Shown here in pieces: positions 1 to 64,000 of a stretch of DNA of 64,000 bases. The stretch lies in assembly GCF_000160575.1 (NCBI RefSeq), contig NZ_GG697128.1, positions 412,750 through 476,749 of the forward strand. Reading direction: 5' to 3'. The stretch is from Weissella paramesenteroides ATCC 33313. GTDB lineage: Bacteria; Bacillota; Bacilli; Lactobacillales; Lactobacillaceae. A program made the position numbers and the translations under genes. The notes beneath the pieces were generated by a model. That model saw only the letters and a list, made by a program, of their open reading frames with translations, did not search any database and had not been told where the DNA came from. The stretch's first letter is position 1; each line of letters opens with the position of its first letter.

Positions 1-163
1 ACTGACCATCACGAGCTTCATACAAAATGGTCTGTTCATCAATGGTTGACTGATCATAATGGCGAATATAGTACTCCCGCGTCTTCTTCAAAGCAGAATA
101 CTTATAAGTCATCGCCACTTCAGAAATATGTGCCAGGCGTTTTACTTTTTTCTTTAAATCCAT
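1..163 (-). CDS. CDP-glycerol glycerophosphotransferase family protein, N-terminal fragment
   Basis: Only the first 54 codons are inside the window; the gene runs off the low-coordinate edge. The start ATG at 163 has an AGGTGG ribosome binding site 9 bases upstream. The visible protein is basic and begins MDLKKKVKRLAHIS, ending in TILYEARDGQ, which resembles the ILxExxxGxxxxDSP motif at the start of the catalytic part of TagF/TarL-type polymerases that join glycerol-phosphate units of wall teichoic acid. It lies 19 bases behind the preceding gene and in one operon with tagG and tagH, which fits. The family call is inferred from a short N-terminus and context; a related teichoic acid glycosyltransferase is the alternative. 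Confidence 0.6.
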   Translation of the reverse strand, partial: MDLKKKVKRLAHISEVAMTYKYSALKKTREYYIRHYDQSTIDEQTILYEARDGQ

Positions 164-182
164 ATCAATTGCCACCTAGTTA

Positions 183-920
183 CTACATCAGAAAGACTTT
201 TGTTACGTCGTGCTTATCTTCAAACAAGACATCATAATGGCGATTTAGGCTAATCACATAGTCATCTGGCTGAATTACCCGATTAAACCATTGTTCATAC
301 AAATCAACTTCGCTATAGACAACTGGCTCATCCCAACCAACTAACTGATAATCTGCACGCAATCCACGCTCATCAAAGTGGACCAGCATTTGTGTATTTA
401 AATCAGTGTCTAGATATTCATCTAACACTGGCAAATGTGTTTTCTCATCAAAATGACGAAGTACTTGAATATTGCCAGAAGAATTCACAGATACCCGTTG
501 ATGTGGTCTTTTTTGACCTGGTTTCGCAAAGTCAACCGCTGTCACTTTTCCAGCTTGGTTTGTGATAATGGCAATTCTGACTTCACCATTTTGCATGAAG
601 AGCCGTTGGCTGTCTTTCTTCTCAACCGTAAATTTCTGATCACCAATGTAGTCTGTCGTAAACTGATTGACGTTGTCACGTCGCTCACTTTGTAAATATT
701 GTGAAACATAAAAGCTATTGATTTGTACATCAGGAAAATCAACTGCAAGTTGTTCATAGCTATTAATCAACTGATTATAGTCACCCTTATAACGTGGATC
801 CAAAATTGTTAATGATAAGTCGGAACCAATTAGTTGACGCAGATTGGCAACATATTGCTTAATCCTATTAATTTCAGAAGCATCTAACTTATCAATTATG
901 ACTTTTACATGATTTTCCAT
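183..920 (-). CDS. teichoic acid cluster protein, possibly a glycosyltransferase N-terminal-type domain
   Basis: A 245-residue protein without signal peptide or membrane segment, so probably cytoplasmic. I see no GT-B donor-binding motif. Its mixed beta-rich sequence (ADYQLVGWDEP, then LYEQWFNRVIQPDDYVISLNR) recalls the non-catalytic N-terminal half of TagE-like poly(glycerol-phosphate) glucosyltransferases, which are about 500 residues; here the reading frame ends where the catalytic half would begin. The start has AGAGGG about 8 bases upstream. It sits between a small membrane protein and the glycerophosphotransferase gene and is probably cotranscribed with tagGH. Function unproven; it could be an accessory subunit or a remnant. 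Confidence 0.5.
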   Translation of the reverse strand: MENHVKVIIDKLDASEINRIKQYVANLRQLIGSDLSLTILDPRYKGDYNQLINSYEQLAVDFPDVQINSFYVSQYLQSERRDNVNQFTTDYIGDQKFTVEKKDSQRLFMQNGEVRIAIITNQAGKVTAVDFAKPGQKRPHQRVSVNSSGNIQVLRHFDEKTHLPVLDEYLDTDLNTQMLVHFDERGLRADYQLVGWDEPVVYSEVDLYEQWFNRVIQPDDYVISLNRHYDVLFEDKHDVTKVFLM

Positions 921-977
921 ATGAATGTCCCTCTATTTTTTATATGTATCCAGAACAACAAGTCTGGTTTTAGTAAG

Positions 978-1364
978 TTAGTTAGCATATATAATAAAAT
1001 CCGAATTATGATCTGGTTTCCCATTTATAATTGGACTTACCTGCCATCCCTCTTTAATTTTTGTAACATAATATGCCCAAGCCCTTGTACCACTTCTTTT
1101 ACCCGTGATAACTAAGCGTCCGTTCTTCCTATTAGTATATCTATTATCAACGATAACACTCTCATTTGCCTCAGATTTAAAATTATTATTATTCAATGTT
1201 ATTTTCTTCCATGCATTTGTACTAGTTGTTTTATAAGTCCCGTTCGGAATAATTGGAGTGTTATCCGCATAACCAAACACATGACTCCGTTCAGCAAATG
1301 CACCAATCATGATTCCAATAATTAAAATCGCTAATACTTGAATAATGCCTAATTTCTTTTTCAT
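978..1364 (-). CDS. small signal-anchored protein, unknown function
   Basis: A 128-residue protein with a basic start and one hydrophobic segment (about residues 6-23, KLGIIQVLAILIIGIMIGAF), followed by an extracellular part rich in Asn, Thr and Lys (NGTYKTTSTNAWKK). No family recognised. The fold may be a small beta domain, as hydrophobic residues alternate with polar ones. It is in the teichoic acid operon, 11 bases behind tagG, and 57 bases separate it from the next gene. Its DNA is more AT-rich than the flanking genes, which suggests an accessory insertion into the operon. I do not assign a function. Confidence 0.6.
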   Translation of the reverse strand: MKKKLGIIQVLAILIIGIMIGAFAERSHVFGYADNTPIIPNGTYKTTSTNAWKKITLNNNNFKSEANESVIVDNRYTNRKNGRLVITGKRSGTRAWAYYVTKIKEGWQVSPIINGKPDHNSDFIIYAN

Positions 1365-1375
1365 TTTGTCTTCCT

Positions 1376-2200
1376 TTATACAAAGTCCATGAAACGATTG
1401 CGAAAACGCATGTGGATATGTGCACCGATGATTAGTAGGATGATTACAATCCCCCAGAATACCATGTTAGCAGTTATATTATGCCAAAACCAGATTGGCC
1501 TTTCCATCAAGGTTTCTCTAAAACCTTGGATAATATAATATAATGGATTAATTTTTAAAATATTCGATAATAACACTGGAAAACTGGGACTATCTACTGG
1601 AATAATTACACCAGAAACCCACATACTAACCCGTAATACTGCTACATATGCATTATAGAAATCGGGTACTAATACTGTAACCGTTGAAGTTACTAACGAT
1701 AGCGTATATAAAAATATGATCATCGCAAAAAAATAGTAAAAGAATTGTAGCCAATAAATGGATGGTTTAACATTCACAAACAATAGTGCAAAAAATGCCA
1801 TTCCTAACATCACAAAATAACGTCGTAACTCAGTCACAATTTCAGTCATGGGAATTGCTGACAATGAAAATTTCATGCGTGATAACATATTAATCTGTGA
1901 TTGAATACTCTTTGCGGACTTCTGCATCGCTGACTGCATGAAAAAATAAGTGACCATTCCTAAAGCAATCCAGGCAATATAACCTGCAAGGCCTGTTGCA
2001 TGTGGATTACTCTTATCACCACCACCACGAACCGCAAACATGAGAATCATGACACCAATTTGCAATGCTGGATCAGCAAAGTGCCAAAAATCCCCCAGAT
2101 AATTTTGACGGTAAACTTGGTCATTATTGTAACGAGCAATTCGTTGAACCACTGGCCAACTCTTTACTAGTTCTTTAAAAATTTTCCAAATATCTTTCAC
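1376..2200 (-). CDS. tagG: teichoic acid ABC transporter permease TagG
   Basis: The membrane subunit of the ABC exporter that moves wall teichoic acid polymer across the cytoplasmic membrane. The 274 residues, the usual TagG size, hold about six hydrophobic segments (ALQIGVMILMFAV, GYIAWIALGMVTYFFM, YFVMLGMAFFALLFV, FFYYFFAMIIFLYTL, a segment near VSMWVSGVIIPV, and FWGIVIILLIIGAHI) and the ABC2-type features of the family. The N-terminal YRQNYLGDFWHFADPALQ matches the family's conserved coupling region. It starts 5 bases behind tagH, its ATPase partner, so the two are surely cotranscribed. Confidence 0.93.
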   Translation of the reverse strand: MKDIWKIFKELVKSWPVVQRIARYNNDQVYRQNYLGDFWHFADPALQIGVMILMFAVRGGGDKSNPHATGLAGYIAWIALGMVTYFFMQSAMQKSAKSIQSQINMLSRMKFSLSAIPMTEIVTELRRYFVMLGMAFFALLFVNVKPSIYWLQFFYYFFAMIIFLYTLSLVTSTVTVLVPDFYNAYVAVLRVSMWVSGVIIPVDSPSFPVLLSNILKINPLYYIIQGFRETLMERPIWFWHNITANMVFWGIVIILLIIGAHIHMRFRNRFMDFV

Positions 2201-2205
2201 AATAA

Positions 2206-3486
2206 CTACCTCTCAACCGGCAAAATAATTACTTGCCCTGGATTAACCACTTGATCTGTCATATGATTTGCTTGCATGATGGCTTCAACCGAAATATTTG
2301 CTTTTTCAGCAATCCCAACGAGGGTTTCCCCATCTTTTACAGTGTACGTATTTTGCGTTGCAGTATAGACTGGCGTCTCAGCTGGTTTAGGTGACCCCGT
2401 CCGACCATGTCGCTGATCAAGTTGCGCCAATTTTGATGGTGCAAAATTCGTAATTAAATGCGTTGGGTGTGCCATTACATTTGCCCATGACATATTTAAC
2501 AACTGTTTGTTCATCAAGCCGACTGTTAATATCGTAATCACTAGCAAAAAGGCCCGTGTGAACCAGCCCATCTTTTCACTACCCTCAGTAAAGGCATGCT
2601 CATCTTCTTTTTGTCGCTTTAAAGCGGTCGAAGGATCAAGCAACATCTGACGATTACGTTCCAATTGCTTTAAGTGTGCCAACGTAAATGTTTTTTGCGC
2701 ATCCTTATAACGCTTTTGATAAGCTAAGCGCTCATTTTCTGAAAAACGATTAAACCGCTTCAAGAAACGTTCATACTCTGGCATAACTTTATCAAAAGGA
2801 CCATCCATCCGAATATCACCATAATGCATCCAAATCACACGATCTGCCATTTGCCGCATTTGTGCCGCCGAATGTGACACGAAGAAAATCGTCTTGCCTT
2901 CTTCTTTAAAACGCTTTGTCCGTTCCATTGACTTTTGCGTAAAAGTTGGATCACCAACTGATAAAGCCTCATCAATAATGACAATATCAGCATCTGAATA
3001 CACTGAAATCGCAAAGCCTAATTTTGACTTCATACCTGATGAATAAGATTTCACGGGTTGATCAATAAAATCACCTAATTCAGAAAACTCAATGATGTCA
3101 TCCATCTTGGCGTCAATTTCTTTTTCTGTCATCCCCTGCATCAAGGCTTTTAAACGAATGTTTGCGCGACCCGTTAATTGCGGACGCATTCCTGCCCCAA
3201 TCGCAATAATTGATGTCGAACCATTAATGGTCATGTGACCACTAGTTGGTTGAGTCAAACCAGCCACCATTTCTAGCAGTGTTGATTTACCCGATCCATT
3301 CGTTCCAATCACACCAATCGTTTCACCGGCATGTGCTTCAAAAGAGACCCCTTTTACTGCCCAGAAATTAGGAATGCCTTTGCCCCAAAACTTGAAGACA
3401 GCTTTTACTTTATCTGATTGTCGTTCAGCCAAATCAAATCGTTTTGTGACGTGATTTGCTGCAACGGTTACTTTTTTTTCAACCAT
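2206..3486 (-). CDS. tagH: teichoic acid ABC transporter ATP-binding protein TagH with C-terminal LysM domain
   Basis: The ATPase that powers teichoic acid export with TagG. Walker A GTNGSGKST is at residues 61-69, followed by the signature SYSSGMKSKLGFA, Walker B VIIDEALSVGD and the switch histidine in FVSHSAAQMR. After the ATPase core come a linker, one membrane segment (about 310-327, AFLLVITILTVGLMNKQLL) and a final LysM domain (about 378-426, TYTVKDGETL to NPGQVIILPV). The LysM part would lie outside the membrane and could bind peptidoglycan near the export site. TagH proteins with C-terminal extensions are known; the LysM here is directly visible. tagG follows after 5 bases. Confidence 0.93.
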   Translation of the reverse strand: MVEKKVTVAANHVTKRFDLAERQSDKVKAVFKFWGKGIPNFWAVKGVSFEAHAGETIGVIGTNGSGKSTLLEMVAGLTQPTSGHMTINGSTSIIAIGAGMRPQLTGRANIRLKALMQGMTEKEIDAKMDDIIEFSELGDFIDQPVKSYSSGMKSKLGFAISVYSDADIVIIDEALSVGDPTFTQKSMERTKRFKEEGKTIFFVSHSAAQMRQMADRVIWMHYGDIRMDGPFDKVMPEYERFLKRFNRFSENERLAYQKRYKDAQKTFTLAHLKQLERNRQMLLDPSTALKRQKEDEHAFTEGSEKMGWFTRAFLLVITILTVGLMNKQLLNMSWANVMAHPTHLITNFAPSKLAQLDQRHGRTGSPKPAETPVYTATQNTYTVKDGETLVGIAEKANISVEAIMQANHMTDQVVNPGQVIILPVER

Positions 3487-3501
3487 TTTTCTAACCTATC
3501 T

Positions 3502-4371
3502 TCATTGTGCTGTATTACTACTATCACCAGTTGCATCCGATGTACTTGTTGATTCTCCAGTGCCACTCGTTGAATCACTTCCTTGAGTACCAGTATCAGC
3601 TGAACCATCACCGGTCGTTGTACCCGCCCCGGTTGCTGGTGTCGTGGTCGTTGTCCCTGATGAAGTATCTGGTGTCCAAGTTGGTGTGTAGTCATACGAT
3701 GGTGTGACATCAGTCGTTGTTGTATCGGTCGCAGCACTATCAGCTAAGGCAGGATCGACAACGGTTTCTTCTGTGCTTGTTTCTTCAGACACTGCCGAAT
3801 CGTCCACAACTGGCTCACTAGATGTTTCTTCTACAACTTCACTCGATGAGGAACTTGTACTAGTTGATGCCGTCACCTTTTTATGATTGTCTTTACTTAC
3901 CGTAATATGCTTGATAATCCGATTTTGCCCTCGTGTCGCTTTTACCGTGTACTTACCTGGCATGACAAAAGTGATTTTGATATCTTTTTTACTATTATTA
4001 GGCTTATACTCTAAGTCATGCAGTTGTTCATGATTACTGTATATCTTCACCGCTGTATTTTTTGACACATGAATAGTTACTTTGGCTTCGCCATCTTTAA
4101 TAGTTACTTTTTTAGCACTCAAATGAATCAATTCAGCATCATAAATTTGTTCTGCTTGAATTCTTTTTTGATGGTCTTCAGCTGCTTGATGAGCTTCTTT
4201 TTCTTTATTGATTGAAAAGCCCGCAAATAAAGCGACAATCACACCAAAAGTCAGAAAAAAATGACCCATGCGTTTTGAACGATCGATTTTTTTAACGTGT
4301 GCAAAAATAGTTACAAATAAGCCAAAGATGGCGACAATACTAGCGATGAGTAGTATGTATAAACTAATCAT
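3502..4371 (-). CDS. Ser/Thr-rich membrane protein of the teichoic acid operon
   Basis: A 289-residue protein with two hydrophobic segments at the start (residues about 4-25 and 37-55), then a predicted extracellular beta-type domain (about 90-165, with KVTIKDGEAKVTIHVSKN) and a tail of about 110 residues made almost only of Ser, Thr, Gly, Asp, Glu and Ala. There is no LPxTG sorting signal, so the N-terminal helices must hold it in the membrane. The start codon overlaps the end of licD by 8 bases, indicating translational coupling, and tagH follows after 15 bases. Function unknown; a role at the exporter or wall is inferred only from position. Confidence 0.75.
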   Translation of the reverse strand: MISLYILLIASIVAIFGLFVTIFAHVKKIDRSKRMGHFFLTFGVIVALFAGFSINKEKEAHQAAEDHQKRIQAEQIYDAELIHLSAKKVTIKDGEAKVTIHVSKNTAVKIYSNHEQLHDLEYKPNNSKKDIKITFVMPGKYTVKATRGQNRIIKHITVSKDNHKKVTASTSTSSSSSEVVEETSSEPVVDDSAVSEETSTEETVVDPALADSAATDTTTTDVTPSYDYTPTWTPDTSSGTTTTTPATGAGTTTGDGSADTGTQGSDSTSGTGESTSTSDATGDSSNTAQ

Positions 4372-5197
4372 GTACTTCTACTCCTTTATAATAGAAACGG
4401 GCGTGCGTTTTTTGTTTATTTTTTGGTGGCAAAGCCTGCCAGTTATCATACATCTGTGTCAAATAGACCTGACTGGCTGCCGGTATGTATACAGTCAAAT
4501 TTTCAAACGGTACTTGTTGCCGATGCTGATAAATGGCTAACGGAAAATTTTCCCTCGTCTTATTTAAGCCCTGAACAATATACAAGCTATATATATTCGA
4601 ACGATCGACCTGCTGTTGGTTCATCTTTTGAGCCAATTTATCCATCCGTTGCACCCACCAACCAGTCGTATGGCGTTGTGCATATTTGATCAACAAGGGT
4701 TTCAGCCACCAACCGGGCTCTTGCTTTGAAATAGCAATTCGCCGGGTCGAATTACGCATAACGTCTAGATACTTCATGCGATAATAGGCCATTTTTTGTC
4801 CAGCCTTAGATTTGGGTACCGCGTCGATTGGAAAAACATCAACATAAACACCGTTATTAACCATTGCCCATTTACCACTGGCTTGGGTCTGTGTATCACT
4901 CACCCGGGCATATGCGTAAAGCCAATTTTCAGTATTATATGGTGTTAACAATTCATACTGCGAATTGCTTGGTCGATATTCACGAATAAACCGTTCGTAC
5001 TCAACGCGTGGTAATGCAACATCCGCGTCATCATCCCACGGAATAAAACCATGATGACGAACCGCTCCTAATGCACTACCTCCGGTTAAGACATAGTGGT
5101 AATTATGTTCATTAAAATATTTAATCATGTCAGCCAAAATAGCTAACATGATTTTCTGCACCTCAGGTACAGTTAAATATTTTAATTGTTCGCCCAT
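4364..5197 (-). CDS. licD: LicD family phosphotransferase
   Basis: The family transfers phosphocholine or related phospho-groups to teichoic acid and other glycans and has a nucleotidyltransferase fold. The core motif is clear near residues 35-65: LTGGSALGAVRHHGF, then IPWDDDADVALPR with the metal-binding Asp residues. I chose the ATG at 5197 (277 residues), which has GGGG 7 bases upstream; an ATG at 5245 would lie inside the promoter palindrome. It is the first gene of the operon that continues into tagH and tagG. The actual donor is not known; a teichoic acid decoration role is inferred from family and context. Confidence 0.88.
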   Translation of the reverse strand: MGEQLKYLTVPEVQKIMLAILADMIKYFNEHNYHYVLTGGSALGAVRHHGFIPWDDDADVALPRVEYERFIREYRPSNSQYELLTPYNTENWLYAYARVSDTQTQASGKWAMVNNGVYVDVFPIDAVPKSKAGQKMAYYRMKYLDVMRNSTRRIAISKQEPGWWLKPLLIKYAQRHTTGWWVQRMDKLAQKMNQQQVDRSNIYSLYIVQGLNKTRENFPLAIYQHRQQVPFENLTVYIPAASQVYLTQMYDNWQALPPKNKQKTHARFYYKGVEVHD

Positions 5198-5221
5198 TTT
5201 TTTACCCCAATCTTTGCATCG

Positions 5222-5249
5222 ATTAATGTTGATGCCCATCAACATTAAT
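5222..5249. promoter_or_regulatory. perfect 28-bp palindrome at the teichoic acid operon promoter
   Basis: Two 13-base arms, ATTAATGTTGATG and its exact complement, separated by CC. The palindrome begins at the -10 box and covers the expected start point of transcription, so a repressor operator is the simplest reading. It ends 24 bases before the chosen licD start. If transcription began further upstream, it would instead form a hairpin next to the ribosome binding site. Confidence 0.75.
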
Positions 5250-5277
5250 TATCTTTTGATCTCGAAAATTTTTACAA
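5248..5277 (-). promoter_or_regulatory. predicted promoter of the licD-tagHG operon
   Basis: Minus-strand -35 TTGTAA (5272-5277) and -10 GATAAT (5248-5253) with an 18-base spacer, in an AT-rich intergenic region. The -10 runs directly into the palindrome at 5222-5249. Confidence 0.55.
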
Positions 5278-5411
5278 TCGTGACAATACCCATAAAATAG
5301 GAAATAAATTGTAAAAATAAATAATAACGTTTTAAGTTTATCTCAATTTCATTTTATACGCAACTAGAAACCAGTGCCTGTTTACAAGGGTTTCGGCCAT
5401 TTTTTCGCACT

Positions 5412-5441
5412 AAAAAACGCCAATGGCTTTAGTCACTGGTG
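5412..5441 (-). terminator. rho-independent terminator after the ybjQ-type gene
   Basis: On the minus strand a CCAGTG/CATTGG stem with loop near TAAA is followed by six T. It lies 20 bases behind the stop at 5461 and separates this transcription unit from the teichoic acid operon. Confidence 0.7.
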
Positions 5442-5460
5442 TTGTCATATTCTTTACAAA

Positions 5461-5796
5461 TTAATCAATATCTTTTTCAATTTTAACAGCTGTACCATAT
5501 GCAGCGACGGAATCGCCAATAGCACCTGATGATGAATCAAAGCGCATCATCAAAACGGCATTCGCATCTACTTCGGCAGCGGCTGTCTTTAATCGATCAA
5601 TGGCTTCATCACGGGCCGTATCTTGTAACTTGGTATAGCCTTTGATTTCACCACCAACAATGGTCTTTAATGATTGACCGACACTTGATACCACGTTACG
5701 TGAACGTGTGGTTAGCCCAAATACTTCACCCATTGTTTCCACAACATGGTAGCCCGCAATGGTTTCTGTGGTCACTACTAATACTTTTTCAGACAT
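5461..5796 (-). CDS. YbjQ family protein
   Basis: A cytoplasmic protein of 111 residues of the YbjQ family, small proteins once named heavy-metal-binding but with no settled function; they form pentamers. The family pattern is clear: VVTTETIAGYHV at the start, GEVFGLTTRSRNVVSS, then GGEIKGYTKLQDTARDEAIDRL and ANAVLMMRFDSSS. The start at 5796 has GGAGG 7 bases upstream; the ATG two codons earlier is too close to that site. It starts 29 bases behind the anchored protein gene and is probably cotranscribed with it. Confidence 0.9.
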   Translation of the reverse strand: MSEKVLVVTTETIAGYHVVETMGEVFGLTTRSRNVVSSVGQSLKTIVGGEIKGYTKLQDTARDEAIDRLKTAAAEVDANAVLMMRFDSSSGAIGDSVAAYGTAVKIEKDID

Positions 5797-5825
5797 ACAC
5801 ATTCCTCCGTATTTATCACTATTGA

Positions 5826-6779
5826 CTACGCATCCAAGATATCATCACTTGTTGATGAGCTATCTGTTGATGAATTAAATTCATCAATTGTTGAACCAAT
5901 TTGATCACTATAATAATCCAACATCTTGTCTTGCAACAATGCTGTCAGCTGTGACTCAGTTTTAATCAATGACTTTGCCGGCATTTTTACCTTCAAGTTA
6001 TTGTCACGCTTTGTGTTGACTTTAAAGGTCAAACGTTCTTTGCGATTGTTTTCTTTTACCGAAAAATCAATTCCAAATGACTTGCCCTTGTCACCAACAG
6101 TTAATTTGAGCTTGAAGTTTTTCACTGGATCAAGTGATGATTTTGCTTCTTTCCATTCTGACTTTGAAAGTTCTTTACCTGACTTTGTCTTTGAAATCTT
6201 CGTCATCAAACTCTTCATATCAGCTTTATTCAAGTTAACTTGATAACCATTAGACACCTTTTTGAACTTACTACTATCTAAATCTTTAAACCATTCCGTA
6301 ACACTGGTTGCATCTGACCGGACTTCTTTCGTCTTAATGGGACTATACGTGTCTTCTAATGACACACTATGTGAAGCATCCAGCCAATACTTATCCAATG
6401 ACTTTGTCACTTTAGTCAGTCCTTTTGAACCATATGCCTTCACTGAACTGGTCAGGATATCTGCAGAAACATAAACATGTTTTTTATCCATTTTAATATT
6501 CATTGTTTCCGGCGTATTTTTATCATTTACTTTTAAATGTACCGCCAGATTATTTTCATTCTGCGCATCTGCCTTCAGTGTACCACTAGCACTGCCAGTA
6601 TCATCCCCCGTGCCACTAGCTGTTACGCGAAAATCTGCAACATTATCATTGCTTTTGGTCATCTTTACGAGATTAGATGCAAACTGTCGTTTTGGCGTAT
6701 GCAAAACGGCATATGTTCCCCCACCAGCGGCTGCCACGATAACCACAACGGCAGTGCCGACGACAACTGTTTTATTCAT
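5826..6779 (-). CDS. membrane-anchored extracellular protein, unknown function
   Basis: The 317 residues begin with an uncleaved-type signal anchor (about 4-25, VVVGTAVVVIVAAAGGGTYAVL, no lipobox Cys). The outside part has long alternating strands (LAVHLKVNDKN, MNIKMDKKHVYVSADIL, KLKLTVGDKGKSFGIDFSV), a pattern seen in LolA/LppX-like and DUF6612-type half-barrel domains; this fold guess is mine and not a family match. The C-terminus is Ser/Asp-rich. It is first in a unit with the YbjQ gene and has a good promoter upstream. Confidence 0.7.
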   Translation of the reverse strand: MNKTVVVGTAVVVIVAAAGGGTYAVLHTPKRQFASNLVKMTKSNDNVADFRVTASGTGDDTGSASGTLKADAQNENNLAVHLKVNDKNTPETMNIKMDKKHVYVSADILTSSVKAYGSKGLTKVTKSLDKYWLDASHSVSLEDTYSPIKTKEVRSDATSVTEWFKDLDSSKFKKVSNGYQVNLNKADMKSLMTKISKTKSGKELSKSEWKEAKSSLDPVKNFKLKLTVGDKGKSFGIDFSVKENNRKERLTFKVNTKRDNNLKVKMPAKSLIKTESQLTALLQDKMLDYYSDQIGSTIDEFNSSTDSSSTSDDILDA

Positions 6780-6836
6780 GATTTTCCCTCCTCTTGCAAC
6801 TGCTCCATTGAAATCATCACACCATATCCCTCTTTA

Positions 6837-6865
6837 GATATAATGATTTAATACAATTGTAACAA
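6837..6865 (-). promoter_or_regulatory. predicted promoter of the anchored protein-ybjQ unit
   Basis: Minus-strand -35 TTGTTA (6860-6865), 17-base spacer, -10 TATATC (6837-6842), about 58 bases before the start codon at 6779. Confidence 0.5.
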
Positions 6866-6901
6866 AAGTGTGGATTAATCACCAATTATAATACTTATGT
6901 A

Positions 6902-8367
6902 TTACAATTTGTAGAACCTACGAGTTGTTAGATCAATCATTTGTTGCCGTAATGCCAACTGTTCCGACCACTCTGGGATTGACTGCCAAGCAAAACCAGG
7001 TATTTTTTCACTGATCATCACATTAGAAAGGTAAAAATCTGTTTTCTTCGTCAATTGATTCGTAATGCGCAGATTCAATGTATCCCATTGTGCGACCATT
7101 TGGGTCAAATAATTCTCTAAGGCTGGCATGTCAATCAAATCTATTGTCACCGTGATTAATGGGAAAATTTCACGAACATCAAATACCTTAATAAAGGCGT
7201 TAAGCAAAGGGTTGAATAATATCGACATCAATTGTTGTTCATCATAATCAAAACGCCTCGTAAAAATGTGAACCACTTGCTTCGTAAATGCCGTATGAAT
7301 CGGATATGTTTTCATCTGAAAATCGATATCTGGCAATGGTTGAATATCATATGGTGGAAAATAACATAAACGAATCAACGCTGGTCCCATTAAATCTTTG
7401 ATTGCTTGTTTTTGCTCTTCCGGCAATTGTTTCATAAAGTAATGACCATAAGCTCGCCCAATTCGTTGAATTGCCCAATCAACTTTTTCTTGATTTTCAT
7501 CGGTTAAATCAGATAGATAGTCTTGTGTATGCCAATGCCCAGCGCGTAACAAACGGCAACACCGTAACGTAATTCGTCCTCAACCCAATCATCTTCAGGA
7601 TCTAATCGGAATTTTAAATAGGATGCAAATTTCCCCATTAAGTGCTTCGTTGGACACTGTAACTGTTCAGTTGGTCGAAGCAAGTTTTCATCGGTTGGTT
7701 GAATATGATGATGATTTGACACACGAGTATGCCACACACCAATCGTAATTTCCAACACACGTTTGATGGTTGCTCGTTTTGTGAGTAATGGAATGACATC
7801 ATGCTGAACTTGTTTCACATAATTTAGGGTTGCCGCACTAAATGGTAACTGTTCATTTGCAAAAGCAATATAGATTTGTTCAACCATCATCGTGCGAATT
7901 TGGCGTTCATCGCCAACTAACTTATAATTATCGGCAATATTAATGCCTTGCAATAATAGTTGATCACGCACTTCTTCTTTCATTGTTCGCACAACCGTGG
8001 TACTAGATGAATGGCGGAAAGCAATGGTTTCATTAGAATGGACATCTTCTAAAAAAACATCCAGCAGGAGTTCAAATTTTAACGATTGTCGTAAATAATA
8101 CCCCTTTAACGCACCCACACTGATTAACTGTAAATTATGCAAGGTCATTGTGCGATTGGCGTCAGCAATCGTAATGAAGGTTTGCGATGATTTGGTAATG
8201 GCTTGATAATCAACATTTAGCTGTTGCACAGCTTGCAAAACGAGATATCTAGACCAGTTCATTGCCTTTATCAAATCTTTAATCAGAAAAGTCTTACTAT
8301 GATGTGTGATTAGATACTGATGTAGCGCCAATCGTTCCTCATCTTTTTTTGAAAGTAACCAATTCAT
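6902..8367 (-). pseudogene. Mga/AtxA-type transcriptional regulator, frameshifted
   Basis: Two minus-strand frames make one regulator of about 488 residues, the usual Mga/AtxA length. The first (from 8367, stop at 7504) has the N-terminal helix-turn-helix part (FLIKDLIKAMNWSRYLVLQAVQQL), a second wing and the PRD-like core with LVGDERQIRTMMVEQIY, which matches the family motif for the start of this domain. The second (6902-7552) continues with PRD- and EIIB-like sequence but has no ATG or ribosome binding site. The span is 1466 bases, not a multiple of three, so a single-base event near 7545 joins them. Members control virulence, sugar or surface genes. It may be inactive, or this may be a sequencing error. 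The start at 8367 has GGAGAG 10 bases upstream. Confidence 0.75.
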
Positions 8368-8427
8368 TTTGTTCGCTCTCTCCATTTAGTTAGTCATAAG
8401 ACAATCATACTTGATTTAAAAATTTAA

Positions 8428-8453
8428 TTTCGCTAGTTTTTTACCTAACGAAA
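8428..8453. repeat. inverted repeat between the dehydrogenase and the Mga-type gene
   Basis: A 9-bp stem (TTTCGCTAG with CTAACGAAA, one G-T pair) around a T-rich loop. It is 15 bases behind the dehydrogenase stop and 61 before the regulator start. A weak terminator or an operator of the regulator are both possible; the T-run follows only after several bases. Confidence 0.5.
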
Positions 8454-8468
8454 AAAATAAAGTCACTC

Positions 8469-9422
8469 TTAGTAGCCCTTGGTTAGATCCACCACATTCT
8501 CAATTAATGGCTCATGATTAAGATAAGCTGATAGATTGGTTGATAAAATGCGGAAAACATCCCCCGAGCGTCGTTCCGGATAAGTATGATTTGCCCAAGA
8601 AGTGTGTTGTGTCAAAATGAGATTACGTTGTTGCCAAAGCATCGAATCGGCAGGCACCGGTTCCACCTCCGTCACATCGAGTGCCGCATAACGAATTCGT
8701 CCTGACTGCAACGAAGCAATCAGTTCTTTTTCATCAACCGTACCACCTCGACCGACATTAACCAACAAAAAGAGTTCGCCCCAAATTTTATGATTTTGCG
8801 AATTAAAGTAATGATGGGTTGCTGGTGTATCAGGCAAGGTGTTGATAATGACTTGAATACCTTCTGGCCAGACAGACAATAAATCATTCAGCGCAAACAC
8901 TTTGTCAAAACCAGGTACTTGTTTACCGGATGAGTTCACACCATAAATGGGCATACCATATGGTGATAAATAAGAGGCAATTTTTTGACCAATTTTACCT
9001 GTACCGAAAATGACTGTTGGTAACTCATCTAACGTATATTGATCTTCATATTCGTGCCAAAGATGTTGTTCCTGATAAACATGCAATCCTCGTGCAAAAT
9101 GCATTAAATAACTCACCACGGTTTGGGCAATTTGTGGTGCTTTCACCCCACTGGCATTCGTCACCAAAATTTGTCGTTCCGCAAAGGCTGCTAATGGTAA
9201 TAAATCAACCCCTGCTCCTTGATATTGGACCCAGCGAAGTTGATTATCTGATTCAGCCAAAATACGATTGCCGAGCTCTGGCGACCATCCATAACTAATG
9301 GTGACATTTTTTAATTGTTCGTATGTCACTAGTTCTGGGGTTACAATCTCAATGCCCTGATTAATCAAAATAGTTGATTCTTGTTCAGTCAATGGCTGAA
9401 CAGCCAACAATAACTCTGTCAT
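8469..9422 (-). CDS. D-isomer specific 2-hydroxyacid dehydrogenase
   Basis: A 317-residue NAD(P)-dependent oxidoreductase of the D-2-hydroxyacid family, interconverting a 2-oxoacid and a D-2-hydroxyacid. The Rossmann motif is VIFGTGKIG (about 138-146), the substrate arginine lies in LLVNVGRGGTVDEKEL, the catalytic Glu in LDVTEVEPVP and the catalytic His in ILTQHTSWANH. The Asn-rich loop VNSSGK after the second strand gives no clear choice between NAD and NADP. It is a stand-alone gene between two terminator-like hairpins. It groups by sequence with the phosphoglycerate dehydrogenase-like members of unknown substrate rather than with lactate dehydrogenase. Confidence 0.9.
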   Translation of the reverse strand: MTELLLAVQPLTEQESTILINQGIEIVTPELVTYEQLKNVTISYGWSPELGNRILAESDNQLRWVQYQGAGVDLLPLAAFAERQILVTNASGVKAPQIAQTVVSYLMHFARGLHVYQEQHLWHEYEDQYTLDELPTVIFGTGKIGQKIASYLSPYGMPIYGVNSSGKQVPGFDKVFALNDLLSVWPEGIQVIINTLPDTPATHHYFNSQNHKIWGELFLLVNVGRGGTVDEKELIASLQSGRIRYAALDVTEVEPVPADSMLWQQRNLILTQHTSWANHTYPERRSGDVFRILSTNLSAYLNHEPLIENVVDLTKGY

Positions 9423-9458
9423 CTTTCAATCCCTCACTTCTCAAATTAATCACGAGTC

Positions 9459-9497
9459 AAAAACCACCTTCATGACGATACCCATGAAAGTGGTTTT
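9459..9497 (-). terminator. terminator after msrB
   Basis: Arms 9459-9474 and 9483-9497 form a stem of about 14 pairs with one mismatch. The minus-strand side ends in GGTTTTT, as expected for termination of the msrA-msrB transcript. Confidence 0.85.
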
Positions 9498-9533
9498 AAC
9501 ACAGTTGCTCACTGTTTAACTGAATAATCATTC

Positions 9534-9971
9534 TTATTTGAATAACGATTCGTATTCGCCATATCCTTGCGCTGCCAAGTCAGCAACCGGAATAAATTTT
9601 AACGCAGCCGAGTTGATACAATAGCGTAACCCACCTGCTGCAATCGGTCCATCGGTAAACACATGCCCCAAATGTGAGTCGGCATCAGTTGACTTGACCT
9701 CTGTTCGATACATACCATGCGAGGTGTCGAGATGCCGCTTCACAGATTTTTTATCAATTGGCTTAGTAAATGACGGCCAACCACAACCAGCATCATATTT
9801 GTCTAAGGAGCTAAACAGTGGTTCACCGCTGACGATATCGACATAGATACCGTCTTCAAACCAATCATCATACTGATTATTGAACGGTGCTTCCGTTGCC
9901 GCTTCTTGTGTGACCGCATATTGCTCTGATGTTAATCGATCACGTAAATCTGTCTCATTAGGCTTTGCCAT
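9534..9971 (-). CDS. msrB: peptide-methionine (R)-S-oxide reductase MsrB
   Basis: Repairs the R form of methionine sulfoxide in oxidised proteins. The 145 residues hold [11 protein letters not shown] (about 81-91), the substrate motif [21 protein letters not shown] and the catalytic Cys in [12 protein letters not shown]. The CxxC pairs that bind zinc in many MsrB proteins are absent, so this is the zinc-free type. The start overlaps the end of msrA by 14 bases, so the two are translated together and probably act as a pair against oxidative damage. Confidence 0.95.
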
Positions 9972-10503
9972 GGCTGGTGTCCTCCTTATCTGACCAATAC
10001 TTGTGCTGATACTTTTTTCTCGGTATCATCATTAACATTTCACGTAATGGATTTTTCTTATAAAATTGTTGATGCTCTTCTTCAGCATCATAAAATGGTT
10101 TGGCATCTTCAATCGTTGTCACAATTGGTTGATCAAAACGACCTGATGCTGCTAACGCTTGTTTAGAAGCAGTCGCAATTTGGCGTTGGCCATCATCTTT
10201 CACAAAAATAACCGGGCGATAGGTATCACCACGATCAGCGAACTGTCCCATCGCATCAGTTGGATCGGCTAATTGCCAATAAAGTTCAACCAAAGATTCA
10301 TATGAAACAATATCATCATCAAACCAAATTTTGACTGCTTCTGTGTGACCTGTCATGTGGGCAGCTACTTCATCGTAGGTTGGATTAGCAACTGTACCCC
10401 CTGTATAGCCTGAGCGAACTTTTTCAATACCTGGTAGATTTTCAAATGGTTCAACCATACACCAAAAACATCCACCGGCAAAAATAGCTGTTTGCATTGT
10501 CAT
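9958..10503 (-). CDS. msrA: peptide-methionine (S)-S-oxide reductase MsrA
   Basis: Reduces the S form of methionine sulfoxide. The active site [13 protein letters not shown] is at residues 9-21 with the catalytic Cys in GCFWC. The family continues clearly with [29 protein letters not shown] and [30 protein letters not shown] lies 8 bases before the start. The usual C-terminal resolving Cys region is short and not obvious; recycling may use another route. It overlaps msrB by 14 bases. Confidence 0.95.
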
Positions 10504-10548
10504 TTATCATACCCCCTTAATTATAGGATACACCGTTAACCCCATTTT

Positions 10549-11196
10549 TTACTTTTCATCGTCTTTACTACTTGAACTTGATGACGACTTCTTCGCATCA
10601 TCAGCTGCTTTTTGTGAAGCAGATGCTGCCGATGAGGCTTGTTTGTTCGCAGAATCTGCCGTTGCCTTCGCATCAGCAATTGCTTGAGAAGCTGAACTCT
10701 GGGCTGCCAGAGCTGAAGCTGTTGACTCACTCATTTGTTTCTGTAATGCCTTGAGTTCACTATCCTTTTTATCAACAGATTTTTGCAAGGATGAGGCCGA
10801 TGCTTGATACTTACCAGTATCTTGCTTGGCTGTCACAAAACGTTGATTTGTTTTAGCGGCCTTTTTTAATAGGGCAACCCCACCATCGGTATCAATTGCC
10901 CGCTGATACAAACTTTGGGCTGATTGCCAATTTTGCTTTTTTATAGCTGCATCTGCCCGTTCTAAATCAGTTAATTGTTCACTAGCAGTTCGATTTTCAA
11001 CCGAAACACGAACCTTACGTGATGCTTGATAATGCTTTCTAGCTGTCTCCCAATCTTGGACGGCAACTGCATCCCGGGCTTTATTTAATTCTCGCGAATA
11101 AGTTTGATCATCGCTAAACCACATCATGGCCGCGTAACCAGCAATAATGAGCACGACGAGCCCAAACACAGATAACATTATTCTTTTTCGACTCAT
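10549..11196 (-). CDS. membrane-anchored TPR-like coiled-coil protein, unknown function
   Basis: The ATG at 11196 (215 residues) has AAGGAG 6 bases upstream. Residues about 4-26 form one membrane anchor (IMLSVFGLVVLIIAGYAAMMWF). Outside follow two TPR-like helix pairs (ELNKARDAVAVQDWETARKH; RADAAIKKQNWQSAQSLYQRA), then a predicted coiled coil rich in Ala, Ser, Gln and Lys, ending in a Ser/Lys/Asp tail. No enzyme motif. It is probably a single-gene unit divergent from pepS. Similar anchored proteins occur at the lactobacillal surface, but I cannot name a family. Confidence 0.7.
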   Translation of the reverse strand: MSRKRIMLSVFGLVVLIIAGYAAMMWFSDDQTYSRELNKARDAVAVQDWETARKHYQASRKVRVSVENRTASEQLTDLERADAAIKKQNWQSAQSLYQRAIDTDGGVALLKKAAKTNQRFVTAKQDTGKYQASASSLQKSVDKKDSELKALQKQMSESTASALAAQSSASQAIADAKATADSANKQASSAASASQKAADDAKKSSSSSSSKDDEK

Positions 11197-11354
11197 GTTA
11201 TACTCCTTCAATAAGTATTTGTTGCATTATATCATGATTTACAATTGACCAACAATTCATTCCGTTAACATTGCTTACAATTATTAAGTTACGGTTTCAC
11301 GAAATCGTTATTTCCTGTAAAATGAAGCTTATCTTAGAAAACGGAGAAAAAATT

Positions 11355-12593
11355 ATGGCAATTAAAAATTTCGATCAATTATTAAGTAAGTACGCTGATT
11401 TAATTACCAGTGTCGGTGTCAATGTTAAGCCAGGTCAGGATATCATTATCTATGCTGAAATCGACCAGGCTGAACTGGTTCACCGTATCATGGAGGCAGC
11501 TTATCAGTTAGGTGCTAACCAAGTAATCGTCGAATGGCAAGATACAATGCTAAAGCGTGAATTTTTGAAACATGCCAGTGAGGCAACCCTAACGAACATT
11601 CCAGCTTGGGTATCTGTACGTGCTGAATCTTTGATGGCTAATCAAACATCACGCATCTCAATTGTATCTAGTGATCCTGATGGGTTCAGTGATGTGCCTA
11701 GCGATCGTGTTTCATTGTATGAACAAGCCTATCAAAAAGCCAATGTTGCCGTTCGTCAAGCAACCATGAATAATGATGTCGCTTGGTTAGTTGTTTCAGC
11801 AGCTGGTAAGGAATGGTCACAAAAAGTCTTTCCAGATGCAACATCTGATGAAGCGCAAGACAAACTCTGGCAAGAAATCTTTAAAATCAACCGCATCGCC
11901 TTAGATAATGATGTGATTGCTGACTGGCAACAACATATTAATACACTAAATGAAAAGGCAGCCTGGTTAAATGAGCAAAATTTCAAAGCTTTGCAATATC
12001 ATTCAGCAAAAACCGACTTAACCATTGGCTTAGCGGAAGATCATGTCTGGGAAGCCGCTGAATCGTTCAACAAAGCTGGTAACCGTTTTGTTCCAAACAT
12101 GCCGACTGAAGAAGTCTTTACATCACCCGACTACCGCCATATTGATGGCACGGTGCAATCAACCAAGCCATTATCATATGCGGGCGTCTTAATTACAGAC
12201 ATCAAGCTGACATTCGCTGATGGTCAGGTAGTTGCTGCTGAAGCAACCTCTGGTCAGGATGTTTTACAACAATTGATTCAAACTGATGCAGGCGCTGCCT
12301 CACTTGGCGAAGTATCACTCGTACCCGATAATTCACCGATTTCTAACTCAGACATTGTTTTCTATACGACTTTAATTGATGAAAATGCTTCTGACCACTT
12401 AGCACTTGGCGCTGCCTACCCTTCAAATATTAAAAACGGTACGCAACTGTCAGTTCCTGAGCGACAAGCGAAAGGTCAAAATGATTCAATCGTGCACGTT
12501 GATTTCATGATTGGCTCTGCTGACATGACAATTGACGGCGTCACCCAAGACGGTCAACTTGTACCAGTTTTCCGTCAAGGAAACTGGGCATAA
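11355..12593 (+). CDS. pepS: aminopeptidase PepS (M29 family)
   Basis: The only plus-strand gene in the window. It is a cytoplasmic metallo-aminopeptidase that trims N-terminal residues from peptides taken up from milk or plant protein. The 412 residues match PepS length. Metal and active-site residues of M29 are visible: Glu in MPTEEVFTSP and LGEVSLV, His in ASDHLALGAAYP and the His-Asp in IVHVDFMIGS. The chosen ATG (11355) has CGGAG 8 bases upstream; the upstream in-frame ATGs lie in the leader. A TAAAAT box at 11319-11324 may be its -10. A bidirectional terminator follows. Confidence 0.95.
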   Translation: MAIKNFDQLLSKYADLITSVGVNVKPGQDIIIYAEIDQAELVHRIMEAAYQLGANQVIVEWQDTMLKREFLKHASEATLTNIPAWVSVRAESLMANQTSRISIVSSDPDGFSDVPSDRVSLYEQAYQKANVAVRQATMNNDVAWLVVSAAGKEWSQKVFPDATSDEAQDKLWQEIFKINRIALDNDVIADWQQHINTLNEKAAWLNEQNFKALQYHSAKTDLTIGLAEDHVWEAAESFNKAGNRFVPNMPTEEVFTSPDYRHIDGTVQSTKPLSYAGVLITDIKLTFADGQVVAAEATSGQDVLQQLIQTDAGAASLGEVSLVPDNSPISNSDIVFYTTLIDENASDHLALGAAYPSNIKNGTQLSVPERQAKGQNDSIVHVDFMIGSADMTIDGVTQDGQLVPVFRQGNWA

Positions 12594-12606
12594 ACGTCAT
12601 ATGACT

Positions 12607-12646
12607 AAAAAACGAGATTTGGATGTTAAAGTCCAAATCTCGTTTT
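12607..12646. terminator. bidirectional terminator between pepS and the LysM-CAP gene
   Basis: Perfect arms 12611-12623 and 12632-12644 (AACGAGATTTGGA and complement) flanked by A-run and T-run on both strands. It ends both convergent genes. Confidence 0.9.
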
Positions 12647-12654
12647 ATTTTTCA

Positions 12655-13761
12655 CTAATCAGAAATACCAACAATAACATTACCAACTTGGGCAAAACCA
12701 AAGTGGGTTGAGCTTGCACGCATCTCCCAGTCGCGATGACCAGTTCCTGATGCCGTCGTCATGTTCGTTTCATTATACCAAGCGTTAACAACTGATGAAC
12801 CGGCACCAAAACCAATTGAAATAACTTCATTGGCATTGCTCCAGTGTTCACTAGGAATTGAACCACCATTGTTAGCAATTTGTTGTGCGCGTGCTTGGGC
12901 TTGAGCAGCCAAATCAGATGACCATTCAGTTGTCATACCACTACGCAAAGATTTCAATGCATTCAAAGTTGCATTATCAACATTACCAGCTGTTGATGAA
13001 GTAGCCGTTGTCGCAGTTTGTGATGATTGTTGGTTAGCCGTTACTTGACTGGCAGCGTTTGCCTGTGATGAGGCAACTGCAGCAGCACTAGCAGCTGCTA
13101 CTGATGATGATACGGAAGCAGCAGATTGCGCAGCCGCACTTGATTGTGCTGCAGCAGCAAGCGCTTGTGATTCTGCAGCTTTAGCAGCAGCTTCACTAGC
13201 AGCAGTTGCATGAGACTCTGCAGCTGCCATTGAAGCAACGGCAGCTTGTGATGAAGCAACGCTGGCAGCAACTGAGGCAGCATACGCTTCAGACGCTGCT
13301 TGTGATGAGGCAGCTGCTTGACTTGCAGCCGCTTCAGATGCCGCTGCATCGTTTTCAGCAGATGTGGCTGAATCGCTTGCTGCTGGTGTATAAGCCGTTT
13401 GCGTTGGGGCAGCCGCAGATGCTGATGTTGCTGTGGCTGCAGTCGCACCATTAAATGATTGACCAGCAATAATTAAATCTGGGTTGACAATACCGTTGAC
13501 AGATGCAAAATGAGCAACTGAATCATTGGTTGCCATAGCTAGTGCCCAAACAGTATCACCATTTTGAATTTGGTAATTATTAATCCCACCGTTTGCTGAT
13601 ACCTGTGCTGCAACTTGATCAACAGGGTTAGCTTGCCATACATCTGCAGAAGCAGACTCATTAGCAGCGACGAAGGCAACACCTGCTGCAGTAGTTGCTA
13701 CTGCAACTGATACCCATTGCTTACCTGCCTTATACATTTTCTTGTGTGACTTGATTTCCAT
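12655..13761 (-). CDS. LysM and CAP-domain surface protein with KxYKxGKxW signal peptide
   Basis: A secreted 368-residue protein. The N-terminus carries the KMYKAGKQW motif of KxYKxGKxW signal peptides (about 8-16), then a hydrophobic core and a likely cleavage after SASA. A LysM domain follows (about 59-103, YQIQNGDTVWALAMA to IIAGQSF), then about 160 residues almost only of Ala, Ser, Gln and Thr, and a C-terminal CAP/SCP-like domain (about 265-368, LNALKSLRSGM, SEHWSNANEVISIG, WEMRASSTHFGFAQ). The domain order puts the CAP part on the cell surface with LysM holding the wall. CAP function in bacteria is unclear. A WalR-type box precedes it. Confidence 0.88.
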   Translation of the reverse strand: MEIKSHKKMYKAGKQWVSVAVATTAAGVAFVAANESASADVWQANPVDQVAAQVSANGGINNYQIQNGDTVWALAMATNDSVAHFASVNGIVNPDLIIAGQSFNGATAATATSASAAAPTQTAYTPAASDSATSAENDAAASEAAASQAAASSQAASEAYAASVAASVASSQAAVASMAAAESHATAASEAAAKAAESQALAAAAQSSAAAQSAASVSSSVAAASAAAVASSQANAASQVTANQQSSQTATTATSSTAGNVDNATLNALKSLRSGMTTEWSSDLAAQAQARAQQIANNGGSIPSEHWSNANEVISIGFGAGSSVVNAWYNETNMTTASGTGHRDWEMRASSTHFGFAQVGNVIVGISD

Positions 13762-13849
13762 TGAAGAAGTTTCCCCTTAATCCGTTACGCTTTTATGCGC
13801 ATTTAATTTCCGTTTAATTTACAACGTTTCTTAATAATAACAGAACTTC

Positions 13850-13866
13850 TTAACAAATTCATTACA
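13850..13866 (-). promoter_or_regulatory. WalR-type box upstream of the LysM-CAP gene
   Basis: On the minus strand TGTAAT-GAATT-TGTTAA fits the published WalR (YycF) consensus TGTWAH-N5-TGTWAH fully. It is 89 bases before the start codon. Further half-sites TGTTAT and TGTAAA follow on the same strand. WalR controls wall hydrolases in Firmicutes. Confidence 0.65.
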
Positions 13867-13908
13867 AATTAAAGGTAAATTTTGAAATTTCTTAATAAAT
13901 TCGGGCAA

Positions 13909-14802
13909 TTACTTAAGATTTACTGGGAAACTAGCTGGCAACGGGGCACCAATCGATTTTATTTCACTTGAAAATGGCATTGGTAATTGCACACTAGCAG
14001 AATGTAATAATAATCCGTCTGCATACGCCGATTGTTGATTATACAAATCATCCCCCACCAACGGATGACCAATTGCGGCCATGTGAAGACGGATTTGATG
14101 CGTGCGCCCTGTCTCTAACTGCAAACGTACTAACGTTTGCTGATAGACTGATTTAATCTTTGTCCAGTGTGTGATGGCTGGCTTTGCATTGGCACCGTCG
14201 ATCTGTCGCAACCGAGAATTAGTGGGATGATCTCCAATGGCTAACGTAATCGCCCCCGTCGAATCTGTTAAATGCCCATCAACCCATGCTAAATAAGTGC
14301 GTTTGATTGTTTTATCATGTAGCATCTGATTCAGGATTGGCACAACATAAGGTACCTTCGCAATGATGAGCGCGCCAGTCGTTTGCCCGTCTAAGCGATG
14401 AACCATGTAAGCCCGTTTATCTTGTTTCATTAAATATGCTTGAGCAAAATTCATCATTGTGCCATTCTCACCTGGTGAATTAGGATGTGTTTTCACCCCT
14501 TTGCGTTTATTAACAACCATTAACTCATCATTTTCGTATAAGACTTGCAATGATTGCGAATCATCAGGAACATACTGTGAATCCGGTGTCATAAAGTCTT
14601 CGGGCAACCAATTCAAAGTCAGGACATCATATGGTTTTAGAATTGTTGAAGTCGGTTGATATTGACCATTAAGATAGATACGCCGTGCCATTCGAAAATT
14701 TCCCCGTACCCGCCGCGGAATGCGCCAATCTGTCAGTTGTTCTTTAATTGAAACTGCTGGCTGATCTGCTGGTAATTTTATTTTCTTTGTCCATCCTGCC
14801 AT
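13909..14802 (-). CDS. RluA family pseudouridine synthase
   Basis: Converts uridine to pseudouridine in structured RNA, probably rRNA. The 297 residues (start 14802, GGAG 8 bases upstream) hold an N-terminal S4-like segment (RRIYLNGQYQPTST, ILKPYDVLTL) and the catalytic motif MVHRLDGQTTGALIIAK with the essential Asp. RTHQIRLHMAAIGHPLVGD is the second family signature. The RluD/YlyB-like subgroup is likely, but the exact RNA position cannot be read from sequence. It stands alone between the LysM-CAP gene and csp. Confidence 0.9.
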   Translation of the reverse strand: MAGWTKKIKLPADQPAVSIKEQLTDWRIPRRVRGNFRMARRIYLNGQYQPTSTILKPYDVLTLNWLPEDFMTPDSQYVPDDSQSLQVLYENDELMVVNKRKGVKTHPNSPGENGTMMNFAQAYLMKQDKRAYMVHRLDGQTTGALIIAKVPYVVPILNQMLHDKTIKRTYLAWVDGHLTDSTGAITLAIGDHPTNSRLRQIDGANAKPAITHWTKIKSVYQQTLVRLQLETGRTHQIRLHMAAIGHPLVGDDLYNQQSAYADGLLLHSASVQLPMPFSSEIKSIGAPLPASFPVNLK

Positions 14803-14829
14803 TGCGCTCACTCCATAAATATGTACCAA

Positions 14830-14867
14830 AATAAAAGAGTCTAGGAAATTTCCCAGACTCTTTTATT
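14830..14867 (-). terminator. terminator after the cold shock gene
   Basis: Long stem (AATAAAAGAGTCT and complement, then GGAAA/TTTCC) on both sides of a short loop. It lies 20 bases behind the csp stop and just before the pseudouridine synthase start. Confidence 0.85.
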
Positions 14868-14886
14868 GTTTTAAAGTTGTCTAATA

Positions 14887-15087
14887 TTACAACTTTGAAA
14901 CGTTAGCAGCTTGCAAACCGCGGTCACCTTGTTGTACTTCGAATGATACAGCTTGACCTTCTTCTAATGACTTGAAGCCATCAGTTTGGATTGCTGAGAA
15001 GTGTACGAATACATCGTCACCTGACTCGCGTGAAATAAATCCGTAACCCTTGTCTGCGTTAAACCACTTTACTGTTCCTTGTTCCAT
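14887..15087 (-). CDS. csp: cold shock protein (CspA family)
   Basis: A 66-residue single-domain OB-fold protein that binds single-stranded RNA and DNA and acts as an RNA chaperone. RNP1 is KGYGFIS and RNP2 is VFVHFSAI. The start at 15087 has AGGAGG 8 bases upstream; the longer frame to 15114 has no site. It has a leader of about 95 bases, as cold shock genes typically do, and its own terminator. Confidence 0.95.
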
Positions 15088-15189
15088 GTCTGAAACCTCC
15101 TGGCATCTTGCCATAAAAATTAATAATCCAAAACGAAGATGCCCTTATTTCTTAGAAACATAAAACAAAATCTTTCAAACTATGTTTTA

Positions 15190-15198
15190 AGTATAACA
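15190..15198 (-). promoter_or_regulatory. extended -10 promoter of csp
   Basis: TGTTATACT on the minus strand, an extended -10 (TG, one base, TATACT), without a good -35. It predicts a leader of about 95 bases before the csp start. Confidence 0.5.
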
Positions 15199-15303
15199 CG
15201 TGTCCGTACTGAATGATACAAACATTTTAATTGATAGCTAAATTATTATCAAATGTTTGTCTATTATACCAGTCATACCAAGCAATAAAATTAATAATAA
15301 AAA

Positions 15304-15338
15304 AACATTTACTAAGCAGTAATCGCTTAATAAATGTT
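15304..15338 (-). terminator. terminator after the DUF4811 gene
   Basis: AACATTTAcTAAGC pairs with GCTTAaTAAATGTT across a 7-base loop, followed on the minus strand by seven T. It is 9 bases behind the stop. Confidence 0.9.
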
Positions 15339-15346
15339 TTCCATAA

Positions 15347-16099
15347 TTACTTTAACATTTGTTTCATAGCACTTGCTGTCATTTCAGCAGTTGCTTCTTT
15401 AGAGTAATTTGCAATGTCGTTTGCACTAGCCTTAGGGTTCGCCTTAATGTAGGCAGCGACCTTGGCTTGAGCGGCATCACGCATCTGCTTTTGTTGCGCA
15501 GCTGCCGCCGCTTTGTTTTGACTAGCAGCCTTTTGCTTTGCTGTCACTTGTTTTGCTTGCTGTGCACTCAAAACGACCCAAGTCTTCTTAGGTACTGTAA
15601 CAGTCGTGGTTTGCTTTGCTAACGAGTGTCCCTCACCACCAAATTCTAGCAACCACTTAAAGAAATCGTTTTTCCATTCCCAACGTGTTGTAACTGTCTT
15701 AACAGTCGCTTTTTTAACATCAGCAGTCCTATAAGTTGCCCGCTTATGGATCGCTTCTGTTATTTTCTTCTTATTAGGAACAAAATGTGCTTTGGCTTTG
15801 CTATCTTCACGATCGGCATAAATCATTACATAATTATCAGCCTTCGTACCCAAACGCTGTGTGATCAACATACCCGCTGGTGACTTTGAACCACCGGCTG
15901 AGTAAATTGTTTTTTCTGTTGATGTGGTAACTTTCTTCATACCATAGTGGGAATTCATATTGACTGTCAATAACAAGACAGCTGCTGCAAGTAACACAAA
16001 TGAAATCAGACCTGCCACAATTCTAGTTGATAACTTTTCAATATTAATCCATGACACATAAGTCAGGATAGCTAGTATTACTATAACAATAATAATCAT
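15347..16099 (-). CDS. DUF4811 family membrane protein
   Basis: A 250-residue protein with two hydrophobic segments (about 1-17 and 28-46), then the family sequence NSHYGMKKVTTSTEK and a conserved beta-type domain to about 180 (KTWVVLSAQQAK), ending in a Lys/Ala/Gln-rich helical tail. The DUF4811 family is typically beside drug-efflux MFS genes in lactobacilli, and here it starts 5 bases behind one. It could be an accessory subunit or assist insertion of the transporter; this is inference. Its transcription unit ends in a strong terminator. Confidence 0.8.
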   Translation of the reverse strand: MIIIVIVILAILTYVSWINIEKLSTRIVAGLISFVLLAAAVLLLTVNMNSHYGMKKVTTSTEKTIYSAGGSKSPAGMLITQRLGTKADNYVMIYADREDSKAKAHFVPNKKKITEAIHKRATYRTADVKKATVKTVTTRWEWKNDFFKWLLEFGGEGHSLAKQTTTVTVPKKTWVVLSAQQAKQVTAKQKAASQNKAAAAAQQKQMRDAAQAKVAAYIKANPKASANDIANYSKEATAEMTASAMKQMLK

Positions 16100-16104
16100 C
16101 GTGT

Positions 16105-17652
16105 CTAGTCCTCCTTTTCATTTTTAATTGCAACATGATTAGTTGTGCCATATGCTTCAACACGACCACTGCGCATGAATAATGACAAAATAATTCCAAT
16201 GATTGAGAAAGCAAATCCAATGGCGAATGAGACATGGAATCCCTTCATTGATGCATTCAAAATATCTGATCCGTATTGTAGTGGATTAGCAGCCTGCAAT
16301 GCCTTACTTGGTTCATTATTGTTCATAATGTTTTGGGTAACTGATGTCAGAAGTGCCACAACAACTGATGAAGCCACTTGACGGGCTGTGTTGTTAGATG
16401 CCGTTGCATGGGCGGCTTCATTTGGTGGCAAAACCGACATTGACATTGTCATTAACGGCATCATTGCCATAACAACACCAAACATTCTCAAGGCATATAA
16501 TGTCGTAATAAATGAACTAGGCGTTGATGTAGAAATAAATATAAATGGCAAAGTACCTAATGCCAAAATACTGAAGCCGACAATTGACAAACGCTTAGCG
16601 CCAATCCGATCGTATGCACGACCAGTAATTGGGGCCAAGATACCCATCATCAAAGCCCCTGGCAATAGTACCAACCCTGAATCCAAGGTCGTCATGCCAT
16701 GAACATTTTGTAGATAAGTTGGCAACATCATCTCAACACCCATCATCGCCATCATTGTCATCATGACGGCAAGCGTTGTAATTGTGAATTGATGATTCTT
16801 AAAGACACTAACATCCATAAATGGTACTTTCATCTTCAATTGTCGCCAAATAAAGACGAGAATAACAATTAGTCCAATTGCAATTGGTGTCATCACTGAC
16901 TTCACGTCTCCCCAACCATCTGTCGCAACGTTGGTGAATCCCCATAGGAAGACACCAAATCCAGCAATTGCCAAAACAAATGATAAAATATCCAATTTAA
17001 TTTTCTTAGTCGGCAAAACATTTTTAACCAAGAAGAAAGACAGAATAAAAGCAATCACAATCACGATCAATGGCAAAATAAAGATCGTACGCCACGAATT
17101 AGAAATTGTTAAACCTAAGAATGAATGATCTTTTTCCAAAATCCATCCCGAAAGGCTAGGACCAATAGCTGGGGCTAATCCGATAACAATACCATTTAAT
17201 CCCATAGCTGCCCCACGTTCTTCTGCTGGGAAGATATTGATCATGACCACTTGCATCAAAGGCATTGTGACACCAACCGCGATGGCCGTGATAATACGAC
17301 CGGCTAAAAACATCCACCACATATTTGAATCTGCGGGAGTAAAGGCTGTCGTTGCCATTCCCAAGGTTAAAAGTGCATAAGCAATATTATAAAGTGTTTT
17401 TGATTTAATACGTGTTGATAAGAAAGCCGAAACAGGCATCATCACCCCATTCGCTAGTAGGAACCAGGTGGTTGCTTGTTGCGCTGTCGCAAATGAAATA
17501 TCAAAATCTTTCATTAAGGTTGGAATAGCAGTTCCCAGTGATGTTTGCATTAACACACCAGCAAAAGTTCCAATTAATAATACGGCAACCATGGCAGAAC
17601 GGTTAAATGGCTTACCATTCACATCGAAGGCCACGCTTTTATTTTGTGCCAT
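16105..17652 (-). CDS. MDR family MFS transporter (DHA2/EmrB type)
   Basis: A 515-residue proton-coupled drug exporter of the 14-helix DHA2 family (LmrB/EmrB-like). Motif A region is FLSTRIKSKTLYNIAY; motif C is seen in GLAPAIGPSLSGW. The start at 17652 has GGAGG 7 bases upstream. Its likely substrates are lipophilic drugs or bile salts, not proven. The DUF4811 gene follows directly. The promoter carries an 8-bp inverted repeat over the -10, which suggests local repression, but no regulator gene is adjacent. Confidence 0.92.
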   Translation of the reverse strand: MAQNKSVAFDVNGKPFNRSAMVAVLLIGTFAGVLMQTSLGTAIPTLMKDFDISFATAQQATTWFLLANGVMMPVSAFLSTRIKSKTLYNIAYALLTLGMATTAFTPADSNMWWMFLAGRIITAIAVGVTMPLMQVVMINIFPAEERGAAMGLNGIVIGLAPAIGPSLSGWILEKDHSFLGLTISNSWRTIFILPLIVIVIAFILSFFLVKNVLPTKKIKLDILSFVLAIAGFGVFLWGFTNVATDGWGDVKSVMTPIAIGLIVILVFIWRQLKMKVPFMDVSVFKNHQFTITTLAVMMTMMAMMGVEMMLPTYLQNVHGMTTLDSGLVLLPGALMMGILAPITGRAYDRIGAKRLSIVGFSILALGTLPFIFISTSTPSSFITTLYALRMFGVVMAMMPLMTMSMSVLPPNEAAHATASNNTARQVASSVVVALLTSVTQNIMNNNEPSKALQAANPLQYGSDILNASMKGFHVSFAIGFAFSIIGIILSLFMRSGRVEAYGTTNHVAIKNEKED

Positions 17653-17723
17653 TTGTTTTCCTCCATTTTTTATGTAATCACAATTTTTAATTGTAAAACT
17701 CGCAACCAATTTAATCAAGCTTT

Positions 17724-17744
17724 TTTGTTAAGTAATTTAACAAA
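17724..17744. promoter_or_regulatory. inverted repeat over the MFS promoter
   Basis: Arms TTTGTTAA and TTAACAAA around 5 bases cover the -10 of the MFS gene. It looks like an operator for a TetR- or MarR-type repressor encoded elsewhere. Confidence 0.55.
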
Positions 17745-17764
17745 GATTGTAGTCATGTTCACAA
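17735..17764 (-). promoter_or_regulatory. predicted promoter of the MFS-DUF4811 unit
   Basis: Minus-strand -35 TTGTGA (17759-17764), 18-base spacer and -10 TTAAAT (17735-17740), about 80 bases before the start. The rest of the 308-base gap before the Apf-like gene holds AT-rich sequence, a 7-bp repeat (ATGTAAG and CTTACAT) and the Apf terminator. Confidence 0.4.
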
Positions 17765-17900
17765 TAAGTTAGGCAAGTACTAATATTAATTAATTGTTTT
17801 TTGACTTCCTAATGTAAGCATATAAATAATGAGACCCCTTACATAAATATAGTATTTATCACTATTCTACTTGTGATGAGTTCACAAATTTTTACCATAA

Positions 17901-17936
17901 AAAAAGATTGAGACACATGATGTGCTCAATCTTTTT
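17901..17936 (-). terminator. terminator after the Apf-like gene
   Basis: AAAAAGATTGAG and its complement enclose a second stem CACAT/ATGTG. The minus-strand side ends in a run of T. It is 24 bases behind the stop at 17961. Confidence 0.9.
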
Positions 17937-17960
17937 CTGTTATTAATCATTAAGTGTTTT

Positions 17961-18743
17961 TTACCACCAACCGTGAGCTTGACGGAAAGCCGTTGCGTTC
18001 TGAACTGAACCGTAACGTGATGTTGCATAGTTAACCATACCTGCAGTTTGGCTAGCAACACTACCTGTTCCCCAACCTTCTTTGGTTTGACCAAGACCTT
18101 GGTAACCATTTGGTGAAACAGCATTAGGATTTCCACCAGATTCTGGCATAACAACTGAATCCCACAAAGCTTCAGTACCACCATTAGCTAAGAATTGTGC
18201 CTTAACTGAACCACCAGCAGCTGAGGCGCTTGCTGATGATGAAGAAGTTGATGCAACTGAAGTCGTTGCTGAGGCAGCTTGTTGTGTTGATGCTGTCGTT
18301 GTTGAAGTTGCAGCAGCTGATACGGCAGCTTCACTTGCAGCAGCCTTTTGAGCAGCAGCTTGTGATGCAGCAGCAGAGCTAGCAGCGGCAGCTGATGATG
18401 CGGCAGCAGCAGAACTTGCAGCAGCTGATGAGGCAGCTTGTGACATTGCTAATGATGCAGCATCGTTAGCAGCAGAATCAGAAGATGCATCCACGTCAGT
18501 TTCAGCAACACTTTGTGAATCTGGCACTTCAATCTTTTGATCAACGAAGATCATGTTGGCATCTTTCAAGTTGTTTGACTTTACCAAGTCATCAACTGTC
18601 ATGTTAAATTTATTGGCAACTTCTGATAACGTATCGCCTTCTTTAACTGTATAAGTTGAGGCAGCGTTTACGATAGACGTACCAGCAACGAAGACTGATG
18701 CAACACCGGCGACTGCTAAGGCTGTTTGTTTCACTTTACTCAT
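17961..18743 (-). CDS. apf: Apf-like LysM surface protein with lytic-transglycosylase-like C-terminus
   Basis: A secreted 260-residue wall protein. A signal peptide ends after IVNA (about residue 27) and is followed by a LysM domain (STYTVKEGDTLSEVA to QKIEV). An Ala/Ser linker of about 90 residues leads to the Apf-type domain: MPESGGNPNAVSPNGYQGLGQ and ATAFRQAHGWW at the C-terminus. The E-S-G-GNP pattern is that of lysozyme-like domains in aggregation-promoting factors and resuscitation-factor-like hydrolases. It probably trims peptidoglycan or shapes cells. The only good ribosome binding site (GGAG) is 14 bases before the ATG, longer than usual. A WalR-type box precedes it. Confidence 0.85.
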   Translation of the reverse strand: MSKVKQTALAVAGVASVFVAGTSIVNAASTYTVKEGDTLSEVANKFNMTVDDLVKSNNLKDANMIFVDQKIEVPDSQSVAETDVDASSDSAANDAASLAMSQAASSAAASSAAAASSAAAASSAAASQAAAQKAAASEAAVSAAATSTTTASTQQAASATTSVASTSSSSASASAAGGSVKAQFLANGGTEALWDSVVMPESGGNPNAVSPNGYQGLGQTKEGWGTGSVASQTAGMVNYATSRYGSVQNATAFRQAHGWW

Positions 18744-18868
18744 AAAAATTAATAACACTCCTACTGGATAAGTTTGAATTCTATATTTAATACCTGTGAC
18801 TACTCAGGTTGATTACTTGGGCATTACCCAACGACAATTAATAGTTTACCAATTTCAGTGTTTGGCAA

Positions 18869-18885
18869 ATTACATTAACATTACA
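18869..18885 (-). promoter_or_regulatory. WalR-type box upstream of the Apf-like gene
   Basis: Minus strand TGTAAT-GTTAA-TGTAAT, a full match to TGTWAH-N5-TGTWAH. It is 126 bases before the start. A second site with one mismatch (TGTTAC-N5-TGTTTC, 18922-18938) is 53 bases further upstream. The remaining 369-base gap also holds two small hairpins (ACCTG/CAGGT and TTGGG/CCCAA) near 18792-18831 in the leader. Confidence 0.65.
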
Positions 18886-18921
18886 TGAATTTGAATTGTT
18901 CAATCAATATCGCTAATTTAA

Positions 18922-18938
18922 GAAACATTTTTGTAACA
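18922..18938 (-). promoter_or_regulatory. near-match WalR-type box, second site
   Basis: TGTTAC-AAAAA-TGTTTC; the first half fits the consensus, the second has T instead of A at position 5. Confidence 0.4.
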
Positions 18939-19035
18939 TAAGCGTTTCTACCCCTATAAAACAGGCATTTATAAAGGAATTATTAAGATAGTTAACTAGA
19001 TAAATAATTACTAAAATTATCCTTAAAATAAAAAA

Positions 19036-19071
19036 ATAAAGACGTTGAACGTTGTTGTTCCCCGTCTTTAT
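19036..19071 (-). terminator. terminator after coaA
   Basis: ATAAAGACG pairs with CGTCTTTAT, with a nested GAAC/GTTC. It follows the coaA stop by 42 bases and is followed on the minus strand by T-rich sequence. Confidence 0.8.
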
Positions 19072-19112
19072 CGCTTTTTGTTACATAAACGTCACTTTGA
19101 AAAGTAACATTT

Positions 19113-20057
19113 CTAAAATTTTCGTAACCATATCGTGTCTATCTCATGATTGGCTTGCTTATGCAAAACTAAGTCAGCACGCTCACGAGTTGGCAAAATA
19201 TATTCATTTAAGTTTGGTAAGTTGACTTGATGCCAGACATCAACCGCAGATGCCACAGCTTCTTCAACAGGTATTTTTGTGTACTCAGCAAAAAAGCTAT
19301 TGTCATCTGGATTTTCTTTTGCGGCAGTCAGCAAAGCACGAAATCGTTCAACATACCATTGTTCAATCAAATCCGTTTTGGCATCAACGTAAATAGATAA
19401 ATCGAAGAAGTCTGACACATACACTGGTGTATTAGCCCCACTTTGTAGTGTGTTGATACCCTCGATAATAAAAATATCCGGGTTATCAAATTCATCATAT
19501 TCACCTGCTAGCACATCGGACATTTCATGAGAATACTTTGGTGAGCGAACTTTATTCTTTCCTTCTTTCAAAGCATTCATAAAAGATAGCAACTCTACCA
19601 TATTATAAGATTCTGGAAAGCCTTTACGATCAAAAATGCCAGCTGCCCTTAGCTTATCATTAGAAAGTAAAAAACCATCCGTCGTCGTTAAAGCGATCTC
19701 CTTTTCAGGGAACGCAGATTGCAACATATATTGTAATAATCGGGCGGTCGTTGACTTCCCAACAGCAACTGAACCCGCAATCCCAATAATAAACGGTCCC
19801 CGTGATGCTGGTCGCCCAAGAAAGGCTGCCCGCTCAGCAATGTCATGCCGATATTGGTCATACCGTAATTTAATATAGGTAACTAATGGTCCGTAAATAT
19901 TAAATACATCCGCCATTACAATGCGATCATTATAAGCCTTAATGTTTTGTAATGTCTGCGGTGTCATATCAATTTTTTCTGGCACCACATACTGACTGGC
20001 TAATTTTTGCCAATCCTCTCTATTAAAAACAGCAAAATTTAACGGTGCTGTCGCCAT
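19113..20057 (-). CDS. coaA: type I pantothenate kinase CoaA
   Basis: Phosphorylates pantothenate with ATP, the first step of coenzyme A synthesis. 314 residues, the family's normal length. The P-loop is GIAGSVAVGKSTTARLL (about 99-115), with the conserved LTTTDGFLLSN and the substrate region FPESYNMVELLSF. The later FIIEGINTLQ and RERADLVLHK motifs also fit. It starts 6 bases behind helD and the two are one transcription unit, ending at the terminator 19036-19071. Confidence 0.96.
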   Translation of the reverse strand: MATAPLNFAVFNREDWQKLASQYVVPEKIDMTPQTLQNIKAYNDRIVMADVFNIYGPLVTYIKLRYDQYRHDIAERAAFLGRPASRGPFIIGIAGSVAVGKSTTARLLQYMLQSAFPEKEIALTTTDGFLLSNDKLRAAGIFDRKGFPESYNMVELLSFMNALKEGKNKVRSPKYSHEMSDVLAGEYDEFDNPDIFIIEGINTLQSGANTPVYVSDFFDLSIYVDAKTDLIEQWYVERFRALLTAAKENPDDNSFFAEYTKIPVEEAVASAVDVWHQVNLPNLNEYILPTRERADLVLHKQANHEIDTIWLRKF

Positions 20058-20063
20058 GCCCCT

Positions 20064-22346
20064 CTACCTCATCTCGTATAAGTTATCAGCCACATTTGCT
20101 AACAGTGGCGTCAATTCTTGAACGGCAAATATCGTTAGTTGATGCATTGCACGAGATGCAATGGTGTAAACAAGTTGTCGTTCATCATCTCCATGATACA
20201 CCTTTGTAGCAGCATCCCACATAATAACCGCATCAAATTCCAATCCCTTTGCTAAGTAAGCTGGCACAATAATTGTACCAGGGACTAATCGCTGGTTTTC
20301 TGTTCGGATAATGGTAACATCCGCCTGATCACGTAATGCAGCATAAGCGACTTCCGCTTCAGCCAAAGTTTTCGTAATGATGGCGGTTGTCTCAGCTGCC
20401 GCTTGATTGCTGGCTAATTGTTGGACGATACCAGTGACCATCGCCTCTGTCGTTGGCACTACGGAGATAGTTGGCAAAGCACCCTTCCGTTCAAACGCAT
20501 CAATTTGGGCACCTTGGATCAAGATATCTTTTGAGAAATCGGTGATTTGCTGTGTTGAACGATAGGTTTGCGTTAGCTCAATATACTCTGACTTTTCAGG
20601 ATCAAACAACTGTGATAATTCATCTTGCAAACTCACTGCGTTTTCTTTCGTAAAAATTGCCTGATTTAAATCACCTAACATGGTAAACCGTGCCTTTGGG
20701 AAACTAAACTTCAAGAAAGCCAGTTGGAACGGTGTATAGTCTTGGATTTCATCAATAAATACAAAACGAATATCACGTTCGCCACGACTACCCTTGATTA
20801 AATCGAACAACATCATATATGGTGTCATATCTGACATTGGTAAAATACCTTGACGCATTTGTTCAATCGTATGTTTGACACCCGCTTGCCATTCAGCATC
20901 ACTGATACCATAATCAGCCAAATTTATTAACTGTGGTACTGTTTTTAAGAAGTGAACAAATTGTTCATTGATATTAATAAAGTGGTTACGATTTACGCCA
21001 CGAATAACCGGCGTAAAGGCGCGCATCACTAATTGTTTTGCAATGAACTTGTACTCTGCTTCGTCTGAATCAAACTCACGTGGATTATCACGTAGCATCG
21101 TATCGTACTGTTCCTTACTCAAATTTTGCACTTCATTTTCTACCCAATCAGCGTGAACCTCATTCCCTGATTTTCCTTGCAAAATCTTCATCAACTGTTC
21201 TTTTGTTGCATGCAGACGGTTTCCAAGTTGATAGTTATCATTAAATGAATAGTAGATATCCGCAATTTTATCTTTGCTAATTATTTCATGGCCCCGGAAT
21301 TTAACACTGCGCAATTTGATATTGGCGTGATTTAATGACTGCGCATACTTTTGCATCGCTTTAAAGTACACACTCGTCCCCTTTAAATCAATCACCTTCT
21401 TTGCAGCACCCGTTGGCTGTGATTCGAATCGTTCTTGTAACGTTTCTAATTGTAACTTAGGTAAACGGCGTGATGCATATTGATAAAATGTCATCTGAAC
21501 CATATTCTGTTCACCTAGTTCTGGTAACACTTGATCAATATAATCATTAAATAATTGATTTGGTGAGAATAGCACGACCTGCCCCGAGGTTAGATGACCA
21601 CGGTAACGATATAGTAAATAAGCAACTCGTTGCAAAACAGCTGATGTTTTACCAGAACCTGCGGCTCCTTGTACAAATAATAAATCAGCCGCTGTATTAC
21701 GGATAATCTTATTTTGTTCTTTTTGAATCGTTGTCACAATCGACTTCATCTTTGTCGTTGACTCACCAGATACGGCGTTGAGCAACATTTGATCGCCAAC
21801 TGCTTCGTCAGTATCAAAGATTGTCACAATTTTGCCGTCTTCAATCTGAAATTGACGCTTCAAAGAAACCTCGGCATCTTGTTTACCATCTGGGGTTTCA
21901 TAAGTGACTTTACCTAACCCACCATCATAGTAGATTGAAGAAATTGGGGCACGCCAATCGTAAATCAAAAAATTATCTGGGCCATCTGAAAATGATGCTA
22001 AGCCAATATAAATTTGATCAACTTTTTCGGTCCCTTTTTCTTGAACATCAATGCGGGCAAAATAAGGACGTTCTGTTAAACGATCCAATACCACAGCTTG
22101 ATGTTCTGCTGAGTTCATCGCCAACTCACGTTCTTGCAACATTTGTTGTTGTTGACGAACAGACATTGCGGTCTCAAATAAGCTACTATATGTTGATGAT
22201 TTAAACCGAACGTCTTTCCAGCCCGATTCTACGTCAGCTTTCTTTTCAACTGCGCTGGCTTGTTGCATTTTATTTTTTGCCTTAGCATCCTGGATTTTTT
22301 CCAATACAGTATCTAGGCGTTTTTGTTCTGAGTCGTACGGCGTCAT
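20064..22346 (-). CDS. helD: RNA polymerase recycling motor HelD
   Basis: A UvrD-like ATPase that binds RNA polymerase and strips it from DNA and RNA. The 760 residues begin with a long coiled coil (MTPYDSEQKRLDTVLEKIQ), have Walker A LFVQGAAGSGKTSAVLQR, Walker B FIDEIQDYTPFQ, LTQTYRSTQQITDF and VPAYLAKGLEFDAVIMW plus SRAMHQLTI. The N-terminal arm that enters the secondary channel and the inserted regions match HelD rather than PcrA or UvrD. Some HelD homologs give resistance to rifampicin; no evidence here. coaA follows 6 bases later. Confidence 0.93.
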   Translation of the reverse strand: MTPYDSEQKRLDTVLEKIQDAKAKNKMQQASAVEKKADVESGWKDVRFKSSTYSSLFETAMSVRQQQQMLQERELAMNSAEHQAVVLDRLTERPYFARIDVQEKGTEKVDQIYIGLASFSDGPDNFLIYDWRAPISSIYYDGGLGKVTYETPDGKQDAEVSLKRQFQIEDGKIVTIFDTDEAVGDQMLLNAVSGESTTKMKSIVTTIQKEQNKIIRNTAADLLFVQGAAGSGKTSAVLQRVAYLLYRYRGHLTSGQVVLFSPNQLFNDYIDQVLPELGEQNMVQMTFYQYASRRLPKLQLETLQERFESQPTGAAKKVIDLKGTSVYFKAMQKYAQSLNHANIKLRSVKFRGHEIISKDKIADIYYSFNDNYQLGNRLHATKEQLMKILQGKSGNEVHADWVENEVQNLSKEQYDTMLRDNPREFDSDEAEYKFIAKQLVMRAFTPVIRGVNRNHFININEQFVHFLKTVPQLINLADYGISDAEWQAGVKHTIEQMRQGILPMSDMTPYMMLFDLIKGSRGERDIRFVFIDEIQDYTPFQLAFLKFSFPKARFTMLGDLNQAIFTKENAVSLQDELSQLFDPEKSEYIELTQTYRSTQQITDFSKDILIQGAQIDAFERKGALPTISVVPTTEAMVTGIVQQLASNQAAAETTAIITKTLAEAEVAYAALRDQADVTIIRTENQRLVPGTIIVPAYLAKGLEFDAVIMWDAATKVYHGDDERQLVYTIASRAMHQLTIFAVQELTPLLANVADNLYEMR

Positions 22347-22424
22347 GTTACGTTCCCCCGATAAAAATTAGTGCTTCTATGTTACACCACTTTGAGCTGT
22401 TTAGCCAGTTATTTTTCACAGACA

Positions 22425-22455
22425 AAAACCAGGACAAGCATTTTGCCCCAGTTTT
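22425..22455 (-). terminator. terminator after recA
   Basis: Two 13-base arms pair entirely with three G-T pairs around a 5-base loop; on the minus strand the stem ends in GGTTTTTG. It lies 18 bases behind the recA stop. Confidence 0.75.
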
Positions 22456-22472
22456 CGTCTACTAATTATAAA

Positions 22473-23618
22473 TTAATTATCTTCAATATCCAATGGTATT
22501 TCATCAGTAGCTTCATCTTGGGCAGCCTCCGGTGCATCAGCTGAACCGTCATGACTACCAATGTAAGCCATCCGAACCTGATCATAAATCTCATCGTAGA
22601 TTGCTTTGTGTTCTGGTTCCTCTAACCAGCGAATAACATTGACCTTTCCTTGACCAATCTTTTCACCCTTGTAAGAGAACCATGAACCTGCTTTAATGAT
22701 GATTTCTTTATCAGCAGCTAAATCAATCATTTCACCAGTCTTTGAAATTCCCTTTCCGAAGAGGATTTCAACTTCAACTTCACGGAATGGTGCAGCAACC
22801 TTATTCTTAACAACCTTAATACGGGTCAAGTTACCAACAGATTTGATATTATCACCATCTGCCTTTGTGGCATCAATGCCACCTTTACGGCGAACATCCA
22901 AACGTACTGATGAATAGAACTTCAAAGCACGTCCACCAGGTGTTGTCTCAGGGTTACCAAACATCACACCAATCTTTTCACGTAATTGATTGATAAAGAT
23001 TGCTGTTGTTCCTGTCTTTAAAATTGCCCCCGACATTTTACGCAAGGCTTGTGACATCATACGTGCTTGCAAACCAACTGATGAATCACCAATTTCACCA
23101 TCAATTTCTGCCTTTGGTGTCAAAGCAGCGACAGAATCGATAACTACCATATCAATAGCACCAGAAGCAATCAAGGCATCAGCAATAGCTAATCCCTGCT
23201 CACCAGTATCTGGCTGTGACAATAATAGTTCATCAACATCAACACCTAATGCTTTAGCATATTCAACATCCATGGCATTTTCGGCATCAATATAGGCAAC
23301 AATACCACCATTTTTTTGAGCTTCCGCAACGGCATGTAAAGCTAAGGTCGTCTTTCCAGATGATTCAGGTCCGTATATTTCAATGACACGTCCCTTTGGA
23401 TAACCACCAATTCCTAGCGCAACGTCTAGCTTCAATGAACCTGTTGGCGTCGATTCAACCTTGGTAAACCGGCTGTCCCCAAGCTTCATAACAGATCCCT
23501 TACCGAAAGACTTTTCGATCTTCTTCAAAGCGTCGTTCAATGCTGTTTGACGTTCTTTTGGATCAGTAATTTTACCTTCTAGTTTTTTGTTTGGATTAAT
23601 ATTCTTTCCTGTAGCCAT
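22473..23618 (-). CDS. recA: recombinase RecA
   Basis: Forms filaments on single-stranded DNA for strand exchange and activates LexA cleavage. 381 residues. Walker [10 protein letters not shown], then [25 protein letters not shown] and the loop [22 protein letters not shown]. The start at 23618 has GGAGG 10 bases upstream; the ATG at 23639 has none. The C-terminal tail is acidic, as usual. I saw no clear LexA box in the 87-base gap before it. Confidence 0.98.
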
Positions 23619-23705
23619 AATATTTGGGCCTCCACTCATTAACTTTAACTTAACGCAGTTCTAGTGTAACCTAATCAACACTTTTTTTCAACACATCTGA
23701 CAAAA

Positions 23706-24179
23706 TTAAGATTCTTCCGACAATAAAACTGCTAACCAATCAAACCCCGCTGCAACACTTGCTTCACGAACAGCTTGTCGATCACCTTGAAACTGATATC
23801 GCTGGGCCAATGTTTTGCCTGATGGGGTGGCAACACCAATATAAACCGTTCCTGCTGGATGACCTTCTAAAGCATCAGGACCAGCAACACCAGTGAAACT
23901 AATCGCCCAATCAGTTGCTAATTTTTCTTGGGCCCCACGAGCCATTGCCCGTGCTACTTGATCAGATACAACACCATATGTCGTAATTAATTCTGCTGGT
24001 ACACCCACTAATTTCGTTTTTGCTGCCGCTGCATAGGTGACAAAGGCGCCAGGTAACACCGCTGATATTCCACTAACTTCTGCTAAGGTTGCCACAAACA
24101 ATCCAGCTGTTAAAGATTCAGCCGATGTAATCGTTTGATGACGGGCAATTAAACTTTGACCAACCTGCTGTTGTTGCAT
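23706..24179 (-). CDS. pncC: CinA C-terminal-type nicotinamide-nucleotide amidohydrolase (PncC)
   Basis: A 157-residue protein equal to the C-terminal domain of CinA, which deamidates nicotinamide mononucleotide. Visible: ITSAESLTAGLFVATLAEVSG, PGAFVTYAAAAKTKLVGV, MARGAQEKLATDWAISFTGVAGPDA and PAGTVYIG. The N-terminal molybdopterin-binding-like domain of full-length CinA is missing, so this is the short form. Order pgsA, pncC, recA is the common firmicute arrangement. A terminator-like hairpin separates it from pgsA. Confidence 0.92.
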   Translation of the reverse strand: MQQQQVGQSLIARHQTITSAESLTAGLFVATLAEVSGISAVLPGAFVTYAAAAKTKLVGVPAELITTYGVVSDQVARAMARGAQEKLATDWAISFTGVAGPDALEGHPAGTVYIGVATPSGKTLAQRYQFQGDRQAVREASVAAGFDWLAVLLSEES

Positions 24180-24238
24180 GACGATTCTCCTTCCTTATTA
24201 ATAAAGAGGCAAACTATTGTATAAGTGTTTTTTATTTT

Positions 24239-24274
24239 AAAAGGCTGACACAAAAGAAAATGTGCCAGCCTTTT
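24239..24274 (-). terminator. terminator after pgsA
   Basis: AAAAGGCTGaCACA with TGTGcCAGCCTTTT around an 8-base loop, 47 bases behind pgsA and in front of pncC. Confidence 0.75.
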
Positions 24275-24321
24275 TGTGTTAAAGATTTATTGATTATAAG
24301 CCTTTAATTTTGGAACGCTCT

Positions 24322-24906
24322 CTACTTAAACCCATCAGAGAACACATCACGATTCTTGTAGAAGTAATCAATTCCTGAGTAAATCGTTGCAATTAATGCA
24401 ATCCACATCATAATCATCGCAAATGGTACATTGATCATGGCAAAGAAAATATCATGTAGTAGGAAGAAAGAAATTGACACCATTTGTGAAGCTGTCTTAA
24501 TCTTTCCAGGCATAGCGGCTGCCAATACCTTACCGTTATTTTCCACAATCAATGTACGCAAACCAGTAATGGCTAATTCACGGATAACAATAATTGCGAC
24601 CATCCAACCTGGTACCCAGTCAAATTGAACAAAGTAAATCAAAGCGGTCATAACTAACAACTTATCAGCTAGTGGATCCGCAAATTTACCAAAGTTTGTC
24701 ACCAGGTGGTGTTTACGGGCGATTTTACCATCTGCAAGATCAGTTAACGAAGCCCCAATAAATATAATTGCGGCAACTAAGTGCGTGACTGGTAGTGTTG
24801 CACCACCAACTGCCAAAGTTCCCCAATCTGGTGAAAGAGACAATACTAACATAAACACTGGAATCAAAATCATACGAAACACAGTTAGTTTATTAGGTAA
24901 ATTCAT
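24322..24906 (-). CDS. pgsA: CDP-diacylglycerol-glycerol-3-phosphate 3-phosphatidyltransferase PgsA
   Basis: Makes phosphatidylglycerol phosphate, the precursor of the main anionic phospholipids and of lipoteichoic acid. 194 residues with several membrane helices and the CDP-alcohol phosphotransferase motif DLADGKIARKHHLVTNFGKF followed by ADPLADK (about 56-80). It is the last gene of the ymfF-ymfH-rodZ-pgsA unit and starts 21 bases behind rodZ. Confidence 0.96.
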   Translation of the reverse strand: MNLPNKLTVFRMILIPVFMLVLSLSPDWGTLAVGGATLPVTHLVAAIIFIGASLTDLADGKIARKHHLVTNFGKFADPLADKLLVMTALIYFVQFDWVPGWMVAIIVIRELAITGLRTLIVENNGKVLAAAMPGKIKTASQMVSISFFLLHDIFFAMINVPFAMIMMWIALIATIYSGIDYFYKNRDVFSDGFK

Positions 24907-24927
24907 TTTTTATCTGCTCCTACATTC

Positions 24928-25878
24928 TTATCGTGTAAAGGTCATACCCAAGTGCCAAACACTTGCATTACTTGACTGTAAATCAACTGCTTTATTATTT
25001 AGTGACACCTTAGTTGCCAAGGCATTTCCAATTGAAACTGATACACCAGTAGCTGTTGTTGGAATATCAACTTCTTGTGTCTTACCATCTGCCACTGTAC
25101 CATTCCATAATACAGTACCCGCTGCATCACTAACTTGCATCCATGAAGAACCATTCTCAGCCTTCAATTGCATCTTCATTGTCTTGTTAGGAGCTTTCAC
25201 TGAGTTATAAGTAACGGTCGTACCACTAACTGTACCTTGTCCTAAGTCAACTTTATCAGCCTTGGCTGTTTTCTTTTCAGAAGATGACTTTGATGATGCC
25301 TTGCTTGAGCTACTTGCCGATGACGACTTTGACTCACTTGAAGCAGTCGTTGATGTCGCAGACTTCTTTGAAGAGGCTTTTTTGCTAGCCACTTGCGATG
25401 TGGTCACTGATACCGTTGATTGGTTCTTTGATTCTTGCTTGGCTGAACCAGCAAATGATGAGACCACTACCCAAATAATCGCGATAATTGCAACGATGAC
25501 GACACCAATAATAATTTTAGGCATCATACTACGTGTCTTATCAGCAACTGTTTCTTCAGTTTGGTGCATCCCTGCACGGGTCACATTATCAGCATCGACA
25601 CGAGCCGCACTTAAATCAGGCGCAACTGTTTCGGTGTCTTCATTTTCATATTTTTGCATGAAGGCAACGGCATCTAGGCCAACTGCAGTTGCATATTGAC
25701 GTACAAACGCACGTTCATAAAAAGCACCTGGTAATTGATCAAATTGGCCACTTTCAATCGCCGCTAAGTAGCGTTTTTGAATTTTCGTTGATTGTTGAAT
25801 ATCATCAAGTGATAGACCCTTATCAAGTCGAGCTTGTTGGAGCTCTTGTCCGATGGCGCTATTGCGTTCCTCATTCAT
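24928..25878 (-). CDS. rodZ: RodZ-like cell-shape regulator with helix-turn-helix
   Basis: Membrane protein linking the MreB elongation machinery to the wall. N-terminal HTH (about 7-70, IGQELQQARLDKGLSLDDIQ), one membrane segment (about 123-146, IIIGVVIVAIIAIIWVVV), a Ser/Lys-rich linker and a C-terminal DUF4115-type extracellular domain (about 230-316, ENGSSWMQVSDAAGTVLWNG, VSIGNA). 316 residues is normal for the family. It precedes pgsA by 21 bases. Confidence 0.9.
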   Translation of the reverse strand: MNEERNSAIGQELQQARLDKGLSLDDIQQSTKIQKRYLAAIESGQFDQLPGAFYERAFVRQYATAVGLDAVAFMQKYENEDTETVAPDLSAARVDADNVTRAGMHQTEETVADKTRSMMPKIIIGVVIVAIIAIIWVVVSSFAGSAKQESKNQSTVSVTTSQVASKKASSKKSATSTTASSESKSSSASSSSKASSKSSSEKKTAKADKVDLGQGTVSGTTVTYNSVKAPNKTMKMQLKAENGSSWMQVSDAAGTVLWNGTVADGKTQEVDIPTTATGVSVSIGNALATKVSLNNKAVDLQSSNASVWHLGMTFTR

Positions 25879-25939
25879 AAATCTCTCATCCTAACTTTTA
25901 AAATTTAGCATAATAAATATAATTGCATTCTATTTCATT

Positions 25940-27229
25940 TTAACATAATTCCGACATATCAGAACGAGCGATTACACTTGCTACTGAACTAACTGTTGTC
26001 TCAGTTAACACCGTCATCATATCATTGACTGTTAATGCTTGTAAAATGGCAATTTCGTCTTGTAGTGTGGCCTCATCAAAAGTTTGTCCTTCAAATCGAA
26101 TGGCAATTTCCTCTAATTGATTTAACTTATTGATCAAGCGACTGAGTGCATCGTTTTTCACTAAATGAAAACTATCCTTAAGCTGATTGACCTGTGCTGG
26201 CAAGTCAGTAAGCATTTTTGAAACTTCTGCAATCACAAGTTCAGGATCTGCCGTTTCAGCAGCAATTGTTAAGTATGCAAAATTACGTTCTGCATCAAAT
26301 TCTGCACTAAAGTTATCATCAATCAAACCATCATTATACCAATCCATATAAGCTGGTGAAAATTCACCAAAGATTAAATCGATTGCTAGGCTACCAATAA
26401 TCGTCACGCGTAAAATATCACGGCGCGAAAGCTTGTTGAAGTCGATTTCCCAGCGCTGCCCTAACACCACTTTATTGCGAACGACGTTTAACGATACTTC
26501 TAACGGTGTTGTGATAACTGGCTCAAGTTCTGGTATCAATTTAACAACTGATTTCGTTGCTGCACGTTGTCCTGCAGGTGAATTTTTAACCAAAGCTAGC
26601 ATTTCCTGCTCATCAAACGAACCAGTAATTACAACGTCCATATTATCTGGTTGATAAAACGCTGAAAATGCCAAATGAAGTTGTTCTGGCGTAATTTGAT
26701 GGACAGAAGTTGCTGTTCCTGCAATGTCTTGTCCCAACGGATCTCCTGGATATAAACGTGTCAAAATCAGCCGATATAATCTCGAGTTAATATCATCCTC
26801 ATACATATCAATTTCTTGCGTGATGATATCTTGTTCCCGTTGCACAGTCTCTAAGTCAAAATATGGTTCTTGTGTGAATGTTAATAATTCCTGTAAGGCT
26901 GCTTGATTACCAACCGCTGTAGAAACATAGTAGCTTGTGCGTGTCTGAGTGGTAAACGCATTGGCATTTGCCCCTAATTCACTCAATCGGGAGAAAGCAT
27001 CATAATCTGGTTGTGCAAATAAACGATGTTCCACAAAATGGGCGACACCAGCAGGTTGTGATACAAGCTGCCCATGATTCATGAATAGACGATCACGCGC
27101 ACCATAGTCGACTGTCACCATCCCCACCACTTGATGAAAATCTGGTCGAGGTAGTAAATGAACACGCAACCCATTATCCAATGTGACATGCTTTTCCGCT
27201 GGAAAAAAATTCTGCGATTTAGTCAACAT
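25940..27229 (-). CDS. ymfH: M16 family zinc peptidase YmfH
   Basis: A 429-residue M16 (pitrilysin-type) peptidase. The zinc motif HFVEH is present, with the downstream Glu of EQDIITQEIDMYEDD. The start at 27229 has GGAGGAG 6-7 bases upstream and overlaps the end of ymfF by 11 bases, so the two are coupled. The pair YmfF (no motif) and YmfH (active) resembles two-subunit M16 peptidases such as mitochondrial processing peptidase. Its substrate is unknown. Confidence 0.92.
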   Translation of the reverse strand: MLTKSQNFFPAEKHVTLDNGLRVHLLPRPDFHQVVGMVTVDYGARDRLFMNHGQLVSQPAGVAHFVEHRLFAQPDYDAFSRLSELGANANAFTTQTRTSYYVSTAVGNQAALQELLTFTQEPYFDLETVQREQDIITQEIDMYEDDINSRLYRLILTRLYPGDPLGQDIAGTATSVHQITPEQLHLAFSAFYQPDNMDVVITGSFDEQEMLALVKNSPAGQRAATKSVVKLIPELEPVITTPLEVSLNVVRNKVVLGQRWEIDFNKLSRRDILRVTIIGSLAIDLIFGEFSPAYMDWYNDGLIDDNFSAEFDAERNFAYLTIAAETADPELVIAEVSKMLTDLPAQVNQLKDSFHLVKNDALSRLINKLNQLEEIAIRFEGQTFDEATLQDEIAILQALTVNDMMTVLTETTVSSVASVIARSDMSELC

Positions 27230-28484
27230 TTGCGTCTCCTCCAACCATTTCATACTGTAATTGCAAAACTGCTCGTTGCGCTAAAGCTTGCACCTGCTCA
27301 GCCGTCACTGCATCGATTTTAGCCAACCATGCGTCGTCAGTTAACTCTTGGTGCAAAACTTGCTGATTGTACAAACGATCGGCCAAATAAAGCGGTTGAT
27401 CTAATGTCATCGTATATGACGTTTTCAATAATTGCTTAACAATGGCTAACTCTTCTTCAGACACCAATGTCTGTTGCAGATGCTGTAATTCTTCATTAAT
27501 TTTAGTTATCGTGATTGCTAAATTGATTTGATCAACCCCAGCTTCTACCAACAACAAGCCAGTGTATGGATTGTAATCTGACGAGATACCATAGACAAGA
27601 CCGGCTGACTCGCGAATATTTAAGAACAACCTTGAAATTGCCAGACCACCAAAAAGACCATTAAATACATTAGCAATAAACCGTTCACCACTATTTGACA
27701 TTAATGAATAGCCCAAAACTAATCGTGCTTGGGTCACTTCATCCTGTGATTTGACCTGTTTAACTTGTGGCAACAAATCCTGATGATAAGTTGCCTGTAA
27801 CAATTGCTGGCGTGGTGCAAAGTTAAACTGAGTGGTTGCCGCAATCACTTTATTGAAATCAACATCCCCCACTACCACAATATCAATACGATCGTGGGCA
27901 ATACTATCTTGCCAAGCTTGCCATGCCTGTTGTGCCGTGGTGGCTTCCAGACCATCAATTGTCCCAAACGCTGGTAGTGCCTGGTCTGAAGCACCAAAAT
28001 AGGCTTGCAAGGCTTCCCGTAACGCATAATATGGTTTGTCTTCACGTAAGCCAGCGACTTCATCTAGCGCCATTTCTTTTTGTCGGTTAAAAATAACTGA
28101 TGCAAAACCCGCTATTTCATCCCCAATTGGATGATTGATTACTTCATTTAAAAAATCAAAACCATCGTTCAGAATATGACTGCCAGCAGTTGTAAAACGT
28201 TCATGAACTAAATTTAATTGCAGGCGAACGGTATGTAATTGACCAACTTTGAAAACTTCAGTACCGAAAGCCGCCCCTGTCATCTCACTCAATGCTTGTG
28301 CAAATTTAGTTTGTGAGGAATATTTTGCTGAGGCTGTTTCTAACATATTACTTGCTAGAACACGACCATTGAGTGTTTGTCGATTTAATTGTTGCGTAAA
28401 ATTAACCGCGATGTGAGTTGTCGCAAATTGTTTTGTTGGTAAAACATGGACAAACACACCCGTTTGAATTTCTTTTGTTACCAC
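27219..28484 (-). CDS. ymfF: M16 family peptidase-like subunit YmfF
   Basis: A 421-residue M16-type protein without the HxxEH zinc motif (the corresponding stretch is ASNMLETASAKYSS), so it is presumably the non-catalytic partner of YmfH. Start is GTG at 28484 with AGAAGG 7 bases upstream. It is the first gene of the ymfFH-rodZ-pgsA unit. A TATACT box at 28567-28572 may be its -10. The 231-base gap before it contains only this, a CTTAAAA/TTTTAAG repeat with GCAATTGC inside, and the gntP terminator. Confidence 0.92.
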   Translation of the reverse strand: MVTKEIQTGVFVHVLPTKQFATTHIAVNFTQQLNRQTLNGRVLASNMLETASAKYSSQTKFAQALSEMTGAAFGTEVFKVGQLHTVRLQLNLVHERFTTAGSHILNDGFDFLNEVINHPIGDEIAGFASVIFNRQKEMALDEVAGLREDKPYYALREALQAYFGASDQALPAFGTIDGLEATTAQQAWQAWQDSIAHDRIDIVVVGDVDFNKVIAATTQFNFAPRQQLLQATYHQDLLPQVKQVKSQDEVTQARLVLGYSLMSNSGERFIANVFNGLFGGLAISRLFLNIRESAGLVYGISSDYNPYTGLLLVEAGVDQINLAITITKINEELQHLQQTLVSEEELAIVKQLLKTSYTMTLDQPLYLADRLYNQQVLHQELTDDAWLAKIDAVTAEQVQALAQRAVLQLQYEMVGGDANVD

Positions 28485-28666
28485 AACTGTACCTTCTCTG
28501 ATGAAAATATCGCTTGTATTTTCACTTTCATTTAAAATATGTGCTTAAAATTAGCAATTGCTTTTAAGTATAACCTTTCAACTGACGACTTACCACTCTT
28601 TCCAAATAGTGTTAATAGATTTTAAATAGTTATGCGATCAGGCAATTACCATATTAAAACAAATAA

Positions 28667-28697
28667 AAACTGGGACAGAAATATTCCATCCCAGTTT
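28667..28697 (-). terminator. terminator after gntP
   Basis: AAACTGGGA and its complement enclose 13 bases; A and T runs flank on the expected side for the minus strand. It is 19 bases behind the gntP stop. Confidence 0.8.
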
Positions 28698-28715
28698 CTT
28701 ATTGAAATTTATACT

Positions 28716-30218
28716 TTATGAAAAGAGTGCTGACAAAATCAAAATAACGATCAAACCAACAACAGAAATCAATGTCTCTAGCACCGTCCAAATCTTCAAA
28801 GTTTGTGGTACGTCCAAATCGAAGAACTCCTTGAACATCCAGAAACCAGCATCATTAACGTGTGAAACACCTAGCGAACCGGCACCAATTGCTAGCACAA
28901 CAAAGGCTGGGTTAACAGCTGTTTGACTGGCAACTAATGGTGCAACAATTCCGGCTGTGGTTAAACCAGCAACTGTTGCTGAACCAACTGAAACACGCAA
29001 AATCAATGCAATGATCCAAGCAAAAATAATTGGTGACAATGATGTGTGTGAGAAAGCAGCAGCAATCGCATCAGAGATACCACCAGCAGTCAAGATTCCC
29101 TTGAAAGCTGCACCACCAGCAATAACCATCAACAAGTTGGCAATTGACTTCAAGGCATTACCCATTGAGTCACCCACTTCACTCATCGTACGCTTTTGCT
29201 TTGGACCCATTGACCAGATAGCGAAGGCCATCGCAATGACCATCGCAATCACTGGGTTTCCAAGCATCGCAATAATTTTATCTAAGACAGATGGATCTGT
29301 AATGTAACCTTTTTGGGTTGCATGTGACATGGCCTTCCAAGCTGCATCACCAATCGTACCTGAGTACACTTGCTTACCAGCGTTCACTGATAGCGTGTAA
29401 ATCGTTGAGATAAGCATGAAGATAACTGGCATCAATGAAGTGAAAATTGCCAAACCAAATGATGGCGTGTCTTCTAGCTTAAATGTCTTAACTTCACCAA
29501 TCGCATCTAACTTCTTAGTAATCTTAAATGCTTTTGGCTCAATTTTTTTGATCACACGCGTGAACAATGGTCCCGCAACGATCATCGCAATAATGGCAAC
29601 AACAATACCGTACATCAAGACGATACCAATGTTAGCCCCCAAGATGTTTGTCACTGCGGTAGGTGATGGCTGTGGTGGCAAGAAACCTTGTGCTGCTGAC
29701 AAAGCGGCAGCCATTGGAATACCCAAGTAAAGCAAAGGTACTTCAGCTTCAAGTGCAATTGTAAACACAATTGGAATCAAAACAACCAGACCAACTTCGA
29801 ATAGCAATGAGATACCAATGATGAATGACGCACCGGCAACTGCCCACTGCAAACGCTTCTTACCAAACTTGTTGATCAGCGTTGTGGCAATACGATACGA
29901 ACCACCAGCATCAGAAACTAAACGTCCGATCATTGATCCAAAGCCAAACACAATAATCAGCTCGCCCATGGTACCACCGATACCATCTTTTAGCGCACCG
30001 GCAATTCCTGCTGGATTCATACCCAATCCAAGGGCAACTAGAATTGATGTAATGATTAATGCCACGAAGGTATTAACATTTAACTTCAGGATGAAAAATA
30101 GCAACAAGGCAATCCCAAGCACTAAAATCAAAAATGGCCAAACGTTAAAATCGCTTAGCAACCATTGATATAGTCCTGTAGACTTGTCAATTGATAATCC
30201 TGTTAGCATTGTAAACAT
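28716..30218 (-). CDS. gntP: gluconate permease (GntP family)
   Basis: Proton-coupled gluconate uptake. The 500 residues contain many membrane helices, typical of GntP. The family core is visible in GFLPPQPSPTAVTNILGANIGI and ALIITSILVALGLGMNPAGI, with GFGSMIGRLVSDAGG. The GAGG site is 10 bases before the first ATG. It shares an operator-like sequence with gntK, which lies about 4.6 kb away, so uptake and phosphorylation of gluconate are probably regulated together although not in one operon. Confidence 0.92.
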   Translation of the reverse strand: MFTMLTGLSIDKSTGLYQWLLSDFNVWPFLILVLGIALLLFFILKLNVNTFVALIITSILVALGLGMNPAGIAGALKDGIGGTMGELIIVFGFGSMIGRLVSDAGGSYRIATTLINKFGKKRLQWAVAGASFIIGISLLFEVGLVVLIPIVFTIALEAEVPLLYLGIPMAAALSAAQGFLPPQPSPTAVTNILGANIGIVLMYGIVVAIIAMIVAGPLFTRVIKKIEPKAFKITKKLDAIGEVKTFKLEDTPSFGLAIFTSLMPVIFMLISTIYTLSVNAGKQVYSGTIGDAAWKAMSHATQKGYITDPSVLDKIIAMLGNPVIAMVIAMAFAIWSMGPKQKRTMSEVGDSMGNALKSIANLLMVIAGGAAFKGILTAGGISDAIAAAFSHTSLSPIIFAWIIALILRVSVGSATVAGLTTAGIVAPLVASQTAVNPAFVVLAIGAGSLGVSHVNDAGFWMFKEFFDLDVPQTLKIWTVLETLISVVGLIVILILSALFS

Positions 30219-30262
30219 AATATACTAACCTCTACAATCAAAAAATAATTTCACTTACAACC

Positions 30263-30280
30263 GTGTAAGCGATTGCTCAA
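30263..30280. promoter_or_regulatory. shared operator-like site upstream of gntP
   Basis: GTGTAAGCGATTGCTCAA lies just downstream of the gntP -10. It matches the site before gntK at 13 of 18 positions. It resembles a LacI-family or catabolite (cre-type) operator but has mismatches to the cre consensus. Confidence 0.6.
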
Positions 30281-30287
30281 CTTGATT

Positions 30288-30317
30288 ATTGTACACCCTT
30301 TCACTAACTTTTTACAA
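30288..30317 (-). promoter_or_regulatory. predicted promoter of gntP
   Basis: Minus-strand -35 TTGTAA (30312-30317), 18-base spacer, -10 TACAAT (30288-30293). Confidence 0.55.
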
Positions 30318-30336
30318 CCGGGCAAGACACAAAAAA

Positions 30337-30367
30337 AGTTTGAGACAACAATTGCTGTCCCAAACTT
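30337..30367 (-). terminator. terminator after the DUF2207 gene
   Basis: AAGTTTGAGACA pairs with TGTCCCAAACTT with one G-T pair, then seven T on the minus strand. It is 29 bases behind the stop. Confidence 0.8.
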
Positions 30368-30396
30368 GGTACACACATATATATTATCTTCACGAC

Positions 30397-32151
30397 TTAT
30401 CGGAAGCCACCCCCACCGGAGCCACCACCGAAGCTACCACCACCAGAAAAGCTCGTCCCACCACCACTACCAGTACTTGTAGCCGTAGACATTGCCCCAC
30501 TGCTAAAGTGTTGGACAGCAAAGAATGGATAAAGTGAGCCATAATAGTAAGCACTTTCTGCTTCATACCCTGGATAAGCAATCGTCAATTGCTCGGCGAC
30601 CTCTTCAGCAATACCAAAGGCGGCAGCTGCTAACATCAGATCATCCCATAGCCCAACTTCTTGTGGCGTTCGTTCATCTAGTAAGGTAAATTCTTGCAAG
30701 TAATTCTTTAGCCGTGCTAAGTCCAGATCAACCGCTGTGGCTGCCGGTTTTTTTTGGAAACCTTGAAGCCATGATGCCGCACGATTTGCACGGTCACGTT
30801 TACGGTCCCCTGTTTTTACACGTTTTGAATCTTCAGAGAAGAAAAGGTCATTTGCCTCCCCATATTGTTGACTGTAATCACGAAAAGCCTTGGTTAGCGT
30901 TTCAAGTTTCTTGCTATGTTTACTTAAATACTGCCCAAATGCTTTTTGCGTAACCACACCATCTGTTGCCGCATTTTGAAGTAATTGATGCAACTTTTGA
31001 ATTGGTTCAGGTGTGTCCTCGGCAAGTGCCTTATCAGACAACACAAACGTTATTTTCTTCTTATTGGGTTTCTTTTCACCATCTTTTGTCTGTATCGTCA
31101 GGTATTGATCACGTATCAATTGTAACAATCCCACTGACAAAAAATTATTTGTTGCTACATTAGATAGCATCGCACTAAATAGCAGATAGACATTATAAAT
31201 ACTACCAGTTGGTACTTCGCGATAATACTCCCCTTTTGTTTGTTTCTGTAGCGTACGAATCGTTGGATAATAGCGACGATAGTTTCGATACCAAAGGGTT
31301 ACCCAAATGCCACCACCAAGGACTGACAAAATAACGATGGTCACGACAATTATCGCTAACCGACGACCTTGGTCATTTTTTACAGTTTCACCATTTTTAT
31401 AATCTTGATAATTATAGTCGCTGCCTTTAAAGGCTTCTTTCATATATGAATCAAATGATCGTGATGTTGTATACAACGTACCATACGTGTGTCGAGGAAT
31501 TTGAACAATCATCTTAACATAATTGTCCTCCGACAAATCCTTAGTACTTTGCATCATCACTTGGCCCTTGTCAAAGGCTGTTTTTCCTGCAAAACCAAAG
31601 CCCCAAACACCATAACCATTCTTCACCGAAAACTGATGATTAGGATCATGGAGCGTCACTTTCAAATGCTTTGGTGAAATGGCCACATCACTGTTCAAAA
31701 ATTGCCAAGCAATCATTTGCTTTGTGGCTGTTTGCTCAACAAAGTTACTAATTTGATAGCGAATCGTGTATTGGTGCGTACCATATTTGGTAATTCCCCA
31801 ATTTAACTCATTGCCATGCTGACCAAATTTGTACGCCTTCTGTTTACGATTGTCATCCGTCTGCCAGTTTAGCTGTCGATTAAACGGACGGCCATCCATA
31901 CTGACCTGATAATTTGACAGTGCTTGTGGACCAACCAATTTCACAACTTTATAAATTTCACTACCTTCATCAGCGGTTACTGACCAATTTTCAGTGATTG
32001 TTGCCGTTCCTTGATCATTCAAAACAACATCAATATTCATGCGATTAACTGTTTGTTCAGCCGAAATACTCTGGCCATTTCCTAGCATGACAAACGAGGC
32101 AATACATGCCAGAAATAGTAACCAGAGTGGCTTTACTCTGATTTTTCCCAT
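30397..32151 (-). CDS. DUF2207 domain membrane protein
   Basis: A 584-residue membrane protein. It has a signal peptide, a large extracellular DUF2207 domain (about 35-240, MNIDVVLNDQGTATITENW, RYQISNFVEQ), one membrane segment (about 268-285, AIIVVTIVILSVLGGGIWV) and a cytoplasmic part ending in the Gly-rich GGSFGGGSGGGGF that is characteristic of this family. It overlaps lemA by 19 bases; DUF2207 and LemA genes occur together in many Gram-positives but their function is unknown. Confidence 0.9.
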   Translation of the reverse strand: MGKIRVKPLWLLFLACIASFVMLGNGQSISAEQTVNRMNIDVVLNDQGTATITENWSVTADEGSEIYKVVKLVGPQALSNYQVSMDGRPFNRQLNWQTDDNRKQKAYKFGQHGNELNWGITKYGTHQYTIRYQISNFVEQTATKQMIAWQFLNSDVAISPKHLKVTLHDPNHQFSVKNGYGVWGFGFAGKTAFDKGQVMMQSTKDLSEDNYVKMIVQIPRHTYGTLYTTSRSFDSYMKEAFKGSDYNYQDYKNGETVKNDQGRRLAIIVVTIVILSVLGGGIWVTLWYRNYRRYYPTIRTLQKQTKGEYYREVPTGSIYNVYLLFSAMLSNVATNNFLSVGLLQLIRDQYLTIQTKDGEKKPNKKKITFVLSDKALAEDTPEPIQKLHQLLQNAATDGVVTQKAFGQYLSKHSKKLETLTKAFRDYSQQYGEANDLFFSEDSKRVKTGDRKRDRANRAASWLQGFQKKPAATAVDLDLARLKNYLQEFTLLDERTPQEVGLWDDLMLAAAAFGIAEEVAEQLTIAYPGYEAESAYYYGSLYPFFAVQHFSSGAMSTATSTGSGGGTSFSGGGSFGGGSGGGGFR

Positions 32152-32690
32152 TGTGGCATCTCCTGTTTTCCTGGCGTATTTTCGAAATACTTTTCCTGAT
32201 TAAAGCCCATCGACCCAGCAATCATAAAGTTAGGAAAGACTTGGATTGACCGATTTAACTTGGTCACTGAATCGTTATAAACCATTCGTGACAAACGGAC
32301 CTTGTTCTCAAATTCATCGACCGCCGTCATTGTTTGTTGATAAACATGACTGGCTTTTAAATCTGGATATTGCTCAGCTAAGGCATTAACAACACCTAAT
32401 ACCCGATTGAATTGTTGTTCATCCGCATTAACATCAGCAACATCTGACCGTTCTGAAACGTTTTGACGAGCATTAACAATCTTCTCAAACGTTTGACTTT
32501 CATATGTTTGATATTTTTCTGTTGCTTGCATCAAATTGGTTAGCGCATCCCAACGGCTTTCAATTTGTGCGGCAATTTGCCCCATGGCATTACGTACATT
32601 CTCACGGAGTCTAACTAATTGATTGTAAATAGCAATTAACCAAACAACAATAATAACGATTACGACACCAATAATAATTCCCCATACCAT
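32133..32690 (-). CDS. lemA: LemA family protein
   Basis: 185 residues: an N-terminal membrane helix (IIIGVVIVIIVVWLIAIYNQLV) and the coiled-coil LemA body with VRNAMGQIAAQIESRWDALTNLM and YNDSVTKLNRSIQVFPNF. The cellular role of LemA is not settled. The reading frame overlaps the downstream DUF2207 gene by 19 bases. Confidence 0.95.
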   Translation of the reverse strand: MVWGIIIGVVIVIIVVWLIAIYNQLVRLRENVRNAMGQIAAQIESRWDALTNLMQATEKYQTYESQTFEKIVNARQNVSERSDVADVNADEQQFNRVLGVVNALAEQYPDLKASHVYQQTMTAVDEFENKVRLSRMVYNDSVTKLNRSIQVFPNFMIAGSMGFNQEKYFENTPGKQEMPQWEKSE

Positions 32691-32781
32691 ATCAATCTCT
32701 CCTGTTCTATTTTGTTAGATTATCGAGATACTTCTACGTACTTTATAACATAAAATGAACTAAAAATCATTGCATAACCTC

Positions 32782-34227
32782 TCATTGCAAGTACGCTTGG
32801 CGATACCAAGCATAAACTGCTTTGGCATCTTGCTCTGGCAAGTAACGAATTTTAATTGATAACTCAGTATTGCCGCTTCGCAGACGAATTACCAAATGAA
32901 CAAGTCCTGTCTGCCGCATCAAAATACTTTGGGACAATTGCATTGCTTGGATATTTTTCTTAGGCATATAATAGCGTTTTTTACCAAACAAACGACCAAC
33001 CTGAGCCACCAAAATTTTCTCGCCAGTGACACCAATTTCTGTCTTTTTCCCCGTATAAATCCCTAAGCTCCATGCTACTGGCAATACAATCAGGGACAAT
33101 AAACCAAACGGACGCAGAAAAACGCAAATCGGTACACAAATTAGCGCCGCAATTAATAAACGATTACGAATCAAGGCCCAACGGCCACGCGCGTTAGCTC
33201 GCCATCTTGATTTGCCTGTAACATCTTGTATTGGTAACCAATCGATAAAAGCGTGCATTTGCTGTTGCACGTCTTTTGATTGTACGACGGGCATAATAAC
33301 TACACCGCCACTTTTTTCATCATCAGAAGCATTCGCAGCAACCAATGCTTGAACTGTTGTTAAATGTAATAATTGTCGTAACCAAGATTGGATATAGACA
33401 ACACTTTGAATGCGATTGAGGCGGACGGTCACTCGACTAGTTTGAAAAAAGCCCTTATTTGTTGTTAACTGCGTACCATGTTGCACAATTTTAAAATGAT
33501 AGTATCGTTGAATAATCAACAAATAGGAAATGACAACCGCTAGCAATATGACAAACACAATGTCAAAAATAATCACTGTTTCTGTCTGCTGACTAAACCG
33601 ACTAACCAATTGGGTGAGATAGTGTTTTGGTAGAATATCATCTAGCCGATTATAAACAACACTTATTCCCAATAAGATTGGCACCATACTAAATGAAGTC
33701 ACCGCATATAGATTTAAATCGCGCCACTTAATTTGATACTGCTGTTTCACTTCATCATCACGATGCACAGCATTCGTCGGTGACATCGGTTGATCGTTTA
33801 TTTCTGAACGAGCATTCTGTTTTAATTGTTCCAGTTCGTGCACTTCTTTTAAAGAAATAATCGGCAAACTAGCATCTGCTTGATTATCAACATGTGCAGA
33901 TGTTTCGATTTTTAAACTAACCAACTGGAAAGGTTTCATAAAAAACCATTGTTTTGTCTGAAACGTTTGAATCTTTGGATAAGTTAAGTGAAGTTGTTGT
34001 TTGTTGAATAAACCTTGCTTAATCATAATTTCATCGGCTGAAATAGTATAAGTTAGCGTGGCATAACGACTGACTATAAAAAAAACACCCACACAAACAG
34101 CTGCCACTAACCACCACCATAATTGATTAGCCACACCTAATAACAATAAAACCCACCAAGTCTTCACTTCTTCAACCAAAAAAATGACTAACGCTAATGG
34201 ATGAAGGTGTTTTGCTTTAACTGTCAT
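32782..34227 (-). CDS. ydbT: PH domain membrane protein (YdbT-like)
   Basis: A 481-residue membrane protein with bacterial PH (DUF304/bPH2) domains repeated in tandem, two visible as YTISADEIMIKQGLFNKQQLHL and TRKGFFQTSR-like TNKGFFQTSRVTVRLNRIQSVVYIQ; a further one is near KILVAQVGRLFGKKRYYMPK. Start at 34227 has GAGG 6 bases upstream. It overlaps the ydbS-like gene by 11 bases. In Bacillus the pair helps resistance to antimicrobial peptides and is in the SigW regulon; here this is only by homology. Confidence 0.88.
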   Translation of the reverse strand: MTVKAKHLHPLALVIFLVEEVKTWWVLLLLGVANQLWWWLVAAVCVGVFFIVSRYATLTYTISADEIMIKQGLFNKQQLHLTYPKIQTFQTKQWFFMKPFQLVSLKIETSAHVDNQADASLPIISLKEVHELEQLKQNARSEINDQPMSPTNAVHRDDEVKQQYQIKWRDLNLYAVTSFSMVPILLGISVVYNRLDDILPKHYLTQLVSRFSQQTETVIIFDIVFVILLAVVISYLLIIQRYYHFKIVQHGTQLTTNKGFFQTSRVTVRLNRIQSVVYIQSWLRQLLHLTTVQALVAANASDDEKSGGVVIMPVVQSKDVQQQMHAFIDWLPIQDVTGKSRWRANARGRWALIRNRLLIAALICVPICVFLRPFGLLSLIVLPVAWSLGIYTGKKTEIGVTGEKILVAQVGRLFGKKRYYMPKKNIQAMQLSQSILMRQTGLVHLVIRLRSGNTELSIKIRYLPEQDAKAVYAWYRQAYLQ

Positions 34228-34684
34228 AAACATCCTCTTCCTTTGCTAAATCCATAATTTGATTTTTTAATTGCGTCGCCGTTGCTAAATCGACACCACC
34301 GATTTCATGGACAGCTGCTGCCGTATGAATCTTAACGGATTGTAATTTATTCAGTTGTAGCAACGGACCAGCTGACAGGGTAACATCTTGAATTCGTAAA
34401 ATTGGTACCGCTGTTGTTTGACGAACGAAAAAGCCAGTGGTAATTTCAACATCGTGACCCGAAATCTGATACCGCCAAAATTGATAACGGTACGGAATCA
34501 AGCTAAATTCTACGCTCGAAAAAATCACACCAATAGCGGCTACCACCCATATCAACCATACTGGCCATGCAAAAAAATAATGACATACGACGACACCTAT
34601 TACGATACCGACCGTAATTAATAAATTAACCGCCGCTTGCAAACGCCAAACTGTTTTAATCTTTTCAGGTAATTGTTGTCCCAT
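34217..34684 (-). CDS. ydbS: PH domain membrane protein (YdbS-like)
   Basis: 155 residues with two membrane helices (about 20-55) and a bPH2 domain (RYQFWRYQISGHDVEITTGFF, TAVPILRIQDVTLSAGPLLQ). The ATG at 34684 gives the usual family length; AAGGGATGG is 15 bases upstream, rather far. Longer frame to 34774 would add a non-membrane, unlikely N-terminus. It overlaps its YdbT-like partner. Confidence 0.82.
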   Translation of the reverse strand: MGQQLPEKIKTVWRLQAAVNLLITVGIVIGVVVCHYFFAWPVWLIWVVAAIGVIFSSVEFSLIPYRYQFWRYQISGHDVEITTGFFVRQTTAVPILRIQDVTLSAGPLLQLNKLQSVKIHTAAAVHEIGGVDLATATQLKNQIMDLAKEEDVYDS

Positions 34685-34773
34685 TTTATAGAAATATCCA
34701 TCCCTTCCCTTAATGAGTCTAAGCCTACCATAATCAGAATTTAGATTGCAAACAACTTCAGGAGAACGAAACA

Positions 34774-34812
34774 AAAAAGACCAGATCCTTTTAATAGGTT
34801 CTGATCTTTTTT
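34774..34812 (-). terminator. terminator after gntK
   Basis: AAAAAAGA-CAGA-CC paired with GG-TCTG-TCTTTTTT with single unpaired bases; 16 bases behind the gntK stop. Confidence 0.75.
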
Positions 34813-34827
34813 ACTAATACGTAATAT

Positions 34828-36360
34828 TTATTTTTCAATATGTGTTCGTTGATAATCTGCAATTGCCTTATACTCTGTTTGCAATTGACGTGATAGACGA
34901 ATGAAAATTGGTGTTAATTCACGATAAGCATCGTAGTTTTCAGGATTTGGTTGGTAAGTATTTGCCTCTCCAATCATATCACCAATAACTTCCAAATTAT
35001 CAATTAGACCTAACGCCTTTTGTGCCATCACCGTTGCTGCCAATGCACCTGATTCAAATGCGGTTGGTACAGTAACTGGTTGCTCGAAAATATCCGCAGC
35101 CATTTGACGCCACAATGGTGAACGAGCGAAACCACCCGTTGCTTGAATGGCTGATAGGTCACCAACAACTTCTTCAAGTGCTAATGAAACCATATAGATG
35201 TTAAAGATGATTCCTTCTAGGACAGCACGAACCATGTGCGCACGCGTATGGTTATGTGTCAAACCGAAGAATGAACCACGCGCATTAGCATCCCAAATTG
35301 GTGCGCGTTCGCCACCCAAATATGGATGGAATAGCAAGCCATCAGCACCTGCCGGAATCTTTGATGCAATTTCAGTTAATAAGTCATATGAATCAATTCC
35401 TAATAACTCAGCTGTCGACTTTTCTGAATCGAACATGTTATCACGAGCCCAACGGAAAACATCACCACCGTTATTAACCGGTCCACCAACGACCCAGTGA
35501 TCCTTATCCAAGGCATACGTAAATGTACGACCTTTTGGATCAATCTTTGGTGCATCTGTTACCACGCGAATAGCCCCTGATGTCCCGATTGTGACCGCTG
35601 CGACACCCGGTTGAATCGCATTAACCCCTAGGTTTGATAATGGACCATCACCAGCACCGTAGATGAATGGCGTGTCGACATCCAAGCCCATTTCTGCTGC
35701 ATATTGTGGATCCATGCCTGTTTCAATCGTATATGGATCAACCGGTTCTGGCAATTGTTCCTTAGTGATGCCAGTTACTGACAATGCTTGCTCATCCCAG
35801 TCCAAGTTAAAGATATTAAATAGACCTGTTCCCGAAGCAATTGAGTAATCCATCTTATTGGCACCAAATAAACGATTAAACAAGAATTCCTTAATGCCAA
35901 GATAATGAACAGCATTATTATAGATATCAGTGTGTTCGTTTTTCAACCAAAGCAACTTTGACAAAGGTGCCATTGGGTGAATTGGTGTTCCTGTCTTACT
36001 GTAAATTTCTTGACCAATACCGTTTGACTTTAATTCTTCTGTATACTTAACAGCTCGTGCATCCGCCCAAGTAATCACACGTGTCAAAGGCTGCCAGTCA
36101 GCATCAAATGCAATTAATGAATGCATTGCTGAACTAAATGAAACACCTAAGATTTTGCCATCTTTTGCTGCACGTGTCACTTGTGCCATCGCATCAGTGA
36201 AAGCTTCCCAAATCTCATCTAGGTCTTCTTCGGCCATATCTGGTGCATCACGGTATAGTTTGTAACCTTTATTTGCACTTGCGATCACATGTCCCTTTGT
36301 ATCAAACAAGACAACTTTTGTTGACGTTGTTCCCAAGTCAACTCCAATTAGGTAATCCAT
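34828..36360 (-). CDS. gntK: gluconokinase (FGGY family)
   Basis: Phosphorylates gluconate to 6-phosphogluconate for the oxidative pentose phosphate/phosphoketolase route. The 510 residues show the FGGY phosphate-1 region IGVDLGTTSTKVVLFD at the N-terminus, then ITWADARA, FIYGAGDGPLSNLG, GTSGAIR and GGERAPIWDANARG, and QATGGFARSPLWRQMAADIF near the C-terminus. The specific substrate is supported by the shared operator with gntP. It is a single-gene unit with its own terminator. Confidence 0.9.
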   Translation of the reverse strand: MDYLIGVDLGTTSTKVVLFDTKGHVIASANKGYKLYRDAPDMAEEDLDEIWEAFTDAMAQVTRAAKDGKILGVSFSSAMHSLIAFDADWQPLTRVITWADARAVKYTEELKSNGIGQEIYSKTGTPIHPMAPLSKLLWLKNEHTDIYNNAVHYLGIKEFLFNRLFGANKMDYSIASGTGLFNIFNLDWDEQALSVTGITKEQLPEPVDPYTIETGMDPQYAAEMGLDVDTPFIYGAGDGPLSNLGVNAIQPGVAAVTIGTSGAIRVVTDAPKIDPKGRTFTYALDKDHWVVGGPVNNGGDVFRWARDNMFDSEKSTAELLGIDSYDLLTEIASKIPAGADGLLFHPYLGGERAPIWDANARGSFFGLTHNHTRAHMVRAVLEGIIFNIYMVSLALEEVVGDLSAIQATGGFARSPLWRQMAADIFEQPVTVPTAFESGALAATVMAQKALGLIDNLEVIGDMIGEANTYQPNPENYDAYRELTPIFIRLSRQLQTEYKAIADYQRTHIEK

Positions 36361-36386
36361 TAATAAAACCTCTCATATTTTATATT

Positions 36387-36404
36387 TTGTTCAAACGCTT
36401 ACTT
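36387..36404. promoter_or_regulatory. shared operator-like site upstream of gntK
   Basis: Minus strand AAGTAAGCGTTTGAACAA, between a -35-like TTAAAG and a -10-like TATAAA. It shares GTAAGCG, TTG and CAA at the same positions with the gntP site (13 of 18 bases). Confidence 0.6.
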
Positions 36405-36457
36405 TAATTTTATGTAAAAAACTTACATTTTGCAAACAAAGACACGAAAATTTTTTT

Positions 36458-37426
36458 CTACCTTGTTTCATTTCCGGGATGACCCCCGGCTGGTCGATAA
36501 ATACTGCGATTATCTAATGCCCATTGACGAGGTGAAAATTCGCCTGGATTAGTCTCGGCTAAAGCATTGTCAAAACTCTGCATACCAGCATCCAATTCAT
36601 CAAGTTGATGCAACACATTGGCTTCTTTGATCATCGGACGTACCGGCGACCCATATTCTAATAAACCATGATGCGCCAAAACCGTGTGACGTAAAATAAT
36701 CATGTCTTCACTTTTCAGATCGATCTGTAATTCTGTTGCTGCTAAAACAATTTCTTCATCAACTAACACAATATGGCCAATTAAATTACCAGCGGTTGTA
36801 TATTGCGTTGCTACCGGTCCTGATAATTCAATCACTTTACCAATATCATGCAATAATGCGCCAGCATATAACAGACTAGCATCTAAATTATCATATTGCT
36901 TGACCACAGCTTGTGCCAAATGAACAATGGACAACGTATGAAAGGCTAACCCACCAGCAAACGCATGATGATTACTTTTCGCAGCGGGAAATTGTAGAAA
37001 TTGCTCACGATATTTACCAAGAATATGACGAACAATTCGTTGCCAGTTAGCATTTGTTATCTGAAAAATAATTGCTGAAACTTCTTCAGCCATATATTGT
37101 TTTTTCATTGGTGCTGCCGCCACAAAATCTGCTGGATCTTGTGGTTCACCAATTTTACTTGGTCGAATCGACAAAACTTTTAGTTGTGGTTTATCTTGAT
37201 ACGCCTGACGCACTGCTTGGATGTAGACCACGATTCCTGCATGTAACTCATTGACCTCGGCATCGGTCGTATCCCACTTCATCCCCTTAATGTCCATTGA
37301 ACGGTCAGCCAATTGTAAAGCTAAGTATCGTTTTCCCTGCTGTGTCACCCGTGCATCAACTTCTTTGAGTAATGCAAAGGTTTCAACACGTTCATCTAAT
37401 TGATAATCCTTTAATTCTTTTGCCAA
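36458..37426 (-). CDS. yhaM: 3'-5' exoribonuclease YhaM
   Basis: A 322-residue manganese-dependent 3'-5' exonuclease of RNA and single-stranded DNA. It has an N-terminal OB-fold (about 10-90, KEVDARVTQQGKRYLALQLADRS) and a C-terminal HD domain with HHAFAGGLAFHTLSIV, then ALLHDIGKV and VLAHHGLLEYG. It follows yhaN by 9 bases and ends the yhaO-yhaN-yhaM unit. Confidence 0.95.
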   Translation of the reverse strand: MAKELKDYQLDERVETFALLKEVDARVTQQGKRYLALQLADRSMDIKGMKWDTTDAEVNELHAGIVVYIQAVRQAYQDKPQLKVLSIRPSKIGEPQDPADFVAAAPMKKQYMAEEVSAIIFQITNANWQRIVRHILGKYREQFLQFPAAKSNHHAFAGGLAFHTLSIVHLAQAVVKQYDNLDASLLYAGALLHDIGKVIELSGPVATQYTTAGNLIGHIVLVDEEIVLAATELQIDLKSEDMIILRHTVLAHHGLLEYGSPVRPMIKEANVLHQLDELDAGMQSFDNALAETNPGEFSPRQWALDNRSIYRPAGGHPGNETR

Positions 37427-37435
37427 AATAGCCTC

Positions 37436-39772
37436 CTATTGTTGATGAGTCAATGTTAAGACATGTTTGCCCTGTGTCTTTTGGGCTGTAAAGTAGAAAA
37501 TTTGTTGCTCAGATGATGCTAAATCTGCTAATAATGTCAACATCGTTTGTCGACGTTGCTCATCAAAATCAACAAAGGCATCATCAATCAACAATGGTAA
37601 TTGCAAAGTGGCAGTGACGTTTTTAACAAAAGCTAAACGTAGCGCCACATACAATTGTTCTGCTGTCCCCTTTGATAATTGATTCACACCTAAAATCTTG
37701 CCATCATTTCGAACTACTTTTAACAAGGTCTTCGTCTGCTGAATCGTTTGATAATGATTATCAGTCAACTGCCTTAAAAATGTTCCTGCCTGAGCCAAAA
37801 GATTTGGTAAGCGATCAGCAATTGCCGCGTTTAGGGCTTGCTTAATCCATTCACTACCTAACCGATCAACAAAATATTGCGTTAATTGTTGATTAACAAC
37901 AGCCACTTGATTGGCGACCACTTGCTGTTGATGTTCAATCGTATTATCAGTCTGCAAGTTTTGCAACTGCACATTGATTTCAGCTAGTTTTTGATTCAAT
38001 TGATTTTTTTCATCCTGAATGCGTTGCAAAATGGTTTGTTGATCTGTCATTGCTGGCTTATCGTCCGTTGCAATTGCGGCTTGTGCGGCGAGTTCATGTA
38101 GGTCAGCCCCTTTTAGCTGTTCTTCAAGCATATTCGCCTCACGTTGTAAGTCATTAATATGACGTTGGGCATCACGGCGCTGTTGTAGCATGGCTACATC
38201 CTTCACCCCGAGTTTTTGATACAATTCTTGTAACGTTTGTTGTAGATTAGCCCGTTGTAACTGCTGTTGTCCCATGGTTTCTTGCTTGATATGAATATCT
38301 GCTAGTCGTTTACGGTATTCATCAACCGTCAATCCCTCACCCAGCCAATTTAAAGCCGCTCGCATCTTCACAAGTTCTGACATCATGGCTTGTTGGTCAT
38401 GAATAATTTGATTATTTGACAACATCATGTCGTTAATCCGTTGGATATCTGTTTGTGCGGCAAAAATATCAGCTGTCGCCATTTGCTGGTAGGCAGCAGG
38501 CAAATCTTGTTGAGTGTTAGCTACCACATTTGTTTTCTGCTGACGACTGCCCCACCAACCAAGCAACAGACTAATTAGCGCTAATAGAATACCTATTGCA
38601 ACATGACTAATCAACAATGCACCAATGATGATCAAACTACTAATGATTATCGCGATAATTAACCAGCTATTCTTAGTTGATTGTTGTCCCGTTTCCTTTT
38701 GGCCACCCAACTGACTTTTTTGCTGATCAGTTAATAACGGTGGTACTTGTGTCCAATGATATTTTTCTAGTAATGCTGTTTGCGCTTGAACCGCTTTGAC
38801 TTGTTGTTCAGCTAAATTTTTTTGTTGATTTTCTAACTTCTCTAATTGCCTTAGTGCAACCGTTGCCGATTCAACCTGTTGTTTCGTTACTGCAGTCGTA
38901 ACCATGACGTCATCTAAGGCCGTCAACTGTTGACGTACACGATCAGCTTTGTCGGCTGCCGTTAAATCTAATGGTTTACCAGTTGCTTTCACTTGCTGTT
39001 TAATTTGTTGCCAACGTCGATATACCGGTAACAAATGCACCTGGGCTTGTTGATGATTCATTTGACCTTGTAATTGGGCTTGTCGTTGCTCTAAACTCGC
39101 CACACGCTGGGTCAAATGTTGTGCCTCAGCTTGTAATTTATCCAATGATGGTTGTTGACGCAAATTATTTTGTAACTGTTGACGTTGCATTTGTAAATTC
39201 GCCAACGCTTGATTTAGTTCACGATGGGCCGTTTTTGTGCTACCAAATTTCGCAGTTGCTGTTTTATCCCAACGATTCGCAACTTCTAGCCAGTTCTGTG
39301 CACCTGGCGTAGCAAGTGTGCGTAAGTAGGCTGCAAAGTCATCCGGTTTCAATGAAAAGATATTCATTAAAGCTTCTTGATCAAAACTAAAAATTGCTAA
39401 ATATAATTCACGATCAACTGGTCCCAATAGCTTTGTTAGCATGGCTTCTGGATCAGCAAATTGTTGACCACTGCCTACAGCAGTTAATGTCGTCACTGTC
39501 TGCGTCCTTCCCAGACGCTCGAGTTCATAAAGCTGGTGATCAACTTCAAACTGCATACTACCACCATATGGTCCCTTGTCTAGGGGTTCATAGGTGTTGA
39601 TTTTACGTCCTTTAGCTTGTGGAAAACCAAATATCATATCAAATAAAAATTGATGTAACGTCGTTTTTCCGGCTTCGTTTAGTCCTTGAACCACTTGTAA
39701 CCCTTGAACGAAATCAAATGTTTGCTGATTAAACTGACCAAATCCAACAATATGCACTTTTTTAATCCACAT
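37436..39772 (-). CDS. yhaN: SbcC-like AAA ATPase YhaN
   Basis: A 778-residue SMC/SbcC/Rad50-type ATPase, probably the partner of YhaO. Walker A is GLNEAGKTTLHQF, then long coiled coils, two hydrophobic stretches in the middle (IIAIIISSLIIIGALLI and IGILLALISLLLGWW), the ABC signature LSKGTAEQLYVALRLAF and Walker B LLIDDAFVDFD. The start at 39772 overlaps yhaO by 11 bases. In Bacillus the pair is uncharacterised; a role in DNA end processing is inferred. Confidence 0.93.
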   Translation of the reverse strand: MWIKKVHIVGFGQFNQQTFDFVQGLQVVQGLNEAGKTTLHQFLFDMIFGFPQAKGRKINTYEPLDKGPYGGSMQFEVDHQLYELERLGRTQTVTTLTAVGSGQQFADPEAMLTKLLGPVDRELYLAIFSFDQEALMNIFSLKPDDFAAYLRTLATPGAQNWLEVANRWDKTATAKFGSTKTAHRELNQALANLQMQRQQLQNNLRQQPSLDKLQAEAQHLTQRVASLEQRQAQLQGQMNHQQAQVHLLPVYRRWQQIKQQVKATGKPLDLTAADKADRVRQQLTALDDVMVTTAVTKQQVESATVALRQLEKLENQQKNLAEQQVKAVQAQTALLEKYHWTQVPPLLTDQQKSQLGGQKETGQQSTKNSWLIIAIIISSLIIIGALLISHVAIGILLALISLLLGWWGSRQQKTNVVANTQQDLPAAYQQMATADIFAAQTDIQRINDMMLSNNQIIHDQQAMMSELVKMRAALNWLGEGLTVDEYRKRLADIHIKQETMGQQQLQRANLQQTLQELYQKLGVKDVAMLQQRRDAQRHINDLQREANMLEEQLKGADLHELAAQAAIATDDKPAMTDQQTILQRIQDEKNQLNQKLAEINVQLQNLQTDNTIEHQQQVVANQVAVVNQQLTQYFVDRLGSEWIKQALNAAIADRLPNLLAQAGTFLRQLTDNHYQTIQQTKTLLKVVRNDGKILGVNQLSKGTAEQLYVALRLAFVKNVTATLQLPLLIDDAFVDFDEQRRQTMLTLLADLASSEQQIFYFTAQKTQGKHVLTLTHQQ

Positions 39773-40955
39773 GATATTCATCCCCTATCTGTGACAAGTG
39801 TAATTGTGTTTTAACAGCTTCCTGTAAAGCTTGTAATGTCTGCGCATTTAAAAAATGATCGAGCACATCGACATCCGTAACTTGTTTTAATCCCATCTTC
39901 TGCAATTGTTCACGGGTGAACACATCGCCAATGGTTTCCGACCAATAGCGTTCATCAACTGCTGGTAATGGTAGGTGCTGCTCTTGTGTTTGTGCCTGGA
40001 TTTCATAAATAAAAAACATATCGGTGGTTTGTGCTGCAGCAACAAACTGTGCTAATAGTTGTTGGTTCACAATTGCTGACAATACATTAGGATCCTCAGT
40101 TATCAGATTTAATGAAATTAATTCAAATTCATCCTTCATCGCAAACTGTCCTCGGACATATTGCACAACTGTGCTCAGGTCACGTTCAGTACGTACCTCG
40201 GCTGTTACCCAGGTTATTGGTGCAACCGGAGTAAATGTCGGCACTAATTCATTTCCCTCACTTTCCACCATGTAATATCCCTTAGCACCAGTTTCTGTTT
40301 TATCCAGTCCTTGAATACTACCAGAATACCCGATGAATGGCTTTTTTTGTAAGGTTTCACGTACATGAATATGACCAAGCGCCCAATAATCATAATGTTT
40401 CTGTTGCATCGCTTGCAAATTAAATGGCGCATAGTTTCCTGAACCAACCTCGCCCATAGATCCATGATAAATCCCAATATGCCAATCATCTTGAGTTGAT
40501 TTAATAGGAAATTCAGCAACCTGATCTGTTGTTATATGCCGCTGTGTATATGAAAAGCCTGAAATGGCTACAGACTCATGATTTTTTGTCTGCATGTGGT
40601 ATGTTGTCACGTCTTTTGGGAATAATGTGACATTTTTAGGAAATGTGGGTACCCGTTGCCAATCAAGAACGTAGTCATGGTTACCAAAGCCCACATAGAC
40701 CGGAATATTTTCCGTTGCTAATCGCTCTAGCTCCCTGACTAAATCTAATTGTGCACGTGCATCAGGAGTAGTTGTATCGAACAAATCGCCAGCCAATACA
40801 ACGAAATCTACCGCCGCAGTGATGGCATCATCCACTAATCGATGGACTGCCGTTTCAGTTGCAGCTTGTAACTGATCGGTTAACCAATCTGGTGTCATTG
40901 ATAGACCACCAAATGGATTGCCAAGATGCAAATCACCAGCATGAATAAACTTCAT
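39762..40955 (-). CDS. yhaO: SbcD-like metallophosphoesterase YhaO
   Basis: A 397-residue protein with the Mre11/SbcD calcineurin-like domain: IHAGDLHLG, VVLAGDLFD, GFGNHD, GIYHGS and ALGHIHVRE. It is the nuclease partner of YhaN, whose start it overlaps by 11 bases. Upstream of it lies a deletion-type copy of the dispersed repeat, inside its likely leader. Confidence 0.93.
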   Translation of the reverse strand: MKFIHAGDLHLGNPFGGLSMTPDWLTDQLQAATETAVHRLVDDAITAAVDFVVLAGDLFDTTTPDARAQLDLVRELERLATENIPVYVGFGNHDYVLDWQRVPTFPKNVTLFPKDVTTYHMQTKNHESVAISGFSYTQRHITTDQVAEFPIKSTQDDWHIGIYHGSMGEVGSGNYAPFNLQAMQQKHYDYWALGHIHVRETLQKKPFIGYSGSIQGLDKTETGAKGYYMVESEGNELVPTFTPVAPITWVTAEVRTERDLSTVVQYVRGQFAMKDEFELISLNLITEDPNVLSAIVNQQLLAQFVAAAQTTDMFFIYEIQAQTQEQHLPLPAVDERYWSETIGDVFTREQLQKMGLKQVTDVDVLDHFLNAQTLQALQEAVKTQLHLSQIGDEYHVD

Positions 40956-40979
40956 TTTTCTAACCCCTTTTTTGTTTTA

Positions 40980-41013
40980 TAAACGCGTTCCAAAACGACT
41001 TTTGTCTCGCTCT
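40980..41013 (-). repeat. dispersed palindromic repeat, internally deleted copy
   Basis: 34 bases that join the outer ends of the full repeat: AAACGCGTTCCAAAA continues into CGACTTTTGTCTCGCTCT. The inner ~95 bases are absent, with a CAAAA word at the joint. It is 25 bases before the yhaO start and in the same orientation as the full copy at 41136-41274. The remainder of the 321-base gap holds that full copy and the terminator. Confidence 0.75.
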
Positions 41014-41044
41014 ATCAATTTCATTATATTGGAGATTGTCTATA

Positions 41045-41078
41045 AAAAAAAGAGTGGCGCGTTGCGACACTCTTTTTT
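41045..41078 (-). terminator. terminator after the YlbF/YheA-family gene
   Basis: AAAAAGAGTG-CGC pairs with GCG-CACTCTTTTT around GTT, one mismatch. It follows the full repeat. Confidence 0.9.
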
Positions 41079-41135
41079 GAATTTGGTAGATTGATACCTA
41101 CTAAAATTATCTTGATTATAAGCTTATAATTTTTA

Positions 41136-41274
41136 TAGCATAAACGCGTTCCAAAAGTCTGAAGCCTTAATGTAACGAAATTTACGACATTCTTGTCCTT
41201 CGCTTTGCTACGGCCAAAAATGACGAAAATAACGTTACATACCAGCTTCAAAACAACTTTTGTCTCGCTCTCTC
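41136..41274 (-). repeat. dispersed palindromic repeat, full copy B
   Basis: About 137 bases shared, 126 identical and without gaps, with the copy at 44449-44585. It begins 2 bases behind the stop codon at 41277. On the minus strand it starts GAGAGCGAGACAAAAG and ends GGAACGCGTTTATGCTA. The two halves pair (CAAAAGT/ACTTTTG, GAAGC/GCTTC, TGTAACG/CGTTACA, CG-CATT/AATG-CG) around a central block near GGCCGTAGCAAA. Confidence 0.85.
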
Positions 41275-41276
41275 AC

Positions 41277-41621
41277 TTAGTTTTGACCGTACAACTCCGC
41301 AATTGGCTTTGTAATAATGTCATTGATTTCCATCAACAATTGGTTCAAACCTTTTTCAGCTTCAAGCATCTTCTTTAGAGAATCATACTTTTCCATCTCA
41401 TTGGCAACTTCTTGCCAAGCTTTGATTTGATCTTCTGCTGGTTCATTACCAGATTGAACTGCTTGGTTGATTTGCGTTTGTGCTTGTTGGAAACGAGCAA
41501 AGATAGCTTTTGCTTCTGGCTCACCCTCAACAGCCGCAATGGCATCACGCAAGGTCTTGTATTGTGCTGTTTCACGTAAATTTTCAGCAACTGCATTAAC
41601 ATTATCGTAAATATTAATCAT
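41277..41621 (-). CDS. yheA: YlbF/YmcA family protein (YheA-like)
   Basis: A 114-residue all-helical cytoplasmic protein. The family pattern is LRETAQYKTLRDAIAAVEGEP near the start, then FARFQQAQTQIN and an acidic/Gln-rich second half. YlbF/YmcA proteins control competence, biofilm and RNA decay in Bacillus; the YheA branch, often by yhaO, is less known. It sits directly upstream of yhaO but is separated by a terminator and two copies of the dispersed repeat. Confidence 0.88.
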   Translation of the reverse strand: MINIYDNVNAVAENLRETAQYKTLRDAIAAVEGEPEAKAIFARFQQAQTQINQAVQSGNEPAEDQIKAWQEVANEMEKYDSLKKMLEAEKGLNQLLMEINDIITKPIAELYGQN

Positions 41622-41673
41622 AAATATATATTCCCCATCCCTTTTAATTATTCCATTATCTCATATTTTATTA

Positions 41674-43866
41674 TCATTGTGGTAATAATGATTGAATTCC
41701 GGACCAAGCTTTTTTCGCACCATCTTTGACATTACTCCAAGCACTGGAAGCACCATTTTTAATATCATCACCAATACCAGAAATATTATTGGCAATACCA
41801 TTTTTCTTATTTGAAGCAGCATCCTCAGTAGCCGACAACTTTGCACGGACACTTTTCACACTAAATTTCGTCTGTGCCGTATTCGGCAGTACTTGTTCAA
41901 GTGTTGTCTTCATCAATGGTCCAGCCGTCTGTGACAAATAAGCTGAAATCGTATGACTCGCATCCGTTTCATCATAACCAGTCCATGTTGTCACAACGAC
42001 GTCTGGTGTATAGGCAATGGCCCATGAATCAGTCGCGTTGTCACTGGTTGAGTTAGTTCCCGAAACTTCAGTCGTTCCGGTCTTACCGGCAACATCATAG
42101 CCCGTTGGATCAGCTGCAACCCCGGTTCCATGAGTGTATACGCCAAGCATCATTGAGGTCATTTCATTAGCAACACGCTTCGACCATAGTCGCGTATGCT
42201 TTTCTTTGGCTTGGGCAATTGTCTTACCTGAAGCATCAACAATTTTTGTAATGAAATGACTACTACTCATCTCTCCACCATTTGCAAAGCTTGTGTAAGC
42301 TTGCGTCAATTGTAACGGTGTCACACCCTTTTTCAGACCACCAATAGCAAGTGCTAAATTCTTATCAGATTTTGTTAATGGCAAACCTGCCTTAACCGCA
42401 GCATTATAACCTGCATTCACACCCATTTGATCAAGTAACCAAACGGCTGGAATATTGTAAGAATTTTCCAACGCCTTGTACATTGGTATTTTCTCACTAG
42501 TGTAATTACCATAGTTTGATGGTGAATAACCATTCGTTCCAAAACTCATCGTACTATTCTTTAGTTCAGAGTCATACGAGAAACCACGCGATAATGATGG
42601 CCCATAATCAACAATCGGTTTGATCGTTGATCCTGGTGAACGATATGACTGTGTTGCACGATTAAAGCCTCTAAATACATGATCTCCACGACCACCAATA
42701 ATTGCCCGTACACCACCAGTTTTTGCGTCCATTACTACCGAAGCTGCTTGTGAACCTTCACCGATTGGATTCAAGGTCGCATCAGCATAATCATTTTGTA
42801 AATTAGTTTGATCCTTTTGATTCAAAGTTGTATAAATCTTATACCCATCATCCAAAATATCTTGCTCTTTCAAGCCATATTTACTCATAGCCTCATTAAT
42901 GACTGAATCAAAATAATACGGATAATTGTAATTTGAATTATCAACTTCATGGTTCGTTGCCCCTAAGGCAAGTTTTGCATTGTAATCGGCTTGTGCTTGT
43001 GTCAAATACTTTGTTGCCACCATATTTTGTAGCACTTGGTCACGACGTTGCTTAGCGGCATCTTTATAGGTTAGTGGATCATAACCATTTGGTGATTGTA
43101 ACATACCAATTAACATAGCACTTTGTGAAACTGATAAGTTGGCCGCACTGACACCAAAATATTTCTCAGCGGCATCCTGAATTCCCCAAACACCATGACC
43201 AAAATAAGCATTATTTAAATACATGGCCAAAATATCATGTTTAGAGTATTCTTTTTCAACTTGAATTGACAAAAATAGTTCACGTGCCTTACGAGTAACG
43301 GTTTGATCTTGACTCAAAAAGGCATTTTTCACTAATTGTTGCGTCAAGGTTGACCCACCAACAGACACGCTACTACCACGTAAACGATACCAAATAGTTG
43401 TCAAAACACCACGTGTCATCCCACGAATTGAAAAACCATGTTCCTGATAAAAATGACGATCCTCAGTTGCAATCACCGCATTAACTGCATGTGGTGAAAT
43501 ATCACTGAATTTAACATACGTTCCCTTTTGACCAGACAAACTACCGGCTTTATTACCAGAAACATCATAAATTTCAGTAGTTGACTGAAGACGCTTTTTC
43601 AAATCAGAAACATCTGTCGTTTTGGCCTCAAAAGTTCCTAAAACGCTCACTACCAGAATAATCGATAGGAAAAGCGCAATTAACCATCGATTAATTTGAA
43701 ACCTATGCCAGAACGGACCAAAGGTCTTTCTTATCCATGCATAGAACGGACGGAAAAATCGTTGATGCCATCTAATTAACGGTCCAAAAAATTTTCGTAA
43801 CCAGTTAGTCACCGGTGTCATTTTTTGATGGCACCAATCTTTTAGTCCTTTAAAAAATTCTTTCAT
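41674..43866 (-). CDS. pbp1A: penicillin-binding protein 1A
   Basis: Class A enzyme that makes and cross-links peptidoglycan. 730 residues: cytoplasmic basic start, membrane helix (WLIALFLSIILVVSVLGTF, about 60-78), glycosyltransferase domain with VIATEDRHFYQEHGFS and GGSTLTQQLVKNAFL and KEYSKHDILAMYLNNAYFG, then transpeptidase with active Ser in SPGSTIKP, SYN and KTGTTEV. The start at 43866 is one base after the argR stop and has no strong ribosome binding site, so it depends on argR translation. An unusually long N-terminal basic segment precedes the helix. Confidence 0.95.
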   Translation of the reverse strand: MKEFFKGLKDWCHQKMTPVTNWLRKFFGPLIRWHQRFFRPFYAWIRKTFGPFWHRFQINRWLIALFLSIILVVSVLGTFEAKTTDVSDLKKRLQSTTEIYDVSGNKAGSLSGQKGTYVKFSDISPHAVNAVIATEDRHFYQEHGFSIRGMTRGVLTTIWYRLRGSSVSVGGSTLTQQLVKNAFLSQDQTVTRKARELFLSIQVEKEYSKHDILAMYLNNAYFGHGVWGIQDAAEKYFGVSAANLSVSQSAMLIGMLQSPNGYDPLTYKDAAKQRRDQVLQNMVATKYLTQAQADYNAKLALGATNHEVDNSNYNYPYYFDSVINEAMSKYGLKEQDILDDGYKIYTTLNQKDQTNLQNDYADATLNPIGEGSQAASVVMDAKTGGVRAIIGGRGDHVFRGFNRATQSYRSPGSTIKPIVDYGPSLSRGFSYDSELKNSTMSFGTNGYSPSNYGNYTSEKIPMYKALENSYNIPAVWLLDQMGVNAGYNAAVKAGLPLTKSDKNLALAIGGLKKGVTPLQLTQAYTSFANGGEMSSSHFITKIVDASGKTIAQAKEKHTRLWSKRVANEMTSMMLGVYTHGTGVAADPTGYDVAGKTGTTEVSGTNSTSDNATDSWAIAYTPDVVVTTWTGYDETDASHTISAYLSQTAGPLMKTTLEQVLPNTAQTKFSVKSVRAKLSATEDAASNKKNGIANNISGIGDDIKNGASSAWSNVKDGAKKAWSGIQSLLPQ

Positions 43867-43867
43867 A

Positions 43868-44335
43868 TTATTGCATCCAATTATTAAATTGTTCAACCAA
43901 AGCAACTGCTGCATCAGCTGTTGGCGTTGTGACATATATTGTATTATGACCAGCTAGTGTGCCAATCACGTTAGGCATTTCTGCAGCATCAATCATGGCA
44001 GCTAGCCGATTACCATTTCCCTGTGTTGTTTTTACCACAACCATAAAAGATACTGGGGTAATTTCTACGGCCATATCTGCAAAACCTTGTTCAATTTGAT
44101 TTTTATCACTAACAGTTGTATTAGTTGCATCTGCCATCACTTGATATCTTGATTGACCAGTTGCATCGGGACGACGCACAATCCGCAATTCTTTGATATC
44201 ACGCGATACCGTTGCTTGTGTGACCGCAATCCCTGCATGTTGTAAACGATGCAGAATCTCTTCTTGAGAATCAATCACATTATGTGCCAATATTTCAAGA
44301 ATCATTGCTTGCCGTTCTTGCTTTTTCAAAGCCAT
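43868..44335 (-). CDS. argR: ArgR family arginine repressor
   Basis: A 155-residue hexameric-type regulator. The winged helix holds TQATVSRDIKELRIV. The C-terminal oligomerisation domain has VVVKTTQGNGNRLAAMIDAA and GTLAGHNTIYV. The usual GTIxGDDTI motif is GTLAGHNTI here: both arginine-binding Asp are replaced by His and Asn. It may not sense arginine, or needs a second paralog. It is translationally coupled to pbp1A, an unusual partner. The repeat copy A lies upstream. Confidence 0.92.
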   Translation of the reverse strand: MALKKQERQAMILEILAHNVIDSQEEILHRLQHAGIAVTQATVSRDIKELRIVRRPDATGQSRYQVMADATNTTVSDKNQIEQGFADMAVEITPVSFMVVVKTTQGNGNRLAAMIDAAEMPNVIGTLAGHNTIYVTTPTADAAVALVEQFNNWMQ

Positions 44336-44448
44336 GTTTCATTCCTCTTTTTTACTTAGTCATTATGACTGGTAATCTATCGCCGTCACTTATACTATTT
44401 TATCATAATCGGCTATTTCACTTAACTTTAGCTTATTTTTAGCACAAA

Positions 44449-44585
44449 GAGAGCGAGACAAAAGTCGTTTTGAAGCCGGTGTGTAACGTGATTTTCGTCA
44501 TTTTTGGCCGTAGCAAAACGAAGGACACCCATGGCGTAAATTACGTTACATTGAGGCTTCAGACTTTTGGAACGCGTTTATGCTA
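44449..44585 (+). repeat. dispersed palindromic repeat, full copy A (inverted)
   Basis: 137 bases, 92% identical to copy B but in the other orientation relative to the genes, between the argS terminator and argR. Long stems run across it; for example TGTAACGTGATTT pairs with its complement over 13 positions, one a G-T pair. The 349-base gap between argR and argS contains, in order, the argR leader, this element, an AT-rich spacer and the argS terminator. Confidence 0.85.
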
Positions 44586-44621
44586 TCAAACTTACGGGCT
44601 GATAACTAATACATTTTTAAT

Positions 44622-44655
44622 ATAAAAAGGGTTGGAACAAAAATGTTCCAACCTC
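44622..44655 (-). terminator. terminator after argS
   Basis: GGTTGGAACA and complement around 4 bases, followed on the minus strand by CTTTTTA; 30 bases behind argS. Confidence 0.9.
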
Positions 44656-44684
44656 CTCTTTTGCTAAAATCTTTTAAATTTTAA

Positions 44685-46370
44685 CTACATTTCCTTAGGA
44701 GCTTTTACCCCTAGCAAACGTAGTGATTCTGTCAACACATATGAAACAGCAGTCACTAGTGCTAGACGAGCATTTAGTTGATCATCTTCAACTAAAATCT
44801 TTGAGTTTGCATAGTACTTATTGAAGGCACGCGCCAAATTCAATGAGTATTTAGCAATGACTGATGGTTCACGATCACGCCATGCGCGGCGCACGATATC
44901 ATTAAAGCTTGCCACTAACTTTTCAGTTTCCCAAACTTGTTCGTCATCAATTGACAAATTATTTAAGTCTAGTTCTGGCTTACCAGCCTTGCGCAAAATT
45001 GATTGTGCACGTGCGTTCGTATATTGTACGTATGGACCAGTATCACCTTCAAAACGCACAACTTCTTCCAATTTGAAATCGAAGTTTCCAAGACGCTCAT
45101 TCATCAAGTCATGGAAGACTACCGCACCAGTTCCAACTTCATGGGCAACAACTTCTTTGTTAGCTAGATTTGGATTCTTCTCATCAATTTGAGCAGTTGC
45201 TAACTTAACAGAATCAGCCAAAACATCCTTCAACAAAATAATCCGACCTGAACGGGTTGATAGTTTCTTACCATCAACTGTGATCATACCAAATGGAATA
45301 TGCTCAATGTCATCTGACCATTCGTAGCCCATCTTTTTCAAGACAGCCTTCATTTGCATAAAGTGCTCACGTTGTTCGCCACCAACAACATACAATGACT
45401 TAACGAAATTGTAGTTATTCTTACGGAAAATAGCAGCTGCTAAGTCACGCGTCATGTACAATGTTGCCCCATCTGTACGTTGAATCATGGCGACGTTCAA
45501 GCCTTCATCTTCCAAATCAACAACTTGTGCACCTTGTGATTCAACAAGTAAGTGCTTCTCTTTAAGCGTATCAATAACAGCGTCCATCTTGTCATTATAG
45601 AAGGCTTCACCATTAAATGAATCAAAGTCAATATCTAAGTCATTGTATAATTCCATGAATTCTTTTAGTGATTCTTCACGGAACCATGACCATAGTTCAT
45701 GAGCTTCCTCATCGCCATCTTCCAGCTTTTTAAACCAGGCACGACCTTCGTCATTCAATTCAGGTTGCGTTTCAGCTTCTTTATGGAAACGAACATAATA
45801 TTTCACTAACGTATTGATAGGATCAGCTTTAACTTCTTCTTCTGATCCCCAACGCTTGTAAGCTGACATCAACTTACCAAATTGCGTTCCCCAGTCACCC
45901 AAATGATTAATCTTAATTGGTTGATAACCATTTGCTTTCGCGATTTCAGCTAATGAATTTCCAATAACTGTTGAACGTAAGTGTCCCATTGACATTGGCT
46001 TAGCAATGTTAGGTGATGACATATCAATCGTAATATGACCCGCTTCACCATCAGTATTATGTCCATAATCTGTCTGACGTAGGACTTCTGCTAATGTATC
46101 AGCGCCAAATTGTGCTTGATCCAAAAAGAAATTGACATAGGGTCCTACGGCTTTAACTTCTTTAAAGCCATCGGTAGCAATTTCTGAAACGATATTTGTT
46201 GCAATTTGTTGTGGTGCCATACGACGTGCTTTAGCTAATAAAAATGTTGGAAAAGCGTAGTCACCCATGCTAGCATCCTTGGGCACCTCAATTTTTGAAA
46301 GAATCGTTGCATTATCCAATTCAGGGACGACTGCAGCAATTGTTTCTGCAATTTGATTCTTGTAGTCCAT
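44685..46370 (-). CDS. argS: arginyl-tRNA synthetase
   Basis: Charges tRNA-Arg. 561 residues, the class I enzyme. DMSSPNIAKPMSMGHLRST contains the HIGH-type motif and HLGDWGTQFGKLM follows; the KMSKS position is taken by KKLSTRSG, usual for ArgRS. A DALR-type anticodon-binding domain ends the protein (ANSKILVEDDQLNARLALV). The start overlaps the stop of the DUF2187 gene by one base (TAATG). No T-box leader was seen. Confidence 0.97.
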   Translation of the reverse strand: MDYKNQIAETIAAVVPELDNATILSKIEVPKDASMGDYAFPTFLLAKARRMAPQQIATNIVSEIATDGFKEVKAVGPYVNFFLDQAQFGADTLAEVLRQTDYGHNTDGEAGHITIDMSSPNIAKPMSMGHLRSTVIGNSLAEIAKANGYQPIKINHLGDWGTQFGKLMSAYKRWGSEEEVKADPINTLVKYYVRFHKEAETQPELNDEGRAWFKKLEDGDEEAHELWSWFREESLKEFMELYNDLDIDFDSFNGEAFYNDKMDAVIDTLKEKHLLVESQGAQVVDLEDEGLNVAMIQRTDGATLYMTRDLAAAIFRKNNYNFVKSLYVVGGEQREHFMQMKAVLKKMGYEWSDDIEHIPFGMITVDGKKLSTRSGRIILLKDVLADSVKLATAQIDEKNPNLANKEVVAHEVGTGAVVFHDLMNERLGNFDFKLEEVVRFEGDTGPYVQYTNARAQSILRKAGKPELDLNNLSIDDEQVWETEKLVASFNDIVRRAWRDREPSVIAKYSLNLARAFNKYYANSKILVEDDQLNARLALVTAVSYVLTESLRLLGVKAPKEM

Positions 46371-46672
46371 TAAGCGTTGTCTCCTTTAGCGTTATCATCT
46401 TCGGCATCATCCTCCGCTGAAGGACGTGGTGCAGGATTGTCCGTCTTAACTAAAATCTTAGTTTCTGACATACGTAATACTGCCCGATGATTGTATTCAT
46501 TCACAGTTGCATCATCTTCAGGATTATTTTCAGTAATAACCACTAATAATGAATGCTCATAAATTTTTTCGACGATACCCTTAAAGTCGTGCTCAAAATT
46601 GGCAAACTTCTTACCGGCAACAAAATCGCCGACGTCGAATTCAGATGTATTTTCTACTGGTTCTTTAGCCAT
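46370..46672 (-). CDS. DUF2187 family protein
   Basis: A 100-residue small protein. Its core (about 14-60) is KOW/SH3-like: VGDFVAGKKFANFEHDFKGIVEKI, then YEHSLLVVITENNP. DUF2187 proteins are usually about 60 residues; this one has an added acidic C-terminus (DDAEDDNAKGDN). The start at 46672 has GGGG upstream; the frame to 46741 lacks a site. It is coupled to argS by a one-base overlap, so it may be a translation or RNA-related factor; this is a guess from position. Confidence 0.82.
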   Translation of the reverse strand: MAKEPVENTSEFDVGDFVAGKKFANFEHDFKGIVEKIYEHSLLVVITENNPEDDATVNEYNHRAVLRMSETKILVKTDNPAPRPSAEDDAEDDNAKGDNA

Positions 46673-46775
46673 GATGGTTTCCCCTTTACTTTTATAACTG
46701 AGGTTTTTTAATTTATTATTAGTTAGCCGTAATAACGACAATTCTATAAATTATAACAAATTTCTAGCCTAAAAA

Positions 46776-48302
46776 CTAGCGCTCTAGTTCGGAAACAATG
46801 CGATTGGCCACTGCCCAATCATTTTCATATGGTGTATCAACACCATCTATCTTTTGATATTCATCCAATCCTTTAGCTGCTAGCACCACAACATCGTCCG
46901 GTCCTGCTGCCAGGATAGCAGCAATAATCGCTTTGGTTCGATCAAGTTCGCGATAAATTGTCACCTTTGGATTAGTAATCGCTGCTTGGATTTCATCAGC
47001 AATTTTAGCTGGATCTTCATATTGTGGATCATCACTTGTTAGATAAACAACATCTGCTCCTTCACTAACAGCTTTTCCAATACCTGGTCGACGTGACACA
47101 CCTTTATTACCAGGTGCACCAACAACAATGGCTAATTGATTGACTGATTCATTTTGGCGGACAAACTGTAATAAGGCCGCAATCGAAGCATAATTATGTG
47201 CATAGTCAACATATATCGTACCGTGCTTTTGCGTATTTAGAACCTGCATCCGTCCTGGTACTTTAACTGTTTCAAGTCCCTCAGCCATAGCTGGTGCATC
47301 CGCACCAACCAGACGGGTTGCAATCATTGCCGCTAAGGCGTTACTCTGATTGAAATCACCTGGCATATCTAATGTGTATTCACCCTTAATATGCAAATGT
47401 TCAGCTTGTTGACCAACCTCTCGTACCTTAAAGACACTACCATGCAAATTAGCATCGGTCGCTTCAAAATAGACATCTGCCTTTGGTGAATCAACATCTT
47501 CTTGACCATACAACCAAATACCATCACGATGAACCATTAGTTCAGCATGGGCAATCAACTCACCAAAATGATCAGAATCAACATTCAACACAATTTGTTC
47601 TGAATGATCAAACAGCATCATTTTATGTTGTAAATAGTCTTCAAAGGTTGGGTGTTCATTTTCACCAATGTGATCTGGACTGATATTTAAGAAGATACCA
47701 ACATTGAAGTGAAGACCATAAACACGGCGCATTTTAAAGGCTTGTGATGATACCTCCATCACCATATGGGTCATCCCATTATCGACTGCCTCTCGCATCC
47801 AACGAAAAAGATCCACTGATTCAGGTGTCGTTAAATGGGCCCGGTAATGATATTGTGGTTCACTACCAGTAATCACTTGTAATGTTGATGACAAGGCAAC
47901 TTTGTCATGGGTATACGCACGTAGAATTTCATATGCCATATATGCGGTCGATGTTTTTCCCTTTGTACCAGTGATACCAATTAGTGCCAAATTATTTTGG
48001 GGATATTGATAAAAAGCCATTGCAATAATACTCATTGCTGCAGGCACATCATCAGCGACCCAAGTAGGTAGCTTGGTTGCATGTTTAAAACTTGCTGGTG
48101 CAATGATTGCAGTGACCCCTTTTTCAATGGCATCGGTTAAATACTCTGCTTTAAAATTTCCCTTAATAAAGAGTAAGGTACCTGGCACAACATCATTGGA
48201 ATTATAAGCTAAATGTTGTATCTCACCATCGAAATCTGGTGCTGATATTAATAAATCTTGATCAGCCAATAACGTTGTAATGTTATCTGCAGTGAGTGTC
48301 AT
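46776..48302 (-). CDS. murE: UDP-N-acetylmuramoyl-L-alanyl-D-glutamate ligase MurE (L-Lys type)
   Basis: Adds the third amino acid of the peptidoglycan stem. 508 residues. ATP-binding motif GITGTKGKTSTAYM, then ESVDLFRWM, MEVSSQAF and VDYAHNYASI. The residue-selecting motif is DDPQYEDP, not the DNPR of meso-diaminopimelate enzymes, so lysine is the likely substrate, typical of lactic acid bacteria. Start at 48302 has GAGG 10 bases upstream. It lies 33 bases behind the XTP pyrophosphatase gene. Confidence 0.94.
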   Translation of the reverse strand: MTLTADNITTLLADQDLLISAPDFDGEIQHLAYNSNDVVPGTLLFIKGNFKAEYLTDAIEKGVTAIIAPASFKHATKLPTWVADDVPAAMSIIAMAFYQYPQNNLALIGITGTKGKTSTAYMAYEILRAYTHDKVALSSTLQVITGSEPQYHYRAHLTTPESVDLFRWMREAVDNGMTHMVMEVSSQAFKMRRVYGLHFNVGIFLNISPDHIGENEHPTFEDYLQHKMMLFDHSEQIVLNVDSDHFGELIAHAELMVHRDGIWLYGQEDVDSPKADVYFEATDANLHGSVFKVREVGQQAEHLHIKGEYTLDMPGDFNQSNALAAMIATRLVGADAPAMAEGLETVKVPGRMQVLNTQKHGTIYVDYAHNYASIAALLQFVRQNESVNQLAIVVGAPGNKGVSRRPGIGKAVSEGADVVYLTSDDPQYEDPAKIADEIQAAITNPKVTIYRELDRTKAIIAAILAAGPDDVVVLAAKGLDEYQKIDGVDTPYENDWAVANRIVSELER

Positions 48303-48335
48303 TAAACTTAATCCTCTTTTCTGATTCTTCATTGA

Positions 48336-48941
48336 TTATGCTAATTCGCCAGCTTGTTGTAGTTGGCTTTTCATTTTAATTGCTGCCCGACCACGATGTG
48401 CGTAATGCACACGCTCCGGCATATCGATTTCGGCCAAAGTCAACCCATTCTCAGTTTCTAACAACTCATCCAGCCCATTCCGATTACCGCGTGGTGTGTC
48501 TGCTAACACAACACCACCCTTACCTTCAGACGTATAAACAACATTTTGTGGTGTGACAACCACAAAATGTGCTAACAGGTAGGCATCACGAGGTGCTGCA
48601 GCTGGTAATTGTTGGAGGACATATTGGTTAATTTCATCATCCCCGCTCAAATGATGTGCCTTAAATTCACGCATGGTTGTGACACCAAAATGATCTGGAA
48701 TTGCTGGAATAAATAATGCAGAATCATCAGCTAAAATATATTCATTAGGTAACAAATTATGAATGGTTTGTGCCTTGACCAATGCGTTGGTAGCCATATC
48801 ATCTGTTGTTTCTGGTGGAAATGTGATTTCATCAATTAAATGACGATAATTGAGACCTTTTAGCCCTAGTACTGCTAAATAACGAACCATCTCATCGGTC
48901 TTATGCGTATTGTTTGAGGCAATAACAAAACGTGTCATCAT
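48336..48941 (-). CDS. non-canonical purine NTP pyrophosphatase (RdgB/HAM1 family)
   Basis: Removes XTP and dITP from nucleotide pools. 201 residues. Visible: IASNNTHKTDEM near the start, TTDDMATNALVKAQTI, ILADDSAL (the catalytic Asp) and the C-terminal MPERVHYAHRGRAAIKM, all of the family. Some positions differ (the GFGYDP region is replaced by other residues) but the fold markers are clear. It starts 1 base behind folC and is followed by murE. Confidence 0.88.
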   Translation of the reverse strand: MMTRFVIASNNTHKTDEMVRYLAVLGLKGLNYRHLIDEITFPPETTDDMATNALVKAQTIHNLLPNEYILADDSALFIPAIPDHFGVTTMREFKAHHLSGDDEINQYVLQQLPAAAPRDAYLLAHFVVVTPQNVVYTSEGKGGVVLADTPRGNRNGLDELLETENGLTLAEIDMPERVHYAHRGRAAIKMKSQLQQAGELA

Positions 48942-48942
48942 G

Positions 48943-50241
48943 TTAAATTTTCTCCTCTCTTTCGATAGCTCGTAACGTATAAAATGATCCGGTCACCACG
49001 ATTAATGCTTTTGATGACTCCCTAACTTGTCTGGCAAGAGAAATAGCGGCTGTTGAGTCATCAGCAATTTCAACATCAACATTGCTCATCATCACAATGT
49101 TTGCCGCTAGTTCATCAGCTGACATTGCATTCTTTGCATCAGGTGTCACGGCAATTACCGTTGACACATAAGGTAGTAATTCATCCAGCATGTCCATATG
49201 ATTTTTACCTTTAATCAGTCCCAAAATAACAATGGGCTTAAAAGGTAAATGCCATGAACGAATAGCCGCCACCAAACTGGTGATACCATGTGGATTATGG
49301 GCACCATCATACAAAATATTGTTTTCACTATCATATTCCATACGACCCGTAATTTTAACATGAGCAAGGGCTTCCGCAACCGTCACATCGGACAATGCAA
49401 TCCGCTTGTTCTTCAAAATTGTGACGACTTGTAAAACAGTGCTTAAATTATTTGCCTGATAAGCACCCGTTAATGACAATTTCAACCCTTCCAGCTGGTC
49501 TGCATTAACAACTAATCCCTTTGGCGATGAACGGATTAAAGTAATTTGTGGCTTTGGGTAAGGATTCCAAACTGCGCCAACTGTTTTGGCCTTATCACGA
49601 AGAATGTTAAAAACAGCAACATCTTGCCCCGGATAATTGACCACTAAACTTCCTGGCTTAATTGCACCAGCAACGTTCTCAGCAATTTTAATAATATCGT
49701 GGCCAAGCATTGTTGAATGGTCATCAGAAATTTTTGTGATAGCGACAACCAATGGCTTTTCAACAACATTTGTCGCATCGCCAGTACCACCCAAACCTGC
49801 TTCAATAATCGCAAACTGAACTTCTTGTTTTGCAAAATGACAAAGGGCAATCAAGGTCCACAGCTCGAATTTGGTGAGTGTTTTTTCATCACCACCATGA
49901 TTTTTGATTTCAATCATAATTCTTTTATAGTGAAACATCACGTCTGCTTCGCTAATCATTTGTCCATTAATCGTGACAACTTCACGATCTGACAAAATTG
50001 CTGGGGTTGAAAAGTGACCGACCCGATAACCTGCCGTTGTCAAAATTTTACTCAACATCACGCCAGTCGATCCTTTACCATTTGAACCAACAATATGGAT
50101 GACTGATAATCGTCGCTCAGGATGACCAATCCAATTCAAAATTTCTTTTAACATGCCTACACGACTATGTTTACTTGGTGATAATTGCCAATCATCACCC
50201 AAACTTGCTTCAAGTTGTCGATACGTTTCAACGGTGCCCAT
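48943..50241 (-). CDS. folC: folylpolyglutamate synthase/dihydrofolate synthase
   Basis: Adds glutamate to folates. 432 residues of the Mur-ligase-like FolC family: P-loop IVGSNGKGSTGVMLSKIL, then FSTPAILSDREV, IIEAGLGGTGDATNV and DGAHNPHG. Start at 50241 has AAGGA 11 bases upstream. It is followed by the pyrophosphatase gene after 1 base; both lie in one unit with murE. Confidence 0.94.
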   Translation of the reverse strand: MGTVETYRQLEASLGDDWQLSPSKHSRVGMLKEILNWIGHPERRLSVIHIVGSNGKGSTGVMLSKILTTAGYRVGHFSTPAILSDREVVTINGQMISEADVMFHYKRIMIEIKNHGGDEKTLTKFELWTLIALCHFAKQEVQFAIIEAGLGGTGDATNVVEKPLVVAITKISDDHSTMLGHDIIKIAENVAGAIKPGSLVVNYPGQDVAVFNILRDKAKTVGAVWNPYPKPQITLIRSSPKGLVVNADQLEGLKLSLTGAYQANNLSTVLQVVTILKNKRIALSDVTVAEALAHVKITGRMEYDSENNILYDGAHNPHGITSLVAAIRSWHLPFKPIVILGLIKGKNHMDMLDELLPYVSTVIAVTPDAKNAMSADELAANIVMMSNVDVEIADDSTAAISLARQVRESSKALIVVTGSFYTLRAIEREEKI

Positions 50242-50398
50242 ACGCAAACCAGTCCTTCATCTTTTTGTTCATCAAACGACTCTCTAAATTTTTATTTTAT
50301 CATATATCATTCTTGCTTGGCGGAACATTCTGGATAATTATTTACGAATCATTCATATGATAAAAAAATCTGGGACAAAACTAGCCATTGTAGACTGA

Positions 50399-50445
50399 AA
50401 GGGGCAATAATCTACCTATTTGACTGCGGTAGATTATTGCCCCTT
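50399..50445 (-). terminator. 18-bp perfect hairpin after dagK
   Basis: Two arms, AAGGGGCAATAATCTACC and complement, with an 11-base loop. No clean U-run follows on the minus strand. It ends 47 bases behind the dagK stop, with a truncated repeat between. A half-terminator TCTGGGACAAAA lies just downstream at 50369-50380. Confidence 0.7.
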
Positions 50446-50486
50446 AAACGTGTTCCAAAAGACTGAAGCCGATTGTCACACTCTCT
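50446..50486 (-). repeat. dispersed palindromic repeat, truncated copy D
   Basis: Carries the AAACGTGTTCCAAAAGACTGAAGCC end of the element and a degenerate CACTCTCT end; the middle is lost. It lies between the dagK stop (50493) and the 18-bp hairpin. Confidence 0.65.
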
Positions 50487-50492
50487 ATAAAA

Positions 50493-51443
50493 TTATTTTT
50501 CAAGTAACTTAATTGGTGCTGCAACTAACGTATCTGGTGAAATATCATCAACATTGGCAACGATTTTAATATGTTGCTTGTGGTTAGTGAATGTCACTGG
50601 TGCATCGCCACCATATTCCCCATCCAAATTAATCATAATCTTATCATTTTTAGTTGATGACACCTCAACTTTTTCAGATTTTACATAAATCAAATTTGGA
50701 TTATTAATATGCTTACCCATTAGCACTTCCGTAATCAAGTTCAAAATCTCAGCGAACTTGGTTGTTTTCACAATAAGCAAAGTAAATTTACCATCATCTA
50801 ATTTTGCATCTGGCACAATTTGTTCAAAACCACCCACAGAATTCGTCAATGCCAAAAAGAACATTGCTGACTTACCGTTAAATTCACCGTCATCATATTT
50901 GACATGGATATCCATCGGCTTGATGCTAGTCAACATTTCAGCACCTTTCACCACATATGCCAAGTAGCCATACATTGACTTTAATTTAGATGGCACAGAA
51001 TAAGTGAGTTCTGATAAAGAACCACCAGCTGCGATGTTGATAAAGTATGAATCATTGGCTTGCCCAATATCCATCTTGGCTGCTTTTCCTTTTAGAATAA
51101 CCTTCGCTGCTGCCAATGGGTCTTCACGCGGAATGCTCAATGCACGTGCGTAATCATTGGTTGTACCAGCAGGAATAATGGCTAACATTGGCCGTTTATC
51201 TAATGGTGCGATACCATTGACAACCTCATTGATTGTGCCATCGCCACCAGCGGCAACTAGCAATTCAAAGCCCGCTTCCGCAGCTCTTTTCGCTTCAGTC
51301 ATGGCAGAATTTGGCTCAGGAGTTGTCGCAAAGGCGCTCGTTTCATAACCAGCTTCCTCATACACATCCAAAATATCGACTAAATCACGTCGAATGGCTT
51401 CACGACCAGAAGTTGGATTATAGATAATTCGTGCTCTTTTCAT
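50493..51443 (-). CDS. dagK: diacylglycerol kinase (DagK/DgkB)
   Basis: Soluble lipid kinase that phosphorylates diacylglycerol released when lipoteichoic acid is made. 316 residues. Key motifs: IIYNPTSGRE, VAAGGDGTINEVVNGI and IPAGTTNDYARAL, with the metal-site DGKFTLLIV and NLDGEYG at the C-terminus. AGGAG lies 9 bases before the start. It follows gatB, as in many Lactobacillales, but a gap of 96 bases with a hairpin separates them. Confidence 0.96.
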   Translation of the reverse strand: MKRARIIYNPTSGREAIRRDLVDILDVYEEAGYETSAFATTPEPNSAMTEAKRAAEAGFELLVAAGGDGTINEVVNGIAPLDKRPMLAIIPAGTTNDYARALSIPREDPLAAAKVILKGKAAKMDIGQANDSYFINIAAGGSLSELTYSVPSKLKSMYGYLAYVVKGAEMLTSIKPMDIHVKYDDGEFNGKSAMFFLALTNSVGGFEQIVPDAKLDDGKFTLLIVKTTKFAEILNLITEVLMGKHINNPNLIYVKSEKVEVSSTKNDKIMINLDGEYGGDAPVTFTNHKQHIKIVANVDDISPDTLVAAPIKLLEK

Positions 51444-51475
51444 TCCGTCTTGCTCCTAATTTTTAATATATGTAT

Positions 51476-51507
51476 GACATCAGAACAGATTACCTAATTC
51501 TGATGTC
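51476..51507 (-). other. 10-bp hairpin between gatB and dagK
   Basis: GACATCAGAA and its complement around 12 bases. No U-run follows, so it is either a weak terminator or an RNA-processing or stability structure between two cotranscribed genes. Confidence 0.5.
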
Positions 51508-51512
51508 GATAG

Positions 51513-51533
51513 TGAGCCGTTTTGTCTCGCTCT
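51513..51533 (-). repeat. dispersed palindromic repeat, end fragment E
   Basis: Minus strand AGAGCGAGACAAAACGGCTCA, the stop-proximal end of the element, 7 bases behind the gatB stop and before the 10-bp hairpin. Confidence 0.55.
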
Positions 51534-51539
51534 GATATT

Positions 51540-52985
51540 TTATTCAGGCTTGCGTGCTTGCAAACCAGCTAACAATAACTTGTTAACGACTGCTGGGTTA
51601 GCACTACCCTTTGTTTGCTTCATAATTTGACCAACCAAGAAACCAACCGCACGATCTTTTCCATTGTGGAAATCAATAATTGATTGTTCATTCTTATCCA
51701 AAATTTCGTCAATCAATGGTGTCAATACTGCTGGATCAGATAGTTGCTTCAAGCCGTTCTTCTCGACGAATGCAACAGGATCGTCACCCTTAGTGATTGC
51801 CTTAAAGACTTTTTTGGCCATCTTTGTTGAAATTGTGCCATCATCGATCAACTTGATCATATCTGCTAAGTGAGCTGGTGTTAATGGTGTATCCTCCAAA
51901 TCAGCTTGTTGCTCATTCAAGAAGGCATTAACATCTCCCATCAAGTAGTTAGCCGTACGCTTTGGATCAGCACCAAAACTAACCGTCTCATCAAAGAAGT
52001 TTGCCATTGCTAGCGTCTGAGTCAACACTTCTGAATCATAGACTTCCAAACCAAGCTCATCAACATAACGTGCTTTACGGACACTAGCTGTTTCTGGCAA
52101 CTTTGCCTTCACTTCATTGACCCATTCGTCAGTAATATGCACTGGTGTCAAATCAGGCTCTGGGAAGTAACGGTAGTCATCTGCTGTTTCTTTAACACGC
52201 ATCAATACAGTTTCACCCGTTGCTTCATCAAAACGACGAGTCTGTTGTTTGATGGTACCACCAGACATATAAATCTTTGCATGGCGATTTTCTTCAAATG
52301 CAAGTGCCTTACGGACATAATTAAATGAGTTCAAATTCTTCAACTCAACCTTTGTCCCATACTCACTTGAACCAACTGGGCGAATTGAAATATTCGCGTC
52401 AACACGCATTGATCCTTCTTGCATCTTCACATCAGAAATACCAGTAAATTGAATCGCTTGGCGCAATGCTTCTAGATAAGCATAAGCCTCATCCGGAGAA
52501 GCAATGTCAGGTGCACCAACGATTTCAATTAGGGGGGTTCCCTGACGATTCAAATCAACATAAGAATAACCATCAGTTCCGTGGGTATTCTTACCTGCAT
52601 CTTCTTCAACGTGTAATTCAGTAATACCAACACGCTTCTTTTTACCTTCAAACTCAATTTCTAGCCAACCATTGCGACCAATTGGTTGTTGTTGTTGCGT
52701 AATTTGATAGGCTTTGGGATTATCAGGATAGAAGTAATTCTTACGATCCCAGTGTAAATCGCGAGTAATATCAGCATGTAGTGCTAATGATGCCATCATA
52801 CCGTATTCTAAAGCACCCTTGTTTGCCTGTGGCAAAACACCAGGATATCCCCAGTCAATCACATTGGTGTTCGCATTAGGCTCAGCACCATATTGAACAG
52901 GAGAAGGTGACATCGCCTTCGAGTTAGTCTTTAACTCAACATGGACTTCTAGTCCAATCGTCGTTTCAAAATTTGGCACTGCCAT
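51540..52985 (-). CDS. gatB: aspartyl/glutamyl-tRNA amidotransferase subunit B
   Basis: Binds misacylated Glu-tRNA-Gln (or Asp-tRNA-Asn) and activates it for amidation. 481 residues. Family motifs: [37 protein letters not shown] and [18 protein letters not shown]; the YqeY-like helical tail is present ([18 protein letters not shown]). The start overlaps the gatA stop by one base. Confidence 0.98.
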
Positions 52986-54442
52986 TAATCCTTACCTCCT
53001 GGTACTTTTTCAAATAGACGTGTTGCTTGCTCAAATGCATAGGCAACACGGTAAATCGTTTCCTCTTGGTAGCGGTTTGCAATCAATTGCATACCAACTG
53101 GCAAGCCATCAACAAATCCAGCTGGTACTGACATACCTGGTAAGCCGGCCATATTGACAGGAATCGTCAAAACATCGTTCATGTAAGTCACTTCAGGGTC
53201 GTCCTGATTAGCACCAAAGTCATAAGCAACATTTGGTGTCGTTGGCGCAACGATTAAATCATAATCTGCAAAGACCTTTTGGAAATCATCATTCATCAAT
53301 GTTCGTACTTGTGCAGCTTTCTTAAAGAAAGCATCGTATGAACCAGCTGAAAGTGAGTAAGTACCAAGCATAATACGACGCTTCACTTCATCACCGAATC
53401 CTTGGGTACGCGTTTGGACATACAAGTCTTCTAAGCTTTTAACGTTTTCTGGACGGAATCCATAACGAATACCATCAAAACGTTGCAAGTTTGATGATGC
53501 TTCAGCAGAAGCCAAGATATAATAAGCAGCAACCCCATACTTTGTATGTGGTAATGATACTTCATCTACCGTTGCACCGAGTTCGCGTAATTGATCGATG
53601 CCGGCACGAATGGTCTCTTTGATACTATCGTCAACTCCAGCGCCAAAGTATTCTGTTGGCACAGCAATCTTCAATCCAGAAATATCACCATCCAAGTGAG
53701 CTGTAAAATCAGGAACGGCTTGATCTGAAGAAGTTTGATCATGGTCATCATGACCTGCCATTGCAGCTAACACAGTCGCATTATCTTTGACACGACGCGT
53801 AAACACACCTACTTGATCAAGTGAAGATGCAAAGGCAATCACACCCCAACGAGATACACGACCATAAGTTGGCTTCATACCAACGATACCGTTGAAGGCT
53901 GCTGGTTGACGAATCGAACCACCAGTATCTGTTCCTAGTGCAAAAGGTACTTGGCCAGCAGCAACTGAGACCGCTGACCCACCTGATGAACCACCAGGTA
54001 CCTTGGTTTGGTCCCAAGCGTTCTTGGTCTGCTTATAGTATGATGTTTCAGTCGTTGATCCCATGGCAAACTCGTCCATGTTTAACTTTCCAACGCCCAC
54101 TGCACCTTGTTCACGTAAACGTGAGACAACAGTTGCATCATAAATCGGCTTAAAATCTTCCAAAATTTTTGATGCGGCAGTTGTTGGCACATCCTTGGTA
54201 ATCAAGTTATCTTTGATACCATAAGGAATACCTGACAAGACATTATCTGGATCAATACCCGCTTCATCAATAGCAGCAGCTTCGGCCAATGCCTTTTCTG
54301 ACATAGTTGCTAAGAATGCATCATATTTTGCATCAGTTTGCGCAATATTTGCTAACGTCTCTTTCACTAAGTCAACTGATGTGATTTCTTTATTTACAAG
54401 TTGCTCATGTAACTTTTCAATGTCTGTATGCAAAAAATTCAT
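52985..54442 (-). CDS. gatA: aspartyl/glutamyl-tRNA amidotransferase subunit A
   Basis: The amidase that releases ammonia from glutamine for GatB. 485 residues. The Ser-cisSer-Lys triad lies in GIKDNL (Lys), [14 protein letters not shown] and [13 protein letters not shown] (Ser). It overlaps gatC and gatB by one base each, the classical GatCAB arrangement. Confidence 0.98.
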
Positions 54443-54753
54443 TAACCTTCAGCTCCCCCATCAAGAATTGCAGGCACTTTAATCAAAGTGTCTTGGTGTT
54501 CTGGTGCATTGTTTAGCAATGATTGTGATTGTTGTGCGTTAACCGCAACATCATCTCGTAATACTGTCTGCATCTCAGTCACAGAATATGTTGGCTTCAC
54601 ATTTTCTGTGTCCACCTCAGCTAATGTTGTCACAATATCAAATATTTTACCTAAATGATCTGTAAACATATCAGCTTCTGCATCTGTTAAAGCTAACTTT
54701 GCTAAGCTAGCCACATGTTCAACTTCTTCACGCGTAATTTGCTCGTTTGCCAT
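54442..54753 (-). CDS. gatC: aspartyl/glutamyl-tRNA amidotransferase subunit C
   Basis: 103 residues that wrap around GatA and GatB. Typical start [18 protein letters not shown] and central [21 protein letters not shown]. Start at 54753; the longer frame to 54768 covers its ribosome binding region. It is the first gene of gatCAB. Confidence 0.96.
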
Positions 54754-54804
54754 GTTAATTCCTTTCATGCTTTAATATAGCTATTTTACCAAAAGATTTT
54801 ATAT

Positions 54805-56205
54805 TTAGTATATGTCATCTGCCAAATTCGTTTGATTCTCATGCACAATAAATCGCAAGCCCTTTGGATAAAAATTTTTCATTTGTCGATTGACTAACTT
54901 ACCAAAGCCGACACCATTACCATTTAACTCTAGTAAATACCAGCCGTTTGTTAAATTTTCGACAGACGATGGTAGCATGAATGTGTCGCCATGGACATAC
55001 TGACGCCATTCCTCATCATTTAATGTATAACGTTGTATAAACTGGTCTGAATGAAGAGCCAACGCCAACGCCAAGCTAGGTTCAAAACGTTTTTTCTTAA
55101 ATGTGCCCAAATGTAATCCAGCTCGCAATACTTGTAACCCCTTTAAGTCCGGTGTGCCAGTTGGTACTGCATAAAGTTGGTCACCAAAAGCTAATAAAAC
55201 ACCTGGTTGATAGTTTGGCAATAATTGTTGTTGAAATTTTTCCCAATACTGTCGTTGTTCAGCTGTTAAATTCGTTTTGGCTAATTTTGGCTCCTTAGCC
55301 GGCACCACGTCAGTTGGCTGATACTGCAACTTTGCCATAAAATGGCCTTCACCAGCAACGGATTGTGGAAATAACCGTACTGTTTTAGCTAATTCTGGAT
55401 TACCATCTGCCCATGCTGGACGACCATCTGACATACCGTCATGTTTTGGCACATCAACCAAGTGTAAGTCTGGATATTCGGCTAATAACCAAGCAATAAT
55501 CTGTTCATCTTCTTCAGGAGCAAATGTACAAGTTGAATATACCAGTGTTCCGCCTGGTTTTAGCATTTTCATCGTTTCTACTAAAATTTCGCGCTGACGA
55601 GTCGCATTTTCTGCCGGATAATCCTTATGCCAATATTGCATTGCATCTGGATCTTTACGGAACATCCCCTCACCTGAACAGGGTGCATCTAAAACAATCC
55701 GGTCAAAATACTGCGGAAATTTTTTCGATAATTCTTGTGGGGAATGATTCGTTACCAAGGCATTTTGAACACCAAATCGTTCAATGTTTTCACTTAAAAT
55801 TTGTGCACGCTTACGGAAAATCTCATTCGACACCAATAAACCTTGCTGATTCATGAAAGACGCTAGATGTGTTGATTTACCACCTGGTGCAGCTGCCAAG
55901 TCAAGCACTCGTTCTCCAGGCTGTGGTTGTGCTAATTCACCGACCAGTTGTGCAGATGGCTCTTGTGAATAAATCAGGCCCGTCGTGTGATCAACCGAAT
56001 GACCTTTTGCGACGCCGAAATAACCCCACTTGCCCCATGGTACTTGACCATTTGTTGGCGTATCATACAGTTGCTGATTTGCTTTTAACGGGTTAATACG
56101 AAAAGCTTTCACAACTGGTTGATCAAATGCGGCAAAGAATTCATCTGCATCATCGTCCATTAATTGACGGTACTTTGTCTGATAATCTGTCGGTAACTCC
56201 GCCAT
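54805..56205 (-). CDS. rsmF: RsmF-like rRNA (cytosine-C5-)-methyltransferase
   Basis: A NOL1/NOP2/Sun family rRNA methyltransferase, 466 residues. SAM site VLDLAAAPGGKSTHLAS, catalytic DAPCSGEGMFRKDP and TCTFAPEEDEQI, and a C-terminal PUA-like part. Start at 56205 has AAGGAG 8 bases upstream. RsmF in E. coli methylates C1407 of 16S rRNA; the exact target here is by homology. It precedes gatC with 51 bases in between. Confidence 0.92.
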   Translation of the reverse strand: MAELPTDYQTKYRQLMDDDADEFFAAFDQPVVKAFRINPLKANQQLYDTPTNGQVPWGKWGYFGVAKGHSVDHTTGLIYSQEPSAQLVGELAQPQPGERVLDLAAAPGGKSTHLASFMNQQGLLVSNEIFRKRAQILSENIERFGVQNALVTNHSPQELSKKFPQYFDRIVLDAPCSGEGMFRKDPDAMQYWHKDYPAENATRQREILVETMKMLKPGGTLVYSTCTFAPEEDEQIIAWLLAEYPDLHLVDVPKHDGMSDGRPAWADGNPELAKTVRLFPQSVAGEGHFMAKLQYQPTDVVPAKEPKLAKTNLTAEQRQYWEKFQQQLLPNYQPGVLLAFGDQLYAVPTGTPDLKGLQVLRAGLHLGTFKKKRFEPSLALALALHSDQFIQRYTLNDEEWRQYVHGDTFMLPSSVENLTNGWYLLELNGNGVGFGKLVNRQMKNFYPKGLRFIVHENQTNLADDIY

Positions 56206-56333
56206 TTCATAAACTCCTTGTCCTATATATAATAATTTTATTCTACACGTTTTTGCACTATTCAAAAAGTGTTTTTAATGAAGTTATAACTGTCCTGGCA
56301 GATTAATAACTACGATCACTGACAATGATAAAA

Positions 56334-56374
56334 AGGCGTTGACCTACCCCATCTAACTTGATAGATCGACGCCT
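56334..56374 (-). terminator. terminator after the HAD phosphatase gene
   Basis: AGGCGT/ACGCCT stem with further pairs inside, then TTTTTATC on the minus strand; 11 bases behind the stop. Confidence 0.7.
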
Positions 56375-56384
56375 CTTAAATGTT

Positions 56385-57203
56385 TTAAATAATTTGTTCT
56401 AAGTACTTTGCTAAGCCATCTTCATCATTTGTATATGATGTGATATCATTTGCAATTGCTTTTAAAGCTGGTTGACCATTCTTCATAACGACCCCATGTG
56501 TGGCATAGTCGATCATCTCGTAATCATTCATACCATCCCCAAAAGCATAGACATCATCCTTTTTAATATCAAACGCACGTTGCATGATTTGCAGCCCTGT
56601 ATCCTTTGCAACACCTGCGGGTACAATTTCTAGTACTGGTGAATCTGCACCCCAAGTGTTAACAGTTACCCGATCAGAGCCATAACGATTAGTCACATAG
56701 TCTTGAATCAATGCCTGATGAGTACTATTTTGTGCTTCTATTAAAATTGAATTGATATTCGTTTTTAAATTTAATCGGTCTAACATATGGTAGGTGTCTG
56801 TCGATTGCGGAAAGAAAAATGCTTCATTCGGGTTTGTTGGTCCGATATGACTGTTTGTCCAGACATCTGCACGACTTTCCGCAACTACCGATTTGATTGC
56901 CATGTCTGCCGCGTTTTCAATTAAATCAAATGCAATCTCACGATCAACCTGGTATGAATAAGCATAATCCCACAGTTCATTTGGAATTTCACCAAGTGCC
57001 CCATTAAAATTGATCATTGGTGACTTTAGGCCAAGTTGTTGATAAATATCCATTGATAAACGCACTGGTCGACCAGTAATTATGGCAACAACATGCCCAG
57101 CTTGTTGCATTTTTTGAATAGCTTGCCGTGTTCTTTCAGAAACTTCCCCTGCATCATTCAAGGTTGTTCGATCTAAATCAATACCAATTAATTTACGTCC
57201 CAT
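56385..57203 (-). CDS. Cof-type HAD-IIB phosphatase
   Basis: A 272-residue sugar-phosphate or nucleotide phosphatase of the HAD superfamily. Motif I is LIGIDLDRTTLND, where Asp is the nucleophile (the usual DGT is DRT here); motif II IITGRPV; motif III with Lys region GVAKDTGLQ; motif IV FGDGMNDYEMI. YidA-like by length and cap type. Substrate unknown. Single gene with its own terminator. Confidence 0.92.
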   Translation of the reverse strand: MGRKLIGIDLDRTTLNDAGEVSERTRQAIQKMQQAGHVVAIITGRPVRLSMDIYQQLGLKSPMINFNGALGEIPNELWDYAYSYQVDREIAFDLIENAADMAIKSVVAESRADVWTNSHIGPTNPNEAFFFPQSTDTYHMLDRLNLKTNINSILIEAQNSTHQALIQDYVTNRYGSDRVTVNTWGADSPVLEIVPAGVAKDTGLQIMQRAFDIKKDDVYAFGDGMNDYEMIDYATHGVVMKNGQPALKAIANDITSYTNDEDGLAKYLEQII

Positions 57204-57245
57204 CGCTACGATCCTCTTTTACTCTCTCATTTCCCACAATGTTAA

Positions 57246-59612
57246 TTATTCACTAGGCACAACTGGTACTAATAGCTGGCTATGCTTGGTATCAATTGTA
57301 TAAGTGATTTTTTGATTGCCACGCACGGTCATTTCAAAATCAGTACCATAAATGACAATTCCTAATTGATGACCAGCCGTTAACTGATACAGAGTCGGCT
57401 GCAGTGTAAGTGTTAGATCAACATATTCGTCTGGACGTAAATCATTGACTCGCCAAGCATTTTCTCGATTTTGCATATTGATATGCCCAATCGTAATCAT
57501 TTTATTGGGCGTTGTTTTGGCTTGTTGGAACTCAACTAAGGGGGTTGGCTGCCAATTGATGCCACGATCAATTTGACTGCCCTGTGGTACAGGTTTTGTT
57601 GTTAACCGACTAGCATCCCCATAGTCTACAAGCATTGCACTCACTAATCCCACATTAGTTGAAGATTTAATCCGCAATTGTAGTGATACCTCACCATCAA
57701 TTAGCAAGTCTTGCTTTTGTTTTGGTTGTAAAAAGATAACCCGTGAATGATCCAATTCATGAGCATCACGGTCAATCATCAATGAACGCCAGTGATTATA
57801 ATCTTGACTATATGATGTATAAGCTAATTTGGTTTGCTTATCTGTATAGCTAACTGGTGTTTGCACATTGGCCAATGAAATTTTTGTAGGCGTCGTTGTA
57901 CCCCAACTCTGACGTGTTTCCCAAGTTTCCGGTGCTTGATTACTTTGCCAGGTTAAATCAGGCAACTGCTCACCCGCATGATTTTCTACATCATATAATT
58001 TATAACTTAACCATAAATTCATCTGGTCACTAAAATCTAATGACCGATTATTATTAATATAAATATGTTGTCCTTGATGCAAATAGAGCTTCTTCACCAC
58101 ATCTAGTTCTTGCAGCTTTTGATAAAGACGGAAAACTTGGCGTGGTTTAACATTCCAATCATTCAGACCATGAACCATCACAATATCTGCCTTAATATTT
58201 GATACATTTTTTAGATAATTACGGGCATCCCAATAAGTATTATAATTTCCGGTCGTGCGATCCATATCGATAACCGTTTGCTTTTGAAATTGCTCCCATT
58301 GTGTCTTGGTACGATGCCAATCACCTGCATCTTGCATACGAGAATAAACCAGCTCTGCCAGTACATCCATGTCTTCTCCTGGAAAACCACCTGGTGCAAT
58401 CACAAGACCATTATCACGGTAATATTGATAATAATCAGAAATAGCTGCTTCTGAAATAACTGTTTCTAACCCTGCAACACCAGTGGTCGCTACTGCTGTT
58501 GCTAACGTTCCTAAATATGACTTACCAGTCATGGCAACCTTACCATTTGACCAATGTGCTTTAATCGTTACGCCACTTTTTCGGTTAACAAACGCGGTGC
58601 GGTTACCGGCCAACCATTCCACAACCGCTTGCATACTGATGACTTGTTCAGGTGAACCAGTATCTTGCATCCCATCTGAATAACGGGTGCCAACGCCAGA
58701 CGAATAGGCTACTGCAAAACCACGTGATAAGAAATAATTATTTAAATCAACATGTGATGTTGGATAAAAAGTTTCTGTCGCTGTCGTCGCTTCACCTGTT
58801 TGTTCGTGTGCCGTTAACTTTTTGGGTGCAGCTGGTTGATACGCAATATCTTCATAGGTTAAATCATTTGGCACTTTCCGCTGTAATGGTACATTAACAT
58901 CGTGCAATTTCTTATCACTCTGCACATCATTTGTCCCCTGATAATAAGGTGAAGCGGTAAACAAAGTGGGTACTTGTTGTGACGTTGTTGGTCGAATAAT
59001 GTCAACACGAACCAAATCTTTGATGCCATCGTCATCCGTATCTAAATCCGTTTCCACATAGACAACTTCTTTAATTAATTGATTAGTATCAAATGTAGCC
59101 AAGGCTTTACCATTAAAAAACAGTGACTGATTCGTTGCTTTAAAATATTGATGACTGACTAACTCATCAATAAGTTGCAATCCGCCTTTCGTATGTGTCG
59201 TTAATAGATCATACCAAGCATTTAACACATCATCCGTGTCCCACTCACCAGGTTTATTGTGTAATGGTAGCCCAATTTTTGCCACCGCTTTTTCCGGATC
59301 AGCTAATGTATAATCAATCGATTCTAAAAAATTTAATAGTTGCAAGGCAAGCGCATCAAATTCACGTACTGTGACTTGTTGACCTGTTGCCAAAAAAGTT
59401 GCTAAATCTTGTTGTTCACTGACCATATAATCATCAAACTTTGTTGTTACAGTCGTTGATGTCGCTGCTTGTTCTAACAATTCTTGTAATAAAGGTACGC
59501 TCCCCTTTGAAATGGCCGCTTGAATTTTTTCATCATAAAAACCGATCGACGTCAGTTCATTTATCTTTTGTTCGAAAGTCGTTTCGATAACCCCAAATTG
59601 ATTTATTTTCAT
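57246..59612 (-). CDS. pepX: Xaa-Pro dipeptidyl-peptidase PepX
   Basis: Releases X-Pro dipeptides from casein-type peptides. 788 residues, normal for lactic acid bacteria. The nucleophile Ser lies in MTGKSYLGTLATAVA, followed by GLETVISEAAISDYYQYYRDNG and MVHGLNDWNVKPRQV and HQGQHIY with the catalytic His. N-terminal helical and C-terminal beta domain are present. With PepS it forms the window's peptidase set. Confidence 0.97.
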   Translation of the reverse strand: MKINQFGVIETTFEQKINELTSIGFYDEKIQAAISKGSVPLLQELLEQAATSTTVTTKFDDYMVSEQQDLATFLATGQQVTVREFDALALQLLNFLESIDYTLADPEKAVAKIGLPLHNKPGEWDTDDVLNAWYDLLTTHTKGGLQLIDELVSHQYFKATNQSLFFNGKALATFDTNQLIKEVVYVETDLDTDDDGIKDLVRVDIIRPTTSQQVPTLFTASPYYQGTNDVQSDKKLHDVNVPLQRKVPNDLTYEDIAYQPAAPKKLTAHEQTGEATTATETFYPTSHVDLNNYFLSRGFAVAYSSGVGTRYSDGMQDTGSPEQVISMQAVVEWLAGNRTAFVNRKSGVTIKAHWSNGKVAMTGKSYLGTLATAVATTGVAGLETVISEAAISDYYQYYRDNGLVIAPGGFPGEDMDVLAELVYSRMQDAGDWHRTKTQWEQFQKQTVIDMDRTTGNYNTYWDARNYLKNVSNIKADIVMVHGLNDWNVKPRQVFRLYQKLQELDVVKKLYLHQGQHIYINNNRSLDFSDQMNLWLSYKLYDVENHAGEQLPDLTWQSNQAPETWETRQSWGTTTPTKISLANVQTPVSYTDKQTKLAYTSYSQDYNHWRSLMIDRDAHELDHSRVIFLQPKQKQDLLIDGEVSLQLRIKSSTNVGLVSAMLVDYGDASRLTTKPVPQGSQIDRGINWQPTPLVEFQQAKTTPNKMITIGHINMQNRENAWRVNDLRPDEYVDLTLTLQPTLYQLTAGHQLGIVIYGTDFEMTVRGNQKITYTIDTKHSQLLVPVVPSE

Positions 59613-59678
59613 ATTTCACTCTCCATTTCAATGACTTCATTATAACAAAGATTAAAACATAATGAGAACATATAAAAA

Positions 59679-59708
59679 AGGTCGGAACACCAGAAAATGT
59701 TCCAACCT
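59679..59708 (-). terminator. terminator after the DUF4097 gene
   Basis: AGGTCGGAACA and TGTTCCAACCT (one mismatch) with a T-run on the minus side. Same design as the argS terminator. Confidence 0.85.
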
Positions 59709-59750
59709 ATTCAACTAAAAATATATTAATTATATGCTTGTAAGTTTGAC

Positions 59751-59780
59751 AGCATAAACGTGTTTCAAAAGTCTGAAACG
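59751..59780 (-). repeat. dispersed palindromic repeat, half copy F
   Basis: AGCATAAACGTGTTTCAAAAGTC on the plus strand is the terminator-proximal half. The flank GTAAGTTTGA-AGCATAAACG is also shared with copy A. It is 10 bases behind the DUF4097 stop. Confidence 0.65.
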
Positions 59781-59790
59781 CTATAATTTT

Positions 59791-60600
59791 CTATTTAATG
59801 GTTACATCATTATTGGCACCATTAATTGTTAAGGCTTTGCTTTGGTCTCCCGTATGATAATCATTATCGGCTTGATCAGCACCGCCAGCATAGATACTGC
59901 TATCTTGGTTTGCCACATTAATACCTGGTACATGAATTGTGTGTAATTCGATTTGTTGATTATCGCCCTGCATTTGACTAGCTTGTTTCAACGTTAGATT
60001 ATGGGCCTTAAAGTAGCCATCCCCACTATTGACGTGTAGCGTATCCGCCGTCACATTTTGCAGACGATAATTACCACTATCACCTTGCATATCAATTTTC
60101 TGGGCAGTCAATTGATTTAAACGCACACCACCATAATCATTACGCACCGTCAAATTTTTAGCAGAAATATCTTGTGTCGTTATCCCACTACCATCGGTTG
60201 TTAAGTTTAAGTTGTCCAAATTAACTTTGTAAGGTACGGTCACGACAACCGTTTGACTAGACTCCTCGATACCGAAAATTGGATTGTTTGATTCACGTAA
60301 CGCTAACTTTAATTCATCATTCGTCGTGTTTAAATTCAATTTACTATCAAGATACTTGCCAGACACTCGCCACTGACTACCTCGTACAACTCGTACATAC
60401 GAATTCGAACCACCATCAATGGTTATTTTTTTGAAATTCTTATTATTAAACTTTTGGTTAATCTTGTGTACCTTCACAATTTTTGGTCCATTATCCCAAG
60501 TAATCGTCGTTTTTGCTCCGGTTGATAATCCAGTAACAATCATGGCACCACCAATAACCATCACACTACCACCAGTAATGAGTGTTGCTTTTAATCCCAT
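59791..60600 (-). CDS. DUF4097 family beta-repeat protein
   Basis: 269 residues: an N-terminal membrane anchor (about 5-28) and a right-handed beta-helix-like repeat region of the DUF4097 family (NLDNLNLTTDGSGITTQDISAKNLTVRNDYGGVRLNQL and following repeats). LiaG/YvlB-type proteins belong here and are linked to envelope stress. It starts 1 base behind the DUF1700 gene in a padR-led operon. Confidence 0.88.
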   Translation of the reverse strand: MGLKATLITGGSVMVIGGAMIVTGLSTGAKTTITWDNGPKIVKVHKINQKFNNKNFKKITIDGGSNSYVRVVRGSQWRVSGKYLDSKLNLNTTNDELKLALRESNNPIFGIEESSQTVVVTVPYKVNLDNLNLTTDGSGITTQDISAKNLTVRNDYGGVRLNQLTAQKIDMQGDSGNYRLQNVTADTLHVNSGDGYFKAHNLTLKQASQMQGDNQQIELHTIHVPGINVANQDSSIYAGGADQADNDYHTGDQSKALTINGANNDVTIK

Positions 60601-60601
60601 T

Positions 60602-61219
60602 TTACTGAGCCTCCTTTACACGGTTTTTACTCAAGAAACGATGACCAACCCACTTCACAAACATGACCAGCATCTCAAATAACCAACGTGTTAATCGCCA
60701 AACAATCGGTGCAAAGAAGATGACTGCACCTGTTAGCAGCAAGCCAGCTCCCATAAACAACAAACCAGTTGGTACAGACTGCCACAATAAAATGACCCCA
60801 TTTACAAAGGCAAATAAGCCGCCTGCCAATACACCGATAATCCCTGCATAGATAGCAAATAATATTCCCAAGAAGGCAATAAATGCACCAGCTAGTAGAC
60901 AGATTAGACCGATTGCAACAGGAATTAAAATTGGTGAGGCAAATAGTCCTAGAATGATTAACCAAATCAAATTAACCCGGTTCTTTGTTCGTTCACCAGT
61001 TGGAATATTTTCATCTGCCGTTTCATCATTTTCAATAAAATATTCAATTTTTAATGAACGAGCAAACTGCTTTGGGGTCCCATATTTTTCTTCAATTTCT
61101 TTAATCGTGTAACCTGCATCTAGCATTTGCTCTTCGTAAAATTGTAATAATTCTTCACGTTCATCAGCAGGAATATCTTTTAGATTTGATCTAACTGCTG
61201 CTAAATACTCTTTAATCAT
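60602..61219 (-). CDS. DUF1700 (HAAS-type) membrane protein
   Basis: 205 residues. N-terminal HAAS/DUF1700 helices (about 1-60, YLAAVRSNLKDIPADEREEL, YEEQMLDAGYTIKEIEEKYG) then four hydrophobic segments (about 84-185) and a basic cytoplasmic end. The start overlaps the padR stop by 8 bases. This family is often next to PadR and DUF4097 genes; function unknown. Confidence 0.9.
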   Translation of the reverse strand: MIKEYLAAVRSNLKDIPADEREELLQFYEEQMLDAGYTIKEIEEKYGTPKQFARSLKIEYFIENDETADENIPTGERTKNRVNLIWLIILGLFASPILIPVAIGLICLLAGAFIAFLGILFAIYAGIIGVLAGGLFAFVNGVILLWQSVPTGLLFMGAGLLLTGAVIFFAPIVWRLTRWLFEMLVMFVKWVGHRFLSKNRVKEAQ

Positions 61220-61526
61220 CGCTCTCCTCCAATAATGAATTCACGGCCACGCGGAATTCTGCCCAAGCTTGGCTGATTTCATTCAAATGTGCCCGACCTA
61301 AATCAGTCACGTGATAGTAACGTCGATTTCGACCTTCAAATGGTTTGTCGTATGTTTCTAAGTAGCCATCGCGCTTCAATCTTCTTAGAACGGGATACAT
61401 CGTTGATTCGCTGACGCCCAATAATTCTTGCATCGCCTTCGTAATGATATAACCATATGTATCTTCCTTGGTTAATACGGCCAATACAGAACCATCGAGT
61501 ACCACCGTCGGTACTTGAATATTCAT
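61212..61526 (-). CDS. PadR family transcriptional regulator
   Basis: A 104-residue winged-helix regulator: GYIITKAMQELLGVSESTMYPVLRRLKRDG and YYHVTDLGRAHL. The short C-terminal helix is the PadR dimer helix, so it is the PadR-s2 type. It starts the operon with DUF1700 and DUF4097. The promoter region has a TTATACG-A-CGTATAA palindrome, the likely autoregulation operator. Its inducer is unknown. Confidence 0.95.
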   Translation of the reverse strand: MNIQVPTVVLDGSVLAVLTKEDTYGYIITKAMQELLGVSESTMYPVLRRLKRDGYLETYDKPFEGRNRRYYHVTDLGRAHLNEISQAWAEFRVAVNSLLEESDD

Positions 61527-61569
61527 GGCTATTCTCCTTATTTTTGTATATTATATCTTGTATATCATT

Positions 61570-61598
61570 ATGTTATACGACGTATAATGATGTGTCAA
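61570..61598 (-). promoter_or_regulatory. predicted promoter of the padR operon
   Basis: Consensus -35 TTGACA (61593-61598), 17-base spacer, -10-like TAACAT (61570-61575). Confidence 0.5.
61573..61587. promoter_or_regulatory. palindromic operator in the padR promoter
   Basis: TTATACG-A-CGTATAA fills most of the spacer between -35 and -10. A direct repeat TTGTATAT (61544-61551 and 61558-61565) lies just downstream. Both fit PadR-type binding. Confidence 0.6.
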
Positions 61599-61632
61599 GA
61601 ATAAAGATTCCAACAATTTCTATCTAAAGCGA

Positions 61633-61667
61633 AAAAAAGAGACCGATTTTTTTAAATTCGGTCTCTT
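61633..61667 (-). terminator. terminator after mntH
   Basis: AAGAGACCGA and complement, 10 bp, with a T-run behind the stem on the minus strand; 47 bases behind mntH. Confidence 0.85.
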
Positions 61668-61714
61668 GATACATTTACTATTCAATTACACTCTAAAATG
61701 ATTAACTTTATTAA

Positions 61715-63109
61715 TTAACCAAATAACTGTCCAACAATTTGGACAACTAATTGGATATTTAGCCCTGTTAAAACAATAAAGACAATCCATGCTATCCAAG
61801 TCATCCATTTTGGATTAGCAAAATCTTCACCCATAACCTTCTTCGAAGATGTGAATGCAATTAATGGTGCCATTGCAAATGGCAAAGCAACTGACAAGAA
61901 TACCTGTGAATAAACAAGTAACTGATCAAGCTTTCCTTCATTACCGCCATAAATTAACGTAAAGGCAACAACTGGAATTAAGGCTAAACCACGGGTAATC
62001 ACACGACGTAACCACATTGGCACCTTTAAATGTAAGAAACCAGTCATTATAACTTCACCAGTTAAAGTTCCAGTAATGGTTGAATTTTGTCCTGATGCTA
62101 GCAATGCAACCGCAAATAGTGTTGATAGAATTGGTGAAGCAATGGCTCCCGCAATTGAACTATCACCTAACGCATTGTACATTTGTCCAAAAGTACCAAC
62201 TTGATCACCATGTCCGAAAAACAATGATGCTCCCAAAATCAATAGAAATGAATTAACAATAAAAGCTAATGACAATTGAATATTTGAATCCCATGTCATA
62301 AACCGCACACCCTCTTTTAACTCTGCTTTGTTTTCACGGCTCACTTGGCGTGTTTGTGAAATTGATGAGTGTAAATACAAGTTGTGTGGCATAACTGTTG
62401 CCCCAATAATACCTAACGTCATTACTAATGGCGAATCTGCACCATGAATACCATGCGTACTAACTGTTTGTAATTGTGGTAAATAACCACCAAATAATGC
62501 GGTTAGATTAGGATTTGATGAAACTACTAGATATCCGAAAATAAATAGAATGGTTAAAATAAGTGTTACAACAATTGCTTCAATTTTTCGGAATCCAAAG
62601 CGCATTAATAACAATAGCAACACAACGTCCAACGCCGTCGTCAGTACAGACGCAATCATCGACCAGCCAAATAGCAAGTGTAACGCAATCGCACCACCGA
62701 TAACTTCAGCAATATCTGTCGCCATCAAAGCTAACTCGGAAATAATCCAAAGTATAATGCCGCCTGTCTTATTTGTACGATTACGTGTAGCTTGTGCTAA
62801 GTCTTCATGCTTTACCATCCCCAACTTACCAGCCATGTATTGTAGCATCATTGCAATCAATGATGAAATCAAAACAACTGAAAGCAAAGTGTAATGATAA
62901 GTTGCTCCACCAGCCACCGAAGTGACCCAGTTACCAGGATCCATGTATCCAACGGCAACTAATGCACCAGGGCCTGAAAACGCCCACAATTTTCTCCAAA
63001 AAGAACCGCCTTTTGGCACAACTACAGAACCATTGATATCGCCTAAACTATCATCTGCAGCTGCGTCTTGAACCAGCGTTCTATTTTTTGCCATTTCTTT
63101 TCCAGACAT
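61715..63109 (-). CDS. mntH: Nramp family manganese transporter MntH
   Basis: Proton-coupled import of Mn2+ (and related divalent metals). 464 residues, about 11 helices. Family motifs: GYMDPGNWVTSVAGG (the metal Asp and Asn in DPGN) and ATVMPHNLYLHSSISQTR. Start at 63109 has GGGAGG 5 bases upstream. It has a good promoter about 160 bases upstream and a long leader with hairpins. Manganese is needed in quantity by lactic acid bacteria that lack superoxide dismutase. Confidence 0.93.
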   Translation of the reverse strand: MSGKEMAKNRTLVQDAAADDSLGDINGSVVVPKGGSFWRKLWAFSGPGALVAVGYMDPGNWVTSVAGGATYHYTLLSVVLISSLIAMMLQYMAGKLGMVKHEDLAQATRNRTNKTGGIILWIISELALMATDIAEVIGGAIALHLLFGWSMIASVLTTALDVVLLLLLMRFGFRKIEAIVVTLILTILFIFGYLVVSSNPNLTALFGGYLPQLQTVSTHGIHGADSPLVMTLGIIGATVMPHNLYLHSSISQTRQVSRENKAELKEGVRFMTWDSNIQLSLAFIVNSFLLILGASLFFGHGDQVGTFGQMYNALGDSSIAGAIASPILSTLFAVALLASGQNSTITGTLTGEVIMTGFLHLKVPMWLRRVITRGLALIPVVAFTLIYGGNEGKLDQLLVYSQVFLSVALPFAMAPLIAFTSSKKVMGEDFANPKWMTWIAWIVFIVLTGLNIQLVVQIVGQLFG

Positions 63110-63266
63110 GACAACCTCCCATGATACGTAAAATGTCGTAACAAGGCAGTCCCAGTGTACTATTTACTTTTGTATATAGTGCTAAATAGAATTCATAAAG
63201 ATTTTCGTTCAACTTGGTTGTTGAAAGCTTATGACTTTTACTTAACCGGGGCTCTCCTTACCCGCA
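63110..63266 (-). promoter_or_regulatory. structured leader of mntH, candidate regulatory RNA
   Basis: About 156 bases from the predicted start to the ATG. Two hairpins are visible: TCATAAAG/CTTATGA with further pairs inside (63193-63234) and CTATTTA/TAAATAG (63160-63189). A short CGGG/CCCG pair is near its beginning. It does not fit the yybP-ykoY manganese riboswitch as far as I can see. Confidence 0.4.
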
Positions 63267-63272
63267 AATTGT

Positions 63273-63301
63273 ATTTTACTCGTTTACAACAGTGGTTGCA
63301 A
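63273..63301 (-). promoter_or_regulatory. predicted promoter of mntH
   Basis: Minus-strand -35 TTGCAA (63296-63301), spacer 17, -10 TAAAAT (63273-63278). The -35 is the centre of a perfect GGTTGCAACC palindrome, a possible operator. Confidence 0.6.
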
Positions 63302-63365
63302 CCATTTGTTTTGCGCGTTTTTACTTTTTTTTCACAAAAATATCAAAAAGTTTATTCAATGACGG

Positions 63366-63397
63366 TTTTAATTTTTATCGTTAACTAAAAATTAAAA
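63366..63397. repeat. AT-only 12-bp perfect inverted repeat upstream of mntH
   Basis: TTTTAATTTTTA and complement around 8 bases, 65 bases above the mntH -35. It could be a regulator site or cruciform. Beside it, CTTAAAG/CTTTAAG (63419-63437) forms another small repeat; nothing else was recognised in the 448-base gap apart from the leader, the promoter, the DUF1456 terminator and repeat G. Confidence 0.5.
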
Positions 63398-63458
63398 CGT
63401 TTTCACTTAAAACATTTGCTTAAAGTCGTACTTTAAGTAGCAATTTAGACTGCTAAAA

Positions 63459-63500
63459 AAGCCATCAACCTACCAAATTAATTGGTAAATTGATAGCTTT
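63459..63500 (-). terminator. terminator after the DUF1456 gene
   Basis: AAGC-ATCAA-ACCAA pairs with TTGGT-TTGAT-GCTT with a few unpaired bases, followed on the minus strand by TTTTTTA. Confidence 0.8.
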
Positions 63501-63555
63501 AAACGTATCAAACTGCGTTACACACTGGCTTCAAAACGATTTTTGTCTCGATCTT
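63501..63555 (-). repeat. dispersed palindromic repeat, truncated copy G
   Basis: Minus strand starts ATCGAGACAAAAATCG and keeps TTTTGAAGCC and TGTGTAACG of the first half, then jumps to ACGTTT. It is 2 bases behind the DUF1456 stop and next to the terminator. Confidence 0.7.
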
Positions 63556-63557
63556 AC

Positions 63558-64000
63558 TTAGCCACGTAAACTATTAGCCATACCCATTAGTAATTTACGC
63601 ATGAATTGATCACCAACAACTAGATACTTAGGATGTGACTTGCGCCGCAACATGGCACCAACTTCACCTTTGGTGACTTTGAAATCTGCTGCTGCCCAAA
63701 AACCAAGTAAATCTTCAGTTGTATATGCCATGGCAATCTTGATTTTCTTAATTACTACGTTATTAATATCATTATCACGTTGCATGCTATAATCTGGCGC
63801 AACTATTGAACCATCGGGATTTGTTTTATGTCCTCGCTGAGAAATAATCAATCCATTCATGAACTTTTCTAAATCGTGTCGTGATAATTGTGCATCTCGT
63901 GCACTATCTTGATCTGGTTTAGCCATAATAGCTAGATATGTTTGCTTATCAAGTACCAGTCCACCTAGTTTGAAAATCGTCATCATATCTTTACTATTAA
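63558..64000 (-). CDS. DUF1456 (YehS-like) family protein, N-terminus cut by window edge
   Basis: A small cytoplasmic protein of two repeated DUF1456 units. The frame is open through the window edge (NSKD precedes the first ATG at 63986), and the family normally has about 20 residues before this point, so the real start lies beyond 64000. Seen: IFKLGGLVLDKQTYLAIM, FMNGLIISQRG, INNVVIKKIKIAMAYTTEDLLGFW and GDQFMRKLLMGM. Function unknown. The stop is followed by repeat copy G. Confidence 0.85.
   Translation of the reverse strand, partial: NSKDMMTIFKLGGLVLDKQTYLAIMAKPDQDSARDAQLSRHDLEKFMNGLIISQRGHKTNPDGSIVAPDYSMQRDNDINNVVIKKIKIAMAYTTEDLLGFWAAADFKVTKGEVGAMLRRKSHPKYLVVGDQFMRKLLMGMANSLRG

What the first reader, a model, noticed from the sequence alone, without database searches (positions are those of the whole stretch)
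41136..44585. A family of ~137-bp palindromic intergenic elements
Copies at 41136-41274 and 44449-44585 are 126/137 identical with no gaps, in opposite orientation. Each folds almost end to end into one long hairpin, with a nearly unchanged central block around GGCCGTAGCAAA. Differences fall partly as wobble changes in stems (GAAGCC to GAAGCT opposite GGCTTC). I know no named element with this sequence; it could be a MITE-like or REP-like repeat, or a structured RNA.
Basis: partly seen in the sequence, partly recalled or inferred. Interest (0 to 1): 0.85.

Follow-up and report, generated by a model that had tools for sequence, protein, structure and literature searches.

The report
Dispersed hairpin repeats at gene ends
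Many lactic acid bacteria carry several to dozens of copies of a 120-135-letter sequence that folds as a single strand into one long hairpin, often sits right behind the stop codon of unrelated genes and seems to spread, and no match to it was found in the RNA-family library or the open papers searched.

Summary
The two copies belong to a repeat with at least 43 matches in this Weissella genome, 27 near full length. A covariance model finds it in 99 of 397 sampled genomes of the family, 19 of 40 genera, and in 15 genomes of other families in an order sample of 295. In a phylum sample of 299 only the window's own genome matches.

Stems covary strongly. One strand folds: the reverse complement of copy 1 as written, in 76 of 77 Weissella copies. 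On that strand the hairpin often starts at a stop codon. In Weissella a linker and a short terminator hairpin follow, the latter repeated only in the five element-rich genomes. Fourteen of 27 sites are empty in some relative; tandem and mirrored units occur.

No Rfam, plasmid, phage or exact viral match was found, and no reverse transcriptase or Y1 transposase in the five rich genomes. Best reading: a non-autonomous, probably mobile, structured 3'-UTR element, not found in the resources searched. Mover and function are unproven.

The parts
41139..41272 (-). hairpin, copy 1, on the strand that folds; starts 4 bases after the stop codon (41277-41279) of the ORF 41277-41621 (Pfam Com_YlbF)
   Evidence: model R1 E 1.9e-39; ORF; Pfam
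41100..41138 (-). AT-rich linker of copy 1 (approximate ends)
   Evidence: conserved among copies
41050..41074 (-). terminator-type hairpin next to copy 1; not the usual GGGACA type here (approximate ends, by eye; not reported by the scan)
   Evidence: sequence; the same-site W. fangxianensis copy has the GGGACA type
40978..41014 (-). short derivative: both ends of the hairpin kept, centre lost
   Evidence: model R1 E 2.8e-6; sequence
44449..44582 (+). hairpin, copy 2, on the strand that folds; antisense to both neighbours, argS (44685-46370, -) and argR (43868-44335, -)
   Evidence: model R1 E 5.6e-37; Pfam
44583..44628 (+). AT-rich linker of copy 2
44629..44654 (.). short bidirectional terminator hairpin, TTGGAACAAAAATGTTCCAA type, behind argS
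   Evidence: pattern hit, 0.00 expected in shuffles; terminator scan on both strands
50443..50485 (-). shortened derivative
   Evidence: model R1 E 9.3e-5; 26-base BLAST match
59675..59777 (-). fragment: terminator, linker and the adjoining end of the hairpin
   Evidence: G000:C13:472424-472526, 81% over query bases 1-104; 59751-59777, E 2.2e-5
63516..63554 (-). fragment: one arm of the hairpin
   Evidence: E 1.8e-6; weak in the model, E 0.093

Best explanation
A family of dispersed, structured gene-end elements of Lactobacillales. SHOWN: (1) each unit is one 120-135-nt hairpin whose stems covary and which is built to fold on one strand; (2) bases at internal loops and at the foot are conserved (nAGAG-YGY-GA at the start, CG...TT bulge, GAAC-RCG-TTT at the end) while stem letters are free; (3) on that strand the hairpin often begins at or just behind a stop codon, and in Weissella it is followed by a ~45-nt linker and a short bidirectional terminator hairpin that is repeated only in the element-rich genomes; (4) occupancy differs between related species, near-identical units sit at unrelated loci, and units occur in tandem and mirrored about the terminator. 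INFERRED: the unit is copied to new gene ends (non-autonomous mobility), using the short terminator hairpin or something like it as landing place or anchor. At the gene end it is transcribed as 3' UTR and folds into a hairpin that, with the terminator, caps the message against 3' exonucleases. The conserved foot, within reach of a ribosome at the stop codon, is a binding site for an unidentified factor.
For: Copies: 43 matches in the genome; 99 of 397 genomes and 19 of 40 genera of the family; 2-72 copies in each of 22 positive genomes searched again; 15 genomes of other families; phylum sample 1 of 299, the window's own. Structure: A3 (50 of the 77 distinct Weissella copies, chosen by hand), 95.7% of cells paired, 29 of 44 pairs changed on both sides, 0 of 500 shuffles as high, slid controls 35-48%; across genera (A4, 106 rows) 94.8% paired, 42 of 44 pairs changed on both sides, covariation 0.797 against at most 0.142 when slid. 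Strand: lower RNA energy on the reverse complement in 76 of 77 Weissella copies; stem cells 161 wobble-type on that strand against 33; consensus energy -50.6 against -15.7; 51 of 51 non-Weissella copies, GU 222 against AC 49. Gene ends: a sense stop codon (open frame of 110 codons or more) within 40 nt before the hairpin in 26 of 51 non-Weissella copies, 24 of them at -3..+10, against 1 of 51 on the other side; 35 of 77 against 2 of 77 in Weissella. Mobility: 14 of 27 sites empty in some relative; tandem units; mirrored units, and opposite sides of a terminator at one site in two species. Terminator hairpin: 44, 16, 19, 13 and 18 strict copies in the five rich genomes, 0-1 in the other 23. Changed pairs in same-site copies mostly still pair, 123 of 190 against 41% expected.
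Against: No mover is known: no Y1 transposase and no reverse transcriptase in the five rich genomes, and no match in the phage or plasmid sets. These two absences are not general: G003, which has hairpins (5 matches), has a Y1 transposase, and G019 (4 matches) has a reverse transcriptase match. G003, G019 and G022 carry hairpins but 0-1 strict terminators. Some empty sites may be losses: at the L017 site G010 and G023 keep what looks like a remnant of the hairpin end, and at the L010 and L016 sites another relative does carry the element. No regular target duplication; leader-like repeats flank about 5 of 27 copies, by eye. In this genome 11 of 27 hairpins are antisense to both neighbours (read with the strand), which does not fit a plain 3'-UTR role; copy 2 is one of them. 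Outside Weissella a terminator was found within 180 nt in only 17 of 51 copies, against 8 of 51 on the other side. About half the copies are not at a stop codon. No transcription data were available. A4 is fitted to the model and contains 5 opposite-strand rows of Weissella copies; the non-Weissella strand test uses copies found by a model of that strand; the same-site pairs are not independent, and some compare different units of arrays.
Confidence: 0.6

Rival explanations
1. A purely selfish element moved as folded single-stranded DNA, in the manner of IS200/IS605 ends or folded attC sites (recalled comparisons), with no role at the gene end. The strand-specific fold is what the moving enzyme reads; gene ends are merely tolerated landing places.
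For: One strand folds (DNA parameters also favour it, 73 against 3 of 77). Foot and internal loops are conserved while stems vary. Tandem units a few bases apart. Patchy occupancy. A Y1 transposase is present in one hairpin-bearing genome, G003.
Against: No Y1 transposase in the five rich Weissella genomes. Start points cluster at stop codons more tightly than tolerance alone would need. Same-site copies seem to keep pairing.
Confidence: 0.25
2. A classical MITE: internal-deletion product of a DDE insertion sequence, moved by its transposase.
For: Small, dispersed, intergenic, imperfectly palindromic, many copies, empty sites.
Against: No regular target duplication; no transposase among the 10 ORFs scanned beside truncated copies; strong strand asymmetry and covariation on one strand are not expected of duplex ends; spread over an order with free stem sequence.
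Confidence: 0.06
3. A family of independent small RNA genes, each with its own promoter and the shared terminator, acting in trans.
For: Order hairpin-linker-terminator on one strand in Weissella; some copies lie antisense to both neighbours.
Against: About half the copies start at a stop codon, leaving little room for a promoter; the promoter scan of 40900-44750 shows no clear excess (15 against 11.9, sd 4.0, in shuffles); stems vary freely, so there is no shared seed.
Confidence: 0.07

Closest known systems
BOX, RUP and SPRITE repeats of streptococci (PMC3049150, passages seen)
   Same: small dispersed intergenic repeats predicted to form stem-loops if transcribed; BOX is modular; over-represented between convergent genes; SPRITE suggested to be co-opted as terminators
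   Different: described there for streptococci; here one hairpin found across many genera of an order, with strand-specific covariation, starting at stop codons, tandem and mirrored about a terminator. BOX sequences were not compared by a tool
REP/BIME with RAYT (titles and abstract starts of PMC2817692 and PMC3733652 in a listing)
   Same: palindromic extragenic repeats in many copies, often clustered
   Different: REPs are 20-40 bp with GTAG/CGTC tags; here 120-135 nt with other conserved ends, and no Y1 transposase in the five rich genomes
Enterobacterial RU-1/RU-2/RU-3 repeats (abstract starts of PMC2759123 and PMC2229807 in listings)
   Same: 103-168-bp dispersed, MITE-like intergenic units
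   Different: other host group; no sequence comparison made
Candidate structured RNAs of Lactobacillales listed in PMC2864571 (asd, L17 downstream element, Lacto-rpoB, Lacto-usp, lactis-plasmid; table passages seen)
   Same: conserved RNA-level structure in the same order; the L17 element by its name lies behind a gene
   Different: no Rfam model matches any copy tested; this one is dispersed, 2-72 copies in the genomes counted
Group IIC introns (recalled)
   Same: known to insert next to terminator hairpins (recalled)
   Different: no reverse transcriptase in the five rich Weissella genomes; no Rfam intron model matched the loci tested

Membership tests
Any Rfam 15 family | score at or above the gathering threshold | tested here: not met
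   window; 40950-44750 up to E 5 (two sub-threshold chance hits elsewhere); 10 distant loci; 3 loci of other families: no match on the element; the one hit is a tRNA elsewhere in L319
MITE | terminal inverted repeats | tested here: inconclusive
   whole unit is an imperfect palindrome, which is not the same as TIRs bound as duplex
MITE | target site duplication | tested here: inconclusive
   empty sites printed: no regular duplication; flanks diverged between species, so short ones could be missed
MITE | partner insertion sequence with the same ends | tested here: inconclusive
   10 of the 11 nearest ORFs listed beside truncated copies were scanned: 9 have non-transposase families, 1 has none; the whole genome was not scanned for IS ends
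REP/BIME with RAYT | Y1 (RAYT-type) transposase in the genome | tested here: not met
   PF01797 in 3 of 28 genus genomes (G003, G005, G017), none of the five element-rich ones; G003 does carry some hairpins
REP/BIME with RAYT | 20-40-bp palindrome with GTAG or CGTC tag | tested here: not met
   unit is about 118-138 nt with other conserved ends, read by eye
Group II intron / retroelement | reverse transcriptase in the genome | tested here: not met
   PF00078 in 3 of 28 genus genomes (G009, G017, G019), none of the five rich ones; G019 does carry some hairpins
Integron attC array | attC core sites with an integron integrase | not tested
   units are tandem a few bases apart, without ORFs between; integrase not searched
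BOX element | boxA/boxB/boxC modules by sequence | not tested
   only passages of the paper seen
Intrinsic terminator | G+C-rich stem directly followed by a T run | tested here: inconclusive
   met by the short hairpin 44629-44654; that scan (stems with loops of 3-8 and a T run) does not report the long hairpins as such

The most novel reading that the evidence does not exclude
A bacterial element of a new kind: a compact RNA (or single strand) that copies itself into gene ends as a folded strand, anchored on short terminator hairpins and reading the stop-codon neighbourhood, and that works there as a translation-termination sensor or 3'-end cap, kept by selection on its fold over an entire bacterial order without any protein of its own.
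Probability: 0.2. Interest if true: 0.92.

Novelty: new variant of a known kind. Interest (0 to 1): 0.75.

Why it matters
It would add a structured family spread over an order, in up to dozens of copies per genome, where no RNA-family model matched. The covariation is strong enough to design tests: break and restore pairing, read occupancy across strains, find the binding factor at the conserved foot. The link to stop codons offers a handle on how 3' ends are set and protected in this order. The missing mover is a concrete open question, because the two enzyme types tested are absent from the five richest Weissella genomes.

Tried and rejected
Rolling-circle plasmid origin or phage sequence: no match in plasmids, phages or viral contigs for an exact 25-base pattern. 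Of two genus g20 copies, one was sought in plasmids and one in phages, without a match.

RAYT/REP and retroelement: rejected for the five rich genomes only.

An insertion sequence with the same ends: ORFs beside truncated copies are of the aldehyde dehydrogenase, LytR-CpsA, SIR2, ECF transporter, ABC transporter, NAD synthase, PAP2, nucleoside deoxyribosyltransferase and IMPDH families, and one is unassigned (10 ORFs).

Terminator hairpin as an independent host feature: first considered, because 22 of 44 strict copies in this genome have neither hairpin nor leader in the match lists (count by hand). Of 19 of these 22 that I read (one search took 19 of them and one leader-only site), about 8 turned out to carry clear leader or hairpin remnants and 9 looked plain, two unclear (by eye). 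The hairpin is repeated only in the five element-rich genomes, so I now count it with the element, though G003, G019 and G022 have long hairpins without it.

Replication-strand bias of the copies, thought of as a test for single-stranded DNA, was not carried out.

Literature: eight answered searches, and passages of three papers (PMC2267715, PMC2864571, PMC3049150). No description of this element was seen in what these showed; most subscription papers and all supplements were out of reach. PMC2267715 lists three stem-loop clusters for Lactobacillus johnsonii that I could not compare.
Full report
CHECK. As DNA, copy 1 folds better than all 200 dinucleotide shuffles. The genome, G000, has 1.98 Mb; its nearest named relatives by the ArgR protein are W. 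thailandensis and W. fangxianensis, 87% each. It holds 43 matches to the 139-base copy, of which 27 cover nearly all of it (40 of 67 candidates were scored, so this is a lower bound). In the genus, 7 of 28 genomes have DNA-level matches, with many copies in G000, G001, G010, G013 and G023; with the covariance model G003 and G022 also match, and G019 has four. No Rfam family matches in the window at the gathering score, nor on the element at E 5.

ANATOMY. Extending the flanks shows that the conserved unit is longer than the hairpin. As the copy-1 DNA is written, a short terminator hairpin (GTTGGGACA...TGTTCCAAC type) comes first in most copies, then an AT-rich stretch of about 40 bases, then the long hairpin. 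Short derivatives keep both ends and lose the centre (window 40978-41014; L030; L058). Units also stand in tandem a few bases apart and mirrored about the terminator. At one intergenic site G000 has the hairpin on one side of the terminator, G010 has it on the other side, and G023 has none (L016, L226, L225).

WHICH STRAND. The copies were gathered by a profile search: 104 candidates, of which 89 passed the score limit that drops opposite-strand echoes, and 77 remained after near-duplicates were removed. In these 77 the reverse complement of copy 1 as written has the lower RNA folding energy in 76 (mean -55.9 against -36.7 kcal/mol). In hand-chosen stem columns there are 2304 Watson-Crick cells, 33 G-T and 161 A-C as written, so on the other strand the wobble pairs are 161 against 33. 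The consensus of 50 copies folds at -50.6 kcal/mol on that strand and -15.7 on the other. I conclude that the element works as a single strand, and on that strand it reads hairpin, linker, terminator. Copy 1 is so read on the minus strand, copy 2 on the plus strand. DNA energies point the same way (73 against 3 of 77), so the test does not separate RNA from single-stranded DNA.

COVARIATION. For the 44-pair hairpin, 50 distinct Weissella copies (chosen by hand from the 77) pair in 95.7% of cells and 29 of 44 pairs have changes on both sides. No shuffle of 500 reaches this, and slid structures pair in 35-48%. A covariance model from these 50 copies was searched in 397 genomes of the family: 99 match at E 1e-4, in 19 of 40 genera. 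A second search of 22 of the matching genomes gives 2 to 72 copies each. In the order sample 25 of 295 genomes match, 15 of them outside the family. In the phylum sample, drawn evenly over 215 genera, only G000 matches of 299, which shows that the model does not simply pick up any hairpin. The names of family and order are recalled; the tool gives ranks only. Reading 55 copies from 18 genera, chosen by hand from the 106 hits, shows one pattern: nAGAG-YGY-GA, stem, CG and a bulge that mostly holds TT, stem, internal loop, long stem and variable apex, back down, GAAC-RCG-TTT. In 90 non-Weissella rows 17 of 42 unpaired but only 14 of 80 paired columns are conserved at 75% or more. Across genera 42 of 44 pairs have changes on both sides and the covariation score is 0.797 against at most 0.142 for slid structures; that alignment is fitted to the model, leans towards it, and includes 5 opposite-strand rows of Weissella copies. 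The 51 non-Weissella copies all fold better on the same strand, GU 222 against AC 49; they were found by a model of that strand, which favours this.

PLACE. In those 51 copies a stop codon of an open frame of at least 110 codons lies within 40 nt before the hairpin, on the same strand, in 26; 24 of these are between -3 and +10, and in the 8 at -3 the TAG of nAGAG is the stop codon itself. On the other side the count is 1 of 51. In Weissella it is 35 of 77 against 2 of 77, and in 46 of 77 a stop codon of the opposite strand lies 33-156 nt beyond the hairpin, in most of these 69 nt or more, that is, behind the terminator. In G000 as first oriented, 11 of 27 copies are ++, 6 --, 9 +- and 1 -+ (L017, whose downstream ORF call is doubtful). 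On the folding strand this means that 15 follow a sense gene and 11 are antisense to both neighbours. The upstream genes have no evident common theme (read by eye; not scanned). Outside Weissella the linker start CTA(T/G) follows in 15 of 51 (control 1), but a terminator within 180 nt in only 17 of 51 (control 8).

MOBILITY. Flanks of 25 copies were sought in three relatives, and the argR region gave the two window sites. For 14 of 27 copies (L001-L004, L007, L009, L010, L013-L017, L020, L026) at least one relative has the flanking genes joined without the hairpin (judged from the printed junctions). A fifteenth, L008, was dropped because the upstream flank did not align within 868 bases. Not every empty site need be ancestral: at the L017 site G010 and G023 keep what looks like a hairpin-end remnant, and at the L010 and L016 sites another relative carries the element. 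Seven copies (L002, L003, L004, L005, L011, L015, L019) share a nearly identical leader; six of these also share the terminator, with unrelated sequence outside. Leader-like repeats on the far side occur in about 5 of 27, so there is no regular target duplication. Copy 1 is older: it is at the same site in W. thailandensis and W. fangxianensis, while copy 2 is absent there. The strict terminator pattern occurs 44, 16, 19, 13 and 18 times in G000, G001, G010, G013 and G023 and 0-1 times in the other 23 genus genomes, so it goes with richness in the hairpin; G003, G019 and G022 have a few hairpins without it. In 19 of 21 same-site comparisons kept for the test, 123 of 190 changed pairs still pair against 41% under shuffling. 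These are not independent, and some compare different units of arrays, so I treat this as suggestive of selection in place. No Y1 transposase and no reverse transcriptase is found in the five rich genomes, but G003 has the former and G019 the latter.

VERDICT. The family and its strand-specific fold are as certain as sequence can make them. That it spreads is likely. That it acts as the 3' end of messages is the best but not the only reading: copy 2 and 10 other G000 copies lie antisense, and a single-stranded DNA element remains the main rival. What is new, within Rfam 15 and eight searches of open-access papers, is the family itself, its range, and the tendency to sit at stop codons with a conserved foot. 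I file it as a new variant of the dispersed-palindrome kind (BOX, RUP, REP), not as a member of any of them.

Noticed in passing
L321 985-1711; window 41277-43935: A genome of another family has tandem copies of the hairpin between a penicillin-binding-protein ORF and a short ORF that looks like a YlbF protein (both by eye), the same gene neighbourhood as window copy 1.
   Followed up: no
L239, L244, L261 (genus g20); L243 (genus g3): Four distant copies sit directly behind what look like short-chain dehydrogenase genes (C-terminus GGMRFH or GGTYNG, by eye). L242 and L294, of two genera, both follow a similar helicase-like ORF (by eye).
   Followed up: partly
   Followed up: partly
L004 locus (G000:C12:583723-586859): Two full copies and one fragment within about 2.2 kb.
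   Followed up: no
L236 1498-1634: A genus g22 copy so symmetric that it matches the model on both strands (120.7 and 84.9 bits).
   Followed up: no
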